DNA of 64,000 bases, taken from an uncultured Jannaschia sp. Its GTDB lineage: Bacteria > Pseudomonadota > Alphaproteobacteria > Rhodobacterales > Rhodobacteraceae. The number at the start of each line of letters is the position of its first letter. The first letter of the stretch is position 1. The position numbers were made by a program, and so were the translations under genes. Where the stretch lies: the NCBI RefSeq assembly GCF_947494025.1, contig NZ_CANLTQ010000002.1, positions 1 to 64,000 on the forward strand, given 5' to 3'. Below are positions 1 to 64,000 of the stretch, piece after piece. Under the pieces are notes generated by a model that ran no database searches, was not told the DNA's origin, and saw only the letters and a program-made list of their open reading frames with translations.

Positions 1-177
1 GCCCGGAGGGGCGTCCAGTGGACGGCCCTCAGCGCCGAACGGGACGAACGCGAGTTCGTCCCCGGCCCGTAGGGAGGCGCGCCCGGAGGGGCGTCCAGTG
101 GACGGCCCTCAGCGCCGAACGGGACGAACGCGAGTTCGTCCCCGGCCCGTAGGGAGGTGCGCCCGGCGGGGCGTCCA
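1..177. repeat. Tandem 80-bp repeat, two full copies plus a stub
   Basis: Positions 1-80 and 81-160 are identical except at one base (c78 versus t158). The first 17 bases of a third copy follow at 161-177 with one mismatch. Each unit holds two inverted repeats: a short one, GTCCA-g-TGGAC, and a strong one, GGGACGAAC-gcga-GTTCGTCCC (41-62 in copy 1), with a GNRA-type tetraloop. The array begins at the window edge, so the copy number to the left is unknown. It lies upstream of frr, where pyrH usually sits in this lineage. Function is not known; RNA-level structure is an inference. Confidence 0.9.
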
Positions 178-374
178 CGCGCAAGTCCTCGATCCCACTC
201 CGCCCGTTCCGGCCGAGATCCGCGTCGCAGCGGTCGAGCAGGTTGCCCGCATTGTCGTCGCGTGGAATCGGGTCGGCGGAGATCCCGGTCGTGTCGCGGT
301 CGTCCTCGTGGTCGCGGATGCGGTCGTGGCCGTCGCATGTCTCGATGACGAGGATGTCGGCGCCGCCTCCCGGT
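170..374 (-). pseudogene. Possible remnant of an RTX/calcium-binding repeat protein
   Basis: On the minus strand one frame reads about 65 codons that resemble the end of an RTX repeat protein ([10 protein letters not shown], then GHDRIRDHEDDRD). The usual family pattern is GGADxFVF, then GxDxIxDFxDGxD. There is no start, the frame meets a stop upstream near position 375, and only a short piece remains. High-GC shadow frames can look Asp/Arg-rich by chance, so this is a tentative call. The rest of 178-465 shows nothing else recognisable apart from the frr ribosome binding site. Confidence 0.25.
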
Positions 375-465
375 CACGGGAACGGCCGTGGCCACCGTTC
401 CGGGGAACTGGCATGGCGGCGAAAAGGCCGGTATAGCGCCCCCGAACAGAAGGGCAGGAAACAGA

Positions 466-1023
466 ATGGCCGACGATTTCGAGCTCGACACCGACGACAT
501 GAAGCGGCGCATGGACGGCGCGATGAACAGCCTGCGCACGGAGTTCGCCTCCTTGCGGACCGGCCGGGCCTCGGCTTCGATGCTGGAGCCCGTGATGGTC
601 GACGCCTATGGCAGCCCGACCCCGATCAACCAGGTCGGCACCGTGAACGTGCCCGAGCCGCGGATGGTGACGATCAACGTCTGGGACAAGAGCCTCGTGG
701 GCAAGGTTGAGAAGGCGATCCGCGAGAGCGGGCTGGGCATCAACCCGCAGCTCAACGGCACGATCATCATGCTGCCGATTCCCGAGCTCAACGAGGAGCG
801 GCGGCGCGACCTGACCAAGGTGGCCGGCCAATATGCCGAGCACGCGCGCGTCAGCATCCGCAACATCCGCCGCGACGGGATGGACAAGATCAAGCGGGCC
901 GACGGGCTGGCCGAGGACGAGGCCAAGATGTGGGAAGGCGAGGTTCAGGAGATAACCGACACCTATATCAAGAAGATCGACCGCGCGCTGGAGGAGAAAC
1001 AGGCCGAGATCATGCAGGTTTGA
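466..1023 (+). CDS. frr: Ribosome recycling factor
   Basis: A 185-residue protein of the usual RRF length. RRF splits post-termination ribosomes together with EF-G in the cytosol. The N-terminal helix carries the conserved LRTGRAS segment (about residues 25-31), and the C-terminal part has the RRF pattern with [10 protein letters not shown] and a final helix ending QAEIMQV. The ATG at 466 was chosen because an aggaa ribosome binding site lies just upstream and the MADDFELD start matches family N-termini; an upstream ATG at 388 would add unrelated residues. It begins the envelope gene run; pyrH would be expected to the left but is outside the window. Confidence 0.97.
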
Positions 1024-1434
1024 CGCCCGAACCGCCCGAAGGGCGGCGGGAAGTCCTGCGGACTGCGCGGGGCGGCAAAGGGCGGAGCCCCGGATGCGCC
1101 CGGGAAGCCCGGAGACGGCAAGAAACCCGGACGGGCGGTCGCGTCGGGGACGACGACAATCGGCGGACCGGGTGCGGCAGAGAGACAAGCGTGGAGACCA
1201 ACCGAGTGTCGCATGGCGCCGCCGCGACGAGGCGGGAGGGGCAGGGTCCGTTCTGCGCGTTCTTCGGCCGATCCGGGCGCAGGGATTCCGCTTCGGGGCG
1301 ATCCCGCGTAACACTTCGGAAACAATTTCCGCGGTAGCCCCGGACGCGGACGATCCTCGTTCGGGACATTGCGCGCCACGCGTGCTAGACCGACCGGACC
1401 CCCGCCGATCAGACGGCAAGGAGAGACCCGACAC
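1024..1434. other. Noncoding gap between frr and uppS
   Basis: About 410 bases of very GC-rich sequence without a credible gene. A small hairpin, CCGCCC-gaa-GGGCGG, lies at 1032-1046 just after frr but has no T run, so it is at best a weak terminator. Nothing else in it was recognised. A ribosome binding site (aaggagag, about 1418-1425) at the right end serves uppS. Confidence 0.5.
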
Positions 1435-2190
1435 ATGGTCAGTTCGACGCAGACCGTCGGCAGGACGCCGGCCGCCCCGTTATTCGACGGCGGCCCCCGT
1501 CACGTCGCGATCATCATGGACGGCAACGGCCGCTGGGCGCAGCGCCGGGGCCGGCCGCGCCTGCTCGGCCACCGCGCGGGCGCGCGGCGGGTACGGGAGA
1601 TCGTGGCGGCCTGTCCGGATCTGGGCGTCGAATACGTCACCGTCTTCGCCTTCTCGACCGAGAACTGGAAGCGCACGCAGGACGAGGTGTCGGGCCTGAT
1701 GTCGCTGTTCCGCCGCTACATCCAGACGGAGGCCCATTCGCTCCTGCAGCAGGGCACGCGCGTCCGCTTCATCGGCGACCGTCTGCAGCTCGACGCGAAG
1801 CTGCGGGGGCTGATGGACATGATCGAGGCGCTGACGGCGCACAACACGCGGGTGAACCTGACGGTCGCGCTCAATTACGGCGGCCGGGACGAGGTGGCGC
1901 GGGCGACCAAGCGGCTTGCCCGCGACGTGGCCTCCGGGCGGCTCGACCCCGAAAGCATCACGGCCGAGACGCTGCCGCGCTATCTCGACACGCATGTGCT
2001 GCCCGACCCCGACCTCGTGATCCGCACGAGCGGCGAGGCGCGGATCTCCAATTTCCTGCTCTGGCAGTCGGCCTATGCGGAATACGAGTTCGTCGACACG
2101 CTCTGGCCGGATTTCACGCGCGAGTGTTTCGAGACGATCCTCGCCCGGTTCGGCACGCGGGAGCGGCGCTTCGGAGGTGTTCTCGCGTGA
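1435..2190 (+). CDS. uppS: Isoprenyl transferase (undecaprenyl diphosphate synthase)
   Basis: 251 residues, a cis-prenyltransferase that condenses IPP onto FPP to make the C55 lipid carrier for peptidoglycan and other envelope polymers. The catalytic P-loop HVAIIMDGNGRWA begins near residue 22 and contains the essential Asp. FAFSTENWKR and the C-terminal DLVIRTSGEARISNFLLWQ substrate-binding motifs are intact. The start at 1435 has a good aaggagag site upstream. Its stop overlaps the GTG start of cdsA (GTGA), indicating translational coupling. dxr two genes down feeds the same isoprenoid pathway. Confidence 0.97.
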   Translation: MVSSTQTVGRTPAAPLFDGGPRHVAIIMDGNGRWAQRRGRPRLLGHRAGARRVREIVAACPDLGVEYVTVFAFSTENWKRTQDEVSGLMSLFRRYIQTEAHSLLQQGTRVRFIGDRLQLDAKLRGLMDMIEALTAHNTRVNLTVALNYGGRDEVARATKRLARDVASGRLDPESITAETLPRYLDTHVLPDPDLVIRTSGEARISNFLLWQSAYAEYEFVDTLWPDFTRECFETILARFGTRERRFGGVLA

Positions 2191-3062
2191 GCGATCGCGA
2201 CCCCGCGACGCAGGACCCGGAGGAGGAGCCGCCGCTCTTCGACTTCGCCATGGAGCCGCCGCTCGAGCCCCGGCTCGCCGGACGGTTCCAGGATCTGGTG
2301 CCGCGTCTGGCGACGGCGGGGTTCCTTTTCGTCATCGGCGGGGCGGCCATCTGGATCGGCGGGCTGATCTTCGTGGTGCTGATCGCGGTCTGCGTCGGGC
2401 TGATGCTGTGGGAGCTTGCGACGATGCTTCGGTGCGGGCCCAAGCGCGCCAAGCTGATGGCGGGCGTGGGCGGCGGCGCGCTGTTTCTCGCGAACCTCGT
2501 GCCGGTGGGCTTCGGGCTGCCGCTTCTGATGCTGGTGCCGATGGCGGGGATCGCGTTCCTGCACAATCACCGCCGCATCATGGTCGCCTTTTCGGCGGCG
2601 ATCGTGCTGTCGGGCCTGTCGCTGACGCAGCTTCTCACGACGTTCGGCCTGCCCTGGATGCTGTGGCTGATCTCGGTCGTGGTGGTGTCCGACGTGGCGG
2701 GCTACTTCGCGGGCCGGATGCTGGGCGGGCCGAAGTTCTGGCCCAAGGTCAGCCCGAAGAAGACGTGGTCGGGGACCATCGCGGGCTGGATCGGGGCGGC
2801 GCTGGTCGGCGTGATCTGGCTCGTCTGGCAGGATTCGGGCTACGAGGTGATCGGCATTTCCGTCGCGCTCGCGATGATGGCGCAGATGGGCGACATCGCG
2901 GAATCCGCGGTGAAGCGGAAGATGGGCGTCAAGGATAGCTCGCAGCTCCTGCCCGGACACGGGGGCCTTTTCGACCGGTTCGACGCGATGCTGGGCGCGG
3001 CGCTGATGCTTCTGGTGATCGACGCGCTTTCCGAATTCCCGCCGGTGCCCGGCGTCGGATGA
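2187..3062 (+). CDS. cdsA: Phosphatidate cytidylyltransferase (CDP-diglyceride synthase)
   Basis: 291 residues. Makes CDP-diacylglycerol from phosphatidate and CTP in the inner membrane, the branch point for phospholipid synthesis. Several hydrophobic segments start near residue 45, and the C-terminal CTP_transf_1 signature is complete: SAVKRKMGVKDSS, then LLPGHGGLFDRFD. The GTG start at 2187 overlaps the uppS stop by four bases, and its own stop overlaps the dxr ATG. The first 40 residues are acidic, proline-rich and probably cytosolic. Confidence 0.95.
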   Translation: MSDRDPATQDPEEEPPLFDFAMEPPLEPRLAGRFQDLVPRLATAGFLFVIGGAAIWIGGLIFVVLIAVCVGLMLWELATMLRCGPKRAKLMAGVGGGALFLANLVPVGFGLPLLMLVPMAGIAFLHNHRRIMVAFSAAIVLSGLSLTQLLTTFGLPWMLWLISVVVVSDVAGYFAGRMLGGPKFWPKVSPKKTWSGTIAGWIGAALVGVIWLVWQDSGYEVIGISVALAMMAQMGDIAESAVKRKMGVKDSSQLLPGHGGLFDRFDAMLGAALMLLVIDALSEFPPVPGVG

Positions 3063-4279
3063 CGGTGACCGGGGGGGGAGGACGGCGCCGGATCTCGGTC
3101 TTCGGGGCCACGGGCAGCATCGGGCAGAGCACGCTCGACCTGATCGCGCGCGCGCCGCAGGCATACGACGTGGTCGCCCTGACCGGCGGGGCGAATGTCG
3201 AACGGCTGGCCGTCGACGCGATCCGTCTGCACGCGGAGGTGGCGGTCACCGCGCACGAGAATCGCCTGCCGGAACTGCGCGCGCGCCTGTCGGGCAGCGG
3301 CGTCGCGGCGACGGCGGGCGCGACCGCGCTTCTGGAGGCGGCGGACCGTCCGGCGGACTGGATCATGTCGGCCATCGTCGGTGCGGCGGGCCTGCCGCCA
3401 GGGCTGCGCGCGCTGCGTCATGGAACGGTGCTGGCGCTCGCCAACAAGGAAAGCCTCGTCTGCGCCGGGCCGATCCTGATGGCCGAGGCCGCGCGGCACG
3501 GCGCCACGATCCTGCCGGTGGACAGCGAGCATTCCGCCGTGTTCCAGGCCCTGCGCGGCGAGGATATCGCCACGGTCGAGAAGGTCGTCATTACCGCTTC
3601 GGGCGGGGGGCTGCGCGACTGGCCGCTGGCGCGGCTGCCCCACGCCACGCCGGCGGAAGCCGGGGCGCATCCGAACTGGGAGATGGGGCAGCGGATCACG
3701 ATCGATTCCGCGTCCATGTTCAACAAGGCGATGGAGCTGATCGAGACGCACGAGTTCTTCGGCCTGGCTCCCGAGCGGATCGAGGCGATCGTCCATCCCC
3801 AGAGCCTCGTCCACGCGCTGGTGCAGTTCAACGACGGGGCGATGATGGCGCATCTGGGCGCGCCCGACATGCGCCACGCCATCGGTCACGCGCTCAACTG
3901 GCCGGACCGGCGCGAGGTGCCGGTCGCGCGGCTCGACCTCGCCGCGGTCGCGCGGCTCGATTTCGCGGCCCCCGACCCCGCCCGCTATCCGGCGCTCGCG
4001 CTGGCGGAACGGGTCATGGCCACGGGCGGCCTTGCCGGGGCCGCGTTCAACGCCGCGAAGGAGGCGGCGCTCGACCTGTTCATCGCGGGCGCGCTGTCGT
4101 TCACGGAGATGGCGCCGCTGGTGGAACGGGTGCTCGACCGGATGGAGGCCGAGGGTTGCCTTGAAGCCCGGGCGGCGACGCTCGATATGGTGATGGAGGC
4201 CGACCGGCTCGCCCGCGACCGCGCGGCGGAGCTGGCAGGCTCGACCGGAACGCCCAGACGCGCAGGACAGATGCCATGA
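3059..4279 (+). CDS. dxr: 1-deoxy-D-xylulose-5-phosphate reductoisomerase
   Basis: 406 residues, close to the family norm. Second step of the MEP pathway: NADPH-dependent conversion of DXP to 2-C-methylerythritol 4-phosphate. The N-terminal Rossmann motif is FGATGSIGQSTLDL (about residues 15-28). The substrate and metal region includes LANKESLVCAG, PVDSEHSAVFQAL, TASGGGLRDWP and the WxMGQRITIDSASMFNKAMELIE block. The ATG overlaps the cdsA stop, and its stop overlaps the rseP start, so translation is probably coupled. Several G-rich codons precede the Rossmann strand. Confidence 0.97.
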   Translation: MTVTGGGGRRRISVFGATGSIGQSTLDLIARAPQAYDVVALTGGANVERLAVDAIRLHAEVAVTAHENRLPELRARLSGSGVAATAGATALLEAADRPADWIMSAIVGAAGLPPGLRALRHGTVLALANKESLVCAGPILMAEAARHGATILPVDSEHSAVFQALRGEDIATVEKVVITASGGGLRDWPLARLPHATPAEAGAHPNWEMGQRITIDSASMFNKAMELIETHEFFGLAPERIEAIVHPQSLVHALVQFNDGAMMAHLGAPDMRHAIGHALNWPDRREVPVARLDLAAVARLDFAAPDPARYPALALAERVMATGGLAGAAFNAAKEAALDLFIAGALSFTEMAPLVERVLDRMEAEGCLEARAATLDMVMEADRLARDRAAELAGSTGTPRRAGQMP

Positions 4280-5619
4280 TCGCCTCCTTCCTTCCCGAAT
4301 TCGGCGGCGCGATCTGGACGGTGCTGGCCTTCGTCGTGGCGCTGTCGGTGATCGTGGCAATCCACGAATACGGCCATTACATCGTCGGCCGCTGGTGCGG
4401 CATCAAGGCGGACGTGTTTTCCGTGGGCTTCGGTCCGGTGATCTGGTCGAAGATGGACCGGCACGGGACGCAGTGGCAGGTCGCGGCCCTGCCTTTGGGC
4501 GGCTACGTCAAGTTCCGGGGCGACTCGGACGCTGCGTCGATGGGCTCGGACGTGGAGATGCTGTCGCTTTCCGCCGAGGAGCGGGCGCAGACCATGACCG
4601 GCGCGGCCTTGTGGCGGCGGGCGGCCACCGTGGCGGCGGGGCCGGTCTTCAACTTCGTCCTGTCGATCCTGATTTTCGCGGGCTTCGTCCTCGTGCTCGG
4701 CCGCGCGGTGGATCGGCCCGTCGTGGGCGAGCTCGTGGCGCTGCCGCCGGGGGTGGAGACGCTGGCGCCGGGCGACGAGGTGCTGGCCATCGGCGACGTC
4801 CCGATCGAGGCGATCGGCGATCTGGCGGGGGCGGGCGCGACGGCGCCGGACGGCGCGACGCTGCCCTACGACGTGCGCCGCGACGGGGCGCGGATCGAGG
4901 TGGAGGCCGCCCCGCCGATGCCCGCCCGCGCGGCACAGGTCCAGCCGCGCTCGGCCGCCTGGGATGTGGGCATTCGCACCGGCGACGTGATCGTCGCGGT
5001 GGACGGCACGCCAGTCCATTCGTTCCAGGGATTGCAGGAAGCGACCCGCGCGGCGGACGGCGCCCCGATAACCGTGGATGTCTGGCGGCCGGGCGAAGCC
5101 GGCGGCGAGACGCTGCGTTTCACCGTCACCCCGCGCAGCATGGCGATCCCGCTCGCGGATGGCGGGTTCGAGACGCGCTACCTGATCGGCATCAGCGGCG
5201 GGCTGTTCTTCGAGCCGGTGACCGAGCGGGCCGGGCCGCTGGAGGCGCTGGCCTACGGCGTTGGCCAGACCTGGTACATCCTGTCCTCCTCGATCTCGGC
5301 GCTCGGGCACATCGTCACCGGGCAGATCAGCACCTGCAACCTGTCGGGACCCATCGGCATCGCCGAGACCTCCGGCGCGGCGGCGAGCCAGGGCTTCGAG
5401 ACCTTCGTGTGGTTCATCGCCGGGCTTTCGGCCGCGGTGGGAATGCTCAATCTCTTTCCGATCCCCGTCCTGGACGGCGGGCATCTGGTGTTCCACGCCT
5501 ACGAGGCGGTGCGCGGGCGGCCGCCCTCGGACGGGGCGGTGCGCGTGCTGATGACGGCGGGGATCGCCATGATGGGCATGTTGATGGTCTTCGCGCTCTG
5601 GAACGACATCTTCTGCTAG
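4276..5619 (+). CDS. rseP: RIP metalloprotease RseP (site-2 protease)
   Basis: 447 residues, an inner-membrane zinc protease that performs intramembrane cleavage, for example of anti-sigma factors during envelope stress. The HEYGH zinc motif is at residues 30-34 in the first membrane helix, followed by GFGP. A periplasmic stretch with PDZ-like sequence (DVIVAVDGTPV, about residues 235-260) comes next, and the C-terminal helix carries the NLFPIPVLDGGH motif with the third zinc ligand. It sits between dxr and bamA, the usual alpha/gammaproteobacterial order. It starts within the dxr stop (ATGA). Confidence 0.96.
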   Translation: MIASFLPEFGGAIWTVLAFVVALSVIVAIHEYGHYIVGRWCGIKADVFSVGFGPVIWSKMDRHGTQWQVAALPLGGYVKFRGDSDAASMGSDVEMLSLSAEERAQTMTGAALWRRAATVAAGPVFNFVLSILIFAGFVLVLGRAVDRPVVGELVALPPGVETLAPGDEVLAIGDVPIEAIGDLAGAGATAPDGATLPYDVRRDGARIEVEAAPPMPARAAQVQPRSAAWDVGIRTGDVIVAVDGTPVHSFQGLQEATRAADGAPITVDVWRPGEAGGETLRFTVTPRSMAIPLADGGFETRYLIGISGGLFFEPVTERAGPLEALAYGVGQTWYILSSSISALGHIVTGQISTCNLSGPIGIAETSGAAASQGFETFVWFIAGLSAAVGMLNLFPIPVLDGGHLVFHAYEAVRGRPPSDGAVRVLMTAGIAMMGMLMVFALWNDIFC

Positions 5620-5928
5620 GCCCCGCGATCGCCGGGGGGGCCGCAAGGAGGCTGCGAAGTCCTGCGATCCCGCCCGCACGATGCGCGGAGGGAACGGAAT
5701 GGAACGGATGCGGAGCGGGTGTCCGGCGATGACGGCCCTTCTCGGCGTGGTGGGCGATCGCGCCCTCGTGGGCGCCGCGATCCCGCGGACGGCCTGCCTC
5801 GCCGCCCGGGTCCGGTTGGGCTGACCCGAAGGCCACAGCGCGTTCCCCCGGAGGCCCGCCAGCTTTGACATGATCGGGGATGGCCAGTAGGACCGTCGGT
5901 AATAATACCGAGATCGGGGCAGACGGAC
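5620..5928 (+). promoter_or_regulatory. Gap before bamA with a candidate sigma-70 promoter
   Basis: The 309-base gap has no credible gene. At 5865-5870 there is a perfect TTGACA, and 17 bases later (5888-5893) TAGGAC, a weak -10 sharing T, A and A with the consensus. This would start transcription some 30 bases before the bamA ATG. A slightly more A/T-rich stretch, gtaataatacc, follows near 5899. A separate promoter for bamA/skp/lpx after rseP is biologically reasonable but is inferred from sequence alone. Confidence 0.45.
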
Positions 5929-8277
5929 ATGAGCGGACGGGGCAGGGCCTTCAAGGGGGCCGGTCGGGAGGCTGCGACGCGTTCGCGGCGCGGTGGCATT
6001 CGACTGACGGTGTCCGCAATGGTCGCCGCCGTGGTCCTGTCCGGTGAGGTCCTTGCGCAAACCTATACGTTCAACAGCTTCGACGTGCAGGGCAACACCC
6101 GCATCGAGGCCGCGTCGATCCTGTCCAGTCTCGGTGTCACGCCGGGGCAGCCGATCAGCGCGGGCGCGCTCAACGCGGGCTATCAGCGGCTGCAGGCCTC
6201 GGGCCTGTTCCGGTCGGTCGATCTGATGCCCGAGGGCAATCGCCTGGTGGTGATGGTGCAGGAGTTCCCCACCATCAACCGCGTTTCTATCGAGGGCAAC
6301 GCGCGCATCCCCGACGACGCGCTCCTGTCCGTGATCGGAAGCCAGGAGCGGCGCGTCTACAACCCCGCGCTGGCCGAACAGGACGCCGCCGCCATCACCG
6401 AGGCCTATACGCAGGGCGGGCGGATTGCGGCGACGGTGCAGCCCCGGATCATCGAGCGCAGCGAGAACCGCGTCGATCTCGTCTTCGAGGTGGCCGAGGG
6501 CCGGGTTTCGGAAATCGAGCGGATCAGCTTCGTCGGCAACCGCGATTTCTCCGGCCGCCGCCTGCGGCGCGTGCTGGAAACGACGCAGGCCGGGTTGTTC
6601 CGGTCGATCATCCGGTCCGACACCTTCGTCGCCGAGCGCGTCGCCGTGGACCGGCAGCTTCTGCAGGATTTCTACCTGTCGCGCGGCTATGCCGACGCGG
6701 AGATCCTGTCGGCCACGCCGGAGCTTTCGCCCGATCGCGACGCCTACTTCCTGACGTTCCGCATCCGGGAGGGGCAGCAGTTCGGCTTCGGACGCGTTGG
6801 CGTCTCCTCCGCTTTGCCCGAGATCGACCTCGCCCAGTACCAGTCCGAGATTCGCGTGGGTCCGGACGACCTGTTCACGCCGCAGGCGATCGACCAGACC
6901 GTGCAGCGGCTGGAGCTTCTGGCCACGCAGCAGGGCCGGACCTTTATCCGCGTGCGCCCGCAGTTCAGCCGCAACCCGAGCGACCAGACCATCGACACGA
7001 CCTTCGTGATCGAGCGCGGCCCCCGCGTCTTCGTCGAGCGCATCGACATCGAGGGCAACGCCACCACGCTCGACCGGGTGATCCGGCGGGAATTCGCCAC
7101 GGTGGAGGGTGACCCGTTCAACCCGCGCGAGATCCGCGCCGCCGCCGACCGCATCCGCGCGCTCGGCTATTTCGCGCAGGCCGACGTGACGGCGCGCGAG
7201 GGATCCACCGACGAGCAGGTCATCGTCGACGTCGACGTGGAGGAGCAGCCGACCGGCGCGCTCGGCTTCGGGGTGAACTATTCCGTCCAGCGGGGCGCGG
7301 GCGTGGCGTTCAACTTCTCGGAGTCGAACTTTCTCGGCCGCGGCCAGACGGTGAACTTCGACATCGACACCGCGTCGGACAATTCGAGCTCGCAGCTCAG
7401 CTTCACCGAGCCCTTCTTCCTGAACCGCGACCTCGCGCTCAACTTCTCGCTCTTCTACATCCGCAACTCGCAGGACAACCTGACCTTCGACAGCCGCATC
7501 GCCGGGTTCCGCACGGGCATCGATTTTCCGTCGGGCGAGTTCAGCCGGCTCGGCCTCTACTACGGCATCAAGCGCGACGAGCTCGACGCGCGGGAGGGCG
7601 TCGAGCTTTCGCCGATCCTGCTCGAGGACGAGGGCGAGGCGACCACCTCCTTCGTCGGCTACAGCTGGACCTACAGCACGATCGGGCGCGGCCTCGACCC
7701 GACACGCGGCTACCGCCTGCGCTTCGGCCAGGAATTCGCCGGCGTGGGCGGCGACGAGGAATACGTCCAGACGACCTTCGCGGCCACCGCGCAACGCACC
7801 GTCCGCAACGAGGAGGTGATCCTGAACGCGACGTTCGAGGGCGGCACGCTCGTCAACCTGCGCGACGGGAACTCCCGCGAGGCGAACCGCTTCTTCAACA
7901 ACCAGTCCATCATCCGCGGGTTCGAGGCCGGCGGTATCGGGCCGCGCGACCTCAACTTCTCGGACGATGCGCTCGGCGGCAACACCTTCGTCGCCGCGCG
8001 GCTCGAGGCGCAGTTCCCCATCGGGCTCATCCCCGAGGAATACGGCGTTGCCGGCGCGACCTTCCTGGATGCCGGGTCCGTCTGGGGGCTCGACGAGGTG
8101 TCCGCCTCCGGGCCGATTCCGATCGACGACGACTTCTACCTGAACTCGGCCGTGGGCGTCGGCATCCTGTGGGACACGGCGATCGGACCGCTGCGCTTCA
8201 ATTTCACCCGCGCGATCCGCAAGCGGGACTACGACCTGGATCAGAACTTCGACCTGACGATCCAGACGCGCTTCTGA
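5929..8277 (+). CDS. bamA: Outer membrane protein assembly factor BamA
   Basis: 782 residues. Core of the BAM complex that folds beta-barrel proteins into the outer membrane. A long basic N-terminus and signal peptide end at about LSGEVLAQ. About five POTRA repeats follow (first VQGNTRIEAASI, later EGNARIPDD, VGNRDFSG, EGNATTLDRVIRREF), then the 16-strand barrel with the RGFEAGGIGPRD loop-6 region (the VRGF/Y motif) and a C-terminal strand ending QTRF, the terminal Phe typical of BAM substrates. The stop shares a base with the start of the skp-like gene (TGATG). Confidence 0.97.
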   Translation: MSGRGRAFKGAGREAATRSRRGGIRLTVSAMVAAVVLSGEVLAQTYTFNSFDVQGNTRIEAASILSSLGVTPGQPISAGALNAGYQRLQASGLFRSVDLMPEGNRLVVMVQEFPTINRVSIEGNARIPDDALLSVIGSQERRVYNPALAEQDAAAITEAYTQGGRIAATVQPRIIERSENRVDLVFEVAEGRVSEIERISFVGNRDFSGRRLRRVLETTQAGLFRSIIRSDTFVAERVAVDRQLLQDFYLSRGYADAEILSATPELSPDRDAYFLTFRIREGQQFGFGRVGVSSALPEIDLAQYQSEIRVGPDDLFTPQAIDQTVQRLELLATQQGRTFIRVRPQFSRNPSDQTIDTTFVIERGPRVFVERIDIEGNATTLDRVIRREFATVEGDPFNPREIRAAADRIRALGYFAQADVTAREGSTDEQVIVDVDVEEQPTGALGFGVNYSVQRGAGVAFNFSESNFLGRGQTVNFDIDTASDNSSSQLSFTEPFFLNRDLALNFSLFYIRNSQDNLTFDSRIAGFRTGIDFPSGEFSRLGLYYGIKRDELDAREGVELSPILLEDEGEATTSFVGYSWTYSTIGRGLDPTRGYRLRFGQEFAGVGGDEEYVQTTFAATAQRTVRNEEVILNATFEGGTLVNLRDGNSREANRFFNNQSIIRGFEAGGIGPRDLNFSDDALGGNTFVAARLEAQFPIGLIPEEYGVAGATFLDAGSVWGLDEVSASGPIPIDDDFYLNSAVGVGILWDTAIGPLRFNFTRAIRKRDYDLDQNFDLTIQTRF

Positions 8278-8909
8278 TGCGGGGCGTGCTGCTCGCCGCG
8301 CTGATCGCGGCCGGGCCGGCCGCCGCGCAGGAGGCGCCGCCCGCCGGCCTGCGGCAATCGCCGATCGTCGTGCTCGACCGTGACGCCCTTTATGCCCAGA
8401 GCGCGTTCGGCCGCCGCGTCGCCGCCGATATCGAGGCGGCCTCCAACGAGCTTGCGGCGGAGAACCGGCGCCTCGAGGCCGAGCTCGAGACGGAGGAGCG
8501 AGCCTTGACCGAGCGCCGTGCGACGATGGACCCCGACGGTTTCCGCGAGCTCGCCGCCGCGTTCGACACCCGCGTGACCGCCATCCGGCAGGCGCAGGAC
8601 GCCAAGGCCCGCGCCATCGCGCAGCAGACCGAGCGCGCGCAGGCCCTGTTTCTCGAACAGGCCAACCCGATCCTCGTCGAACTCGCGCGCGAGGCCGATG
8701 CGCTGGTGATCCTCGACAAGCGGTTCGCCATCGCCTCGGCCGACGAGATCGACATCACGCCGCTCGCGCAGAAGCGCATCGACGCGGCCCTGGGCGACGG
8801 CGCGGGCCTGCGTCCGATGGCGCCGCGGCCTCGCCCCGAGACGGGCGAGGCCCCGCCGGCCCCGGCCACGGAGCCCGAACCTGTTGCCCCGCGACCGGAC
8901 CCCGGCTAG
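8277..8909 (+). CDS. skp: OmpH/Skp family periplasmic chaperone
   Basis: 210 residues with a clear signal peptide ([18 protein letters not shown]). The mature part opens with the family strand [21 protein letters not shown], then a long charged coiled coil (about residues 55-130), and returns to the body with [22 protein letters not shown]. Skp holds unfolded outer-membrane proteins in the periplasm for BamA. The roughly 35-residue Pro/Ala tail is longer than in enterobacterial Skp. It starts one base inside the bamA stop, which supports co-translation. Confidence 0.9.
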
Positions 8910-8937
8910 GACCGGCGGCACAAGACGAGGGGGCCCG

Positions 8938-9411
8938 ATGACGACCGAAGCCGATATTCAGCTGATCCAGCGGATCATCCCGCACCGGTATCCGTTTCTT
9001 CTGGTCGACAGGGTGCGGGACATCGTGGCGAACACATCCGCCACGGGCATCAAGAACGTCACCGCCAACGAGCCGTATTTTCAGGGTCATTTTCCCGGCA
9101 CCCCGATCATGCCGGGCGTCGCCATCATCGAGGCGATGGCCCAGACGACGGGCGTCCTCGTGGGGATCAGCAACGACCTGATCGACCGGGAGGCCCTGAT
9201 CTACTTCATGTCCATCGAGAAGGCCAAGTTCCGTCGCAAGGTCGTCCCCGGAGACGTGCTGGAGATGCAGGTCGAGGTGACGCGGGGCAAGGCCGGCGGC
9301 AAGGTCTGGCGCTTCCACGGCACCGCGCGCGTGGCGGGCGAGGTCGCGGCCGAAGCCGAATTCACCGCGATGATCGACCTTGCGAAGGACGCCGCGAAGG
9401 CCGGAGCGTGA
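8938..9411 (+). CDS. fabZ: 3-hydroxyacyl-ACP dehydratase FabZ
   Basis: 157 residues, a hot-dog-fold dehydratase of type II fatty-acid synthesis. The motifs [14 protein letters not shown] (catalytic His) and [20 protein letters not shown] (catalytic Glu) are intact. The ATG at 8938 follows a purine-rich cgaggggg site, and [11 protein letters not shown] matches family N-termini. As in many proteobacteria it sits immediately before lpxA, with which it competes for 3-hydroxyacyl-ACP. The stop overlaps the GTG of lpxA. Confidence 0.97.
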
Positions 9412-10205
9412 GCGTCGACCCCGCCGCGCGAGTCCATCCCTCCGCCATCGTCGAGGACGGCGCGACCATCGCCGCCGGTGCGGTCGTCGGGCCGTTCTGC
9501 GTCGTCGGCGCGGATGTGACGCTCGGCGCGGATGTCGAGCTGCGCAGCCACGTCGTCGTTTCCGGCTGGACCGACGTGGGGGCCGGCAGCGTGATCTTCC
9601 CCTTCGCCTCGATCGGCGAGGTGCCGCAGGATCTGAAGTTCTCCGGGGAGCGCACCCGGCTCGTCATCGGCGCGCGCAACCGCATTCGCGAGCACGTGAC
9701 GATGAATCCCGGCACGGCGGGCGGCGGCGGCGAGACCGTGGTGGGCGACGACGGGCTCTTCATGGCGGGTTGCCACGTCGCGCATGATTGCCGGATCGGC
9801 GACCGCGTCATCGTCGTGAACCAGAGCGCGGTCGCCGGACATTGCGTGGTGGAGGACGACGTGATCATCGGCGGCCTGTCGGGCATCCATCAATGGGTGC
9901 GGATCGGGCAGGGCGCGATCATCGGCGCGCTCAGCATGGTGACGAACGACGTTGTGCCCTACGGCCTCGTCGCGGGGCCGCGGGCGGAGCTCGACGGGCT
10001 GAACCTCGTCGGACTGAAGCGCCGCGGCGTCGCGCGCGAGGACATCCAGGCGCTGCGCGTCGCGCTCCTCACCCTGAAGCAGGGCGAGGGGACCTTTATC
10101 GAGCGTGCCCGCCGCCTCGGGGACGAGACGCAGAGCGACTACGTCCGGCGCATGGTCGCCTTCATCACCGGCGCCTCGGATCGCAGCTTTCTGGTCCCGA
10201 AGTGA
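9408..10205 (+). CDS. lpxA: UDP-N-acetylglucosamine acyltransferase
   Basis: 265 residues, first committed enzyme of lipid A synthesis: transfers 3-hydroxyacyl from ACP to UDP-GlcNAc. The N-terminal two thirds is a left-handed beta-helix of hexapeptide repeats. The active-site segment [12 protein letters not shown] (catalytic His) and [18 protein letters not shown] are present, with a C-terminal helical domain. The start is GTG at 9408, inside the fabZ stop. The end overlaps the GTG of lpxI, giving a chain of GTGA junctions. Confidence 0.97.
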
Positions 10206-10981
10206 GCCTCGCCCTGATCGCGGGGGCGGGCCGCCTGCCCGCGACGCTTGCCGCGGCGCTGGAGGGACGGGACTGGTGCGCCTGGCATCTCGAGGGCTTC
10301 GCGCCCGACGGCCTCGCCTCCGAGTCGTTCCGCGTCGAGACGCTGGGCAGCCTGATCGAGACGCTCCGCGCCGGGGGCGTGACCGAAATCTGCTTCGCAG
10401 GCCGCATCGCCCGGCCGAAGCTCGACCTGGCCGCGCTCGACACGGCGACGGTGCCGCTCGTGCCGCGGATGATGCAGGCGCTCGGGCAGGGGGACGACGC
10501 CGCGCTTCGCATCGTGATCGCCTTCTTCGAGGAGGCGGGGATCGAGATCGTCGCACCGCAGGATCTTGCCCCCGGCCTGCTCGACGTGCCGGCGGTCGGC
10601 GCGCCGACGGACCGGGACCGCGCCGACATCGCCCGCGCCGTTGCCGTCCATCGCGCGCTCGCCCCCCTCGACGTCGGGCAGGGCTGCGTCGTCGCGGGCG
10701 GGCAGGTGCTGGCGGTGGAGGCGATGCCGGGGACGGACTGGATGCTCGAAAGCCTCGCGCGCGTCGAAAGCCGGCCCGGGGGCGGCGTGCTCTACAAGGC
10801 GGCCAAGGCCGGGCAGGACCGGCGGATCGACATGGCGACGGTCGGGCCGGACACCGTGACCCGCGCGGCCGCGGCGGGACTCGCGGGGATCGCCGTGGCG
10901 GCGGGCGACGTGCTTGTCCTCGACCCGGACGCGCTTCGCATCCGGCTCGCGACGACCGGCCTGTTCCTCGCCCCGGCATGA
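10202..10981 (+). CDS. lpxI: UDP-2,3-diacylglucosamine pyrophosphatase LpxI
   Basis: 259 residues of the DUF1009/LpxI family, which replaces LpxH in alphaproteobacteria and hydrolyses UDP-2,3-diacylglucosamine to lipid X. Recognised from LIAGAGRLP at the N-terminus, EICFAGRIARPKLDL in the middle and the C-terminal domain with GCVVAGGQVLAVEAMPGTDWMLE and LYKAAKAGQDRRIDMATVGP. Its place between lpxA and lpxB supports the role. The GTG start at 10202 lies in the lpxA stop; the stop overlaps the lpxB ATG. Confidence 0.95.
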   Translation: MSLALIAGAGRLPATLAAALEGRDWCAWHLEGFAPDGLASESFRVETLGSLIETLRAGGVTEICFAGRIARPKLDLAALDTATVPLVPRMMQALGQGDDAALRIVIAFFEEAGIEIVAPQDLAPGLLDVPAVGAPTDRDRADIARAVAVHRALAPLDVGQGCVVAGGQVLAVEAMPGTDWMLESLARVESRPGGGVLYKAAKAGQDRRIDMATVGPDTVTRAAAAGLAGIAVAAGDVLVLDPDALRIRLATTGLFLAPA

Positions 10982-12108
10982 CGCGGCTCTTCCTGATCGC
11001 CGGCGAGCCATCGGGCGACCGGCTCGGCGCCGCGCTGATCCGGGGGTTGCGGACGCTCGAGCCGGGGATCGAGCTGCATGGCGTCGGCGGGCCGGAGATG
11101 ATCGCCGAAGGGTTCGTGAGCCTGTTCCCGATGGAGACGCTTTCGGTAATGGGGCTGGCGGAGGTGCTGCCGCGTCTGCCCGACCTGTTCCGCCGCCGCG
11201 ACGCCGCGGCGGCCGCCATCGCCGAGCTGCGCCCCGACGCACTGGTCACGATCGACAGCCCGGATTTCTGTCTCCGCGTCGCGGGGAAGGCGCGCGCGGC
11301 GCGGCCCGGCCTGGCGACGATCCACTACGTCGCCCCGTCCGTCTGGGCGTGGCGGGCCGGGCGGGCGGCGCGGATGGCGCGCGTCGTCGACCACGTCCTG
11401 GCGCTCCTGCCGTTCGAGCCGCCCTTCATGAAGGCCGCCGGCATGAGCTGCGATTTTGTGGGCCATCCCGTCGTGGCGGAGCGTCAGGCGAGCGCCGATG
11501 AATGCGCGGCGTTTCGGGGCCGCGCGGGCGGCGAGGTGGCGCTCGTCCTGCCGGGCTCGCGGCGGGGCGAGGTGACCCGGCTGGCGCCGGTCTTCGGTGC
11601 GGCACTGGAACGCCTGCCCCGGGACACGCGTGTCGTCGTGCCCACCGTCCCGCACCTGGCGGAGAGTGTTCGCGACCTGATCCGCAGGTGGCCCGGTGAC
11701 CCGATGCTGGTGACGGAACCAAGCGAGAAGCGTGCGGCCTTCGGCGCGGCGCGCGCGGCGCTCGCGGCCTCCGGCACGGTCAGCCTCGAACTCGCGGCGT
11801 CCCGGACCCCGATGGTGATCGCCTACGACATGAACTGGATCAGCCGGCAGATCGTCAGCCGCCTGCTGAAGGTCGATACGGTGACGCTTGTGAACCTGAT
11901 CGCCGGCCGAACGGTCGTGCCGGAGTTCCTCGGTCCCGCCTGCCGGCCGGGCCCGATCGGCGAGGCCTTCGCGCGCCTCCTGTCCGCACCATCCGAGCGG
12001 GAGGCGCAGACGGCGGCGCTGGACGGGGCGATGGCGGCGCTCGGTCGCGGCGGCGAGGCGCCGGGCCTGCGCGCCGCGCGATCCGTGATGGCGCATCTGC
12101 GGAAGTGA
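10978..12108 (+). CDS. lpxB: Lipid-A-disaccharide synthase
   Basis: 376 residues, a GT19 glycosyltransferase joining UDP-2,3-diacylglucosamine and lipid X into the beta-1,6 disaccharide at the inner membrane. Family motifs are the start [74 protein letters not shown] and the C-terminal [19 protein letters not shown] with VVPEFLG. The ATG at 10978 overlaps the lpxI stop. It is the last gene of the envelope run; a tRNA gene follows 40 bases later. Confidence 0.96.
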
Positions 12109-12148
12109 CTTGCGGGGAACGCCCATCGCGTCTATCCCGCCTTTCGGA

Positions 12149-12225
12149 GCACCCATAGCTCAGCTGGATAGAGCGCTGCCCTCCGAAGGCAGAGGTCTCA
12201 GGTTCGAATCCTGATGGGTGCGCCA
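12149..12225 (+). tRNA. tRNA-Arg (anticodon CCG)
   Basis: A 77-base cloverleaf with encoded CCA. The acceptor gcaccca pairs with tgggtgc, the D arm is gctc/gagc, the anticodon stem ctgcc/ggcag frames loop CTCCGAA (anticodon CCG, reads CGG), and the T arm contains GGTTCGAATCC. It lies on the plus strand directly after lpxB. Confidence 0.97.
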
Positions 12226-12520
12226 TTCTCCCTCGTGTCGCTATCGCCGGATCCTGTAGCCGGCCCGTTCTCGGGGTGCGTCATGATCGTCTGGGCGTGT
12301 CGTGGCGAAGGCTCGACCGTCCCGTCAGGGCTTTGCCGCCCCTCATGCCGGCGGGCCCTATCGGCGAACGTTAACCAATGCCTTGATCTGCGGATGATTT
12401 TATTCGTTTCGGTCAATACAAGAGACCTACTCGCCAGCGCCGGACGGAACGGGTCGACCGGACAGGGTGGCACCATTTCGTGCCGGGCAGACACGACCAT
12501 TTTCAAACGAGGAATTTCCC

Positions 12521-13159
12521 ATGTTGCGTTCCATTCTCTTCGCCACCACCGCATCGCTCGGACTCGCCGGCGCGGCCGACGCCGCGACGCATACCTTCTC
12601 GCTGGCCGATGACGGCTCGACGTCGCAAGTCGAGCGCACGTTCACCTACGGCGATCTGAGCCTGACGGTGACAGGCGCGATCTTCGGCTACGACGCCAAG
12701 ACCGGCAAGGCGGCCTTCACGCCGATCGCGACGCAGAGCCACGACAAGGGCATCGGCATCCAGAACAGCCTTCTGGACAACACCCATCTCGTCGACGGCT
12801 CCGGCAAGCAGGAAGCGCTTGTCTTCACCTTCAACAGGGAAGTCCGCCTCGACAATATCTCGTTCAGCTACTGGGACGGCAACGATCACTTCGCCCTCGC
12901 GACCGGCGCGAATGTCGACTTCAAGGGCATCTCCGGCTCCGGCTCCAGCTTCTATCACACCGAGGGCTTCTCGAAGGACTACACGAGCGACATCTTCGCG
13001 CTCGGCGCGTTCGAGAAGAACGACGAGTACAAGGTGAAGAAGCTCACCGTTTCCTACGACGATACGCCGCCCCCGTCGCCGGTGCCGCTTCCTGCCGCGG
13101 CCTGGATGCTCGTCGCCGGGATCGGCGGACTGGCCGCCGCGGCGCGCCGCAAGGGCTGA
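12521..13159 (+). CDS. Secreted protein with VPLPA-CTERM sorting tail
   Basis: 212 residues. A signal peptide (about residues 1-22, ending ADAATH) is followed by a beta-rich domain with no recognised family and a C-terminal tail VPLPAAAWMLVAGIGG that ends in AARRKG. This motif, hydrophobic helix and basic end form the VPLPA-CTERM signal known from Rhodobacteraceae, processed by an exosortase-type enzyme (XrtD class) and usually linked to surface or EPS functions. No exosortase is in the window. The ATG at 12521 has acgagga about ten bases upstream. The 295 bases before it hold AT-rich promoter-like sequence but no gene. Confidence 0.85.
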   Translation: MLRSILFATTASLGLAGAADAATHTFSLADDGSTSQVERTFTYGDLSLTVTGAIFGYDAKTGKAAFTPIATQSHDKGIGIQNSLLDNTHLVDGSGKQEALVFTFNREVRLDNISFSYWDGNDHFALATGANVDFKGISGSGSSFYHTEGFSKDYTSDIFALGAFEKNDEYKVKKLTVSYDDTPPPSPVPLPAAAWMLVAGIGGLAAAARRKG

Positions 13160-13184
13160 ACCGGCCCGGGTTCCGGAAACGCGA

Positions 13185-13209
13185 ACGGGCGGCTCGATGG
13201 GCCGCCCGT
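13185..13209. terminator. Bidirectional hairpin between convergent genes
   Basis: A perfect 9-bp stem ACGGGCGGC/GCCGCCCGT with a 7-base loop lies between the VPLPA-tail protein and the convergent L,D-transpeptidase gene. It lacks a clear T run on either side, so intrinsic termination would be weak; position and stem strength favour a shared terminator. Confidence 0.6.
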
Positions 13210-13234
13210 GATGCTTCGATATGGCAGACGATTC

Positions 13235-13816
13235 TCAGATCAAGCGGACCTGCGCCCCGATCGGGGTCAGCGTGTAGAGCTCCGCGACCTTCTCGTTGTA
13301 GAGCCCGATGCAGCCCGACGAGGAGCGCCGGCCGATCTTGCGCGTGTCGTGCGTGCCGTGGATCAGGTAGGCCGGCCAGTCGAGATACATCGCATGCGTG
13401 CCGAGCGGATTGTCCGACGCCCCGCCTTCGACCCTGATCGGTAGATCGGGATTGCGCTCGCGCATGTTGGCGGTCGGCGTCCAGCTCGGCGCGACGGCCT
13501 TGCGAACGATCTTGGAATAGCCGCGCCGCGTAAGCTCGTCCGTCATCGGAACGGAGGTCGGGTAGAGCCGGTAGATCGAGCCGTCGCCGGACCAGAAATG
13601 CAGCGCACGGGATGTCGTGTCGGCGATGATCGTGGCGGATCCGAGCGTGTCGAAATGGTCCCGCCAGTCGATCACCCGGAAGCTGGAAGCGTTGCGACGG
13701 GTGCTCGTCGGCGCGGTGACGCCGCCGAAATCCTCCGCCATGTACTGCGCCCGCGCGAGGGTCGGCGCAGCGAGTGCGGCCGTGGCGGACAGGATCAGAT
13801 TGCGACGGGTGGTCAT
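13235..13816 (-). CDS. L,D-transpeptidase (YkuD/ErfK family)
   Basis: 193 residues. An N-terminal TTRRNLILSATAAL signal looks like a twin-arginine export signal. The YkuD domain carries YLIHGTHD and, about 15 residues on, the catalytic SSGCIGLYNE motif with its Cys. Such enzymes make 3-3 peptidoglycan cross-links or attach lipoproteins to peptidoglycan in the periplasm; which applies here cannot be told. It stands alone on the minus strand and converges on the secreted-protein gene. The 171 bases upstream, before the glycosyltransferase end, hold no gene. Confidence 0.9.
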   Translation of the reverse strand: MTTRRNLILSATAALAAPTLARAQYMAEDFGGVTAPTSTRRNASSFRVIDWRDHFDTLGSATIIADTTSRALHFWSGDGSIYRLYPTSVPMTDELTRRGYSKIVRKAVAPSWTPTANMRERNPDLPIRVEGGASDNPLGTHAMYLDWPAYLIHGTHDTRKIGRRSSSGCIGLYNEKVAELYTLTPIGAQVRLI

Positions 13817-13987
13817 ACGTATCGCTCCTTCAATCTCCGCAGAGACGGTAGCAATGCCGGACCGGGAGTTTAAGTTCCGTTGCGATCACGTTTGCGGGGG
13901 CATGGCTTTTGTGCCGCAAGGTGCCGGTCGGTGTCTCACGGCCGGGTGCCGTGTACCCCGTGAGCGACGCAGACACGGCGTCGGGGA

Positions 13988-15211
13988 TCAAGGTTTCATG
14001 ACACCTTCACGCCAGGCTGCAAGATCCTCGTTCAGCGCGGGTTTGGGTATGTTCCCTCCTTCCCGGAGGCGATGCAGCAGGGACGGCCTCGCATAAAGCG
14101 AAACCGCGAGATCCCGGCACGCGGTGACATATGCCAGGCGCCCCCCGTCGTCCGCAGCCAGCCTGGCTATCAACAATCGAACCCGAGACGGCGTGGAATA
14201 AAGCGCGAGATCCCCGAACGTCGCTTCGAACCGCCGGGGAAGGATCACGGGCAATCCGGAAAGGATCGCCTCGACGATCGTACGGCCGAACGCCTCCTGC
14301 CGTTCGGAAGACGGAAAATACACGAATACGTCGAGGCTCGTGAGGTATTCCTGCACGTCACGGAGCCCGAACGGCAGTACGGTCCACCCGGACGGAACCG
14401 TGCCCAGGATCGCCTCCACGGTCTGGGCGCCGCCGAGGATGCAAACTTCGATGTCAGGATCGCCATCCGGATATACCTCGAGAAGGGCGGTGCCGTCTTC
14501 GAGCCATTTGCCGGGATGGTCCCTGGCATGGCGCCCGATGACGACGGGTGTCCGCATTTCGGGGCGTGGCGCAAACTCGAAGGCGGTCTCGTCGAGAACC
14601 GGCGGCCAGTCGCGGTGCGACAACGTCTCGGCAACGTCGGACATCTGCGTATCGCGTGCCGATTCAGCGCGAACGAGCGGACCTGTGGGGCAAACCTCCT
14701 TCGACCGCCATCCTGTCGTTGCGACTTTCCGGTGCAGTTCCGGCCAAGAGAAGATCGGGCGCCTGTCTTCGTTCCAAGCGGAATTGTTGATGACGAAGAT
14801 CGCATGCTCCGGCGTGATCTTGGCGACGAGCCTCGTGAAGGCACGCGTCATGATCATGCGCGGGCCCCGGACGATGACCGTTCGGCATCTGACCGCCTCG
14901 ACTTCGTCCCCGGACACGATGCGATCTTGATAGGGCAGGTAGCGCTCCGCGAGCCAGCGCCATTTCCACCGCGATTTTTTCAGACTGCAATGGACGATCA
15001 GAACCTTGAGACCCGCCGTCTCGAAGGTTTCGAGCTCGGTCAGCGTCGTGGCGGCATTGCCTCCGGGAAAGGCGCAGTTCGTGACGATGCAGACATCGAC
15101 GTCGAAATCGCCGCCGCGCAGCATGCCCGTGCCTTGGGCGATGCCGTCCGGCGGCCCCTTCAGGACCGAGCCGACGCGGTTCCATATCCAGTCACTGATC
15201 TTTTCGCGCAT
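13988..15211 (-). CDS. Glycosyltransferase, GT4-like
   Basis: 407 residues without signal peptide. The C-terminal half has the GT-B features of family 4: an HARDHPGKW region, VCILGGAQTVE, and the donor-site motif EAFGRTIVEAILSGLPVILP, with the two Glu of the EX7E pattern. The N-terminal half begins VDVCIVTNCAFPGGNAATTLTELE, a typical acceptor-side Rossmann start. Substrates are unknown; glycan, EPS or surface polysaccharide synthesis is plausible. It is isolated, and its base composition looks slightly less GC-rich than its neighbours, a mild hint of transfer. Confidence 0.8.
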   Translation of the reverse strand: MREKISDWIWNRVGSVLKGPPDGIAQGTGMLRGGDFDVDVCIVTNCAFPGGNAATTLTELETFETAGLKVLIVHCSLKKSRWKWRWLAERYLPYQDRIVSGDEVEAVRCRTVIVRGPRMIMTRAFTRLVAKITPEHAIFVINNSAWNEDRRPIFSWPELHRKVATTGWRSKEVCPTGPLVRAESARDTQMSDVAETLSHRDWPPVLDETAFEFAPRPEMRTPVVIGRHARDHPGKWLEDGTALLEVYPDGDPDIEVCILGGAQTVEAILGTVPSGWTVLPFGLRDVQEYLTSLDVFVYFPSSERQEAFGRTIVEAILSGLPVILPRRFEATFGDLALYSTPSRVRLLIARLAADDGGRLAYVTACRDLAVSLYARPSLLHRLREGGNIPKPALNEDLAAWREGVMKP

Positions 15212-15369
15212 TGTCTGCCTGTCCTTCCCGTTCGCCGGGCCTCGACCCTATCAAGTCCTGATCGTCTCCGCTGCAGGGAACGACATCCCGGAGCAAGGCG
15301 CTTCGGTCGCCGCGCGGGATCGGCGCGGCGATTGACGCTTTTCTAACGAATGGCGGCCACAAGGGCGCG

Positions 15370-15717
15370 GTGCGGTTCCTTCTTCTCTCCCTGATCGTCC
15401 TCGGCGGATGCGGCCTGATCGGGCCCCGACGCGATACGGAGCCCCACGTCCCGACCTGCGACGACGTGGCCGCGCTGGCCGACGTCATCGTGCTGGGCCG
15501 GATGCGGGGGCAGTCGCGCTTCGAGCAGCGGCAGCTTGTCGAACGCGGCTCGCCGCTCATCTCGATCCACGAGGGCCAGATCGAGAGCGTCTACGACTGG
15601 CCCCGACCGACCAATTCGGCGGACTGGCTCCGGCTCCGCGAGATGGCGGTGGGTGCCGCGCACGAGAACTGCATCAATCGTCCCGTGCTGACGCTGCAGG
15701 GCCTGCGGCTGCGCTAG
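15370..15717 (+). CDS. Small putative lipoprotein of unknown function
   Basis: 115 residues from a GTG start. The N-terminus RFLLLSLIVLGGCGLIG has a lipobox-like LGGC, so the mature protein would begin with a lipidated Cys at about residue 14. The remainder is soluble and contains a second and third Cys (VPTCDD, HENCIN) that could pair. No family was recognised. It precedes the CBS gene by about 70 bases in the same direction. Confidence 0.6.
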   Translation: MRFLLLSLIVLGGCGLIGPRRDTEPHVPTCDDVAALADVIVLGRMRGQSRFEQRQLVERGSPLISIHEGQIESVYDWPRPTNSADWLRLREMAVGAAHENCINRPVLTLQGLRLR

Positions 15718-15790
15718 GCCGGTCGCGGTGCTTGACAGGACGGGGGTGCCGGCGCGACGTTTCCAAACGGCGTTGCGGAGGAGCTCAAGC

Positions 15791-16225
15791 ATGTTCGTCA
15801 CCCAGATTCTCAATTCGAAGGCGCACAAGGGCGTCCTCACCATCGACCCTTCGGCCAGCGTCGCCGATGCCGTGACCGAACTGGCCGCGCGGCGGATCGG
15901 CGCGCTGGTCGTGAGCGAAGACGGACGGCGCGCGCAGGGTATCCTGTCGGAGCGCGACATCGTCCGCGAGCTGGGCCGCGACGGCGGCAGCATCCTCAAG
16001 CGCAAAGTCAGCGACCTGATGACAAAGGAACTCCAGACCTGCGCGCCCGGCGATGACGCCCGGGCGATCCTCACCGCGATGACCGAGGGGCGGTTCCGGC
16101 ACATGCCGGTGGAGGAGGGCGACATCCTCGTGGGGCTGATCAGCCTCGGCGACGTGGTGAAGGCACGGCTGAGCGAGGTGTCGATGGAGAAGGATGCGCT
16201 CGAATCGATGATCGCGGGGTCCTGA
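15791..16225 (+). CDS. CBS domain protein
   Basis: 144 residues with two tandem CBS motifs: residues about 10-65 (LTIDPSASVADAVTEL, GALVVSEDG, GILSERDIVREL) and 75-130 (MTKELQTCAPGDDARAIL, FRHMPVEEGDILVGLISLGDVVKAR). Stand-alone CBS pairs bind adenine nucleotides and act as sensors or regulatory subunits; the partner is unknown. The start at 15791 follows ggagg about 9 bases upstream; an earlier in-frame ATG would add a poorly conserved leader. Confidence 0.9.
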   Translation: MFVTQILNSKAHKGVLTIDPSASVADAVTELAARRIGALVVSEDGRRAQGILSERDIVRELGRDGGSILKRKVSDLMTKELQTCAPGDDARAILTAMTEGRFRHMPVEEGDILVGLISLGDVVKARLSEVSMEKDALESMIAGS

Positions 16226-16561
16226 GCCTAGACGCGCCCTCTGACCGCGCAGGGCCCGACGCGCATCGGCGCGACCGCACCCGGATGCGCCTACCCGCAA
16301 TCGCGGGGTGGACCGGCCCGCGCATCTCGACCACGGGGTCCGGTGCGCGCGTCGCCGGGCGGCCGGCTCTTGCCCATGCGTCCGGTGACGTGCTCGAACG
16401 GGCCGTCGAGCCGGGGCACGGCGCCGTCGGGTCGCGCGGACCTCGCCGCGCCGAACGCGAAACCCCGCCGGCGCCGCAAGGCCCGCCCGCGAGCCGGCCA
16501 TGCTTGCGCTCCCCCGACCGACATGGCAGGCATCGCGCAACTTTCGTGCGGGAGTAACCCC
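16226..16561. other. Gap before coaD with no recognised feature
   Basis: 336 very GC-rich bases. No credible gene, tRNA, strong hairpin or promoter could be identified; only the ribosome binding site of coaD (gggag near 16550) at its right end is clear. Confidence 0.5.
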
Positions 16562-17053
16562 ATGCGCACCGGACTTTACCCCGGCACGTTCGACCCGATC
16601 ACGCTGGGGCATCTCGACATCATTCGGCGCGCCTGCACGCTGGTCGACAGACTGGTGATCGGCGTGGCCATCAATCGCGACAAGGGTCCGCTTTTCACCC
16701 TCGACGAGCGTGTGGCGATGGTGGAAGCGGAGGCCGCGCGCTGGTCGTCGGAAACAGGCACCGAGATCGTGACGCATCCGTTCGAGAACCTCCTGATCGA
16801 TTGCGCGGCGGACGTGGGCGCGCAGATGATCGTCCGGGGCCTGCGCGCCGTGGCCGATTTCGAGTACGAGTATCAGATGGTGGGTATGAACCGGCAGCTG
16901 AACGACCGGATCGAGACCGTGTTCCTCATGGCCGAGGCGCAGCACCAGGCCATCGCATCCAAACTCGTCAAGGAGATCGCCCGGCTCGGCGGCGACGTCG
17001 CGGCCTTTGTGACGCCCGAAGTAGAGCGGGCGCTCGGGACCAAGTTCGGGTAG
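16562..17053 (+). CDS. coaD: Pantetheine-phosphate adenylyltransferase
   Basis: 163 residues. Penultimate step of coenzyme A synthesis, 4'-phosphopantetheine plus ATP to dephospho-CoA. Nucleotidyltransferase motifs GLYPGTFDPITLGHLDII (HxGH-type) near the N-terminus, then VRGLRAVADFEYEYQM and AEAQHQAIASKLVKEIA are all intact. The start at 16562 gives the normal length. It converges with ilvN, with 91 bases between their ends. Confidence 0.97.
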   Translation: MRTGLYPGTFDPITLGHLDIIRRACTLVDRLVIGVAINRDKGPLFTLDERVAMVEAEAARWSSETGTEIVTHPFENLLIDCAADVGAQMIVRGLRAVADFEYEYQMVGMNRQLNDRIETVFLMAEAQHQAIASKLVKEIARLGGDVAAFVTPEVERALGTKFG

Positions 17054-17144
17054 CAGGGGCCGGAGATACCCACGGGGCGCCATCCGGTCGGGCCGACACC
17101 GGGGCCGGTCGGATGGGCAACCTTCGATGCCCCGCGATTCGACG

Positions 17145-17711
17145 CTAGGCGCGCGCTCCGCGGGACAGGGCCGCGACGCCGGTGCGGCCCATCTCGACGA
17201 GGCCGATCGGACGCATCAGGTCCGCGAAGGCATCGATCTTGCCGACATCCCCGGTGATCTCGAACACGAAGCTGTCGAGCGTCGAATCCACCACGTTGGC
17301 CCGGAAGATCTCCGCGAGACGCAGCGCCTCGATCCGCTTGTCGCCCGTCCCCTGAACCTTGAAGAGCGCGAGCTCCCGTTCCACCACCTGGCCCTCGACG
17401 GTCAGGTCGTGGACGTCGTGGACCGGCACGATCCGGCCGAGCTGCGCCTTGATCTGTTCGATCACCTGCGGCGTGCCGGTCGTCACCACGGTGATCCGCG
17501 ACGTGTGCCCCTCGTGATCGACCTCGGCCACGGTGAGGCTCTCGATATTGTAGCCGCGCCCGGAGAAGAGACCGATCACCCGCGCGAGCACGCCCACCTC
17601 GTTGTCCACCAGCACCGCCAGCGTATGCCGCTCCTGCACGTCCGAGAAGGTCGGGCGGAGGTTGTAGGCGGAATGGCTGGTGGAGCCCTTCTTAAGCTTG
17701 AGCGGCGGCAT
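17145..17711 (-). CDS. ilvN: Acetolactate synthase small (regulatory) subunit
   Basis: 188 residues. An ACT domain (about residues 25-100: HTLAVLVDNEVGVLARVIGLFSGRG, then YNIESLTV) binds valine for feedback inhibition of the large subunit. The C-terminal domain carries ELALFKVQG and FVFEITGDVGKIDAF. Together with IlvB it makes acetolactate for valine/leucine or acetohydroxybutyrate for isoleucine. It follows ilvB by 71 bases in one operon; a gggagagag site precedes the ATG at 17711. Confidence 0.96.
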   Translation of the reverse strand: MPPLKLKKGSTSHSAYNLRPTFSDVQERHTLAVLVDNEVGVLARVIGLFSGRGYNIESLTVAEVDHEGHTSRITVVTTGTPQVIEQIKAQLGRIVPVHDVHDLTVEGQVVERELALFKVQGTGDKRIEALRLAEIFRANVVDSTLDSFVFEITGDVGKIDAFADLMRPIGLVEMGRTGVAALSRGARA

Positions 17712-17782
17712 GTACTCTCTCCCTGTGGCGTGGCGGGGTTCTGGAACGTTTCGCGCGGCAGGGAAAGCCCGCCGCGCGTCGT

Positions 17783-19552
17783 TCACACCAGCACCGCCCC
17801 CGTCGCGTTGATCGCGCCCTGCATCCTGGCGTTGGTCATCAGCATTTCGTTGTGCGCCTTTCCCGAGGGAATCATCGGGAAACAGTTCTCGTGCTTCTCC
17901 ACGAGGCAGTCGAAGATGACCGGCCCGTCGTGGTCCAGCATTTCCACGATCGCGTCGTCGAGATCGGCGGGATCCTGGCAGCGGATGCCCTTCGCCCCGA
18001 ACGCCTCCGCGAGCTTCACGAAGTCGGGCAGCGCCTCCGACCAGCTCTGCGAATAGCGCTCGCCGTGCAGGAGCTCCTGCCACTGGCGGACCATGCCCAG
18101 CCGCTCGTTGTTCAGGATGAACTGCTTCACGGGCAGGCGATATTGCACCATCGTCCCCATCTCCTGCATGTTCATCAGCCACGACGCCTCGCCGGCCACG
18201 TTGATGACGAGGCTTTCGGGGTGCGCGACCTGCACGCCCATCGAGGCCGGCTGGCCGTAGCCCATCGTGCCGAGCCCGCCGGAGGTCATCCAGCGGTTGG
18301 GCGCCTCGAACCCCATGTATTGCGCGGCCCACATCTGGTGCTGGCCGACCTCGGTGCAGATGTAGCGGTCGCGATCCTTGGTCAGCGCTTCCAGACGGGA
18401 GACGGCGTATTGCGGCTTGATGACCGCGCCCTCCTGCTTGAAGTCGAGGCATCGGACCGCGCGCCACTCCTGCACGCGCTTCCGCCAGGTGCCGAGCTTA
18501 CCGGCATTGGTCCGGCTGCCCCGGGCCTTCCAGAGCGCGAGCGCGTCCTCCAGCACGTGCGCGACGTCGCCCAGGATCGGGACGTCGGCCTTGATCACCT
18601 TGTTGATGGAGGACGCGTCGATGTCGATGTGGACCTTGCGCGAGTTGGGCGAGAAGGCGTCGATGCGCCCGGTGATCCGGTCGTCGAACCGCGCGCCCAC
18701 GTTGATCAGCAGGTCGCAGCCATGCATCGCCATGTTGGCCTCGTAGGTGCCGTGCATGCCCAGCATGCCCAGCCATTTGTCGCCAGAGGCCGGATAGGCG
18801 CCGAGGCCCATCAGGGTCGAGGTGATCGGGAACCCCGTCGCCTCCACCAGCCCGCGCAGGAGACGGCTCGCTTCGGGGCCGGAATTGATCACGCCGCCGC
18901 CGGTATAGAAGACCGGCCGCTCCGCGCCCTCCATCAGCGCGACCAGACGCTCGATCTCGGCCGGATCGCCTTGCAGCTTCGGCCGGTAATGCGACGTCGA
19001 GACCTTGGTCGGCGGCAGGTATTCGGCGGAGGCGAACTGCACGTCCTTCGGGATGTCCACGAGGACCGGGCCCGGCCGGCCGGACCGCGCGACGTGGAAC
19101 GCCTCGTGCAGCACGCCCGACAGCGCGGCCGTGTCCTTCACGAGCCAGTTGTGCTTGGTGCAGGGCCGCGTGATGCCGACCGTGTCGGCCTCCTGAAACG
19201 CGTCCGAGCCGATCATGAAAGTCGGCACCTGTCCCGAGATCACGAGGATCGGGATCGAATCCATCAGCGCGTCGGTCAGCCCCGTGACCGCGTTCGTCGC
19301 GCCCGGGCCGGAGGTCACGAGCGCGACCCCGACCTTGCCGGTGGAGCGCGCATAGCCCTCGGCGGCATGGACCGCGGCCTGTTCGTGGCGCACGAGGAAA
19401 TGGCGGATCTCGTTCTGCTGGAAAATCTCGTCGTAGATCGGCAGCACGGCACCGCCGGGATAGCCGAACACCGCGTCGACCCCCTGATCCTTGAGCGCCT
19501 TCACGACCATCTGCGCGCCGGTCAGCTGCCGTCCACCCATGTTCTTGGTCAT
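17783..19552 (-). CDS. ilvB: Acetolactate synthase large (catalytic) subunit
   Basis: 589 residues from the chosen ATG at 19552. Three domains of the ThDP family: pyrimidine-binding N-domain with FGYPGGAVLPIYDE and the catalytic Glu in RHEQAAVHAAEG (Glu57), a central FAD domain, and a C-terminal ThDP domain with GGLGTMGYGQPASMG and ILNNERLGMVRQWQ. The Mg/ThDP motif reads GEAS where most relatives have GDG/GDA. The ATG at 19552 is preferred to that at 19576 because gaggacgaagg lies just before it and the upstream ATG abuts a terminator hairpin. Transcription appears to be controlled by the attenuator upstream. Confidence 0.95.
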   Translation of the reverse strand: MTKNMGGRQLTGAQMVVKALKDQGVDAVFGYPGGAVLPIYDEIFQQNEIRHFLVRHEQAAVHAAEGYARSTGKVGVALVTSGPGATNAVTGLTDALMDSIPILVISGQVPTFMIGSDAFQEADTVGITRPCTKHNWLVKDTAALSGVLHEAFHVARSGRPGPVLVDIPKDVQFASAEYLPPTKVSTSHYRPKLQGDPAEIERLVALMEGAERPVFYTGGGVINSGPEASRLLRGLVEATGFPITSTLMGLGAYPASGDKWLGMLGMHGTYEANMAMHGCDLLINVGARFDDRITGRIDAFSPNSRKVHIDIDASSINKVIKADVPILGDVAHVLEDALALWKARGSRTNAGKLGTWRKRVQEWRAVRCLDFKQEGAVIKPQYAVSRLEALTKDRDRYICTEVGQHQMWAAQYMGFEAPNRWMTSGGLGTMGYGQPASMGVQVAHPESLVINVAGEASWLMNMQEMGTMVQYRLPVKQFILNNERLGMVRQWQELLHGERYSQSWSEALPDFVKLAEAFGAKGIRCQDPADLDDAIVEMLDHDGPVIFDCLVEKHENCFPMIPSGKAHNEMLMTNARMQGAINATGAVLV

Positions 19553-19577
19553 AGCCTTCGTCCTCTGCGATCCCATG

Positions 19578-19607
19578 AAAAACCCCCGGAGGGGTCAGCT
19601 CCGGGGG
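19578..19607 (-). terminator. Attenuator terminator before ilvB
   Basis: Read on the minus strand: a perfect 9-bp stem CCCCCGGAG/CTCCGGGGG with a 7-base loop, followed at once by five Ts (19582-19578). It lies 26 bases upstream of the ilvB start and 25 bases after the leader-peptide stop, exactly where an attenuator terminator belongs. Confidence 0.9.
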
Positions 19608-19653
19608 CACATGGTTACCGATATGGCTGTCGCTATCCGCGACCCATGCACCC
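19605..19653 (-). promoter_or_regulatory. Antiterminator helix of the ilvBN leader
   Basis: On the minus strand GGGTGCATGG (19653-19644, inside the leader-peptide reading frame) can pair over 10 positions, two of them G-U, with CCATGTGCCC (19614-19605). The second segment includes three Cs of the terminator's 5' arm, so the two structures exclude each other. A small hairpin GTCGC/GCGAC spans the leader stop codon. A ribosome stalled on the Leu/Val/Ile codons would leave the first segment free and favour read-through. This is a folding inference by eye. Confidence 0.7.
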
Positions 19654-19683
19654 TGTTCCAATGATTACGAGAAGTCGTGTCAT
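19633..19683 (-). CDS. ilvBN leader peptide
   Basis: A 16-residue reading frame, MTRLLVIIGTGCMGRG, ending in TAG at 19635-19633. Five consecutive codons specify Leu-Leu-Val-Ile-Ile, all end products of the pathway made by ilvBN. A ggag site sits six bases before the ATG at 19683; another in-frame ATG two codons earlier (19689) is possible but too close to that site. It is followed by mutually exclusive antiterminator and terminator structures. Branched-chain leader peptides of this kind are well known for ilv operons in enteric bacteria; its function here is inferred. Confidence 0.85.
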   Translation of the reverse strand: MTRLLVIIGTGCMGRG

Positions 19684-19850
19684 CGTCATCTCCAGTGGCG
19701 GGACCATACCCGCGCGGGCGGGAGCGTCAACCGCGAAGCACGGAGAAAATTGCCGCACCGGCGCGAAGCGGGTTCGATTGTTGCGCCGATCGACCCGCGC
19801 GGCCACGACCGGGCTTGCGGACGGGCGGGGGCCATGCCACGGCCTTTGCC

Positions 19851-20561
19851 ATGAACACGACACGAGACAAGCTCGCCCGGGGCGTCACCCGCGGCCTTTG
19901 GCAGAACCTTCCCGGCCCCGAGATGGCGGAACTCGTCGCGCGGGCGGGTTTCGACTGGATCGTCATCGACGGCGAGCACGGTGCCTGGGACACGGGCGAC
20001 ATCCGCCGCCGCCTGATCGCCGCGCCCGACGCCATCGTGCGCGTGCCCGCGAACGAGGCGTGGCTCCTGAAACAGGCCCTCGATCTCGGCGCGCGCACCG
20101 TTCTCGTCCCGATGGTCCACAGCGCGGCGGAGGCCCGCGACGCCGTGGCCGCCTGTCGCTATCCGCCCGACGGCATCCGCGGCAAGGGCGCCGCCGTCGC
20201 GCGGGCCGGCATGTATTCGCTCGACGCCGATTACGAGGGCCGGGCCAACGCGGAAATCTCGGTCTGGGTACAGGCGGAAAGCCGCGCCGCGCTGAGCGAG
20301 CTCGAGGCCATCGCGGCGGTGGAGGGGGTCGATTGCGTCTTCCTGGGCCCGGGCGACCTGTCGGCCGACATGGGAACGACGCCGACCGCCCCGGAGGTCA
20401 TCGCCGCGCTGGAGGACGCCATCGCCCGGCTCATCGCGGTCGGCACACCGGCGGGCATCTTCGCCGCCGACCCCGAACATTGGGTGCGCCAGGGCGCGCG
20501 GGCGGTCACCATGGGCAGCGACGCGATGGTGCTGGCGCAGGGTCTGCGCGCGCTGCTGTGA
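19851..20561 (+). CDS. HpcH/HpaI family aldolase
   Basis: 236 residues, a class II pyruvate aldolase of the 4-hydroxy-2-oxoheptanedioate / 2-dehydro-3-deoxyglucarate type. Recognised from FDWIVIDGEHGAWD, the metal-ligand segment WVQAESRAAL, and GVDCVFLGPGDLSADMG with ARAVTMGSDAMVLAQGLRALL at the end. The reaction is probably cleavage of a 2-oxo-3-deoxy acid to pyruvate and an aldehyde; the true substrate is unknown. It is divergent from ilvBN; the ATG at 19851 lacks a strong ribosome binding site. It overlaps the next gene by a GTGA junction. Confidence 0.85.
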   Translation: MNTTRDKLARGVTRGLWQNLPGPEMAELVARAGFDWIVIDGEHGAWDTGDIRRRLIAAPDAIVRVPANEAWLLKQALDLGARTVLVPMVHSAAEARDAVAACRYPPDGIRGKGAAVARAGMYSLDADYEGRANAEISVWVQAESRAALSELEAIAAVEGVDCVFLGPGDLSADMGTTPTAPEVIAALEDAIARLIAVGTPAGIFAADPEHWVRQGARAVTMGSDAMVLAQGLRALL

Positions 20562-21541
20562 GGACGCTTTCGGCCCGCGGTATCCGCGCGGTCTGGGAGC
20601 CGGGCTGCGGCCACCTGCCCGAGCTGGAGATCGACGGGGCCCCCGTGCTCTGGTCGGCGCCGTGGCGGGACGACGCCGCGATCCAGTCCGACCCCGCGAT
20701 TCCCGTGGTCGAGCGGCGGCTGGGCGGCACGTTCGTCTGTCTCCCCTTCGGACACGACGATTTCGGCGGCGGCGCCATCCACGGAGCGGCCGCGAACGGC
20801 CCCTGGCGCATCGCGCGCGCCGGTACGTCCGCGCTCACCGCCACCTGCGCGACGCCCTATGGCCGCGTGGCCGCGGGGATCGCCGTCCGCGACGACCATC
20901 CGGTCTTGTACCAGACCCACATCCTCGACCTCGCCGCGCCCGCGACGTTCGCTCACCATCCGGTCCTCCATTGTGCCGAGGGTGGCCGTCTGTCCGCGCC
21001 GCCACCGCGCGCGGTCCTGACCTTCGACGCGGAGGCGCCCGTCTTCGCGCGAAACGCCCGGGCGGGCGGATGGGAGATCGACGGGCGCGACCTGCGCGAC
21101 CTCCCGCGCGAAACCTGCGAGGACTTCGCCACGATCGTCGCGAACCCCGGCCTCGCCTGGACGGCGCTCGCCCGTCACGCGGAAGGCGACACGATCCTGT
21201 CGCTGCGCCGCGCGGAGCAGCTTCCGGTGACGAATGTCTGGATGTCGAACGGAGCCCGCGCCCATGCGCCGTGGCACCGCCAGCGCGGCCTCGTCGGCAT
21301 CGAGGACGCGATCTGCGCGGGCGCCGAAGGGTTCGCCGCCGCCCGCGACGGCACGTCCCGCGTTGCGGCCGAGGGCGTGCCGACCTGCCTGCCGCCGGGC
21401 CGCCACGTGATCCGGCACGCGCTTCTTCGCCTCGACGGATGCCACGAGGTCACGGACCTGCGGCCCGACGGCGACACGCTCGCCATCGGGCTTCGATCCG
21501 GCACGCGCCGCGTGCCGTTCGACGGCGGCCATTTCGCATGA
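20558..21541 (+). CDS. Galactose mutarotase-like protein
   Basis: 327 residues from a GTG that overlaps the aldolase stop. The sequence is beta-rich with a patterned IHGAAANGPW segment (the HG element of aldose-1-epimerase-like folds), repeated Trp/Gly turns and a C-terminal ATDLRPDG-like strand series. Mutarotase-like proteins bind sugars or sugar acids; catalytic residues could not be assigned confidently. Coupling to the aldolase suggests a role in the same sugar-acid pathway. The family call is moderate. Confidence 0.6.
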   Translation: MRTLSARGIRAVWEPGCGHLPELEIDGAPVLWSAPWRDDAAIQSDPAIPVVERRLGGTFVCLPFGHDDFGGGAIHGAAANGPWRIARAGTSALTATCATPYGRVAAGIAVRDDHPVLYQTHILDLAAPATFAHHPVLHCAEGGRLSAPPPRAVLTFDAEAPVFARNARAGGWEIDGRDLRDLPRETCEDFATIVANPGLAWTALARHAEGDTILSLRRAEQLPVTNVWMSNGARAHAPWHRQRGLVGIEDAICAGAEGFAAARDGTSRVAAEGVPTCLPPGRHVIRHALLRLDGCHEVTDLRPDGDTLAIGLRSGTRRVPFDGGHFA

Positions 21542-21996
21542 TCCTGGTTGACGCCGATGCCTGCCCCGTCAAGCGCGAGATCACCGAAACCGCGCTGCGT
21601 CGCAACGTCCAGGCGATCTTCGTGGCCGGCACCTATCTGCGGCTTGCGGACCATCCGCTCGTCCGGCTCTTCGTCGCGGGGGAGGGATTCGACGCCGCCG
21701 ACGACGCCATCGCCGCGGTCGCCCGGCCGGGCACCGTCACGATCACCGCGGACATCCCTCTCGCGGACCGGGTGTTGAAGGCCGGCGGCGCGGCGCTCGA
21801 CCCGCGGGGGCGGGAGTTCACACCCGAAAGCATCGGCGAGACCCTGGCCTCCCGCGACCTCATGCACGAGCTGCGTCCCGGCATGGAGGGCATGACCGGC
21901 GGGCAGGGCGGCGGCCAGCGGCCGTTCGGCCCGCGCGACCGCGCCGCCTTCAAGAACGCGCTCGACCGCATCCTGACCCGGCTCTCGCGTCCCTGA
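21538..21996 (+). CDS. YaiI/YqxD family (DUF188) protein
   Basis: 152 residues matching the DUF188 family over its whole length: MILVDADACPVKREI at the N-terminus, TADIPLADRVLKAGG in the middle and the G-rich GGQGGGQRPFGPRDR near the end. Conserved Asp residues suggest a PIN-like metal-dependent nuclease fold, but the cellular role is not established. The ATG overlaps the preceding stop (ATGA). Just after it lies a short AT-rich box, tttgcttcgtaaatat, between convergent genes. Confidence 0.9.
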   Translation: MILVDADACPVKREITETALRRNVQAIFVAGTYLRLADHPLVRLFVAGEGFDAADDAIAAVARPGTVTITADIPLADRVLKAGGAALDPRGREFTPESIGETLASRDLMHELRPGMEGMTGGQGGGQRPFGPRDRAAFKNALDRILTRLSRP

Positions 21997-22053
21997 TGTC
22001 TTTGCTTCGTAAATATCCCCGCCGGAGGCGCGGGCGAGTTCCGGGCGATCCCG

Positions 22054-23556
22054 TCAGCGATTGCGGCGCGGCACGAAGCGCCCAGCCTCCGCCGCCGCCA
22101 TCCTGAGCGCGCGCGACTTGTTGACGCTTTCCTGCCATTCGGCTTCCGGATCGCTGTCGTGGACCACGCCGCCGCCCGCCTGCACGTAGAGCTTGCCGTC
22201 CTTCACCACCCCGGTCCTGAGCGCGATGCACATGTCCATGTCGCCGCCCGCGGAGAAGTACCCGACGCCGCCGCCGTAGACGCCGCGTTTTTCAGGCTCG
22301 AGCTCGTCGATGATCTCCATCGCGCGAACCTTCGGCGCCCCCGATACCGTCCCCGCCGGCAGACCGGCGAGCAGGGCCGAAAGCGCGTCGTGCTCCGCGG
22401 AGAGCTCCCCCACCACGTTGGAGACGATGTGCATGACGTGGCTGTAGCGTTCGATCACGAACCGCTCCGTGGGCCGGACGGTCCCGATCTTCGCGACCCG
22501 GCCCACATCGTTGCGGCCCAGATCCAGCAGCATCAGATGCTCCGCCAGCTCCTTCGGGTCGGCGAGAAGCTCCGCCTCCAGCGCGCGATCCGCCTCGGCC
22601 GTGGCCCCACGGGGGCGGGTGCCGGCGATCGGGCGGATCGTCACCTCGGAGCCGAAGACGCGCACGAGGATCTCCGGCGAGGCGCCGACGATCTGGAAGC
22701 CGCCCATGTCGAAGTGGAACATGAAGGGCGAGGGATTGGTGCGCCGGAGCGCGCGGTAGAGCGCGAAGGGCGGCAGCGGGAAGTCGAAGGTCCAGCGCTG
22801 CGACGGCACGACCTGGAAGATGTCGCCGGCGGCGATGTAGTCCCGCGCCCGCTCGACCGCGGCCTCGTAGGCAGCCTTGGTGAAGTTGCAGGACGGCTCG
22901 GGCAGGTCGAACGGCTCGGCCATGTCGCGCGCCTCGGGCACGGCGCGGCCCAGAGCGGCGAGCGCGTCCTGCAGCCGTTCCGCCGCACGGGCATAGGCGG
23001 GCTGCGCCGCCGTCTCGCCATCCTGCCAGACGGGCGCGACCAGCGTCACCTCGCCCTTCACCCCGTCGAGCACGGCCACGACCGACGGCCGCATCAGCAT
23101 CGCGTCGGGCAGGTCGAGCGCATCGGGGGGCATGTCGGGCAGATGCTCCACCAGACGGATCATGTCGTAGCCGAGAAAGCCGAAGAGGCCGGCCGAGGCG
23201 GCAGGCAGGCCTTCGGGCAGGTCGATGCGGCTTTCCTCGAGTAGTGAACGGATCGCGGCGAGCGGTTCGCCCGCATCCTCCCAGGCCTCGCCGTCGTCGC
23301 GGGCGGCGCGGTTCACCCGGCTGGTCCGCCCGCGGCATTCCCAGATCAGGTCGGGCCGCATGCCGACGATGGAGTAGCGCCCCCTGACCTCGCCCCCGGT
23401 GACGGATTCGAGGACGAAGGAATGGGGCTGCGCCTCGGCGAGCTTGAGCATCAGCGAGACCGGCGTGTCGAGATCGGCCGGCAGGCGCAGCCACAGGACC
23501 TGGTTCTCGCCCCGCGCATGGGCGGCCTCGAACCGCGCGAATTCGGGGGCGATCAT
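22054..23556 (-). CDS. trpE: Anthranilate synthase component I
   Basis: 500 residues. Converts chorismate and ammonia to anthranilate with TrpG. The N-terminal regulatory part has the tryptophan-binding LLESVTGG-like segment (VLESVTGGEVRGRYSIVG). The C-terminal chorismate-binding domain has GDIFQVVPSQR, SPEILVR, PIAGTRPRG, DLGRNDVGRV, LPAGTVSGAPKVRAMEII and GGGVVHDSDPEAEWQE. It begins one base after the ppiD stop (TGAGATG), so the two are probably cotranscribed. trpG, trpD and trpC do not follow; the next gene is convergent. No trp leader was seen. Confidence 0.96.
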   Translation of the reverse strand: MIAPEFARFEAAHARGENQVLWLRLPADLDTPVSLMLKLAEAQPHSFVLESVTGGEVRGRYSIVGMRPDLIWECRGRTSRVNRAARDDGEAWEDAGEPLAAIRSLLEESRIDLPEGLPAASAGLFGFLGYDMIRLVEHLPDMPPDALDLPDAMLMRPSVVAVLDGVKGEVTLVAPVWQDGETAAQPAYARAAERLQDALAALGRAVPEARDMAEPFDLPEPSCNFTKAAYEAAVERARDYIAAGDIFQVVPSQRWTFDFPLPPFALYRALRRTNPSPFMFHFDMGGFQIVGASPEILVRVFGSEVTIRPIAGTRPRGATAEADRALEAELLADPKELAEHLMLLDLGRNDVGRVAKIGTVRPTERFVIERYSHVMHIVSNVVGELSAEHDALSALLAGLPAGTVSGAPKVRAMEIIDELEPEKRGVYGGGVGYFSAGGDMDMCIALRTGVVKDGKLYVQAGGGVVHDSDPEAEWQESVNKSRALRMAAAEAGRFVPRRNR

Positions 23557-23557
23557 C

Positions 23558-25408
23558 TCAGCCGCCGAGCTGCGACTGGACCGCCGCGATCGCCTGGGCG
23601 TCGATGCTGAACCCGGCCTCGAGTTCGATCGCGCGGGCATAGGCGCCGAACAGGTCGCTCTGAATCTCGCTCTCGGTCTGCTGGCGCACCGCCTGGCGCA
23701 GTTCCGCGGCCTCGCCCTCCGCGAGATCGGCGTCGTTCACCGCGTCGAGGCGCACGACGAAGGCCCGCTCGTCGTCGCCCTCGAAGGCGAAGATGTCGCC
23801 CGGCTCGGCGGTGAAGATCCGGTCGATCAACGCGGGGGGCAGGCCCTCGACCGTCGCGTCGCGGGCGATGCCCGTCAGGCTCTCGGGCACGGTGGCGACG
23901 TCGGGGGTCGGGTCCCCGGCCAGCGTTTCCGCGCGTTCCGCGAGACGGAGGCGCAGGGTGTCCGTCCGCCACGCCTCCGCGACCTCCTCGCGGATGTCCT
24001 CGAGCGGCGGCACGGCCGGCGGAATCACCGCGTCGAGGCGCAGCGCGAAAAGGCCGCCGTCCGAAAGCGGCAGGAGCTCCGGGAAGTCGTCCACCTGCGC
24101 CTCTGCGGCGGTCTCGCGGAACTCCTCGTAGCCCGCGATGGCCTCGGAGACGGAGGGGTCCCATTCCAGCGCGCCGGTCACCATGTCGGTTTCCGCGCCG
24201 AGCTCCTCCAGCGTCGCGCCGCCGGCGAGCCGATCCTCGATATCCTCGCGTGCCGCGTCGATCCGGCGCCCGGCGGAATCCATTCCGAAGGAATAGGCGA
24301 GGTCGTCCCGCACGTCCTCGAACGGAACCTCGGTCGCGTCGAGCAGGGCGTTCACGCGGTAGAGCGCGGGGCCGAGCGGCGTCTCGACCGGACCGACCAC
24401 GCCCGGCTCCTCGACCCCGAACAGCGCCTCGGCGACCTCCGGGGCAAGGTCGCCCCGGGCGAGCTCTCCCTGATCGACGTCCTCGAGCGTGAGCCCGCGC
24501 TCGGCGACGAGCGTGTCGAAGTCGGTCTCGCCCGCCGCGATCGCATCCCGCGCCGTCTGCGCGGTTGCCGCGTCGGGAAAGGCCAGTCGCTCGGCCAACA
24601 CGCGCGGCGGCTGGCGGAACTCGTCCGCGCGATCCTCGTAGAGCTGCCGCAACGTCTCCTCGTCCGGCTCGATCTCGGTCGCGAGGAGGTCGGGCGTGAC
24701 CCAGGCATAGGTGATCGCACGGCGTTCCGGCGTCTCGAACCTCTCGGGATTGGCGTCGTAGAACGCTTCGAGATCGGCCCCGGTCGGACCGCCCAGCCCG
24801 CCGGGCAGGTCCGCCTCCGTGACCGTGGCAAGCGTGACGTCCCGCGTTTCCGCGATCCACGCGGCAAGCCGGTCGGTATAGGCGTCGGGCGCCTCGGTCC
24901 CGCCGACGATGGCCGCCTGCAGGATCTCGCGGGCGGCGTCGTCGCGGATCTGCTGCTCGTAGCCGCGCTCGTCGAAGCCGGCGTTCCGCAGCGCGAAGCG
25001 GTAGCCCTCGCGGTCGAAGCCACCGTCGACGCCCTGGAAGGCCGGGGTGGCGCGAATGCGACGCGCGACCACCGCGTCGGTCACGGACACGCCGAGCCGG
25101 TCGGCCTCGTGCCCGAGCGCCGCGCGCGCCAGAAGCCGCTCCATGATCTGCCGGTCGAGCCCCAAGGCCTGCATCTGCTGCATGGACAGCCGCTGGCCCG
25201 TCTGCTGCTCCAGCCGCGCCTGCTCGGCCTGTATCGCGTTGGCGTAGTCCTGCACGGTGATCTCGCGGTCGCCGACCTCGGCCACGTTCTGGGCCGAGCC
25301 GCCGAACCCGCCGATCCCGAACCCGCCGAGCGCGAGGATCAGAAGCGCCAGCACCGCCCAGACGGCGAAGTTCGACTTCTTGCGTTTCTTCCTCGGTTCT
25401 TCGGCCAT
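23558..25408 (-). CDS. ppiD: PpiD-like SurA N-terminal/peptidylprolyl isomerase
   Basis: 616 residues. A basic N-terminus (EEPRKKRKK) and one membrane helix (about residues 13-36, rich in Gly) anchor a large periplasmic part. The SurA-like chaperone domain follows (GDREITVQDYANAIQAEQARLEQ), then a parvulin-type region (about 260-370: LAERLAFPDAATAQTARDAI, GELARGDLAPEVAEALFGVE). PpiD assists folding of proteins leaving the Sec translocon. The parvulin part is divergent, so catalytic activity is uncertain. It is upstream of trpE in the same transcription unit, an arrangement probably historical rather than functional. Confidence 0.85.
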   Translation of the reverse strand: MAEEPRKKRKKSNFAVWAVLALLILALGGFGIGGFGGSAQNVAEVGDREITVQDYANAIQAEQARLEQQTGQRLSMQQMQALGLDRQIMERLLARAALGHEADRLGVSVTDAVVARRIRATPAFQGVDGGFDREGYRFALRNAGFDERGYEQQIRDDAAREILQAAIVGGTEAPDAYTDRLAAWIAETRDVTLATVTEADLPGGLGGPTGADLEAFYDANPERFETPERRAITYAWVTPDLLATEIEPDEETLRQLYEDRADEFRQPPRVLAERLAFPDAATAQTARDAIAAGETDFDTLVAERGLTLEDVDQGELARGDLAPEVAEALFGVEEPGVVGPVETPLGPALYRVNALLDATEVPFEDVRDDLAYSFGMDSAGRRIDAAREDIEDRLAGGATLEELGAETDMVTGALEWDPSVSEAIAGYEEFRETAAEAQVDDFPELLPLSDGGLFALRLDAVIPPAVPPLEDIREEVAEAWRTDTLRLRLAERAETLAGDPTPDVATVPESLTGIARDATVEGLPPALIDRIFTAEPGDIFAFEGDDERAFVVRLDAVNDADLAEGEAAELRQAVRQQTESEIQSDLFGAYARAIELEAGFSIDAQAIAAVQSQLGG

Positions 25409-25475
25409 GGTCCGCCCTCCGTCGCGTCCGCGCGGTGATAAAGGGCGGGCCGGGCGGTGACAAGCCGGGAGGGGG

Positions 25476-26675
25476 TCAGGGCCCCGTCGGATCGAGTTCC
25501 GCGAGACGTGCGAACAGCGTGGCGATCCCCGCGCGGTCGGCATTCGCGAAGGCGATGCGCAGCGTGGCTTCGGCCCGCCCGGTCCCACCCGCTTCGCGAC
25601 GCGGGCCGAACATCGTGCCGGGCAGGGTGAGCAGCGCCGACGTCTCCACCAATCGTCGCGCCACGCGGTCGGACGCGTCCGCGAACGGATGGGCGACGTA
25701 GGCGAAATACGCGCCGCAGCCCATCAGGCGCCAGTCGGGCAGGGTGTCGAAGCCCGCCTCCATCGCCGCCCGTCGCGCGAGGATCTCCGCGCGTTCGCCG
25801 GCAAGCCAGTCGCCGAGGTTCTCCATCCCCCAGAGCGCCGCCCGCTGGCCCAGGCCGTTCGGACAGATGGCCACGGTATCCAGCCATTTCTCCACCTCCG
25901 TCAGCCGCGCCGGTGCCGCGCAGACGGCGCCGACCCGGTGCCCGGTCAGGCGGTAGGCCTTGGAGAAGGAATAAAGCTGGATCAGTGTGTCGTCCCAGTC
26001 AGGGTCCGCGAACAGGCCGTGCGGCGCCCCTTCGCGCGCATCGAAGTCGCGGTAGGTCTCGTCGACGATCAGCGCGATGCCCCGCGCGCGGGCGAGGTCG
26101 CGGAACGCGTCGAGCGTTTCGGCCGGATATTCCGCGCCGCCGGGATTGTTCGGCGTGACGAGGACGATGGCGCGGGTGCGGTCGTCGATGAGCGCCGCGG
26201 CGCGCTCGGGGTCGGGCAGCAGGTCCGGGTCGGTCTCCAGCAGGCGCGCGTCGATGCCGCCCATGTCGAGCCACATCTTGTGGTTGAAGTACCACGGCAC
26301 CGGCAGCACCACGTTGTCGCCCGCCCGCGCCAGCGTCGCGAGCACGGCGGTGAAAGCCTGATTGCAACCGGAGGTGATCGCGACCTGATCCGGTCGCACC
26401 GTTCCGCCGTAGCCCCGCGACCAGTCACCGGCGATGCGCGCGCGCAACTCGGGCAGGCCCAGCACGGCACCGTAGAGATGCACGGACGGGTCGGCCATGA
26501 CCAGTTCCGCCATGGCCCGGCGCATCGGCTCGGGCGGGGGATCGGCGGGCGCGGCCTGACTCAGATTGAGGAGGGGGCGATCCTCGGGAAAGGTCGCGCC
26601 CTCGATCCAGCGGCGCGCCTCCATGACCGGGGGGCCCGACGTTGCCGCGAGATAGGGGTTCAGGTTGCGCAGCAT
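25476..26675 (-). CDS. PLP-dependent aminotransferase (class I/II)
   Basis: 399 residues of the fold-type I aminotransferase family. Motifs: ITSGCNQAFTAVLATL (cofactor phosphate side), LVTPNNPGG, IVDETYRDFD and the Schiff-base lysine in SFSKAYRLTGHRVG. The AspC-like class acts on aspartate, aromatic or branched-chain amino acids; the substrate cannot be fixed from sequence. An ggaggt ribosome binding site precedes the ATG at 26675. It ends 67 bases before ppiD and begins 23 bases after ssb ends, all on the same strand. Confidence 0.88.
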   Translation of the reverse strand: MLRNLNPYLAATSGPPVMEARRWIEGATFPEDRPLLNLSQAAPADPPPEPMRRAMAELVMADPSVHLYGAVLGLPELRARIAGDWSRGYGGTVRPDQVAITSGCNQAFTAVLATLARAGDNVVLPVPWYFNHKMWLDMGGIDARLLETDPDLLPDPERAAALIDDRTRAIVLVTPNNPGGAEYPAETLDAFRDLARARGIALIVDETYRDFDAREGAPHGLFADPDWDDTLIQLYSFSKAYRLTGHRVGAVCAAPARLTEVEKWLDTVAICPNGLGQRAALWGMENLGDWLAGERAEILARRAAMEAGFDTLPDWRLMGCGAYFAYVAHPFADASDRVARRLVETSALLTLPGTMFGPRREAGGTGRAEATLRIAFANADRAGIATLFARLAELDPTGP

Positions 26676-26698
26676 CGGGACGACCTCCGCCGGGTGCC

Positions 26699-27199
26699 TC
26701 AGAACGGGATCTCGTCGTCGAGGTCGGACCCGCCACCGTAGCCGCCACCGCCACCTCCACCGCCGCCGGATGGGCCGCCGTCGCGGTCGTCGTAACCGCC
26801 ACTGTAGCCACCGCCGCCGCCGCTTCCGCCGCCGCCCTGGGGTCCGTCCCGACCGTCGAGCATGGTGAGCGTGGCGTTGAAGCCCTGCAGCACGACCTCG
26901 GTCGAGTAGCGGTCGGCGCCGGACTGGTCCTGCCATTTGCGGGTCTGCAGCTGGCCTTCGAGATAGACCTTGGAGCCCTTCTTGAGGTACTGCTCGGCGA
27001 TCCGCACAAGCCCTTCGTTGAAGATCGCGACCGAATGCCATTCGGTCTTTTCCCGCCGCTCGCCCGAATTCTTGTCGCGCCACGTCTCGGAGGTGGCGAT
27101 GCGCAGGTTGCAGACCTTGCCTCCGTTTCCGAACGTCCGCGTTTCCGGGTCGCGGCCCAGATTGCCGATCAGGATTACCTTGTTCACGCTGCCGGCCAT
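26699..27199 (-). CDS. ssb: Single-stranded DNA-binding protein
   Basis: 166 residues. OB-fold domain (about residues 1-110: [51 protein letters not shown]), then a linker of long glycine runs and the acidic partner-docking tip DLDDEIPF at the C-terminus. Coats ssDNA and recruits repair and replication proteins. The ATG at 27199 is preceded by gaggac and MAGSVNKV matches the family; an upstream ATG would add 15 unrelated residues. Divergent from the transglycosylase gene; the 212 bases between hold no gene. Confidence 0.97.
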
Positions 27200-27411
27200 C
27201 GTGTCCTCGCTTTGCTTCGATTCCCTTGCCGGCCCTTTGACCATCCCCGCTGCCGGCTGTCCACGGGATCGCGTGGGCGGGCGGGACGTGGAGGCAGGTC
27301 GCGGGGCCGAGGCTTGGCGGATGGCCGGGAATCGGCTAGGCCTCGGACGGGCGCACGTCCCGGCAAAGGGACGGCGCCGGGACGGGGACCGGCGGCGGGG
27401 GAGCGATACAG

Positions 27412-28002
27412 ATGCGAACGACGTGCCTCGCGGCGCTTTGCGCCGCCGTTTTCGCGACCGGCGCGGCGGAGGCGCAGACCTTCTCCTCCCGTTCCCGCGG
27501 CACCCTGTTCGAAAGCCAGACCGCGCTGATGGATCGCCGGCTGTCGTCGCAATACGCGCATTCCGACCGACTCGCCCCCAGGCGGCCCGAGCTTCCCGGC
27601 GGCGGCGAGAACATTCCCCGCTACAACGGCAATCAGCGCTCGGCCTATGTCGGCACGGCCCGATCGGTCGCGCGGCGGCACGGGATCCCCGAGGATCTGT
27701 TCCTGCGGCTCGTACAGCAGGAATCGGCCTGGAACCCGTCCGCGCGGTCCCACAAGGGGGCCCTGGGCCTCGCGCAGCTTCTGCCCGCGACGGCGGCGAC
27801 GCTGGGCGTCGATCCGATGGATCCGGAGCAGAACCTGGAAGGCGGTGCGCGCTATCTCGCGCTGCAATACCGCGAGTTCGGCTCCTGGCGGCTGGCGCTC
27901 GCCGCCTACAATGCAGGCCCCGGCGCGGTGGAACGGCATGGCGGCGTGCCGCCCTACCGGGAAACGCGGAACTATGTGCGGATCATTCTGGGGCAGGGCT
28001 AG
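27412..28002 (+). CDS. Lytic transglycosylase (SLT domain)
   Basis: 196 residues with a signal peptide ending AEAQ. The C-terminal 110 residues form an SLT domain: catalytic Glu in [14 protein letters not shown], then [25 protein letters not shown] and [17 protein letters not shown]. Cleaves peptidoglycan glycan strands with formation of 1,6-anhydro-MurNAc in the periplasm. It stands alone; downstream 28003-28262 contains only a small hairpin (GCGGATC/GATCCGC at 28083-28101) before the TRAP operon. Confidence 0.93.
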
Positions 28003-28262
28003 GCCCGTGCCGGGGGGCGGACGACGCCGCCCCGCGACAACGAGACATGGCGTTTCCCATGGCGCGACGATGCGGGGCCGAAGGCGGATCCATGCGATCC
28101 GCGAAACGGAGTGCCGCCCGTGCGGCCGTGTGCGGGACGACGACCGCCGATTTCGGTCCTTGCCTCGTCCGACGAGTTCACTAGTGTCCCGCCACGCTCC
28201 GTCAAGGGGGCGGCCGGTCCGCCGAAGGGGCAGAGCGGCCAGGCGAAACAAAGGGAGGGATC

Positions 28263-29348
28263 ATGGACCGTCGTTCATTCCTGAAGAACTCGACCATCGG
28301 CGCCGGAACCGCCGGGACCGCCGCGCTGGCCGCCCCCGCCTACGCGCAGGGCAACCGGACGCTCACGCTCGTCACCACCTGGGGTCGCGGCCTCGCCGGC
28401 GTCCACGACAGCGCGCAATACTGCGCCGACAAGATCACCGCGATGACGGACGGAGCTCTGACGGTCGATCTGAAGGCGGCGGGCGAGCTCGTCGGCGCGT
28501 TCGAGTCCTTCGATGCGGTCACGTCCGGTCAGGCCGACATGTATCATGCCGCCGACTACTACTTCACCGGCCAGCATCCGGCCTTCCAGTTCTTCACGTC
28601 GCTGCCCTTCGGGATGACGCCGCAGGAGCTGCACAACTGGTATTATCAGGATGGCGGACAGGAGCTGCATGACGAGCTCGGCCAGATATTCGGTCTCAAG
28701 TCTTTCCTCGCGGGCAACACCGGCGCGCAAGCGGGCGGCTGGTTCCGGCAGGAGATCAACGCCCCCGAGGATTTCCAGGGCCTCAAGATGCGGGCCCCCG
28801 GGCAGAGCGGGGAAGTGTTCGCCAAGCTGGGCGCGTCCGTTCAGAACATTCCGGGGGCCGAAGTCTATCAGGCCCTGAGTTCCGGCGCCCTCGACGCGGT
28901 GGACTGGATCGGGCCCTGGGCCGACGAGACGGCGGGTTTCCAGGAAATCACCAAGATCTATTACACCGCGAGCTCCGGCGAGCCCGGTCCGGGCATCAGC
29001 CTCGCGGTCAACCGCGACGTTTTCGAGGAGCTTCCGACCGCGCATCAGCAGATCATCGAGCAGACGGCCCGCGCCGCCAATAGCTGGACGCTGTCGCTCT
29101 TCGTGGCGAACAACGCGGCCGCGTTGCAGAGGCTTCAACAGGCCGGCGTCCGGACGCTGACTTTCCCCGACGCCGTCTGGGATGCGCTCGGGGCCGCCTC
29201 GCAGGAAGTGTATCAGCAATACATGGGCGACGATCTCTACAAGAAGATCTTCGACAGCTATCAGGCTTCGATGCGCAAGAGCGCCCAGTGGATCGAAACG
29301 TCCGAAGGCGCCTATACCAGGCAGCGCGACCGGATACTGGACATCTGA
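28263..29348 (+). CDS. TRAP transporter solute-binding protein (DctP family)
   Basis: 361 residues. The N-terminus DRRSFLKNS is a twin-arginine signal; cleavage probably near AYAQ. The mature protein follows the DctP fold (LTLVTTWGRGLAGVHDSA, SGQADMYHAADYYF, FQGLKMRAPGQSGEVFAKLGA, ALSSGALDAVDWIGPW). The WIGPW segment and the overall pattern resemble binding proteins for 2-oxoacids or other small carboxylates, but the ligand is not proven. A gggaggg site precedes the ATG. A strong hairpin separates it from the membrane subunits. Confidence 0.92.
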   Translation: MDRRSFLKNSTIGAGTAGTAALAAPAYAQGNRTLTLVTTWGRGLAGVHDSAQYCADKITAMTDGALTVDLKAAGELVGAFESFDAVTSGQADMYHAADYYFTGQHPAFQFFTSLPFGMTPQELHNWYYQDGGQELHDELGQIFGLKSFLAGNTGAQAGGWFRQEINAPEDFQGLKMRAPGQSGEVFAKLGASVQNIPGAEVYQALSSGALDAVDWIGPWADETAGFQEITKIYYTASSGEPGPGISLAVNRDVFEELPTAHQQIIEQTARAANSWTLSLFVANNAAALQRLQQAGVRTLTFPDAVWDALGAASQEVYQQYMGDDLYKKIFDSYQASMRKSAQWIETSEGAYTRQRDRILDI

Positions 29349-29360
29349 AGACGGATCCGA

Positions 29361-29388
29361 GGCGGGCGGCCGTTCGCGGCCGCCCGCC
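29361..29388 (+). promoter_or_regulatory. 12-bp UUCG hairpin between dctP- and dctQ-like genes
   Basis: GGCGGGCGGCCG and CGGCCGCCCGCC pair perfectly around a TTCG loop, 12 bases after the binding-protein stop. No T run follows, so it is more likely an RNA-stabilising or partial-termination element that keeps binding-protein mRNA in excess over the permease part. The remainder of the 168-base gap is featureless. Confidence 0.7.
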
Positions 29389-29516
29389 CCGTGCGGCATG
29401 GCCGATACGGTCAGGGCCGGCGCGTGGAAGGGCATCGCGGCAGCGGGGCGGAAGACTGGCCGATCGGCCGTGATGGCGGGACCGCGTCGCCCCGCAAGTT
29501 GTAGTCTGGGGGCGAC

Positions 29517-30455
29517 ATGCTCGACATCCTCACCGCCGTCGGGGGCGGCATCGCCCGGATCGCCATGCAATTCGCGCTGGCGTTCTACAACCTCGGCTAT
29601 GCGGTCACGCATCCGGCGAGCTGGCTCGCCTGGACCCGGTCCTTCGAGACGCCGGAGGACAAGGAATCGCTGCTGCGCCTGATCTATTATGGCGCCAGCG
29701 TCGAGTTGCTCTTCATCGTCCTCGCCGCCTTCGCGTTGCTCACGATCGGCGTCGGGTTCTCCCGCCGCTTCGGCTGGCGCCTCGTGCGCGGGTTGGAATT
29801 CGCGCTGAACTGGCTGGGCCGGATCGCGGCCTGGGCGGGGCTGCTGATGGTCCTGCAGCAGGTGATGATCGTCTTCCTGCAGCGTATCTTCCGCGTCTCC
29901 GAGATCAGCATCGGACCCCTCGGGACGAGCTTCACGCGCGACCTGTCGTGGTTCTCGGAGGAGCTGAAGCTCTACAACGCGATGATCGTCTGTCTTTGCG
30001 TCGCCTGGACCTTCATCCAGGGCGGGCACGTGCGCGTCGATCTCGTCTATTCCGCCGTGGGCCACCGCGCCAAGCGGGCGGTCGACATGTTCGGCGCCAT
30101 CGTCTTCATGATGCCGGCGCTGGTGCTGATCTGGCTCTACAGCTGGTTCTTTTTCTGGCGCAGCATGATCACGCCGGCGACCTCCGCCTCCGATCCGCTC
30201 GACCGGATGCTGATGAAGGCACGCGCCGTGCGCTGGAACGTCGAGACGATCGGGTTCAGCCCGAACGGCTTCGACGCCTATTTCCTGTTCAAGGTCCTGA
30301 TCCTCGCATTCGTCGCCACCGCCTTCGCGCAGGCCTGCGTGTTCTTCTGGCGCAGCTGGCTCGAATACCGCGAGGGGGAGACCAGCGCCGGACGCTTCCT
30401 CGACCGCGACGTGCTCGGCGACGAGACCGCCGCGCGGGTCGCCGAGACCCACTGA
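29517..30455 (+). CDS. TRAP transporter small permease, long form (DctQ family)
   Basis: 312 residues, clearly longer than the 160-200 typical of DctQ. Membrane helices are near residues 8-30, 63-82, 95-123, 154-170, 188-215 and 262-285. The DctQ pattern is visible in IVCLCVAWTFIQGGHVRVDLVYSAVGHRAKR. It forms the membrane complex with the large subunit 48 bases downstream. A tgggggcg site precedes the ATG. The extra N-terminal region and the loop after residue 215 are unusual. Confidence 0.85.
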   Translation: MLDILTAVGGGIARIAMQFALAFYNLGYAVTHPASWLAWTRSFETPEDKESLLRLIYYGASVELLFIVLAAFALLTIGVGFSRRFGWRLVRGLEFALNWLGRIAAWAGLLMVLQQVMIVFLQRIFRVSEISIGPLGTSFTRDLSWFSEELKLYNAMIVCLCVAWTFIQGGHVRVDLVYSAVGHRAKRAVDMFGAIVFMMPALVLIWLYSWFFFWRSMITPATSASDPLDRMLMKARAVRWNVETIGFSPNGFDAYFLFKVLILAFVATAFAQACVFFWRSWLEYREGETSAGRFLDRDVLGDETAARVAETH

Positions 30456-30503
30456 CGACACCCGGAGACGTGAAGGGCGGAGAAACGCCCGGAGGGACGA
30501 AAG

Positions 30504-32861
30504 ATGCTATTCGGACTGGACGGCGTGGAGATCGGCCTAATCATCGTGTTCCTTTGCCTTTTCGGCGGGATCATGTCGGGCTTCCCCGTGGCTTTCGCCA
30601 TCGCCGGCGCGGGCACGATCAGCTTCGCCATCATCGCCGCGCTCGACAGCGCGGGCATCCTCCTCCACCAGGCGATCGATACGAGCACCCCGGAATATTC
30701 CGCGCTGCTTGCCGAAGGGGTCGTGCGCGACGCGGTCTCGGTCTTCCGCTATCCGGAGCTTCCGCGCATCGAAGTGCCGCTCTTTCCCGAGGGATGGGAG
30801 AGTGCGCTCGACCGCAATATCGGCTTCATCGTCAACCGCATGAACGAGCGCGTGATCGCGGGCGCCTCCATCGAGACGTTGCTCGCGGTGCTGATGTTCG
30901 TGATGATGGGCATCACTCTGGAGCGATCCAAGATCGCCAACGACCTCCTGACCACGATGGCGCGGGTGTTCGGGCCGTTGCCCGGGGGGCTTGCCGTGTC
31001 GATCGTGATCGTCGGTGCGTTCCTCGCCGCCTCGACGGGGATCGTCGGCGCGACCGTCGTGACGATGGGCCTCCTCGCGCTGCCCACCATGCTCCGCAAC
31101 GGCTATTCGCCGGAGTTCGCCACCGGGGTCATCGCCGCTTCCGGAACGCTGGGGCAGATCATTCCGCCCTCCATCGTCATCGTCCTGCTCGGAACGCTCG
31201 CGGGCGACATCTATTCCACCGCGCAGGAGGCCCGGGCCGCCTCCGCCGGCTGCACCGACGCGCTCACCTATCTGGGCGAGCCGGCCGTGGTCTCGGTCGG
31301 TACCCTGTTTCAGGCCGCGCTCCTGCCGGGCATCCTGCTCGCGGGGCTCTACGCCGCCTATGCGTTCGGCTACGCGCTCCTCAATCCGGCGAAGGCGCCG
31401 CCCGTCACCTTCGGCGGCGGCCGGCCTTCCCTGACCACGCGGAACGAGGCGCTGACCTGGTATCTGGGCGTGCCGGCCGCGCTGATCCTCGGTGCGGTGG
31501 CGCTCGGCGCGACGGGTGTGATCGGCTCGCAGGACGTCACGGTCGGCAGCTTTTCCGAAACCGGCGCGACCGCCTCCCTGCGCACCAACGTCTCGCCCGA
31601 ATGCCGGGCCGCGATGATCGACCTGCACGGACAGGCCGCCTGGGATCGCGCGACGGAGGAGCAGACGGCGATCGACGCGGCCGGGGGCGTGCAGCAGGCG
31701 GAACGCCTGACCGAGGAACAGCTCGTCGAGGTGCGCGCCGCCGCCATCCGGAACGCCGCCCCGATCGGCACCGGCATCGCGGTGATCTTCCTCAGCCTCG
31801 GCCTCGTTCTCGCGGTGGCGCGGGGGGTGGACCCGCTGGCCGACGGCCGCCCGCTGCTGATCGGCGCGGCGGGGGTCGCGTTCGCCCTTGCGCTCGACAT
31901 CCTCCTCGTCGGACCCACCACGTCGCCCGGCGCGACCTTCGCGCTCATAGCCGTTCCGTTCGCCGTGACGATGGTCGGAATGATCCCCGCCGTCGGGCGG
32001 CTGGCGCGGAACGACCTGCTGCAGGTGGTGTTCCCGCCGCTCGTCCTGATCGTCGCCGTGCTGGGCTCGATCCTCGGCGGCATCACCAATCCGACGCCCG
32101 CCGCGGCGCTCGGCGCGGCCGGGGCGATCATGCTGGCCGGTTACCGCAAGCTGCGGGAGGAGGGCTCGTCCGCCGCGCCGATCCTGCTCGCCTCGCTCGC
32201 CGTCGTGGTCATGCTCCTGTTCGGGATCAACTTCGACCTGCGGACCGGCATCGATTCCACGACCTTCGGCGACGCGGTCGCCATGGTCGTTGCGCAGGTG
32301 GCCTATCATGCCGCTTTCCTGGGACTGCTCTACGCCTGCTGGGTCCTGCTGCGCTCCGGCGTGCTCGGCCCGGTGGTGCGGGAAACGGCGAAGGTGACCT
32401 CGATGGTGTTCACCATCCTGATCGGCTCGCAACTGCTCAATCTCGTGCTGATCTCCTTCGGGGGCGAGCATTACGTTCAGGATTTCCTGCGCTCCTTCGA
32501 CAGCGAGCTGCGGGTGTTTCTCGTCGTGATGCTGGTGCTGTTCGTGCTGGGCTTCGTCCTGGACTTCCTGGAGATCATCTACATCGTGATCCCGATTGTC
32601 GGTCCGGTGATCTACGGCGGCACGTTCGACCCGAAATGGGTCACGATCATGATCGCCGTGAACCTCCAGACCTCGTTCCTGACGCCGCCCTTCGGCTTCG
32701 CGCTGTTCTACCTGCGCGGCGTGGCGCCGCCGAGCGTCTCGACGGGCCACATCTACCGGGGCGTCATCCCCTTCGTGCTGATCCAAGTCGTGGGCCTGCT
32801 GGTTCTGTGGCTGTTCCCGAGCATCGTGACGATCGTGCCGAATCTGCTGCCGGCGGGCTGA
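30504..32861 (+). CDS. TRAP transporter large permease, expanded DctM family
   Basis: 785 residues against about 430 for a standard DctM. The N-terminal family part (MSGFPVAFAIAGAGTI; GASTGIVGATVV-like segment near 175-186; SGTLGQIIPPSIVIVLLG near 213-230) is interrupted by a soluble-looking stretch at about 50-115 and by an insertion at about 300-505 that mixes extra helices with a charged segment (about 365-412). Family sequence resumes at FPPLVLIVAVLGSILGGITNPTPAAALG. It imports a small organic anion with a sodium gradient, by family knowledge. It completes the operon. Confidence 0.88.
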   Translation: MLFGLDGVEIGLIIVFLCLFGGIMSGFPVAFAIAGAGTISFAIIAALDSAGILLHQAIDTSTPEYSALLAEGVVRDAVSVFRYPELPRIEVPLFPEGWESALDRNIGFIVNRMNERVIAGASIETLLAVLMFVMMGITLERSKIANDLLTTMARVFGPLPGGLAVSIVIVGAFLAASTGIVGATVVTMGLLALPTMLRNGYSPEFATGVIAASGTLGQIIPPSIVIVLLGTLAGDIYSTAQEARAASAGCTDALTYLGEPAVVSVGTLFQAALLPGILLAGLYAAYAFGYALLNPAKAPPVTFGGGRPSLTTRNEALTWYLGVPAALILGAVALGATGVIGSQDVTVGSFSETGATASLRTNVSPECRAAMIDLHGQAAWDRATEEQTAIDAAGGVQQAERLTEEQLVEVRAAAIRNAAPIGTGIAVIFLSLGLVLAVARGVDPLADGRPLLIGAAGVAFALALDILLVGPTTSPGATFALIAVPFAVTMVGMIPAVGRLARNDLLQVVFPPLVLIVAVLGSILGGITNPTPAAALGAAGAIMLAGYRKLREEGSSAAPILLASLAVVVMLLFGINFDLRTGIDSTTFGDAVAMVVAQVAYHAAFLGLLYACWVLLRSGVLGPVVRETAKVTSMVFTILIGSQLLNLVLISFGGEHYVQDFLRSFDSELRVFLVVMLVLFVLGFVLDFLEIIYIVIPIVGPVIYGGTFDPKWVTIMIAVNLQTSFLTPPFGFALFYLRGVAPPSVSTGHIYRGVIPFVLIQVVGLLVLWLFPSIVTIVPNLLPAG

Positions 32862-32943
32862 CGCCGCGAGCGACGGAGCCGCCTTGGTCCGCGGCTTCGC
32901 CGCACTACTCTCCGGTCTGACGAACGAGAGGGAGACTTGCGTC

Positions 32944-33666
32944 ATGTCACTGAAGAGAACCGCCATGAGGATGGCCGTCGCCTTCGCCGCGGCAAAGGGC
33001 TATCAGACCTTCCGGTCGCGCGGCGGAATGAATGGAATACGCGACATGCTGTCCGGCGGGCAGACCGGGCAGGCCGGCACGATGCAGCGCCCGGCAAGTT
33101 CCGGCGGGACCGGCGGTCTCGGCGGGATTCTGGGAATGCTCGGCGGCTCCGGCGGCATGGGCACCTCCGCGACGACCGGCGGGGCCGGCATGTCGGGCAC
33201 GTCCGGCGGGCTCGGTGGCCTGCTCGGCGGGTTGGCCGCGATGGCGGGCGGCGGTGCCGCGATGGGGCAGGGCGAGAGCGAGGCCGACACGATGCGCCGC
33301 GTCGAAGAGGGGCCCGAGGACGAGGCGACCGCGGCGGCGATGGTCCGCGCCATCGGCCAGGCGGTACGCGCCGACGGGGAGATCGACCCGGAGGAGCGCA
33401 GGGTGCTCGACGACATCCTGGGCGATGCGGAGACGGAGGCCGACCGCGCCGCGCTCAACGCCGCCCTGAGCGAACCGGTCGACCCGGAGCGGTTGGCCCG
33501 CGACGTGCCCCATGGCGGCGAGGCGCAGGTCTATTCGGCGGCCCTCACGGCCATCGACCCGGACCGGCCTTCGGAGCGCGACTTCCTGCAGCGCTTCGCG
33601 ACCGCCCTGTCGCTCGACGCGAACGAGGTCGCCTCGCTCCATCAGGCGGCCGGCAAGCCCGTCTGA
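32944..33666 (+). CDS. DUF533/TerB-like protein
   Basis: 240 residues. A basic N-terminus is followed by a Gly/Met/Ser-rich low-complexity stretch (about residues 35-110) and a C-terminal helical domain with AMVRAIGQAVRADGEIDPEER, a TerB/DUF533 pattern that can bind a metal through acidic residues. YebE-like relatives are envelope-associated, but function is not known. An aggga-type site lies before the ATG at 32944. It follows the TRAP operon by 82 bases and may be independent. Confidence 0.75.
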   Translation: MSLKRTAMRMAVAFAAAKGYQTFRSRGGMNGIRDMLSGGQTGQAGTMQRPASSGGTGGLGGILGMLGGSGGMGTSATTGGAGMSGTSGGLGGLLGGLAAMAGGGAAMGQGESEADTMRRVEEGPEDEATAAAMVRAIGQAVRADGEIDPEERRVLDDILGDAETEADRAALNAALSEPVDPERLARDVPHGGEAQVYSAALTAIDPDRPSERDFLQRFATALSLDANEVASLHQAAGKPV

Positions 33667-33783
33667 GGATTGACCGACCCGTCGGGGCCCGAAACCGGCC
33701 AGGCGCCGCCCTCGGGCCGCGGCGCCTTTCCCTCGCCGGCCCGATGCCCTAGCTGCTGCGAACGACCCAGAGAGGAGGCCCCA

Positions 33784-34284
33784 ATGGCCGAGATCAAGGA
33801 CCCCGAGAACACCATCGTCATCGAGCTCAAGGACGGGCCGGTGCATGTGGAGCTTCTCCCCGACGTGGCGCCGGGCCATGTCGCCCGGATGAAGGAACTG
33901 GCCCGCGAAGGCGCTTATGACGGCGTCCTGTTCCACCGCGTGATCGAGGGCTTCATGGCCCAGACGGGCGACGTGGAGCACGGGAAGGAGGGCGGCAACG
34001 CCGCCCGCGCCGGCACCGGCGGCAGCGACAAGCCCGACCTGAAGGCGGAGTTCTCCGGCATCCCGCATGACCGCGGCACGCTGGGCGCGGCGCGCAGCCA
34101 GAACCCGGATTCCGCCAACAGCCAGTTCTTCATCAACTTCGCCGACAATCATTTCCTGAACCGGCAATACACGGTTTACGGCCGCGTGATCGCGGGGATG
34201 GAGCATGTCGACAAGATCACTCGTGGCGAGCCGCCCGCGGATCCCGACAAGATGATCAGCGTGAAGGTGGCCGCCGATGCGTAA
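33784..34284 (+). CDS. Peptidylprolyl isomerase, cyclophilin type (cytosolic)
   Basis: 166 residues without a signal peptide. Cyclophilin motifs: YDGVLFHRVIEGFMAQTGD (catalytic Arg), AGTGGSDKPDLKAEF, and SANSQFFINFADNHFLNRQYTVYGRV. The ATG at 33784 has gagaggagg upstream. Catalyses prolyl cis-trans isomerisation in the cytosol. It overlaps the next cyclophilin gene by 8 bases, and the pair looks like a tandem duplication in which one copy gained export. Confidence 0.95.
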   Translation: MAEIKDPENTIVIELKDGPVHVELLPDVAPGHVARMKELAREGAYDGVLFHRVIEGFMAQTGDVEHGKEGGNAARAGTGGSDKPDLKAEFSGIPHDRGTLGAARSQNPDSANSQFFINFADNHFLNRQYTVYGRVIAGMEHVDKITRGEPPADPDKMISVKVAADA

Positions 34285-34828
34285 TCTGATCTGTGGTCTC
34301 GCCCTGATCGCCGGCGCGGGCCCGGCGCTCGCGACCGGGCTGGAGATCGACGTGGCGGGAGGGGCGTCCGGCACGGTCGTCATCGACCTGTTCGAGGATG
34401 CCGCGCCCGAGCATGTGGAACAGGTCGCGGCGCTGGCCGAATCCGGCGCCTATAACGGCGTCGTGTTCCACCGCGTGATCGACGGCTTCATGGCGCAGAC
34501 CGGCGACGTCCAGTACGGGCGCGCGGGCGGCGACCTGAGCCTCGCCGGGACCGGGGGCAGCGATCGCGCGGACCTGCCGGCGGAGTTCTCCGACCGCCCG
34601 TTCGGGCGTGGCACCGTCGGCATGGCGCGCGCCGCCGATCCGAACTCTGCCAACAGCCAGTTCTTCATCATGTTCGCCCCCGCGCCGCATCTGGACGGGC
34701 AATACACCGTGATCGGCGAGGTGACCGATGGCATGGACGTGATCGACGCGATCAAGCGGGGCGAGGGGGGAAGCGGCGCCGTGTCCGACAGCCCCGACAT
34801 CATGGAAGCGGTGCGCGTCACCGAGTGA
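34277..34828 (+). CDS. Peptidylprolyl isomerase, cyclophilin type (exported)
   Basis: 183 residues with a signal peptide (MRNLICGLALIAGAGPALAT). The mature domain repeats the motifs of its neighbour: YNGVVFHRVIDGFMAQTGD, GTGGSDRADLPAEF, SANSQFFIMFAPAPHLDGQYTVIGEV. Expected to act in the periplasm, as PpiA does. It begins inside the preceding cyclophilin and ends just before a strong intrinsic terminator. Confidence 0.95.
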   Translation: MRNLICGLALIAGAGPALATGLEIDVAGGASGTVVIDLFEDAAPEHVEQVAALAESGAYNGVVFHRVIDGFMAQTGDVQYGRAGGDLSLAGTGGSDRADLPAEFSDRPFGRGTVGMARAADPNSANSQFFIMFAPAPHLDGQYTVIGEVTDGMDVIDAIKRGEGGSGAVSDSPDIMEAVRVTE

Positions 34829-34853
34829 CCCGACCGCGCGACGCCTGAACGCG

Positions 34854-34884
34854 AAGGGCCGCCCAGATGGGCGGCCCTTTCTTC
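34854..34884 (+). terminator. Intrinsic terminator after the cyclophilin pair
   Basis: An 11-bp stem AAGGGCCGCCC/GGGCGGCCCTT with loop agat, followed by ttcttc. The As on the left side allow it also to serve the convergent small-membrane-protein gene. Confidence 0.85.
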
Positions 34885-34906
34885 GTCCGGTCCGGCGAAG
34901 CGCCGA

Positions 34907-35161
34907 TCAGTTGCCGTCGACGGTTTCGGTCGAGACGGGCGCGGTCGGATCGACGGTGGGCTCGTCTCCGACCGTTTGCGGATCGACGATCTGCGCGTCG
35001 TTGCCGTCGATCGTGTCCGCTTCCTCGGTGCTCGGACTGGCGACCCAGAAGAAATACCCGACCAGGATGATCGCGACAAAGGCCAGTCCCGCGGCCATGC
35101 CGATGATCGGACCGGCATGACGGCGGGACTGCTTTTCGACATTGGTGTTCGGGGCGCTCAT
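34907..35161 (-). CDS. Small single-span membrane protein, unknown function
   Basis: 84 residues. A basic cytosolic start (NVEKQSRRHAG), one membrane helix (about residues 19-40, PIIGMAAGLAFVAIILVGYF) and an acidic, Thr/Pro-rich periplasmic tail (DEPTVDPTAPVSTETVDGN). No family recognised. The ATG at 35161 has gaggt upstream. It lies 69 bases downstream of tyrS on the same strand and may be cotranscribed with it. Confidence 0.75.
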   Translation of the reverse strand: MSAPNTNVEKQSRRHAGPIIGMAAGLAFVAIILVGYFFWVASPSTEEADTIDGNDAQIVDPQTVGDEPTVDPTAPVSTETVDGN

Positions 35162-35230
35162 GGCGGACCTCGTTGCGGTTGCGGCGGTTGTCTTGACCAA
35201 CCCCCCGGCGCGGGGCCGGTTCCCTTCGCA

Positions 35231-36484
35231 TCAATCGCCGAGGCGGACCAGCGCATGCCGTTTGCGCCCGGCCGAAAGCTTGAGCGGCACGGCCAGCGCA
35301 CCGGCGTCGAGCACCAGCCCCGGATCGGTCAGCGCCGCGTCGTTCATACGCGCGCCGCCGTCCGCGATCAGACGCTTGGCCTCCTTGCCCGACTTCGCCA
35401 GGCCCGTGCGGACGATGAGCTGCACGACGGAGATGCCGTCCACGACCTCGTGCGCGCCGAGCTCGACCGTCGGCAGATCCTCGCCCGTGCCGCCGCGCTC
35501 GAACACCTCGCGGGCGGTGGCCTCGGCCGCGGCGGCGGCGTCGGAACCGTGGAGGAGGGCGGTGACCTCGTTCGCGAGACTGATCTTGGCCGCGTTGATC
35601 TCCGACCCTTCGAGCGCGCCCAGCCGGTCGCATTCCTCGACCGGCAGCTCGGTGTAGAGCTTCAGGAACCGCCCCACATCGGCATCCGTCGTGTTGCGCC
35701 AGAATTGCCAGAACTCGTAGGGCGAGAGCAGCTCGGCGTTGAGCCAGATCGCGCCCCCCTGCGACTTGCCCATCTTGCGTCCGTCCGACGTCGTCAGGAG
35801 CGGCGAGGTCAGGCCGAACACCTGATCGTCGAGCATGCGGCGCGTCAGGTCGATGCCGCCCACGATGTTGCCCCACTGGTCCGACCCGCCCATCTGCAGC
35901 AGGCAGCCATGGCGGCGGTGCAGCTCGAGGAAGTCGTAGGCCTGCAGGATCATGTAGTTGAACTCGAGAAAGGAGAGCGACTGCTCCCGGTCGAGCCGCG
36001 ACTTCACGCTCTCGAAGGCCAGCATCCGGTTGACCGAGAAGTGCCGGCCGACGTCGCGCAGGAAATCGAGGTAGTTCAGCCCGTCGAGCCAGTCGGCGTT
36101 GTTCGCCATGATCGCGTCCGTCGGCCCGTCCCCGAAGGTCACGTAATGCGCGAACGCCTCGCGGATGCCGGCGATGTTCGCGTCGATCTGCTCGGGGCCG
36201 AGCAGCGGACGCTCGTCGGCGCGGAAGCTCGGATCGCCCACCTTGGTCGTGCCGCCGCCCATCAGCACGATCGGCTTGCCGCCGGTCTTCTGGAGCCAGC
36301 GCAGCATCATGATCTGGATCAGAGAGCCGACATGCAGCGACCGGGCCGTGGCGTCGAAGCCGATATAGCCCGGCACGGTCCCGGCGACGAACGCCTCGTC
36401 GAGCCCCTGATAATCGGTGCAGTCGGCCAGGAAGCCGCGCTCCATCATCACGCGCATGAAATCCGATTTGGGGTGGTAGGTCAT
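35231..36484 (-). CDS. tyrS: Tyrosyl-tRNA synthetase
   Basis: 417 residues, class I synthetase. The HIGH-type motif is HVGS in [12 protein letters not shown], the KMSKS loop is KMGKS in [14 protein letters not shown], and the tyrosine-binding [14 protein letters not shown] is intact. The C-terminal 60 residues form an S4-like tRNA-binding domain ([21 protein letters not shown]). Divergent from anmK, with 63 bases between the starts. No T-box or other leader was visible. Confidence 0.97.
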
Positions 36485-36547
36485 GATCGTTCCGCTATCG
36501 CTGGAGGCAGGCCCGCTCTAGCGCGGGGACGACGGGAGGAAAAGCCG

Positions 36548-37696
36548 ATGGACGCGATCCGTGCGCTCGGCGCGATGTCCGGCACCTCGCTCGACGGGGT
36601 GGACGCGGCAGAGCTCGTCACGGACGGCGAGACGATCGTGGCCTTCGGGGACACGGGTTACGTCGAATATACGAGCGCGGAGCGGGACGTCCTTCGCGCC
36701 GCCCTCGGGCACTGGCCCGGGGAGGACGGCGTGGCGGAGGCCGCGCGCGTGGTCGAGGACGTGCATCTGCGTCTGCTTGACGGCTTCGCGCGACCCGGCG
36801 CGGTCGGCTTCCACGGGCAGACGCTGGCGCACGATCCCGCGGGCGGCCGGACGCATCAGGCCGGCGACGGCGCGCGGCTGGCGCAGGCGCTCGGCGCGCC
36901 CGTGGTCTGGGACTTCCGCAGCGCCGATGTCGCCGCGGGCGGCGAGGGGGCGCCGCTCGCCCCGGCCTTTCACCACGCCTGCGCGCGTCATGTGGGCGCC
37001 GAGCGTCCGGTGGCGTTCCTCAATCTCGGCGGGGTCGGCAACCTTACCTGGATCGATCCCGCCCGGCCGATGATGGCGGCGGGCGCGCTTCTTGCCTTCG
37101 ACACCGGGCCCGCGAACGCGCCGATCGACGATCTTTGCCAGCGTCACACGGGGGGGCGCTTCGACCGCGACGGCGCGTTGGCGCGGGAGGGAACGGCGCG
37201 GACGGACCTCGTGGACACGCTGCTGCGACATCCGTATTTCGAGCGCCCGCCGCCCAAGTCGCTCGACCGCGACGCCTGGGCGGGAACGCCGATCGACGCG
37301 CTGCCGCCCGCCGACGCGGCGGCCACCTGGGTCGCGGTGATCGCCGCCACGGTGGAGCGGGCGCTCGCGCGATGTCCCGCGCCGCCGGAGCGGCTCCTGA
37401 TCGCCGGCGGCGGGCGGCGGAACCCGGCGATCATGGCGGCGCTCGACGCGCTCCCGCTGGCCGTCGCGTCGGTGGAGGCGGCGGGCCTCGACGGCGACAT
37501 GCTGGAGGCGCAGGCCTTCGCGTTCCTTGCCGTGCGCGTCCTGCGCCGCCTGCCGACGAGCTTTCCCGGCACGACCGGGGTGGCGATGCCCCTTTGCGGC
37601 GGCCGGGTCTCGGGCGGGGCCGGGGTGCTTTACGATCCGGGTCCGGGTGCTAGACAAGGCGGCGAACGACGCATAGCCGGCGAAGGCTCGCGATAA
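36548..37696 (+). CDS. anmK: Anhydro-N-acetylmuramic acid kinase
   Basis: 382 residues. Phosphorylates and opens 1,6-anhydro-MurNAc from peptidoglycan turnover to MurNAc-6-phosphate. Recognised from the ATP-site start LGAMSGTSLDGVDAAE, GFHGQTLAHDP, VVWDFRSADVAAGGEGAPL, FLNLGGVGNLTWID and the C-terminal LIAGGGRRNPAIM. The lytic transglycosylase at 27412 would produce its substrate. It ends 37 bases before zwf; the two may share transcription. Confidence 0.95.
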   Translation: MDAIRALGAMSGTSLDGVDAAELVTDGETIVAFGDTGYVEYTSAERDVLRAALGHWPGEDGVAEAARVVEDVHLRLLDGFARPGAVGFHGQTLAHDPAGGRTHQAGDGARLAQALGAPVVWDFRSADVAAGGEGAPLAPAFHHACARHVGAERPVAFLNLGGVGNLTWIDPARPMMAAGALLAFDTGPANAPIDDLCQRHTGGRFDRDGALAREGTARTDLVDTLLRHPYFERPPPKSLDRDAWAGTPIDALPPADAAATWVAVIAATVERALARCPAPPERLLIAGGGRRNPAIMAALDALPLAVASVEAAGLDGDMLEAQAFAFLAVRVLRRLPTSFPGTTGVAMPLCGGRVSGGAGVLYDPGPGARQGGERRIAGEGSR

Positions 37697-37733
37697 CGCC
37701 GCGGACCCGCGCAGCAACAACAGGAGCAGCCGA

Positions 37734-39191
37734 ATGGTCTCCCGCACGATCCCCGTCGATACCTTCGACCTCGTCCTTTTCGGCGCCACGGGCGACCTCG
37801 CCGCCCGCAAGATCCTGCCGTCGCTCTATCGCCGCTTCCTGGCTGGCCAGATGCCGCCCGACGCCCGTGTGATCGGCGCCGCCCGGTCCGAGCTCGACGA
37901 TGAAGGGTTCCGTGACACCGTGCGCGCGGCGCTCGACGAGTTCGTGAGCAAGGGCAAGCGCGACGCCGACACGATCGACGCCTTCGTCGCGCAATGCAGC
38001 TACATCCCGATCGACGCCAAGGAGGACGACGGCTGGGACGCGCTGAAGGAAATGATCCGCGACGACGCGATCAAGGCGTTCTACTTCTCGGTCGGACCCA
38101 GCCTTTTCGGGGCGCTGGCGGAGCGCCTTCGTGCGCACGGCATCGCCGGGCCGAAATGCCGGCTGGTCGTCGAGAAGCCCTTCGGCACGGATCTCGAAAC
38201 CGCGCGCAAGCTCAACGAGGACCTTGCCGCGAGCTTCGACGAGGCGCAGATCTACCGCATCGACCACTTCCTCGGGAAGGAGACGGTGCAGAACCTGATG
38301 GCGGTGCGCTTCGCCAATGTCCTGTTCGAGCCGCTGTGGAACGAGCGCTATATCGACCACGTGCAAATCACCGTCTCCGAGACGATGGGCGTCGGCGGGC
38401 GGGGCGCCTATTACGACCGGTCCGGAGCGATGCGGGACATGGTGCAGAACCACCTGATGCAGCTTCTCTGCCTGACCGCGATGGAGCCGCCGAACCACTA
38501 CGACCCGGACATGCTGCGCGACGAGAAGCGGAAGGTGATCCGCGCGCTCGATCCCGTGGCCAAGGAGGACGTCGTGCGCGGCCAGTACAAGGCCAGCGGC
38601 GACCGGCCCTCCTATGTGGAGGACGCGGAGAACCCGGATTCGCGCACCGAGAGCTTCGTCGCCCTCAAGGTCGGAATCTCGAACTGGCGCTGGAAGCATG
38701 TCCCCTTCTACCTTCGGACCGGCAAGCGGATGTCGCGGCGCCTCTCGGAGATCGTCATCCAGTTCAAGGAGACGTCGCATTCCATCTTCGAGCGCGACGG
38801 GCTGAGCAAGGCCAACGCGCTGACGATCCGGCTCCAGCCCGACGAGGGCATGGACCTTTCGGTCACCATCAAGGAGCCGGGGCCCGGCGGCATGCGCCTC
38901 GTCAACGTGCCGCTCGACATGACCTTCGCGGACGCGCTCGGCCCCGACGGGGAGGATATCCCCGATGCCTACGAACGGCTGATCATGGACGTGATCCGGG
39001 GCAACCAGACGCTCTTCATGCGCGGCGACGAGGTGGAGGCCGCCTGGGCCTGGACCGATCCGATCATCGAGGGCTGGGAGAAGCGCGGCGACCGGCCGGC
39101 CCCCTACGGTCAGGGGACGAGCGGTCCGGAGGAGGCGCTGGCCCTGATGCACCGCGACAATCGTCGCTGGCGTGACCTCGAGGAGGAATAG
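37734..39191 (+). CDS. zwf: Glucose-6-phosphate 1-dehydrogenase
   Basis: 485 residues. First step of the oxidative pentose phosphate and Entner-Doudoroff routes. The NAD(P) site is FGATGDLAARKILPSL, the substrate-binding active site is YRIDHFLGKETVQN, and VEKPFGTDLETAR is also diagnostic. Starts at an ATG after caggagcagcc. Directly followed by pgl with no gap and then pgi, forming a compact glucose-6-phosphate operon; edd and eda are not in the window. Confidence 0.97.
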   Translation: MVSRTIPVDTFDLVLFGATGDLAARKILPSLYRRFLAGQMPPDARVIGAARSELDDEGFRDTVRAALDEFVSKGKRDADTIDAFVAQCSYIPIDAKEDDGWDALKEMIRDDAIKAFYFSVGPSLFGALAERLRAHGIAGPKCRLVVEKPFGTDLETARKLNEDLAASFDEAQIYRIDHFLGKETVQNLMAVRFANVLFEPLWNERYIDHVQITVSETMGVGGRGAYYDRSGAMRDMVQNHLMQLLCLTAMEPPNHYDPDMLRDEKRKVIRALDPVAKEDVVRGQYKASGDRPSYVEDAENPDSRTESFVALKVGISNWRWKHVPFYLRTGKRMSRRLSEIVIQFKETSHSIFERDGLSKANALTIRLQPDEGMDLSVTIKEPGPGGMRLVNVPLDMTFADALGPDGEDIPDAYERLIMDVIRGNQTLFMRGDEVEAAWAWTDPIIEGWEKRGDRPAPYGQGTSGPEEALALMHRDNRRWRDLEEE

Positions 39192-39863
39192 ATGGAGATG
39201 ATCACCTATCCGGACCGCGAGATGCTGGCGATAGGGCTCGCCGACCGCTTGGCCTCCTGCCTGCGCACGGCGCTGCGCGCCAACGACCGGGCGAGCTTTT
39301 GCGTGCCGGGCGGCACGTCGCCGGACGAGACGTTCCGTACCCTGTCGGGCGTGGCGCTCGACTGGAAGTCGGTGGACGTTTTTCTGGGCGACGAACGCTG
39401 GGTGCGCGAGGACAGCGAACGCTCGAATACCGGCCTCCTGAAGCGCACGCTGCTGACCGACCGGGCCGCCGCGGCGCGGCTCGTGCCGATGGTCAACGCC
39501 GCCGCCGTGCCCGAGGACGGCATCCCCGATCTCGTCCCCGCGCTCGGGGACGCTCTGCCGATCTCCGTGCTGCTGCTCGGCATGGGCGAGGACATGCACA
39601 CGGCGAGCTTGTTCCCCGGGGCCGACCGGCTGACCGAGGCGATGGCCGAGGACGCGCCGATCCTTGTGCCGATGCGGGCCGAGGGCGCGGAGGAGCCGCG
39701 CGTGACGCTGTCCCGCCGCGTGCTGGCCGACGCGATGGAGACGCATATCCTGATCATGGGCGACGCCAAACGCGCGGCGCTGGAGCGGGCGCAGGGCCTC
39801 GATCCGATGGAGGCCCCCGTGGCCGCGTTCCTGCGCGAAGCCTGCGTGCACTGGGCCCCCTGA
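39192..39863 (+). CDS. pgl: 6-phosphogluconolactonase
   Basis: 223 residues of the DevB/SOL type. Hydrolyses the lactone made by Zwf. Motifs: FCVPGGTSPDETFRTL, DVFLGDERWVREDSERSN, LLLGMGEDMHTASLFPG and EEPRVTLSRRVLADA. The ATG follows the zwf stop immediately (TAGATG), suggesting coupling. A gap of 30 bases leads to pgi. Confidence 0.96.
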   Translation: MEMITYPDREMLAIGLADRLASCLRTALRANDRASFCVPGGTSPDETFRTLSGVALDWKSVDVFLGDERWVREDSERSNTGLLKRTLLTDRAAAARLVPMVNAAAVPEDGIPDLVPALGDALPISVLLLGMGEDMHTASLFPGADRLTEAMAEDAPILVPMRAEGAEEPRVTLSRRVLADAMETHILIMGDAKRAALERAQGLDPMEAPVAAFLREACVHWAP

Positions 39864-39893
39864 CGGCCCCCGACGACAACGAGCGAGATCGAC

Positions 39894-41483
39894 ATGAGCA
39901 TCTGGACCGCCCTCGACGACCTTCGTGCCATGAGCGGCGCGCGCATCACCGACCTTCTGGCCGACGAGGCCCGGACCGGACGGATGATCCGCCGCACCGG
40001 GCCGTTCCTGTTCGACTTCTCGAAGACCGCGATCACCGGCCCGGCGCTCGACCGCCTGCTCGCGGCGGCCGCGGACGTGCCCGCGCGCCGGGACGCGATG
40101 TTCGAGGGCGCGCGCATCAACGAGACCGAGGGCCGCGCCGTCCTTCACACGGCGCTGCGCGGCGGGCGTCCTGTCACCGTCGACGGCGTCAACGTCCTGG
40201 GCGAGGTCCACGGCACGCTGGCCCGGATGCGCGACTTCGCCGGCGACGTGCGCGACGGCACGTTCCAGGGGCAGGGCGGGCGCATCACCGACGTGGTGAA
40301 CATCGGCATCGGCGGCTCTGATCTCGGCCCCGCGATGGCGACGCTGGCGCTCGCGCCCTACCACGACGGGCCGCGCTGCCATTTCGTGTCGAACGTGGAC
40401 GGCGCCGACTGGGCCGAGACCGTCAAGGACCTCGATCCCGGCACCACGCTCGTGGTCGTGGCCTCCAAGACATTCACCACGATCGAGACACTGACCAACG
40501 CCAGGACCGTGCGCGACTGGATGGGCGAGGAGGTGTCCGAGCCCGCCGCGCAATTCGCAGCCCTGTCGTCGGCGCTCGACAAGACCTCGGAGTTCGGGAT
40601 CGACCCCTCTCGCGTCTTCGGTTTCGCGGATTGGGTCGGCGGGCGCTATTCGATGTGGGGGCCGATCGGCCTGTCGCTGATGATCGCGATCGGCTCGGGC
40701 AATTTCGACGCCTTCCTGCGCGGCGCGCGGGAGATGGACGACCATTTCCGCGAGGCCGATCTCGCCGACAACCTGCCGGTTCTGCTGGCGCTCGTGGGGC
40801 TCTGGAACCATCAGGTCTGCGGCTATCCCACGCGCGCGGTGCTGCCCTACGACAACCGGCTCGCCCGCCTGCCGGCCTACCTCCAGCAGCTGGAGATGGA
40901 ATCGAACGGCAAGGGCGTGACCATGGGCGGCGACCCGCTACCCGGCCCGGCCGGCCCGGTCGTCTGGGGGGAGCCCGGCACGAACGGCCAGCATGCCTTT
41001 TATCAGCTGATCCATCAGGGGCGCACGCCGGTCCCCTGCGAGTTCATGGTCGCCGCACAGGGGCACGAGCCCGCGCTCGACCATCACCACCGCCTGTTGA
41101 TCGCGAACTGCCTCGCGCAATCCGAGGCGCTCCTGAAGGGGCGCAGCCACGCCGAGGCGCGCACCAAGGTGGAGGGCAAGTACGATGGAGACGAGCTCGA
41201 GCGGCAGGCGGCGCATCGCGTGTTCGAGGGCAATCGCCCGTCCACCACGTTGCTTTACCCGCAGCTCACTCCGGCCGTGCTGGGCGGCATCGTCGCGCTC
41301 TATGAGCACCGGGTTTTCGTCGAAGGCGTGCTGCTCGGCATCAACAGCTTCGACCAATGGGGCGTCGAGCTTGGCAAGGAACTCGCGACCTCGCTCGGAC
41401 CGCTGGTCGATGGCGGGGATCCGTCGGGCAAGGACGCGTCCACCCGGGCGCTTCTGGCGCAGCTCCTCGACTGGCGGCACTGA
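39894..41483 (+). CDS. pgi: Glucose-6-phosphate isomerase
   Basis: 529 residues. Interconverts glucose-6-phosphate and fructose-6-phosphate. Motifs: [30 protein letters not shown], the first PGI signature at [16 protein letters not shown], and [12 protein letters not shown] near the C-terminus in the second signature region. A cgagatcgac leader precedes the ATG. Last gene of the zwf operon; it converges with the thioesterase, with 8 bases between their ends. Confidence 0.97.
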
Positions 41484-41491
41484 GCCGCCGG

Positions 41492-41962
41492 TCACGTCTC
41501 CGGCGTGGCGCCGTCGCGGGTCCGGAACACGTCAAGGAAATGATCGGGCAGGGGGCGGCGGGTCGTGCGATCCCGCTCCATCAGGACAATGACCGCCTCG
41601 CTGGCGGCGCAGACGCGACCGCGCGCGACGACCGCATATTCCATCGTCCACGACGTCCGGCGATAGGCCTTGGCCCGACCCGCGACGATATAGGTCTCAT
41701 CAAGGTGCAACGGCGCGCGGTAGTCAACGGAGACGGCCTTCAGGACCAGCGTCGGCCGGCCCCCCCGGTCAAGCCCGTGGGCACCCAGCCAGGCCGTGCG
41801 GCACGTTTCGAACCAGCTCAGGTAGCGGGCATTGTTGACGTGGTCATGCACGTCGAGCTCCTGAAAGCGCACGCGGTCGGCCTGACCGAAAACGAAGCGC
41901 TCCGGAACACCCTCCGCGCGCAGCGTGGCGCGGTCGAGCGGAACGAGAAAGGGCAGGGTCAT
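41492..41962 (-). CDS. Acyl-CoA thioesterase (4HBT hot-dog family)
   Basis: 156 residues. FQELDVHDHVNNARYLSWFETCRTAWL is the 4HBT motif region with the catalytic Asp/His surroundings, and VSVDYRAPLHLDETYIVAGRAK fits the second half of the fold. Hydrolyses acyl-CoA thioesters; the chain preference is unknown. Single gene on the minus strand, upstream of which lies tRNA-Gly. Confidence 0.85.
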   Translation of the reverse strand: MTLPFLVPLDRATLRAEGVPERFVFGQADRVRFQELDVHDHVNNARYLSWFETCRTAWLGAHGLDRGGRPTLVLKAVSVDYRAPLHLDETYIVAGRAKAYRRTSWTMEYAVVARGRVCAASEAVIVLMERDRTTRRPLPDHFLDVFRTRDGATPET

Positions 41963-42032
41963 GACCGCCTTCTAGCGCGACGACCGGTCCATGCAAGCGG
42001 GCGAACCTCGTCGTCTGGGCCGTGCAGATCAT

Positions 42033-42106
42033 TGGAGCGGGTAACGGGAATCGAACCCGTAACTGAAGCTTGGGAAGCTTTCGTGATACCTTTTCACCAT
42101 ACCCGC
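42033..42106 (-). tRNA. tRNA-Gly (anticodon CCC)
   Basis: A 74-base cloverleaf with encoded CCA on the minus strand. Acceptor GCGGGTA/TACCCGC, D stem GTGA/TCAC, anticodon loop TTCCCAA (reads GGG), T arm ACGGG-TTCGATT-CCCGT. The outermost anticodon-stem pair (27-43) is A-C, a mild irregularity. Without the island to its right it would lie about 45 bases downstream of the tRNA-Asn gene on the same strand. Confidence 0.95.
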
Positions 42107-42151
42107 CGCGTCGCCCCGAACATCCCTTGACGATGCGAATGTTGGGGAAGA

Positions 42152-42165
42152 TTGGCTCCGGCGGT
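42152..42165 (+). repeat. Left attachment-site copy of the tRNA-Asn 3' end
   Basis: TTGGCTCCGGCGGT here is identical over 14 bases and in the same orientation to the 3' terminus of the tRNA-Asn gene at 54869-54882. Beyond it 7 of the next 12 bases also agree with the tRNA T arm, which suggests a longer decayed copy. The repeat also forms part of a hairpin GCTCCGG/CCGGAGC (42155-42177). Confidence 0.75.
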
Positions 42166-42177
42166 CGCGACCGGAGC

Positions 42178-43174
42178 GTAGACCTCAAGATACTGTAACG
42201 ACTAACCTTTCCGGGATCGACTCCTGTCCGACGCCGCGATGTGCCAGCAGAAGTGCCATACCCTGTGCCACGACACAAGTCCTCGTCGCGATCCGGGATC
42301 GCATCAGTCGATCCCGATCGCGCCGGGTGCTTCGAATGCTGCCGAGGGCGGCCCGTCCCGATCGAAGAGCGCTCGCTTTGTCGCCCCAAGGATGTCCTCG
42401 CCCGGCTCCTGGCTCTGCTTCGATCCGAGTTCCTTCCTGAGACCTGCGAGGTCTTCGCGTGTGTCGCCCATCGGCCAGAGGGCCTGGGATGTCATGAGCC
42501 GCTTTCGCTGTATCAGGCTCTGGAGAAGAAAACCGAAGGATGGACTTGCCCGTCCGTTCAGTGTTCGGCGCGGGTCAACGAACTGTCGGAACCGTCGGGC
42601 CATTTCTTGACGAGGAATGGGCCGAGGTCCATCAGGGGTTCCAAGCGACCCCTTGAGCGAGGCGGCGTTGCAGACCTCTGACGTTCGGCATGATTGCCCC
42701 GCCCCCCGACGGCGTTGTGCGACATGCGCCTGTCAGAACGGGAAGACGATACCGACGCCGACGCGGGTGCCATCCGGCGCTTTGCCGTGATCGCCGCTGA
42801 AGGGGGACGCGGGTAGGGCGACTTTTTCATGTCTAACCGGAAGACAAGCGCCGGGACTGCTATTTAGAAGACCGATCAGGCAAGACCCCATTCGAGATCG
42901 CCATGAGCTTCGGGTCCATCGCCACCGCTGGCGTCGGGCGCCGACTGCAACGCGATGAATCTGGATCGGTAATCGTCTACAATCTTGCGTCCCTATAAAC
43001 ACTCCGGACGGTCTGTAATATGGTGAGGCCGTGTATCCGACATATTGCGGTGAAACGAAGCTTCGTCGCGGCAGAACACGCGTCGCGCGATGCACGGTGC
43101 GGCATATTATGCTGCGGGAAATATGTCCGAGCGACACATGCTATAGCGGGATGGAGTTGCGTCGCGGCGTCGGA
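42178..43174. other. Gene-poor decayed region at the left end of the island
   Basis: About one kilobase with no convincing gene. It is richer in A/T than the flanks. Minus-strand frames at 42304-42603 and 42733-43137 are open but match nothing recognised. The second ends in the peptide GKAPDGTRVGVGIVFPF, whose alternating hydrophobics and terminal Phe resemble the last strand of an outer-membrane barrel, so a decayed porin-like gene is conceivable. The remainder shows no tRNA or strong hairpin. Confidence 0.4.
42241..42270 (+). repeat. Three GTGCCA repeats at 12-bp spacing
   Basis: GTGCCA occurs at 42241, 42253 and 42265, exactly 12 bases apart, with unrelated 6-base spacers (gcagaa, taccct). 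They lie about 75 bases inside the left attachment copy. Short phased direct repeats next to an att site are typical of recombinase arm-type sites; this role is inferred. Confidence 0.6.
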
Positions 43175-43654
43175 TCAGACTGGCACGATCAAAGAGTGCT
43201 TCACGCGTTTCAAGGTGAAAGAGGTGCTGATCGACTGAACGTTCGGCAACTCGACGATGGCGTTCTTCACCGTTCCCTCGTAGTCGCGCACGCTTTTCGC
43301 GATCACCTGTAGAACATAGTCATGATCGCCGCTGAGCGAGTAACATTGCATGATTTCCGGCACGTTCTGTACCGCCTCCTCGAAGGCGCGCAGTCGCTCG
43401 CGTTTGTGTTCCGCATTCTTGACGAAGCACAGCACGAGGATGTCGAAGCCGACCGTCTCCGCGTCGACGATGTAGCGCCGGTCGCTGACGACTCCGGCTT
43501 CGCGCAGCCGGCCGAGCCGCCGCCAGCACGGCGAGTGGCTGAGCCCGGTGCGCTCGCCGAGATCACGCATCGTGATGTCGGGCTCGTCCTGGATGATGCG
43601 CAGGATGCGCCGGTCGGCGGCGTCGAGGGTCAGGGAATCGTCGTCGCGGGACAT
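43175..43654 (-). CDS. Lrp/AsnC family transcriptional regulator
   Basis: 159 residues. N-terminal HTH (about residues 10-60: LDAADRRILRIIQDEPDITMRDLGER, TGLSHSPCWRRLGRLREAGVV) and a C-terminal RAM ligand-binding domain (YSLSGDHDYVLQVIAKSVRDYEG, VKNAIVELPNVQSISTSFTLK). Members sense amino acids such as leucine, lysine or asparagine. It is divergent from the leucine-degradation operon with 147 bases between the starts, so it is the likely local regulator, with leucine or its oxoacid as a plausible effector. Confidence 0.95.
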   Translation of the reverse strand: MSRDDDSLTLDAADRRILRIIQDEPDITMRDLGERTGLSHSPCWRRLGRLREAGVVSDRRYIVDAETVGFDILVLCFVKNAEHKRERLRAFEEAVQNVPEIMQCYSLSGDHDYVLQVIAKSVRDYEGTVKNAIVELPNVQSISTSFTLKRVKHSLIVPV

Positions 43655-43731
43655 GGTCGTATCTTGAATAGATGCCGAGGGACGGTGTAACCTGAGCAGG
43701 GCGATTGCAAGGCTCCTGTTGCACCCGGAAC

Positions 43732-43746
43732 TGTGAAACGGTCACA
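43732..43746. promoter_or_regulatory. 15-bp palindrome, candidate Lrp-type operator
   Basis: TGTGA-aacgg-TCACA lies in the intergenic space between the Lrp/AsnC gene and the operon it faces, 56 bases before the oxidoreductase start. The 15-bp length suits an AsnC/Lrp dimer. The half sites resemble CRP boxes, but the spacer is 5 rather than 6 bases. Confidence 0.45.
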
Positions 43747-43801
43747 ATTAGAGACCTTGTTTCCCGTCTGCCGGTGCATGCTTCGCGTCAGGAGGTGCCC
43801 A

Positions 43802-46800
43802 GTGACGATTTCGCTCGACGACAAATACACTGCCGAGACCGGGCCGGTCTTCATGACCGGAACGCAGGCGCTGGTCCGGCTGCCGATGACGCAGATGCGG
43901 CGCGACCGCGCGGCGGGGCTGAACACCGGCACGTTCATCTCGGGCTACCGCGGATCGCCGCTGGGCAGCTACGACCAGCAGCTGATGAAGGCGCGCAAGC
44001 ATCTCGACCGGCACGACGTGGTGTTCCAGCCGGGGCTGAACGAGGACCTCGCGGCCACCGCGGTCTGGGGCAGCCAGCAGCTGCACCTGTCGGAGGGCGC
44101 GCGCAAGGACGGCGTGCTGGGCATCTGGTATGGCAAGGGGCCGGGTGTCGACCGGTCCGGCGACGTCTTCAAGCACGGCAATGCCGCCGGCAGCGCGGCC
44201 CATGGTGGCGTGTTGGCGATCGCCGGGGACGATCACACCTGCAAGTCGTCGTCGATCCCGCACCAGTCCGACCACGCCTTCATGTCGGCGCTGATGCCGA
44301 TGCTCTATCCGTCCTCGGTGCACGAGTTCCTCGAGATGGGGCTGCTTGGCGTGGCGATGTCGCGGTTCTCGGGCTGCTGGGTCGGCTACAAGGTGATCTC
44401 CGAGACCGTCGAGACGACGACCGTGGTCGACCTCGCGCAGGAAGCGCGCCGCTTCGTCCTGCCCGAGGACATCGCTCTGCCCGAGGGCGGGCTGAACCTT
44501 CGCTGGCCCGACGCGCCGCTGGCGCAGGACGCGCGCCTGCAGGAGATCAAGGGCTACGCGGCCATCGCCTTCGCCCGCGCCAACGGCGTCGATTTCGCGG
44601 CGATCCCCAACGATCGCGCGCGTTTCGGCATCGTCGCCTCCGGCAAGGCCTTCGAGGATGTGCGGCAGGCGCTGGCCGAGCTGGAGCTGGGCCCCGAGGA
44701 ACAGCGCATCATCGGCCTCCGCCTCTACAAGGTGCGGATGCCGTGGCCGCTGGAGCCGCAGGGCATCCGCGCCTTCTCGGAAGGGCTCGATGAGGTGCTG
44801 GTGGTCGAGGAACGGCGCGAGATCATCGAGAACCAGATCAAGCAGCAGCTCTTCAACTGGCGCGCCGACGTGCGGCCGCGCATCGTCGGCAAGTTCGACG
44901 AGGCAGACCGGCCGGTCCTCTCGCTCTCGGCCGGGCTGACCGTGGCTCGCGTCGCGGAGGCGCTGGCCGAGCGTCTGCTGAAGCTCGACCTGCCCGAGGG
45001 GCTGGCCGCGCATGTCGCCCGCCGCGCCGGGGTTCTGAAGGCCGCGGAGGCGCGGGTCGCCGACCATGCCGCGCCGATCACTCGTCTGCCGCATTACTGC
45101 GCCGGCTGCCCGCACAACACCTCGACCCGCGTGCCCGAAGGGTCGAAGGCGATGGCCGGCATCGGTTGCCACTTCATGGCGCAGTGGATGGATCGCAACA
45201 CCGAGACCTTCACCCATATGGGAGCCGAAGGGGTGCCCTGGACCGCAATCTCGCACTTCACCGACGAGGCGCACCGCTTCGTCAACCTCGGCGACGGCAC
45301 CTATTTCCATTCCGGCCATCTCGCGATCCGCCAGTCGGTCGCAGCGGGTGCCGACATCACCTACAAGATCCTCTACAACGACGCCGTAGCGATGACCGGC
45401 GGCCAGCCGGTCGACGGCGTGCTGACTCCGCAGCAGATCACCCACCAGATGTTCCACGAGGGCGTCGCCCGAATCGTGCTGATGTCGGACCGTCCCGACC
45501 TCTACAGCGCGGCCGACCTCGCCCCCGGCACCGAGATCCGCCACCGCGACGACATCGACGCGGTAATGCTGGCGCTGCGCGAGGTGCCCGGCACGACCGT
45601 AATCGTCTTCGAGCAAACCTGCGCGGCAGAAAAGCGCCGTCGCCGCAAGCGCGGGCTCATGGAGGAGCCGGACCTGCGGCTCTGGATCAACCCGGCGGTC
45701 TGCGAGGGCTGCGGCGATTGTTCGGAAAAGTCGAACTGCATCGCGGTGGAGCCGGAAGAGACCGAGATGGGCCGCAAGCGGCGTATCAACCAGTCGATGT
45801 GCAACAAGGATTATTCCTGCCTGAAGGGCTTCTGCCCCTCCTTCGTCAGCGTCCGGGGCGCCATGCCGAAGAAGGCCGTGGCGCAGGACGGGCCGGACGT
45901 CGGCGCGCTGCCCGAGCCGACGTTGCCCGAGATCGACCGGGCCTGGAACCTCGCGGTGACCGGAGTGGGCGGCACCGGCGTGCTGACCATCGGCGCGCTT
46001 CTGGGGATGGCGGCGCATGTCGAGGGCAAGGTGCCGATGATCCTCGACATGGCGGGGCTGGCGCAGAAGGGCGGCGCGGTGCTGAGCCATGTCCGGATCT
46101 CGCGCCCCGACCGGCCGACCGCCGCACCGCGCATCGCTGCGGGCGGAGCGGATCTGCTGCTTGCCGCCGATGCGGTCGTCGCGGCGTCGAAAGAGGCGAT
46201 CCTGCTTTGCGATCCGGCGCGCACCGCGGCCGTGCTGAACGTGCGGGTGACGCCGACGTCCGACTTCGTGCGCCTGCGCGACTTCGACTTCCGTGCGGCA
46301 TCGGTCGAACGCACCGTGGAGAAGGCGGTGCGCTCGCGCGACCACTTCCACAACTTCTCCGACTTCGCGGTGGCGCTGACCGGCGACGAGATCGGCGCCA
46401 ACATGATGATGCTGGGCTATGCCTGGCAGCGCGGGCTGATCCCGCTGGGGCGCGACGCCATTGCCCGGGCCGTGGAGCTGAACGGCGTGGCTGTGGCCGC
46501 GAACCTCGCGGCCTTCGACTGGGGCCGGCTTCTGGCGCATGACGCGGACGCGGTGGCACGGGCGGCGGGACCGGACCGGAAGGGCGCGACGCCGCTGGCC
46601 GAGATGTCGACCGAGGAGATCATCGCCCACCGCAAGGACCACCTGCGCGCCTACCAGAACGCTCGGTTGGCGGAGCACTACGGCGCGCGGCTTGACCGCT
46701 TCGCCGAGGCACTCGAGGCGAAGGGGCTGGCTGACAGCGGGTTGCTGCGGCTGGCGGCGATCTCCTATGCCCGCGTTCTGGCCTACAAGGACGAATACGA

Positions 46801-47263
46801 GGTCGCCCGGCTCTATGCCGATCCCGCCTTCCGGCGCGGGCTGGCCGCGAGTTTCGACGGCGACCTCAAGATCTCCTTCAATCTCGCGCCGCCGATGCTG
46901 TCCGGGACGGATTCTTCCGGCCGACCGAAGAAACGCGCCTTCGGGTTGTGGATTCTTCCGCTCTTCGGAGTCCTGGCCCGGATGAAGGGGCTGCGTGGCA
47001 CTTGGGCCGACCCGTTCGGCCGGACCGCGGAACGGCGGAGCGAACGCGCGCTGATCCGCCTTGTCGAAGCCGATCTCGACTTTGCCGAGGAGGTCTTGTG
47101 TTCCGAGGCCCTGCCGCAGGTGCGGTCGCTTCTGGCCCTGCCGGGCGAGATCCGCGGTTTCGGCCCGGTCAAGGAAGCCGCCATGCAGACACAGCTCGCG
47201 CGCCGGGACGCGCTGCGCGCCGCGCTACGGAAGAAGACGACCGCCGCCATCGCGGCGGAGTGA
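43802..47263 (+). CDS. Fused indolepyruvate-type 2-oxoacid:ferredoxin oxidoreductase
   Basis: 1153 residues, fusing the IorA and IorB halves as in many proteobacteria. N-terminal ThDP/pyrimidine part (SGYRGSPLGSYD near residue 40), CAGCPHNTSTR near 433, a ThDP domain with GDGTYFHSG, a Cys-rich Fe-S region (CEGCGDCSEKSNC near 633 and CNKDYSCLKGFC near 667), and a C-terminal gamma-type domain starting AVTGVGGTGVLTIG near 718. Oxidatively decarboxylates 2-oxoacids to acyl-CoA. In this operon branched-chain oxoacids are plausible substrates, an inference. GTG at 43802 was chosen for the aggaggt site 5 bases upstream. Confidence 0.9.
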   Translation: MTISLDDKYTAETGPVFMTGTQALVRLPMTQMRRDRAAGLNTGTFISGYRGSPLGSYDQQLMKARKHLDRHDVVFQPGLNEDLAATAVWGSQQLHLSEGARKDGVLGIWYGKGPGVDRSGDVFKHGNAAGSAAHGGVLAIAGDDHTCKSSSIPHQSDHAFMSALMPMLYPSSVHEFLEMGLLGVAMSRFSGCWVGYKVISETVETTTVVDLAQEARRFVLPEDIALPEGGLNLRWPDAPLAQDARLQEIKGYAAIAFARANGVDFAAIPNDRARFGIVASGKAFEDVRQALAELELGPEEQRIIGLRLYKVRMPWPLEPQGIRAFSEGLDEVLVVEERREIIENQIKQQLFNWRADVRPRIVGKFDEADRPVLSLSAGLTVARVAEALAERLLKLDLPEGLAAHVARRAGVLKAAEARVADHAAPITRLPHYCAGCPHNTSTRVPEGSKAMAGIGCHFMAQWMDRNTETFTHMGAEGVPWTAISHFTDEAHRFVNLGDGTYFHSGHLAIRQSVAAGADITYKILYNDAVAMTGGQPVDGVLTPQQITHQMFHEGVARIVLMSDRPDLYSAADLAPGTEIRHRDDIDAVMLALREVPGTTVIVFEQTCAAEKRRRRKRGLMEEPDLRLWINPAVCEGCGDCSEKSNCIAVEPEETEMGRKRRINQSMCNKDYSCLKGFCPSFVSVRGAMPKKAVAQDGPDVGALPEPTLPEIDRAWNLAVTGVGGTGVLTIGALLGMAAHVEGKVPMILDMAGLAQKGGAVLSHVRISRPDRPTAAPRIAAGGADLLLAADAVVAASKEAILLCDPARTAAVLNVRVTPTSDFVRLRDFDFRAASVERTVEKAVRSRDHFHNFSDFAVALTGDEIGANMMMLGYAWQRGLIPLGRDAIARAVELNGVAVAANLAAFDWGRLLAHDADAVARAAGPDRKGATPLAEMSTEEIIAHRKDHLRAYQNARLAEHYGARLDRFAEALEAKGLADSGLLRLAAISYARVLAYKDEYEVARLYADPAFRRGLAASFDGDLKISFNLAPPMLSGTDSSGRPKKRAFGLWILPLFGVLARMKGLRGTWADPFGRTAERRSERALIRLVEADLDFAEEVLCSEALPQVRSLLALPGEIRGFGPVKEAAMQTQLARRDALRAALRKKTTAAIAAE

Positions 47264-47275
47264 GGAAGGATAGAA

Positions 47276-48442
47276 ATGTTTAACGCATCCATGACCTTCG
47301 ACCTCGGCGACGAGGTTAACGCCTTGCGAGACACGGTGCACCGCTGGGCGCAGGAGCGGGTCAAGCCGCTTGCCGGCCGGATCGACCAGACAAACGAGTT
47401 CCCGGAAGAGCTTTGGGAAGAGATGGGCGATCTCGGCTTGCTCGGCATCACTGTGCCCGATGAGGATGGCGGCACGGGCATGGGATATCTTGCCCACGTG
47501 GTTGCGGTAGAAGAGATCGCCCGCGCCTCGGCCAGCGTGTCGCAGAGCTACGGCGCGCATTCCAACCTCTGCGTAAACCAGATCAAGCTGAACGGCACGG
47601 CCGAGCAGAAGGCGAAATACCTGCCCGACCTGATCTCCGGCCGCGCCGTCGGCGCGCTGGCGATGTCCGAGGCCGGCGCCGGCTCGGACGTGGTGTCGAT
47701 GTCGCTTCGGGCCGAGAAGACGGGCAATTCCTCCTACGTTCTGAACGGCAGCAAGTTCTGGATCACCAATGGTGGCGAGGCCTCGACCCTGGTGGTCTAC
47801 GCCAAGACCGACCCAAGCGCGGGGTCGAAAGGCATCACGGCCTTCCTGATCGAAAAGACGATGCCCGGCTTCTCGCAGTCGCCGCATTTCGACAAGCTCG
47901 GGATGCGCGGGTCGAACACCGTGGAACTGGTGTTCGAGGACGTCGATGTGCCGGCCGAGAACATCCTCGGGCAGGAGGGCCGCGGCACGCGCGTCCTGAT
48001 GTCGGGTCTCGATTACGAGCGAGTGGTGCTCTCGGGCATCGGCCTCGGCATCATGGCGGCCTGCATGGACGAGATCATGCCGTATCTTCTCGAGCGCAAG
48101 CAGTTTGGCCAGCCGATCGGTTCGTTCCAGCTGATGCAGGGCAAGATCGCCGACATCTACACCAAGATGAACTCGGCCCGCGCCTACGTCTACGAGGTGG
48201 CGAAGGCGTGCGATGGCGGTCGGGTGACCCGGCAGGACGCCGCGGCCTGCGTGCTCTACGCCTCCGAGGAGGCGATGGTCGTCGCGCATCAGGCGGTGCA
48301 GGCGATAGGCGGCGCGGGCTTCATGAACGAGACGCCTGTCAGCCGCATCTTCCGTGATGCCAAGCTGATGGAAATCGGCGCCGGCACCTCGGAGATCCGG
48401 CGCATGCTGATCGGCCGCGAACTGATGGGGACGATGTCCTGA
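47276..48442 (+). CDS. ivd: Isovaleryl-CoA dehydrogenase
   Basis: 388 residues, acyl-CoA dehydrogenase family. FAD/substrate motifs are [46 protein letters not shown] and the C-terminal [32 protein letters not shown]. The catalytic base is at Glu248 in [12 protein letters not shown], the position characteristic of IVD rather than of straight-chain enzymes, where it lies near the C-terminus. Oxidises isovaleryl-CoA to 3-methylcrotonyl-CoA. It starts 12 bases after the oxidoreductase stop and shares one base with mccB. Confidence 0.93.
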
Positions 48443-50049
48443 TGGCCGTTCTCCAGTCCTCCCTGTCGCCGCGGTCCGAGGTCTTTGCTGCAAACCGGGT
48501 GGCGCACGAAGCGGCGCTCGCCCCAGTGCGTGCGGCTGCCGAGGTCGCGCTTGCCGGCGGCGGTCCGGCGGCGCGCGAACGACACGTGGGCCGCGGCAAG
48601 ATCCTGCCGCGCGAGCGGGTGGCGCGGCTGCTTGATCCCGGCTCGCCGTTCCTCGAGGTCGGCATGTTCGCCGCGCACGGACTCTACGAGGGCGCCAGCC
48701 CCTCGGCCGGCGTCGTAACCGGTATCGGCCGAGTCTCGGGCCGCGAGGTCATGGTCGTCTGCAACGACGCTACCGTGAAGGGCGGCACCTACTACCCGAT
48801 GACGGTCAAGAAACATCTGCGCGCGCAGGAGATCGCCGAGACCAACCGGCTGCCCTGCGTCTACCTTGTGGATTCCGGGGGCGCCAACCTGCGGAACCAA
48901 GACGAGGTCTTTCCCGACCGCGACCATTTCGGACGGATTTTCTTCAACCAGGCCAACATGTCGGCCAAGGGGATTCCGCAGATCGCTGTCGTCATGGGCT
49001 CCTGCACCGCGGGCGGGGCCTACGTGCCGGCGATGTCGGACGTCACCATCATCGTGCGCGAGCAGGGCACCATATTCCTCGCCGGCCCGCCCTTAGTGAA
49101 GGCCGCGACAGGCGAGGTGGTGACCGCCGAGGATCTCGGCGGCGGCGACGTGCACACGCGTCTCTCGGGCGTGGCCGATTACCTCGCCAACGACGACGCA
49201 CACGCGCTGGCGCTGGCGCGGCAAGCGGTGGCCAACCTGAACCTCACGAAGCCCGCGACGGTGGAGCTCCGGACACCGGAGCCGCCGGCCTACGATCCGG
49301 ACGAGATCCTCGGCGTGGTCCCGGCCGACTTGAAGACGCCCTACGACATCCGCGAGGTCATTGCCCGCGTGGTCGACGGCTCGCGCTTCGACGAGTTCAA
49401 GGCGCGCTACGGCACGACGCTGGTCTGCGGCTTTGCCCATGTCATGGGCATGCCCGTTGGCATCGTCGCCAATAACGGCGTGCTGTTCTCGGAAGCCGCG
49501 ATGAAAGGCGCGCATTTCGTCGAGCTCTGTTCGCAGCGCAAAATCCCGCTGGTGTTCCTTCAGAACATCACCGGCTTCATGGTCGGCCGCGCCTACGAGA
49601 GCGCCGGGATCGCCAAGGACGGCGCCAAGCTTGTGACCGCGGTGGCGACCACCTCCGTGCCGAAGATCACGATGCTCGTTGGCGGTTCGTTCGGCGCGGG
49701 CAATTACGGCATGTGCGGCCGGGCCTATTCGCCCCGTTTTCTCTGGACCTGGCCGAACAGCCGCATCTCCGTGATGGGCGGCGCGCAGGCGGCGGGCGTG
49801 CTGGCCACCGTCCGCCGCGACGCGGTCGAGCGCAAGGGCGGCAGTTGGTCGGCCGAGGAGGAGACCGAGTTCAAGCGACCGACGATCGAGATGTTCGAGC
49901 GCCAGTCGCACCCGCTCTACGCCGCGTCGCGGCTCTGGGACGACGGCATCGTCGACCCGCGCAAGAGCCGCGAGGTGCTGGCGCTAAGCCTCGCCGCCGC
50001 GCTCAACGCACCGATCGAGGATACGCGCTTCGGCGTGTTCCGGATGTGA
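48442..50049 (+). CDS. mccB: Methylcrotonyl-CoA carboxylase, carboxyltransferase subunit
   Basis: 535 residues. The acyl-CoA carboxyltransferase fold is recognised from [77 protein letters not shown], and the C-terminal domain [13 protein letters not shown]-like ([16 protein letters not shown]) with [15 protein letters not shown]. These features fit MccB better than propionyl-CoA carboxylase beta. Transfers CO2 from biotin on MccA to 3-methylcrotonyl-CoA. It overlaps ivd by one base and ends 11 bases before mccA. Confidence 0.93.
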
Positions 50050-50060
50050 GGGGGGACGCG

Positions 50061-52061
50061 ATGTTCCAGAAGATCCTTATCGCGAACCGGGGCGAGATCG
50101 CCTGCCGGGTGATCGCCACCGCCCGCCGGCTCGGCATCCGGACCGTGGCGGTCTATTCCGACGCCGACGCGTCGGCCAAACACGTCGCGCTGGCCGACGA
50201 GGCGGTGCATGTGGGGCCCGCGCCGGTGGCCGAAAGCTATCTGCAGGCCGGGCGCATCATCGATGCCGCCCGCGCAACGGGGGCCGAGGCGATCCACCCG
50301 GGATACGGTTTCCTGTCCGAGAACCCCGATTTCGTCGCGGCCGTCGAGGCGGCGGGCCTTGTCTTCGTCGGCCCGTCGGCGCAGGCGATCCGTGCCATGG
50401 GCCTCAAGGACGCGGCCAAGGCGCTGATGGACAAGGCCGGCGTCCCCGTGGTGCCAGGCTATCACGGCAGCCGGCAGGAGGCGGAGTTCCTGGCCGAGCG
50501 GGCCGAGGAGATCGGCTACCCGGTTCTGATCAAGGCGCGCGCCGGCGGCGGCGGCAAGGGGATGCGGCTGGTCGAGCGGGCAGGGGAATTCGCCGATGCG
50601 CTTGCTTCGGCGCAGCGCGAGGCGAAGACCGCCTTCGGCGACCCCGCCTGCCTGATCGAGAAGTTCGTGCCGCAGCCGCGACACATCGAGATCCAGGTCT
50701 TCGGCGACGCCTGCGGCAACGTCATCCATCTCTTCGAGCGCGACTGCTCTCTCCAGCGCCGTCACCAGAAGGTGATCGAGGAGGCGCCCGCTCCGGACAT
50801 GCCCGAAGAAGTGCGCGCGGCGATGGGGCGGGCGGCGGTCGATGCCGCGAGGGCCATCGGCTACCGCGGCGCCGGCACGGTGGAGTTCATCGTCGACGGC
50901 TCCGGCCCGCTTCGGACCGACGGCTTCTGGTTCATGGAGATGAACACCCGGTTGCAGGTCGAACACCCTGTTTCCGAGGCGATCACCGGGCTCGACTTCG
51001 TCGAGCTGCAACTGCGCGTCGCGGCCGGTGAGCCGCTGCCGGTGGCACAGGACGACCTGAAGATCGACGGCTGGGCCTTCGAGGCGCGGCTTTATGCCGA
51101 GGACGTGGCCAAGGGCTTCCTGCCCGCCACGGGACGGCTCGACTATCTCGCCTTTCCCGAAGGCACGGAGTTCGATCGCGGTCCGGTCCGCATCGACAGC
51201 GGCGTGCGGCAAGGCGACGAGATCAGCCCGTTCTACGACCCGATGATCGCCAAGGTCATTGTGCACGGGCCGACACGGTCGGCGGCGCTCAATCGGCTGA
51301 CCACGGCGCTGGAGGCATGCCGCGTTACGGGATCTGTGACCAACGCTGCATTTCTCGCCGCGCTGTCGCGGCACGACGGGTTCCGGCGCGGCGAGGTGGA
51401 TACCGGCCTCATCGCCCGCGATCTCGGCACGCTGCTGCCCGACGTCGCGGTGCCGGAGACGTCGACCGCCGTCGCCGCGGTGGCCGCGCTGGGGCTGCTG
51501 CGCCCGCGCACCGCGGCCGATCCGTGGGAGCGGCTGGCCGGATGGCGGCACTGGACCGAGGACACCCATCACGCATTGCTGGAGCGCGATGGTGCGCGCA
51601 TCGAACGCGCGGTCACCCAGCACGGGCGCGGCCGCTTCACGATCGACGGGCCAAAGGGGAGCTTGTCCTTCACCATCGCCGCGGCCGGCGGCACCGTCTA
51701 CACGCTCGACATCGGCAACACCCGGTCGCGGGTGGAAGTGGTCCAGGACGGCGCACGCGTCACGGTCTTCGACGGAAGCACTGGCGCGTCCTTCGAGCTT
51801 CCCGACCTTTTGGCCCACGTCGAGGGCGACGAGGCGGGCAGCGACAGCCTCGTCGCGCCAATGCCGGGTCTTGTCATCATGATAGCGGCAGCGGGCCAGA
51901 GTGTCGCGAAAGGAGACGCCCTGGTGGTGCTGGAAGCCATGAAGATGGAGCACACGCTCCGTGCCCCGCGGGACGGGATCGTCGCTGAAGTCTTGGCGAC
52001 GCAGGGCGACCAGGTCAGTGATGGCACGATACTTCTGAAATTGGAGGCCGAGGATGCCTGA
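50061..52061 (+). CDS. mccA: Methylcrotonyl-CoA carboxylase, biotin carboxylase subunit
   Basis: 666 residues. Biotin carboxylase domain (residues 1-450: KILIANRGEIACRVIATARR, IHPGYGFLSENPDFV, KARAGGGGKGMRLVE, EMNTRLQVEHPVSEAITG), a linking domain, and a C-terminal biotinyl domain with VVLEAMKMEHTL, biotin on Lys628. ATP-dependent carboxylation of biotin for MccB. Biotin demand fits the broken biotin-transporter gene found at the end of the operon. It overlaps the HMG-CoA lyase gene by 8 bases. Confidence 0.95.
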   Translation: MFQKILIANRGEIACRVIATARRLGIRTVAVYSDADASAKHVALADEAVHVGPAPVAESYLQAGRIIDAARATGAEAIHPGYGFLSENPDFVAAVEAAGLVFVGPSAQAIRAMGLKDAAKALMDKAGVPVVPGYHGSRQEAEFLAERAEEIGYPVLIKARAGGGGKGMRLVERAGEFADALASAQREAKTAFGDPACLIEKFVPQPRHIEIQVFGDACGNVIHLFERDCSLQRRHQKVIEEAPAPDMPEEVRAAMGRAAVDAARAIGYRGAGTVEFIVDGSGPLRTDGFWFMEMNTRLQVEHPVSEAITGLDFVELQLRVAAGEPLPVAQDDLKIDGWAFEARLYAEDVAKGFLPATGRLDYLAFPEGTEFDRGPVRIDSGVRQGDEISPFYDPMIAKVIVHGPTRSAALNRLTTALEACRVTGSVTNAAFLAALSRHDGFRRGEVDTGLIARDLGTLLPDVAVPETSTAVAAVAALGLLRPRTAADPWERLAGWRHWTEDTHHALLERDGARIERAVTQHGRGRFTIDGPKGSLSFTIAAAGGTVYTLDIGNTRSRVEVVQDGARVTVFDGSTGASFELPDLLAHVEGDEAGSDSLVAPMPGLVIMIAAAGQSVAKGDALVVLEAMKMEHTLRAPRDGIVAEVLATQGDQVSDGTILLKLEAEDA

Positions 52062-52923
52062 GCCGGCACGCGATCCCGTCACCATCTTCGAGATGGGTCC
52101 GCGCGACGGGTTGCAGAACGAGAAGGCGCAGATCGCCACGGCAGACAAGATCCGGCTGGTCGATATGCTCTCGGGCTGCGGCTTCGCCAAGATCGAGGTG
52201 ACGAGCTTCGTCAGCCCGAAATGGGTGCCGCAGATGTCCGATGCCGCGGAGGTCATGTCCGGCATCGACCGCCGCCCCGGCATCGCCTACGCGGTGCTGA
52301 CGCCGAACCTCAAGGGCTTCGAGGCGGCGCAGGCGGCGGGCGCCTCGGAGGTCGCGGTCTTCGCCTCGGCCTCGGAAGGGTTCAGCCGCGCCAATATCAA
52401 CTGCTCGGTGGAGGAGAGCCTCGACCGCTTCGCGCCGATCATGGAGGCCGCCCGCGCGTCCGGGATGCCGGTGCGCGGCTACGTCTCCTGCGTCACCGAC
52501 TGTCCCTATGACGGCGAGATCGCGCCGGAGGCGGTGGTCCGGGTGGCGCGGCGGCTGTGGGACATGGGTTGCTACGAGGTCTCGCTCGCCGACACGATCG
52601 GCGTCGCGGTGCCAGAGCGGGTCGACGCGATGCTGGCGGCGGTACTGGAACACCTGCCGGCGGAGCGGCTTGCCGGGCATTTCCACGACACCGGCGGGCG
52701 GGCTCTCGACAATATCGCGGCAAGCCTCGCCCGAGGTCTCCGGACCTTCGACGCCGCGGTCGGCGGCCTCGGCGGCTGCCCCTACGCGCCCGGGGCCAAG
52801 GGCAATGTCGCGACCGAGAAGGTGGCGGCCGAGATGGCGCGACTGGGGCATCCCACCGGCCTCGACGCCGTGAAACTGGCCGAGGCCGCGTGGTTCGCCC
52901 AAGGCCTCAGGAGCACGGCATGA
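52054..52923 (+). CDS. mvaB: Hydroxymethylglutaryl-CoA lyase
   Basis: 289 residues, TIM-barrel DRE-TIM family. EMGPRDGLQNEKAQI at the N-terminus (metal-binding Asp and Arg), SLADTIGVAVPERV, HFHDTGGRALDN and the lyase signature GGLGGCPYAPGAKGNVATE with the active-site Cys. Splits HMG-CoA to acetoacetate and acetyl-CoA, the last step of leucine degradation. It begins inside mccA and its stop overlaps the next ATG. Confidence 0.95.
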   Translation: MPEPARDPVTIFEMGPRDGLQNEKAQIATADKIRLVDMLSGCGFAKIEVTSFVSPKWVPQMSDAAEVMSGIDRRPGIAYAVLTPNLKGFEAAQAAGASEVAVFASASEGFSRANINCSVEESLDRFAPIMEAARASGMPVRGYVSCVTDCPYDGEIAPEAVVRVARRLWDMGCYEVSLADTIGVAVPERVDAMLAAVLEHLPAERLAGHFHDTGGRALDNIAASLARGLRTFDAAVGGLGGCPYAPGAKGNVATEKVAAEMARLGHPTGLDAVKLAEAAWFAQGLRSTA

Positions 52924-53711
52924 GCTATCAGACCCTCGACATCCGCACCGATGATCGCGGCGTGGCCTATGTCACGTTGAACGTGCCGGACAAGCGCAAC
53001 GTGCTCTCCGCCACGATGATCGCCGAGCTGACCGACATGGCCGGCACGCTCGGCGCGGCAGAGCACACCCGCGCCATCGTGCTCGCGGGCGCCGGGAAAG
53101 TTTTCTGTGCCGGCGGCGACCTCACATGGATGAAGGCGCAGATCGAGGCAGACCGCGAGACCCGGATGCGCGAGGCCCGCAAGCTCGCGATGATGCTGAA
53201 CGCGTTGAACGAGATGCCGACGCCGCTGATCGGCCGACTGCACGGCGGCGCTTTCGGTGGCGGCGTCGGCCTAGCCTGCGTCTGCGACGTGGCGCTGGCG
53301 GCGGAGGGCACCAAGTTTGGGCTGACCGAAACCCGGCTGGGGCTAATCCCGGCGACCATCGGCCCCTACGTGATCGCCCGCATGGGCGAAGGCGTGGCGC
53401 GGCGCGTCTTCATGTCGGCGCGGCTTTTCGAGGCCGCCGAGGCGGCGGAGCTGGGCCTCGTCGCCCGCGCGGCGCCGGAGGCGGACCTCGACGCCGCGGT
53501 CGAGGCCGAGGTCGCGCCCTACCTGTCGGTGGCGCCCGGCGCGGTGGGGCGCGCCAAGGCGCTGGCCCGCAGCCTCGGGCCGCGCATCGATGCCGCCGTG
53601 ATCGACGCCACCATCGCGCGGCTCGCCGACACCTGGGAGACCGACGAGGCGGCGCATGGCATCGACTCTTTCCTCGGTAAGACAACGCCGCGGTGGGCGC
53701 TCACATCCTGA
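52920..53711 (+). CDS. Enoyl-CoA hydratase, probable 3-methylglutaconyl-CoA hydratase
   Basis: 263 residues, crotonase fold. VTLNVPDKRNVLSATMI, AGKVFCAGGDLTWMKAQ (oxyanion-hole Gly), GGAFGGGVGLACVCDVALAAEGTKFG and TETRLGLIPATIGPYVI are present. Completes the pathway between MccAB and HMG-CoA lyase if its substrate is 3-methylglutaconyl-CoA, which the operon context strongly suggests (LiuC role). Sequence alone would allow other enoyl-CoA substrates. It overlaps the lyase stop (ATGA) and ends the operon. Confidence 0.88.
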   Translation: MSYQTLDIRTDDRGVAYVTLNVPDKRNVLSATMIAELTDMAGTLGAAEHTRAIVLAGAGKVFCAGGDLTWMKAQIEADRETRMREARKLAMMLNALNEMPTPLIGRLHGGAFGGGVGLACVCDVALAAEGTKFGLTETRLGLIPATIGPYVIARMGEGVARRVFMSARLFEAAEAAELGLVARAAPEADLDAAVEAEVAPYLSVAPGAVGRAKALARSLGPRIDAAVIDATIARLADTWETDEAAHGIDSFLGKTTPRWALTS

Positions 53712-53758
53712 GGTCCGAGATCTTGGAAAAGATCGTCCAAGCTCTTGGCGGTCCTACG

Positions 53759-54340
53759 ATGGTGCCCGACTTCTCACTGAAAAGCCGCGCTTGGCATTAT
53801 GTGTCGCGACGCGGCGTTCTGCGTTTCTAGTTACTCGCGATTTTAGGCAGCTTGTTGACCGCGATCTCCGCAAAGGTTCGCGTGCCCGTCGGACCTGTTG
53901 ACATGTCACTGCAGACAATTGGGGCTCACATAATTTTCGCAGCTTTCGGGCGCCGGCTCGGATTCGCTACAATTGCCCTATTTTTTGCAAAGGGCGCAGT
54001 TGGGTCTGCCTGTTTTTCAAACACGCCCGAGCGCGGGATTGGCCTTGCTTACATGTTTAGAGCATCGGCGGCTATCTCATAGGATTTGTCGCCATCGCGG
54101 CGATTGTTGGATGGGCTTCGGATCGGGGCCGGTGTGACAACCAACTGCGCGTCGGAGTCGCGATGCTCGCCGGCGAGGTCGTTCTTCAGCTTCTGCGCGC
54201 TCTCTGGTTGATCCAGTTCTTTGGGATATCCGACTGCCTATCCTACGGTGTGGGCACTTCATTGTCCCTGACCTTGGGTTGCTCTATTCTTCGCTGTTCC
54301 GATTCTTGCCTTATGGCGGCTTAGACAGCATGAAATCTTA
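53759..54340 (+). pseudogene. bioY: Decayed bioY (biotin transporter S component)
   Basis: From ATG 53759 the frame reads 23 codons, meets TAG at 53828-53830, then continues in frame as LLAILGSLLTAISAKVRVPVG, PVDMSLQT, FGRRLGFATIALF and TPERGIGLAYM. The frame shifts between about 54053 and 54065 and resumes as IGGYLIGFVAIAAIVGWASDRG and VAMLAGEVVLQLLRALWLIQFFG. A further shift near 54250 would restore a hydrophobic end ALFFAVPILALWRLR. Order, spacing and total length (about 190 codons) match BioY. With one stop and at least one frameshift it cannot make a full protein. Sequencing error is possible but two or more lesions make decay more likely. Confidence 0.8.
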
Positions 54341-54344
54341 GCGA

Positions 54345-54626
54345 TGGGCCGAGAGTTCATCGGTGGAGAGGGTCGAACCGACGCGGATGTTCTCCGGATT
54401 GTTGCCCTTGATCTAAAGCCCTGTTTTCTATTATTTCTCATGTGCGCGCGAGCTTGATCGGAAATTGCCATCTGACTGGGAATTTCACGATGAACCACCG
54501 TGCCGGCTTACCTGCGAGCAACGGCAAGTCATCGGTCTCTGGGAAATTCTAAGGCGTGCGTGTATGAAGCCGGGATTCGGGGAAAAGAGGCAGATAGCAG
54601 AGTCGCTTGGGGAAATTTTCCCATAA
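54345..54626 (+). pseudogene. Second decayed reading frame, unrecognised
   Basis: After the bioY remnant, protein-like sequence continues across frames: GREFIGGEGRTDADVLRIVALDLK, then after a frame change ARELDRKLPSDWEFHDE, and EQRQVIGLWEILRRACMKPGF with GEKRQIAESLGEIFP ending at TAA (54624-54626). The pieces have normal amino-acid balance, unlike shadow frames, but there is no start or family match, and a TAA lies inside. It is probably another broken gene of the island. Confidence 0.35.
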
Positions 54627-54725
54627 CGACGAAGTTGCGCGCGTTCTCGAAACCAGCCTCTCGGTCATGGCGCTCAACGAGGGATGGGACACTCGGATCG
54701 AGTGATGAGTGTCAGCACTTCAAGC

Positions 54726-54755
54726 GGAGAAGGAGAAGGAGAAGGAGAAGGAGAA
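54726..54755 (+). repeat. Five tandem GGAGAA units
   Basis: A perfect (GGAGAA)5 hexanucleotide microsatellite in the noncoding right margin of the island. It makes an artificial Arg-rich or Glu/Lys-rich frame but no gene. The remainder of 54627-54868 shows no other feature. Confidence 0.9.
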
Positions 54756-54868
54756 GGGACCGCGCCTTTTTGCCCATAAATCTAAAGTAATTTTTGGCCG
54801 GGCTTTTAGGTGGATCGACATAAACTTAAAAGGAAAAGGCCAAGTAAGGCGAGGGCTTAAAGTTATAG

Positions 54869-54882
54869 TTGGCTCCGGCGGT
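54869..54882 (+). repeat. Right attachment-site copy at the tRNA-Asn 3' end
   Basis: TTGGCTCCGGCGGT covers the CCA tail, discriminator and acceptor strand of tRNA-Asn on the minus strand, plus one base beyond. It is identical to 42152-42165 in direct orientation. Together they define the proposed ends of the island. Confidence 0.75.
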
Positions 54883-54944
54883 AGGGATCGAACCTACGAC
54901 CAATTGATTAACAGTCAACTGCTCTACCGCTGAGCTACGCCGGA
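54870..54944 (-). tRNA. tRNA-Asn (anticodon GTT)
   Basis: A 75-base cloverleaf with encoded CCA on the minus strand. Acceptor TCCGGCG/CGCCGGA, D arm GCTC/GAGC, anticodon loop CTGTTAA (GTT), T arm GTAGG-TTCGATC-CCTAC. It is intact although it seems to have served as an integration target. Confidence 0.97.
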
Positions 54945-54959
54945 ACAACGAGGGCGGAG

Positions 54960-55886
54960 TTAGCCAAGGCGGCCGGTCTGCGCAAGAGGAACTTGAGGAT
55001 TTTCTGGGAATCGTCGCCAAAGGGCGTCCGGACCGGGCGGTCCGTCGGATGCGGCACGTCCCTGCTCCGCCAAATGGATGAGGTGGGCTAGGACGTTGCG
55101 CGCCGCCGCCACGTGGAGCGTGGGGGGCGTGTCGGCATAGACGCGCGCGACGATGTCCGGGATGCGGTCGGATTCGTCGAGCGCGGCAAGGATTTCCGCC
55201 TCTCGGGTTCGGCGATGCGTCCGAAGCTCCCGGCAGCGGGCGGCCGGTGCCGCGACCGGGTCGCCGTGGCCGGGATGGAAGCGTCGGGCGTCGGTGGCCT
55301 CCAGGCGGTCGAGCGACGTCATGTATTGTCCGACATCGCCGTCCGGCGGCGAAATCAACGTGCTGGCCCAGCCCATCACCGTGTCGCCGGTGAAGACCGC
55401 ACGGCCCTCGATCCAGTGAAAGCTGAGGTGGTTCGCCATGTGCCCGGGCGTCCAGATCGCGCGGAGCCGCCAGCCGTCGCCCGCTACCTCCGCCCCGTCG
55501 GGGAGCGCGACATCGGGGGCGAACGTGGTGTCCACCCCTTCGCCGCCCGTCGCGGGCAGGGCGCGCATGGCCTCCGAGCGTCCCGCTGCCGCCGTCCCGA
55601 AGGCCATGACGGGTGCGCCGACGCGTCGAGCGAGGGGGGCGGCAGCGGGCGAATGGTCGCGGTGGGCGTGAGTGACGAGAATGCCGACCACGCGCCGTCC
55701 GGCAACCGCGTCCACGATGGCGGCAAGATGGCTGTCGAGCATCGGGCCGGGATCGATGATCGCGACCTCGCTTTTCCCGAGAATGTAGGTATTGGTGCCC
55801 TCCGCCGTCATCGGCGAGGGGTTCGGTGCGACGAGGCGCTGTAGCCTGCTGTCAATCGCCGGTCCGGGTGGATAGGTTTCCGCCAT
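54960..55886 (-). CDS. MBL-fold metallo-hydrolase (LACTB2-like)
   Basis: 308 residues. The zinc motif is VTHAHRDHS, with later ligands in TPGHMANHLSF, FTGDTVMGWAST and FHPGHGDPV. A C-terminal winged-helix-like part (about residues 230-300, LDESDRIPDIVARVYADTPP) is typical of LACTB2-type enzymes, some of which are endonucleases and others thioesterases. The substrate is unknown. Its ATG shares the palindrome CATG with the start of the divergent histidine kinase, so there is no intergenic space. Confidence 0.85.
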   Translation of the reverse strand: MAETYPPGPAIDSRLQRLVAPNPSPMTAEGTNTYILGKSEVAIIDPGPMLDSHLAAIVDAVAGRRVVGILVTHAHRDHSPAAAPLARRVGAPVMAFGTAAAGRSEAMRALPATGGEGVDTTFAPDVALPDGAEVAGDGWRLRAIWTPGHMANHLSFHWIEGRAVFTGDTVMGWASTLISPPDGDVGQYMTSLDRLEATDARRFHPGHGDPVAAPAARCRELRTHRRTREAEILAALDESDRIPDIVARVYADTPPTLHVAAARNVLAHLIHLAEQGRAASDGPPGPDALWRRFPENPQVPLAQTGRLG

Positions 55887-57177
55887 GTTCGCGTCCTCGT
55901 CCCCCGGTACCGGTGCCCCTCGTGCGAGCGAGCCGTCCCGCCGCCCCGCGATCCTGCGGTGGTTGCCGCGCAGCTTCTACGCGCGCGCGGCGCTGATCCT
56001 GATCGTTCCGATCGTCACCATCCAGCTTGCCGTAGCGGTGATGTTCCTGCAACGGCATTACGAAGACGTCACCGTGCAGATGACGACCAACATGGCCCGC
56101 GAGATCGCGCTTGTCCGCGCGCGGCCCGACCTCGCCGAGCCTTTGGGGATCGAACTCGCGCCCCCGCCCGCGCGGTCGGGCATCCGCTTCTGGGACCTGT
56201 CCGGCCGCGTCATGCGCGACACGCTGTTCGAGAATGTCGAGGACCTGCGGACGGTCAACACGAGGCTTGAGCGCAAGGTCGTGGCGCTCGGCTTCGCGGA
56301 CGGGACGGGGATGCGGTTCGATCGTTCCAACGTGTCGGCCTCGAACCCGCATCAGCTTCTTGTGTTGATGATCGTCGTCGCGCTTCTGATGACGGCGGTA
56401 TCCTTTCTATTCTTGCGCGGCCAGATCCGCCCGATCCGCCGTCTGGCCCGCGCGGCGGAGGCGTTCGGGCGGGGGCAGGACATCGACTACCGCCCCGCGG
56501 GGTCGAGCGAGGTCCGTGCGGCTGGCACGGCGTTTCTGGACATGCGTGCGCGGATCGAGCGGCATATCGAGCAGCGCACCCTGCTGCTGTCGGGGGTGAG
56601 CCACGACCTGCGCACGCCTCTCACGCGGATGAAGCTCGAATTATCGATGATGGATTGCCCGGAGGTCGGGGATCTCCAACGCGACGTCGCAGCGATGGAG
56701 CGGATCATAGACACGTTCCTCGATTTCGCGCGCGAGAGCGCCACCGACGAGCGGGCACACGTGCCGCTCGGCGCGCTCGTCCGGGAGGCGGCGGAGATGG
56801 CGGTGCCGGGTCGGACAGTCGAGGTCGCCGGGCCGGAGATCGAGGTCGACATCTATCCCGAGAGCATGCGTCGCGCGGTCACGAATCTCGTCACCAACGC
56901 GACCCGGCACGGTGAAACGTTCCGCATCTCGCTTCAGGCGAGCGACGCGGCCCTCGTCGTGACGGTCGAGGATGACGGGCCCGGCATTCCCGAGGCGGAG
57001 CGGGCGGCGGCGACGCGGGCCTTCTCCCGCCTCGATCCCGCGCGGTCGAACACGGCGGGCAATGTCGGGCTTGGCCTGTCCATCGTGCGGGACGTGGCAC
57101 GCGCGCATGGCGGGGCGCTACGTCTCGGACAATCGGAGATGGGCGGGCTCAAGGCGGAGATCGTGCTGCCGCGTTGA
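55885..57177 (+). CDS. EnvZ-like sensor histidine kinase
   Basis: 430 residues. Membrane helix 1 at about 33-55, a periplasmic sensor of about 100 residues, helix 2 at about 158-177, HAMP (178-232), HisKA with phospho-accepting His240 in SGVSHDLRTPLTRMK, and a HATPase domain with NLVTNATRHG (N box), VEDDGPGIP (G1) and NVGLGLSIVRDV (G2). It resembles the osmosensor EnvZ class. No response regulator is adjacent, so its partner is elsewhere. The start codon overlaps that of the divergent MBL gene. Confidence 0.92.
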   Translation: MFASSSPGTGAPRASEPSRRPAILRWLPRSFYARAALILIVPIVTIQLAVAVMFLQRHYEDVTVQMTTNMAREIALVRARPDLAEPLGIELAPPPARSGIRFWDLSGRVMRDTLFENVEDLRTVNTRLERKVVALGFADGTGMRFDRSNVSASNPHQLLVLMIVVALLMTAVSFLFLRGQIRPIRRLARAAEAFGRGQDIDYRPAGSSEVRAAGTAFLDMRARIERHIEQRTLLLSGVSHDLRTPLTRMKLELSMMDCPEVGDLQRDVAAMERIIDTFLDFARESATDERAHVPLGALVREAAEMAVPGRTVEVAGPEIEVDIYPESMRRAVTNLVTNATRHGETFRISLQASDAALVVTVEDDGPGIPEAERAAATRAFSRLDPARSNTAGNVGLGLSIVRDVARAHGGALRLGQSEMGGLKAEIVLPR

Positions 57178-57191
57178 GCCGGGGGCGGGGG

Positions 57192-57268
57192 TGGTAGGCC
57201 CGGCAGGACTTGAACCCGCAACCAAGGCGTTATGAGCGCCCTGCTCTAACCAATTGAGCTACAGGCCC
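57192..57268 (-). tRNA. tRNA-Ile2 (anticodon CAT, lysidine type)
   Basis: A 77-base cloverleaf with encoded CCA. Anticodon loop CTCATAA, D arm GCTC/GAGC, T arm GCGGG-TTCAAGT-CCTGC, acceptor with two G-U pairs. CAT could be Met, but the body, with AGAGCAGG before and CTTGGTTGC after the anticodon arm, matches the minor isoleucine tRNA modified by TilS rather than initiator or elongator Met tRNA. The type call is by comparison from memory. Confidence 0.8.
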
Positions 57269-57383
57269 CCGGCGCCCTCCGATAGCAGGTTGCCGTGGCG
57301 GGTCAAGGTCCGCCGGGCGGCGGGCGCCGTTGAAGCGGGTCCGGGTGCCTGCTACGGCGGGGTCGAACCGGGAGGGACCGTGA

Positions 57384-58433
57384 ATGACCGACGCCAGACA
57401 GGGGCTTACCTATGCCGATGCGGGCGTCGATATCGACGCAGGCAACACGCTGGTCGAACGCATCAAGCCGGCCGCGCGTGCGACGGAGCGACCGGGCACG
57501 ATGTCGGGGCTCGGCGGGTTCGGGGCGCTGTTCGACCTCCGGGCGGCCGGATACACCGATCCGGTCCTCGTCGCGGCGACCGACGGCGTCGGCACCAAGC
57601 TGCGCCTCGCCATCGAGACGGGGCGGCTTTCGACGGTGGGCGTCGACCTCGTCGCGATGTGCGTCAACGACCTCGTCTGTCAGGGGGCGGAGCCGCTGTT
57701 CTTTCTGGACTACTTCGCGACCGGCAGGCTCGTCGCCGAAGAGGCCGCACAGGTGATCGAGGGCATCGCCGCGGGCTGCGCCGCCTCGGGCTGCGCGCTG
57801 ATCGGCGGGGAAACGGCGGAGATGCCGGGAATGTACCGGACCGGCGATTTCGACCTCGCGGGCTTCGCAGTCGGCGCGATGGAACGGGGCGGCGCGCTGC
57901 CGGCCGAGGTGCGCGAGGGCGACGTGCTCCTCGGGCTCGCCTCGAACGGCGTGCATTCCAACGGCTACTCGCTCGTCCGCCGCGTGGTGGAGCGGGCGGA
58001 GCTCCGCTGGGACGATGCCGCGCCCTTCGACGGCGCGTCGCTGGGCGAGGCGCTGCTCGTGCCGACGCGACTCTACGTCCTGCCGGTGCTGGCGGCGATC
58101 CGGGCGGGCGGCATCCATGCGCTCGCGCATGTCACCGGCGGCGGGCTGACAGAGAACCTGCCGCGCGTTTTGCCCGATGGCCTCGGCGCGACCATCGACC
58201 TGTCGGCCTGGACGCCGCCGCCGGTCTTCGGCTGGCTCGCCGAGGCGGGCGGCGTGGCGCAGGGCGAGATGCTGAAGACGTTCAATTGCGGAATCGGCAT
58301 GGTCGTCGTCTGCGCCCCCGACCGGGCGGAGGCGCTGGAGGCGGTGCTCGCGGGCGAAGGCGAACGGGTCACGCGGATCGGCGCGATCACGGCCGGCGGG
58401 GGTATCCGCTACGTGGGCGATCCGAACTGGTGA
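57384..58433 (+). CDS. purM: Phosphoribosylformylglycinamidine cyclo-ligase (AIR synthetase)
   Basis: 349 residues. Fifth step of purine synthesis. Motifs: [83 protein letters not shown] and [15 protein letters not shown]. The stop overlaps the GTG of purN. The 115 bases between tRNA-Ile2 and purM hold no gene. Confidence 0.97.
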
Positions 58434-59035
58434 CGCGCGTCGCGATCCTGATCTCCGGTGGCGGATCGAACATGGTCCGCCTGGTCGAGAGCATGACGGG
58501 CGACCACCCGGCGCGGCCCTGCCTCGTGATCTCGAACGAGCCTGCGGCGGGGGGCCTGACGAAAGCCGCCGCTCGGGGTGTCCCGATCGCCACCGTGGAT
58601 CACCGCGCCGATCCGAACCGCGCCGCCTTCGAGGCGGCGCTCGGGGCGGAACTCGACGCGGCCCGTCCCGATATCCTCGCACTGGCCGGCTTCATGCGCA
58701 TCCTGACGGAGCCCTTCGTGCGGCGTTGGGAGGGGCGGATGCTCAACATCCATCCGTCGCTCCTGCCGAAATATCCGGGGCTGCACACCCATGCCCGCGC
58801 CATCGGAGCGGGCGACGCGGAGGCGGGCTGCACCGTGCACGAAGTCACCGCCGACCTCGACGCGGGCCCGATCCTCGGACAGGCGCGGGTGCCCGTGCGC
58901 CCAGACGACACGCCGGACACGCTTGCCGCCCGCGTGCTGGTGGAGGAGCATCGGCTCTATCCGGCCGTGTTGCGCCGCTTCGCGACCGGCGACCGCAGCC
59001 GTCTGGACCTTCCCTACGCGTCTGCGATGGACTAG
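58430..59035 (+). CDS. purN: Phosphoribosylglycinamide formyltransferase
   Basis: 201 residues. Transfers formyl from 10-formyl-THF to GAR, the third purine step. [13 protein letters not shown] (substrate site), [36 protein letters not shown] (catalytic Asn/His) and [21 protein letters not shown] (catalytic Asp) are intact. GTG start inside the purM stop. The stop is in the same frame as the following rnd gene. Confidence 0.97.
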
Positions 59036-59068
59036 ACGGCGGGGGCAACCACCCGAAAGGCCATCGTC

Positions 59069-60241
59069 ATAGCCGCCTCCAGGATCACCACGCTCACCAC
59101 GACCGACGCGCTCGCCGCCTTCTGCACCGCCGCCGCCCGTGCTCCCTATGTCACCGTCGACACCGAGTTCCTCCGCGAACGGACCTACTACTCCAAGCTC
59201 TGCCTCGTGCAGCTCGCCTATCCCGGCGACGGCGAGACCGACGCGGTCCTCGTGGATCCGCTCGCGGACGGGCTCGATCTCGCGCCCCTCTACGCGCTCT
59301 TCCGGGATGTCGGCGTGGTCAAGGTGTTCCACGCCGCGCGGCAGGACCTCGAGATCTTCGCCATCGAGGGCGACACGATCCCCGAACCGCTCTTCGACAC
59401 GCAGATCGCCGCGATGGTCTGCGGCTTCGGCGAGCAGGTCGGCTACGAGACGCTGGTGCGCAAGGTCGCGCGCGCGCAGGTCGACAAGTCCTCCCGTTTC
59501 ACCGATTGGTCCCGCCGCCCGCTTTCGGACGCGCAGAAGAGCTATGCGCTGGCCGACGTGACCCATCTGCGGGAGATCTACGAGTATTTGTCGGCGGAGC
59601 TCGACAAGTCCGGACGCAAGGCTTGGGTCGAGGAGGAGCTCGACATCCTGCGTGACCCCGCGACCTACCGCGTGGAGCCGCAAGAGGCCTATCTGCGGCT
59701 CAAGATGCGGAACCCCGCGCCGCGGACCATCGCGCTCGCCCGCGAGCTCGCCGCCTTCCGTGAACGCTACGCACAGGCGAACGACGTGCCGCGCAACCGG
59801 GTCTTCAAGGACGACGCGCTGCTGGAGCTCGCCGGGCTGAAGCCGAAGGATCCGGGGGAGCTCGGCAAGGCGCGGCTCCTGCTGCGCGAGGCGCGCAAGG
59901 GCGAGATCGCCGAGGGCATCCTCGCCGCAATCGCCGCGGGGCAGGCCATCCCGAAGGAGGATTTGCCGGTGCCGCCGGCGCAAAAGGGGCGCGAGCAGAT
60001 CAACGGGGCGCTGGCCGACCTCCTTCGCGTGCTTCTCAAGGCCAAGGCCGAGCAGACCGGCGTCGCGCCGAAACTCCTGGCCTCGTCCGCCGACCTCGAC
60101 GACATTGCCGCCGGCACGCGCGACGGGGACTGGGCGCATGGCTGGCGGCTCAAGGTCTTCGGCGCGGACGCGCTGCGGCTTTGCGCGGGCGAGATCGCAC
60201 TGGCCTGCAAGGGGCGCGACGTGCAGATCGTGCCGCTCTAA
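59069..60241 (+). CDS. rnd: Ribonuclease D, apparently non-ATG start
   Basis: About 390 residues. 3'-to-5' exoribonuclease of the DEDD family active on tRNA ends. Exonuclease motifs TVDTEFLRERTYYSKLCLVQLA, VFHAARQDLEIF and ALADVTHLREIY, then an HRDC domain (about 205-285). In frame after the purN TAG (59033-59035) there is no ATG, GTG, TTG or CTG before the catalytic DTEF. ATA at 59069, eight bases after gaaagg, or ATC at 59063/59084 are the only initiation-like codons. A start at GTG 59207 would remove DTEF. The precise start is therefore uncertain, or the sequence has an error. Confidence 0.85.
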   Translation: MAASRITTLTTTDALAAFCTAAARAPYVTVDTEFLRERTYYSKLCLVQLAYPGDGETDAVLVDPLADGLDLAPLYALFRDVGVVKVFHAARQDLEIFAIEGDTIPEPLFDTQIAAMVCGFGEQVGYETLVRKVARAQVDKSSRFTDWSRRPLSDAQKSYALADVTHLREIYEYLSAELDKSGRKAWVEEELDILRDPATYRVEPQEAYLRLKMRNPAPRTIALARELAAFRERYAQANDVPRNRVFKDDALLELAGLKPKDPGELGKARLLLREARKGEIAEGILAAIAAGQAIPKEDLPVPPAQKGREQINGALADLLRVLLKAKAEQTGVAPKLLASSADLDDIAAGTRDGDWAHGWRLKVFGADALRLCAGEIALACKGRDVQIVPL

Positions 60242-60696
60242 CGGGTCACGTAGTCCGAATGGACCCAGCCGCGCGCGCCTGTCGCGTGGCGCACCTCGAT
60301 CCAGACGCCGTCCCGCCCGAGCGGGGCCAGTCGGTCGCCGGGATAGATGCGGCGCAGGATCGGCGTTTCGGTTCCGGGACCCTGCCGTAGGTTCAGGTAG
60401 CCGACATTCGTGGGCTTCACGAAGAGCGCCGCCGCGATCGGCTCGCCTCGTTCCAGGTAGTCCCCCGAGACCCAGCCCTCGTTCCCGTCGGGCAGGCGCA
60501 CGCGCGTCCAGAGTCCCAGCGACTCCTGCACGCTGACGCGGTCCCCGGGATCGAGGCGGCGGACCACGTCGTGCCGCGTGCCCGGCCCGTCGCGCATGTT
60601 CAAATAGCCCTCCTCCGAATCGCGCACATAAAGCGTCTGCGCGAATGCGGGCCCGGACAGCAGGGCGAGGCAGGCAAGGAGGGGGGCAAGTCGCAT
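60238..60696 (-). CDS. Exported protein with two SH3b domains
   Basis: 152 residues. A signal peptide ends ALLSGPAFAQ. Two bacterial SH3 repeats follow: LYVRDSEEGYLNMRDGPGTRHDVVRRLDPGDRV, to about residue 80, and VKPTNVGYLNLRQGPGTETPILRRIYPGDRL in the C-terminal half. SH3b domains bind peptidoglycan or peptides in the envelope. The role is unknown. Its 3' end overlaps the rnd stop by three bases (convergent). Confidence 0.85.
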   Translation of the reverse strand: MRLAPLLACLALLSGPAFAQTLYVRDSEEGYLNMRDGPGTRHDVVRRLDPGDRVSVQESLGLWTRVRLPDGNEGWVSGDYLERGEPIAAALFVKPTNVGYLNLRQGPGTETPILRRIYPGDRLAPLGRDGVWIEVRHATGARGWVHSDYVTR

Positions 60697-60710
60697 GGAT
60701 ACGTCCTTCG

Positions 60711-61811
60711 CTAGCGAAACAGCGTGATCGCGCCGGGCGACCAGGCCAGCCGCGTACGCGTCCCGATCTCCAGTACGGGGCGGCCGAACACGTTGCGCAT
60801 CGAGATCCGCACCGGCATTTCCGCATTGTCCAGCACGACGTCGTAATAGGTCATGTCGCCGTAATAGACGACCTCCTGAACCGTGCCCTCGGCCACCCGG
60901 TCCGGCGCATCCTGACCGGGGAAAAGGAGCGTCGCCGTCTCGGGCCGGAACCCGGCCACGGGATCGCCGTCGGACCGCGCGGTGGATTGCAGCGCGTCGA
61001 TCCGCATTTCGCCCAGACCCGCCACGGAGACGGTATCGCCCGTCACACTCGCCGGAAGGAAGTTCATCACGCCGATGAACTCCGCGACACGGCGGGAGGC
61101 CGGACGCCGGTAAAGCGCCTCCGCCTCCGCGACCTGCACGATCTCTCCCTCGAACATCACGGCGATCCGGTCGGACATGACCAGCGCCTCCTCCTGGTCG
61201 TGGGTGACGAGGATGAAGGTGATTCCGACCTGCCGCTGGAGCCGGATCAGCTCCACCTGCATCTGTTCGCGCATCTTCTTGTCCAGCGCCGAGAGCGGCT
61301 CGTCGAGAAGCAGCACCTTCGGACGCAGGACAAGCGCGCGGGCGAGCGCGACCCGCTGGCGCTGCCCGCCCGAAAGCGCGTGCGCCGCGCGCGCGCCGTA
61401 GCCGGCGAGCCCCACCATCTCCAGCGCCCCGGCCACGCGCGCGGCCTTTTCCGCCTTCGTCCCGTCGAGCTTGCGCAGCCCGAAGCCCACGTTCTGCGCC
61501 ACGCTGAGATGCGGAAAGATCGCGTAGGACTGGAACACCATGTTGGTCGGCCGCTTGTTGGCCGAAACGCCCTTCATGTCGCGCCCGTCGAGCGTCACCG
61601 TGCCCTCCGACACGTCCTCGAACCCGGCGATCACGCGCAGGAGCGTTGTCTTGCCGCAGCCCGACGGGCCGAGAAGCGAGAAGAACTCGCCGGCGCGGAT
61701 GTCGAGGTCGATGCCCCGAAGCGCGTGGTAGTCACCGAAATGCTTGTCCACGCCGCCGAGACGGATCAGCGGATCGCTTCCCGCATGGGTCGTGCCGCTC
61801 GAATCGTTCAA
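60711..61811 (-). CDS. potA: ABC transporter ATPase, spermidine/putrescine type
   Basis: 366 residues. Walker A LGPSGCGKTTLL, Q-loop NMVFQSYAIFPHLSV, signature ALSGGQRQRVALARAL, Walker B VLLLDEPLSALD and H-loop LVTHDQEEAL. The C-terminal TOBE domain (about 280-360) is as in PotA/FbpC. The TTG start at 61811 overlaps the permease stop (TTGA) with ggaggg five bases upstream; no in-frame ATG precedes. Powers import of a polyamine or similar cation. The exact substrate is not provable here. Confidence 0.88.
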   Translation of the reverse strand: MNDSSGTTHAGSDPLIRLGGVDKHFGDYHALRGIDLDIRAGEFFSLLGPSGCGKTTLLRVIAGFEDVSEGTVTLDGRDMKGVSANKRPTNMVFQSYAIFPHLSVAQNVGFGLRKLDGTKAEKAARVAGALEMVGLAGYGARAAHALSGGQRQRVALARALVLRPKVLLLDEPLSALDKKMREQMQVELIRLQRQVGITFILVTHDQEEALVMSDRIAVMFEGEIVQVAEAEALYRRPASRRVAEFIGVMNFLPASVTGDTVSVAGLGEMRIDALQSTARSDGDPVAGFRPETATLLFPGQDAPDRVAEGTVQEVVYYGDMTYYDVVLDNAEMPVRISMRNVFGRPVLEIGTRTRLAWSPGAITLFR

Positions 61812-62605
61812 AGGAACCCTCCGGTGTCTTTCACGCCCGCCCGCGCCAGCCCCCGCCGGCGATTCCATTCCGCAAGCGTCAGGATCAGGATCGACAGGAT
61901 CACCAGGATCGTGCCCAGCGCCATGATGATCGGCAGGAGCTTCGGAAAGCGCAGCAGCGACCAGATGTAGACCGGCAGGGTCGGGTCGCTGCCGGTCAGG
62001 AAGAACGCGATGATGAACTCGTCGAGCGAGATCGTGAAGCTGATGAGGAGCGCCGCCACGATGCCGGGCATGACGAGGGGCAGGGTGATGAGCCGGAACG
62101 TCGAGGCACGGCTCTCGCCCAGGTCGATCGACGCCTCCTCCATCGCCGGGTCGAGCGCCTGGAAGCTCGCGTTCAGGATGGCCACGGCAAACGGCGTGCA
62201 GATCAGGACATGCGCCGCCGTCACCGTCCAGAGCGTCAGCGGCCATTCCAGGAACTGCACGATGACGACGAGGAGGGAGGTCGCCACGATGATTTCGGGA
62301 AGCACCAGCGGGAGCATGACGAGCCCCATCGCCGCCGCCTTGCCGGGAAAGCGGTAGCGCACGTTCGCCCGTGCCGCCGCGAGCCCGAGCAGCACCGCGA
62401 GGACCGACGCGGCGGCGGCCACCATCAGCGAGTTGAGGAGCGCCGCATGCAGCTCCCGACTCTGTGTCATCTCCGCGAACCAGCGTGTGGTGAACCCGTT
62501 GAGCGGAAAGGCGATCGCCGTGCCGTCGTTGAAGGCGAAGACCGGCAAAAGCAGGATCGGCGCGTAGAGGAAGGCGAGGAACAGGAGGACGTAGCCGCGC
62601 AGCAT
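61808..62605 (-). CDS. potC: ABC transporter permease, PotC type
   Basis: 265 residues with six predicted helices, the first at about 5-25. The permease EAA-type loop is in EASIDLGESRASTFRLITLPLVMPGIV, which docks to the ATPase. It lies between the PotB-type permease and the ATPase with four-base overlaps on both sides. Family resemblance is to the spermidine/putrescine group; specificity is inferred. Confidence 0.88.
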   Translation of the reverse strand: MLRGYVLLFLAFLYAPILLLPVFAFNDGTAIAFPLNGFTTRWFAEMTQSRELHAALLNSLMVAAAASVLAVLLGLAAARANVRYRFPGKAAAMGLVMLPLVLPEIIVATSLLVVIVQFLEWPLTLWTVTAAHVLICTPFAVAILNASFQALDPAMEEASIDLGESRASTFRLITLPLVMPGIVAALLISFTISLDEFIIAFFLTGSDPTLPVYIWSLLRFPKLLPIIMALGTILVILSILILTLAEWNRRRGLARAGVKDTGGFL

Positions 62606-63459
62606 CACCTCCGCCCCCCGGCCAGGCGACGGGCAAGCCAGACGATGGCAAGCGAGATGATCGTGACGAGCACCATCGCGACAACGGCGAGCGTGGCGCC
62701 CATGGGCGCGTTGTTCAGGCCGAGGAACTGCGTCTGGATCATGTTGGCGATCATCAGGCCGCCGGGCCCGCCGACCTGCGCCGGCGTGACGTAGTCGCCG
62801 ACCGTGGGAATGAACACGATGAGCAGCGCGGCCACCACGCCCGGCATGGCGAGCGGCAGCGTGACGCGGAAGAACGTCGTCACCGCGCTCTCGCCCAGAT
62901 CCCGGGCGGCTTCGAGCAGCGCGCGGTCGATCTTCTCCAGCGCCACGAAGATCGGCAGGATCGCGAAGGGCGCGAAGGCGTGACTGAGCGTGATCACGAC
63001 GGCGTTCGCGTTGTAGAGAAGCGCGGTCAGCGGCTCGTCGACGAGGCCGAGCCCCATGAGCCCCGAATTCATCACGCCGTTGTAGCCGAGGATCACCTTC
63101 CACAGGAAGATGCGCAAAAGGTAGCTCGTCCAGAACGGAATGGTGACGAGGAACAGCCAGAGCGACTTGCGGTCGGCCCGCACGCGGAAACTGATGTAGT
63201 AGGCGACCGGAAAGGCCAGCACGACGGTGATGATCGTCACCGCGCCGCTGATCCACAGGCTGCGCGCCATGATCGTGCGGTAGATCGGATCGCTCAGCAC
63301 CTCGCGGTAATTCGCCAGCGTCGGCGTCCGGTCGATGGTGAGGTAGTCCTGCGTCCAGAAGCTGAACAGAAAGATCGCCAGAAGCGGCCCCGCCAGAAGC
63401 GCGACCGCGTATCCGAGCGGCGGTGCGACGAGCGTCAGCCCGCGACGTGGGTCCTGCAT
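62605..63459 (-). CDS. potB: ABC transporter permease, PotB type
   Basis: 284 residues, six helices (first at about 12-35: GYAVALLAGPLLAIFLFSFW). The EAA-type loop reads EAARDLGESAVTTFFRVTLPLAMPGVV. First gene of the three-gene operon. The ATG at 63459 was preferred; a GTG one codon earlier is possible, and an earlier ATG at 63582 would add 41 residues without membrane character. No substrate-binding protein is adjacent; it may lie elsewhere. Confidence 0.88.
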   Translation of the reverse strand: MQDPRRGLTLVAPPLGYAVALLAGPLLAIFLFSFWTQDYLTIDRTPTLANYREVLSDPIYRTIMARSLWISGAVTIITVVLAFPVAYYISFRVRADRKSLWLFLVTIPFWTSYLLRIFLWKVILGYNGVMNSGLMGLGLVDEPLTALLYNANAVVITLSHAFAPFAILPIFVALEKIDRALLEAARDLGESAVTTFFRVTLPLAMPGVVAALLIVFIPTVGDYVTPAQVGGPGGLMIANMIQTQFLGLNNAPMGATLAVVAMVLVTIISLAIVWLARRLAGGRR

Positions 63460-63584
63460 CACGATGGGCGGTGCTCCTTCGGGCTCTCGCTGCGGAAAAT
63501 GCCCAAGGAACGACGCGCGGGCAAGGACGTTGGACAGATCAGGCTGTCGCAGGCGGTACCCTTTTTTGTAATCATGCCGCAACG

Positions 63585-63596
63585 TTAACCCGTTAA
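63585..63596. promoter_or_regulatory. TTAAC-cc-GTTAA palindrome in a divergent promoter region
   Basis: The 266-base gap between potB (minus) and the secreted-protein gene (plus) is strikingly AT-rich. It holds the perfect inverted repeat TTAAC-cc-GTTAA at 63585-63596, a plausible operator or overlapping -10 region. No further site can be assigned with confidence; atagga about nine bases before the ATG at 63726 is a ribosome binding site. Confidence 0.4.
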
Positions 63597-63725
63597 AATA
63601 TTCCTAACGGATCGTTGAAACCTCTTCACATCGTCGGAGTTGATGCAGTACATTCGCCATAGCGTTAGAAAACGTGAAGGCGTTTGGACAGACGACCTGA
63701 TTGAACTCAAATCATAGGATACGAA

Positions 63726-64000
63726 ATGAAAATTCACGCTCTCCTTTCTGCTGCCGCAGTCGCCGCTCTGACGACGACCGCCGCGTCCGCCGCTTCAATC
63801 GACGTGTTCGCCGGTGGCGACTTCGGCGCCCGCGGCACGATGAACCTCGCCGGTCTCATCGACGATGACATCGACCCGTCCACGGGCACCGTCCAGTTCG
63901 ACTTCGACGTGCTGGAAGATGTCACGATCGACAACTTCTCGGTCACCGGCAACGGCTTCTCGGGCGGCGCCGATCTCAACAACATCCGCTTCGGGTTCAA
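63726..64000 (+). CDS. Secreted protein, 5' part only (runs off the window)
   Basis: 91 residues are visible before the window ends, with no stop. A signal peptide (MKIHALLSAAAVAALTTTAAS, cut about ASAA) is followed by SIDVFAGGDFGARGT and beta-rich, Asp-containing sequence (FDFDVLEDVTIDNFSVTGNGF). The style resembles the VPLPA-tail protein at 12521, so a C-terminal sorting tail beyond the window is possible but unseen. A ribosome binding site (agga) and the AT-rich promoter region upstream support it as a gene. Confidence 0.75.
   Translation, partial: MKIHALLSAAAVAALTTTAASAASIDVFAGGDFGARGTMNLAGLIDDDIDPSTGTVQFDFDVLEDVTIDNFSVTGNGFSGGADLNNIRFGF

Follow-up and report, generated by a model that had tools for sequence, protein, structure and literature searches.

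A 12.7-kb island inserted at the tRNA-Asn gene of an uncultured Jannaschia sp. carries a compact set of leucine-degradation genes and, very probably, restored the leucine pathway after the native genes had been lost in a common ancestor of this bacterium and G012, its closest relative among the congeners examined. The island lies within the 64,000-nucleotide stretch of DNA analysed here (the window), in a 4.39-Mb assembly.

An insertion that parts tRNA-Asn from tRNA-Gly

The 14-mer TTGGCTCCGGCGGT has two exact copies in the whole assembly, at 42152-42165 and 54869-54882, both on the plus strand, that is, in direct orientation. The proximal copy spans the 3' end of an intact tRNA-Asn gene (GTT; 54870-54944, minus strand), the target of the insertion, and the distal copy, at the far end of the block, is the displaced fragment of that 3' end, exact over 14 bp, and the presumed att site. 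Between the distal copy and the tRNA-Gly gene (CCC; 42033-42106, minus strand), the downstream partner of the split pair, there are 45 bases; both tRNA genes were found by ARAGORN and with Rfam RF00005. The earlier note had described 14-bp direct repeats bounding the block, a tRNA-Asn 3' end directed into it and a 45-base gap; all of this was confirmed, the exact repeat occurs nowhere else in the genome, and the bracketing repeat pair at tRNA-Asn is real.

When the window is modelled as an order-1 Markov chain, the exact 14-mer has an expected count of 1.6e-4 for 12.7 kb read in a single orientation and of 0.11 for the two strands of the whole genome. When up to two mismatches are allowed, 1.19 matches are expected window-wide and two or more occur in 35 of 100 shuffles; such mismatched matches being common by chance, the weight lies only with the exactness and the place of the repeat. 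A weaker similarity between the two ends reaches a total of 33 nt at 76%, and upstream of the 14-mer 15 of 34 nt match, a level attained by 13 of 2000 random windows.

Comparison with related genomes, which the note had proposed, revealed the unoccupied site. In three congeners (G012, G019 and G011), a gap of just 45-46 bases parts tRNA-Asn from the tRNA-Gly that follows it and the block is missing, in agreement with the earlier suggestion that the island split a tRNA pair. The segment 42107-42151 (minus strand), together with one base of the repeat, aligns with the 46-base spacer of G012 at 33 identities in 47 columns, a strong match that none of 500 shuffles equalled; G011 gives a weaker match, with 4 of 500 shuffles doing as well, and G019 one that lacks significance (54 of 500). 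This segment is the original tRNA-Asn/tRNA-Gly spacer, today outside the island. Its alignment to G012 runs up to the repeat, so the end of the insertion coincides with the repeat, and the empty sites combined with this match show that tRNA-Asn has received an insertion of about 12.7 kb, which supports the island interpretation of the note. The leucine genes of the island did not appear in the stretches compared beside tRNA-Asn in the 19 congeners (which in some cover no more than 2.6-8.3 kb downstream), G004 having there only distant carboxylase matches at 34% and 45%. Between the congener loci and loci of named organisms, the DNA match of highest identity was 85% over 509 bases, and a kinship with Rhodobacteraceae-type genomes is read from these named loci.

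The cargo: a leucine module headed by an oxidoreductase

The first gene of the block, on the minus strand and divergent from the operon, encodes an Lrp/AsnC-family regulator (43175-43654; Pfam AsnC_trans_reg, 9.7e-20; NCBIfam PRK11169 (Lrp), 2.8e-22, under its cut-off) that may control the operon. On the plus strand, the operon is headed by a fused indolepyruvate:ferredoxin-type 2-oxoacid oxidoreductase (IOR; 43802-47263; NCBIfam NF009588, 1551 bits versus a cut-off of 952), for which a GTG start was picked by eye downstream of AGGAGG. It is followed by an acyl-CoA dehydrogenase with Pfam Acyl-CoA_dh domains (ivd; 47276-48442) that reached the cut-off of none of the NCBIfam models and is, judging by its neighbours, probably isovaleryl-CoA dehydrogenase; by the beta subunit of methylcrotonyl-CoA carboxylase (MCC; mccB; 48442-50049; Pfam Carboxyl_trans, 1.7e-155) and its alpha, biotin subunit (mccA; 50061-52061; Pfam biotin carboxylase domains and BT_MCC_alpha, 1.8e-8); by hydroxymethylglutaryl-CoA lyase (hmgl; 52054-52923; NCBIfam NF004283, 456.7 bits versus 246); and by an enoyl-CoA hydratase (ech; 52920-53711; NCBIfam NF005675, 400.5 bits versus 350), presumably acting as methylglutaconyl-CoA hydratase. 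The description of a complete-looking leucine/isovalerate module with its own regulator thus holds: the dehydrogenase, both MCC subunits, the hydratase and the lyase stand together in open frames with family matches, beside an Lrp-type gene. The leucine-pathway specificity of these enzymes is predicted from family matches and linkage.

The IOR is likewise linked to leucine genes in loci L106, L108, L110, L118, L132, L242, L243 and L245; a phmmer search for PDB relatives yielded none. Strong E1_dh matches number two each in the present genome and in G012, and are read as the probable pyruvate and 2-oxoglutarate dehydrogenases, while 6 of 19 congeners have a third. Given the linkage to leucine genes and the lack of a third strong E1_dh match in these two genomes, 4-methyl-2-oxopentanoate is a candidate substrate of the IOR, which would produce isovaleryl-CoA in place of branched-chain keto-acid dehydrogenase.

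Probable loss of the native genes and the order of events

Elsewhere in the genome, mccB is present in 18 of the 19 congeners, G012 being the exception, and the same slt gene lies downstream of the native locus in all 11 cases compared. At the corresponding locus of both the present genome and G012, ivd, mccB, asch, mccA, gst, hmgl and ech were not found over a collinear stretch. The other mccB and mccA matches of the present genome do not exceed 37% and 52%, respectively (over at least 70 residues), and it has one IOR; in G012, where the genome-wide searches covered mccB, mccA and IOR, the best mccB and mccA matches are at 36% and 51%, and there is no IOR. We infer a single deletion in the common ancestor of the two genomes.

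The scenario that we favour would run as follows. The ancestor of the present genome and G012 would have deleted the native leucine cluster, and it was probably after this loss that the 12.7-kb island entered the 3' end of tRNA-Asn, parting it from tRNA-Gly; entry was presumably mediated by a tyrosine integrase that was subsequently lost, with all seven genes arriving together. The pathway would thereby have been regained in the present genome and not in G012, as an operon predicted to convert the 2-oxo acid of leucine to acetoacetate and acetyl-CoA under its own Lrp-type regulator.

The reverse order, in which the common ancestor acquired the island, lost the then redundant native cluster, and G012 later excised the island precisely, also accounts for the lack of the same native genes over the collinear stretch in both genomes, and the 46-base spacer observed in G012 is what such an excision would leave behind. 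We nevertheless consider it rather unlikely, given that it requires three events versus two and that the spacer of G012 is within one base in length of those of G019 and G011, both of which keep mccB.

Margins, integrase and the tRNA-Asn hotspot

The margins of the block had been described as gene-poor and AT-rich, and this stands, with a GC content of 0.61 on the left (42166-43174), where no gene or integrase was recognised, and of 0.535 on the right (53712-54868), which is degenerate. The sole recognisable margin gene is a frameshifted remnant of bioY, for biotin uptake (53891-54252, plus strand; Pfam BioY, 6.7e-7 and 1.7e-7 in two adjacent frames, the pieces searched apart); no intact gene was recognised in either margin. 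Comparison of the margins with the compared loci at the DNA level gave no match at E 1e-3 (with the threshold relaxed to E 10, the best had 0.018; a positive control worked), the ORFs of those loci compared with the margins gave self matches only, and a promoter and terminator scan of 42100-43900 found nothing. The integrase remnant that the note had proposed to look for did not turn up: a PF00589 search of the genome gave nothing at 42-55 kb of contig C2, and neither did the Pfam and PHROGs scans, each of ten selected margin ORFs. An integrase gene, which a tRNA-targeted genomic island would contain, was thus not recognised inside the block, and excision or transfer of the block is not expected without one.

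In some relatives, tyrosine-integrase elements do occupy this site. At least 5 of the 19 congeners have a phage-integrase match no further than 18 kb downstream of tRNA-Asn (that of G010 contains a stop), and repeats of the tRNA-Asn 3' end, 17-50 nt long, lie downstream in 5 of 19; G001 has a PF00589 match there, and the ORF beside the presumed integrase has no Pfam match. Our reading is that tRNA-Asn is an integration hotspot, holding phage or defence genes in some relatives and empty in others. The island of G002 (L071) splits the same tRNA pair and has the same layout, with a 17-nt repeat near tRNA-Gly and 11.9 kb between the tRNAs; unlike that of the window, it keeps an integrase gene beside tRNA-Asn, and its cargo includes type I restriction genes.

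These observations bear on the possibility that recombination near the tRNA, either illegitimate or homologous, brought in the cluster, the 14-mer being a coincidence. Such an origin would fit a block in which the above searches found no integrase and a repeat that is short, and also the chance-like match of 13 nt that the 3' end of tRNA-Asn has 9 kb downstream in G012, where there is no island. It is, however, very unlikely in view of the low chance expectation of the exact repeat, the coincidence of the insertion end with the repeat in the G012 comparison, and the integrase elements at the site in congeners, including the repeat-flanked one of G002.

Evidence for a foreign origin of the cargo

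The composition of the cargo is ordinary (GC 0.62-0.71, GC3 0.84-0.91), so the suggested test of GC and codon bias leaves it unmarked as foreign; it is the tree of mccA, together with the AU test, that marks it instead. Trees and AU tests covered three of the seven genes, mccA, mccB and ivd. In the mccA tree, the island gene pairs with Tranquillimonas (SH-aLRT 99) and the 11 natives of the genus form a clade at 100; joining the island mccA to the congeners is rejected (p-AU 1.5e-50), and by this phylogenetic evidence mccA is of foreign descent. In the mccB and ivd trees, the island genes are also nearest to Tranquillimonas, and their joining to the genus natives is not firmly rejected (p 0.053 and 0.175, respectively). 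Relocation of a vertically inherited native cluster to tRNA-Asn, with which these two AU results and the approximately 80% identity of mccB and ivd to those of the congeners are compatible, is extremely improbable, being refuted for mccA by its AU test under the model used and disfavoured by the mccA identity of about 58-62% to congeners, versus 95% for pgi of G012 and 74-83% for the others compared, by the identity of only 47-50% between its IOR and those of the congeners, and by the compactness of the block, which is without the asch, gst and duf1622 of the native loci.

Relation to known islands and clusters

In the published outline of Islander, a tRNA gene and a displaced direct-orientation fragment of its 3' end mark the ends of an island, with a range of 2-200 kb (PMC4383910). 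The block of the window resembles the islands so outlined in having both ends marked in the correct configuration and a length, 12.7 kb, inside that range, and differs from them in that no integrase was found, that the exact fragment is 14 bp and that the cargo is for leucine degradation; without an integrase gene, the integrase filter of Islander would reject it (PMC4383910). In addition to end marks of this type, the block has an empty site in relatives.

Clusters for leucine and isovalerate utilisation (liu) comprise isovaleryl-CoA dehydrogenase, both MCC subunits, the hydratase and HMG-CoA lyase, and the cluster of the window has the same enzymes. It differs from the clusters of the congeners in being compact and headed by the fused IOR and the Lrp-type regulator, whereas in the congener clusters examined the genes are dispersed, asch, gst and duf1622 lying between them, and no IOR occurs within the compared stretches. 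The same lrp-ior-ivd-mccB-mccA-hmgl-ech order is found in Poseidonocella (L106), Rhodobacter sp. SGA-6-6 (L108), Aureimonas ureilytica (L110), G303 (L242) and G221 (L243). No tRNA gene was found near the related clusters of L103-L110, L242, L243 and L245, and no mobility gene among the 10 of 38 flank ORFs scanned (L242, L243, L106, L108 and L103), 7 of which had no Pfam match at 1e-5; we therefore do not claim repeated mobility of the cluster, and a location at a tRNA is known, among these compact clusters, only for the copy of the window. Of the proposal that branched-chain catabolism moved as a unit, the single block at a single site stands, while a mobile element is not demonstrated.

Islands at tRNA genes are known chiefly for carrying phage, defence, virulence or accessory genes. 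Among the titles and abstract openings listed in a literature search, which is no proof of absence in print, none describes an island with this leucine module. Here, an island carries a pathway whose mccB sits elsewhere in 18 of 19 congeners, in a genome without the native genes, and the present genome, G012 and any third relative would allow a direct test of the order of loss and regain. We see an even chance that the loss and the regain each affected an amino-acid catabolic pathway as a whole, entry enzyme included: a single foreign island at a hotspot for phage and defence genes would have re-supplied both the deleted cluster and a lost IOR, with the linked IOR serving as a self-contained substitute for branched-chain keto-acid dehydrogenase. 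The block also represents a leucine module in compact form that includes a candidate alternative to that dehydrogenase.

The insertion site

The regions adjoining tRNA-Asn were retrieved from all 19 congeners and from two genomes of other genera. Empty sites, a terminal repeat and a spacer match to G012, which is the nearest of these congeners by sequence (pgi 95%, zwf 93%), support the interpretation, advanced in the earlier note, of the block as a leucine-degradation island inserted at tRNA-Asn. The gene order in G012, G019 and G011, namely, tRNA-Met, histidine kinase, MBL hydrolase, tRNA-Asn, 45-46 bases, tRNA-Gly, thioesterase, pgi, pgl and zwf, is that of the island-bearing genome without the block, and the unsplit tRNA pair that the earlier note proposed to look for in related genomes is indeed present. 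The two tRNA genes are separated by 151-409 bases in three further congeners (G018, G015 and G016) and by 1.9 to about 23 kb in six (G014, G006, G008, G005, G002 and G013); no tRNA-Gly was seen within the fetched stretch, sometimes a short one, in seven (G001, G003, G004, G007, G009, G010 and G017). Positions 42107-42151 plus one repeat base align with the 46-base spacer of G012 with 33 identities in 47 columns, a result not attained in any of 500 shuffles, and the island-side sequence does not align with this spacer (score -10, against 17). The match depends on G012 because shuffles equal the alignment in 4 of 500 cases for G011 and 54 of 500 for G019.

The 14-mer TTGGCTCCGGCGGT is present in direct orientation at both block ends, at 42152 and 54869, as originally described, with no further exact copy in the 4.39-Mb assembly; by chance, 1.6e-4 exact copies would be expected in 12.7 kb. 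At 54869 the repeat overlaps the 3' end of the minus-strand tRNA-Asn (54870-54944), which points into the block, again as claimed; tRNA-Gly occupies 42033-42106. Similarity continues weakly past the 14-mer (33 nt at 76%), and upstream of it 15 of 34 nt match, which 13 of 2000 windows drawn at random equalled; the fragment at 42152 may therefore be a decayed remnant of a longer tRNA copy.

The tRNA-Asn site is read as an integration hotspot. Downstream repeats of the tRNA-Asn 3' end occur in five of the 19 congeners (50 nt in G001, 49 in G003 and G007, 24 in G013, 17 in G002) and in G021, from another genus (47 nt); a 13-nt match 9 kb downstream in G012 is probably due to chance. At least five of the 19 (G001, G002, G003, G007 and G010) have a phage-integrase match no more than 18 kb downstream of tRNA-Asn, that of G007 being 1.6 kb past its repeat and that of G010 containing an internal stop. 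Where sampled, the cargo comprises integrase and type I restriction genes (G002), integrase, terminase and capsid genes (G003) or restriction genes (G013). At five congener loci (L071, L069, L076, L067 and L073), the site is occupied by restriction, prophage structural or Prim-Pol/SNF2-type genes. Islander recognizes islands by a tRNA gene and its displaced fragment, both of which the present block shares, but also demands an integrase gene (PMC4383910), and none was found in the block.

Cargo and its origin

The island encodes an Lrp/AsnC regulator, a fused indolepyruvate:ferredoxin-type oxidoreductase (IOR), an acyl-CoA dehydrogenase, the beta and alpha subunits of methylcrotonyl-CoA carboxylase (mccB and mccA), HMG-CoA lyase and enoyl-CoA hydratase; all seven reading frames are open, and from IOR onward the genes are tightly packed or overlapping. 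Downstream of the operon, at 53891-54252, lies a frameshifted remnant of the biotin transporter gene bioY, two adjacent frames of which match BioY (6.7e-7 and 1.7e-7). This remnant adjoins an operon for a biotin-dependent carboxylase, and it is plausible that a decayed biotin-uptake gene near a biotin enzyme was original island cargo. The AT-rich right margin carries a short purine-rich tandem repeat of the GAGAAG type (about 54727-54757).

By BLAST, mccA of the island shows about 58-62% identity to the congeners versus 72-73% to Tranquillimonas rosea and G023. Trees were built for three of the seven cargo genes (mccA, mccB and ivd, the isovaleryl-CoA dehydrogenase gene). In the mccA tree (82 rows), the island gene pairs with Tranquillimonas (99), and 11 native genes of the genus form a separate clade (100); Tranquillimonas is also nearest in the other two trees. 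The island mccA is of foreign origin, in that the AU test rejects grouping it with the genus (p-AU 1.5e-50); for mccB (0.053) and ivd (0.175) the same constraint is not firmly rejected. With two candidates scored per genome, island-type IOR (59% or more) was detected in at least nine of a further 393 genomes of the family. G303, G221 and G150 have it linked to leucine genes, and none of these three has a second mccA match above 55%; in five others, mccA (58-65%) and IOR lie apart, and in G027 (82% complete) no full-length mccA match was seen. The G150 cluster (L245) is a variant that lacks ivd, has an asch-like gene separating mccB from mccA, and carries an Lrp gene at the opposite end.

Probable loss of the native cluster and proposed evolutionary scenario

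An mccB ortholog (74-82% identity to the island gene) is found elsewhere in the genome in 18 of the 19 congeners, the best match in G012 being only 36%. In G001 the native locus is flanked by ntp, had and degT upstream and by slt and nuoA downstream, and contains ivd, duf1622, mccB, asch, mccA, gst, hmgl and ech. A comparison of 11 native loci showed slt in every one of them; had was present in nine, as was degT. At this locus, both the island-bearing genome (C1) and G012 (C3) retain ntp, had, duf1622, slt and nuoA, but no ivd, mccB, asch, mccA, gst, hmgl, ech or degT was detected; DegT homologs of 55-59% exist elsewhere in both. Given that the two loci are collinear (83-91% DNA identity) and lack the same genes, a single deletion predating the split of these genomes is the simplest reading. 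The distribution of IOR agrees with such a shared loss: a paralog 47-50% identical to the island protein is present in 18 of the 19 congeners, G012 has none, and the island-bearing genome has the island copy only. In G028, which belongs to a different genus, mccB is broken into two pieces that overlap (C3:1329116-1330710) and an IOR copy into three, with two TGA stops (C3:3274887-3278298), which suggests decay of the same functions.

The likely history, then, is that the native cluster was deleted in the common ancestor with G012, that a foreign module would subsequently have been inserted at tRNA-Asn by a tyrosine recombinase, and that the integrase would have been lost and the margins would have decayed. 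The reverse order, in which gain preceded loss and the island was later excised in G012, is less likely.

The cargo enzymes are predicted to convert isovaleryl-CoA to acetoacetate and acetyl-CoA. The island-bearing genome and G012 each have two strong E1_dh matches, read, by length and ubiquity, as putative pyruvate and 2-oxoglutarate dehydrogenases, and IOR is linked to the leucine genes, making it a candidate for producing isovaleryl-CoA from the leucine-derived keto acid; six of the 19 congeners (G001, G010, G015, G016, G017 and G018) have a third strong match. In G012, orthologs of mccA, mccB and IOR are absent, so this organism is probably unable to degrade leucine by this route. The block belongs to the already known tRNA islands; it is the cargo and the history that are unusual.
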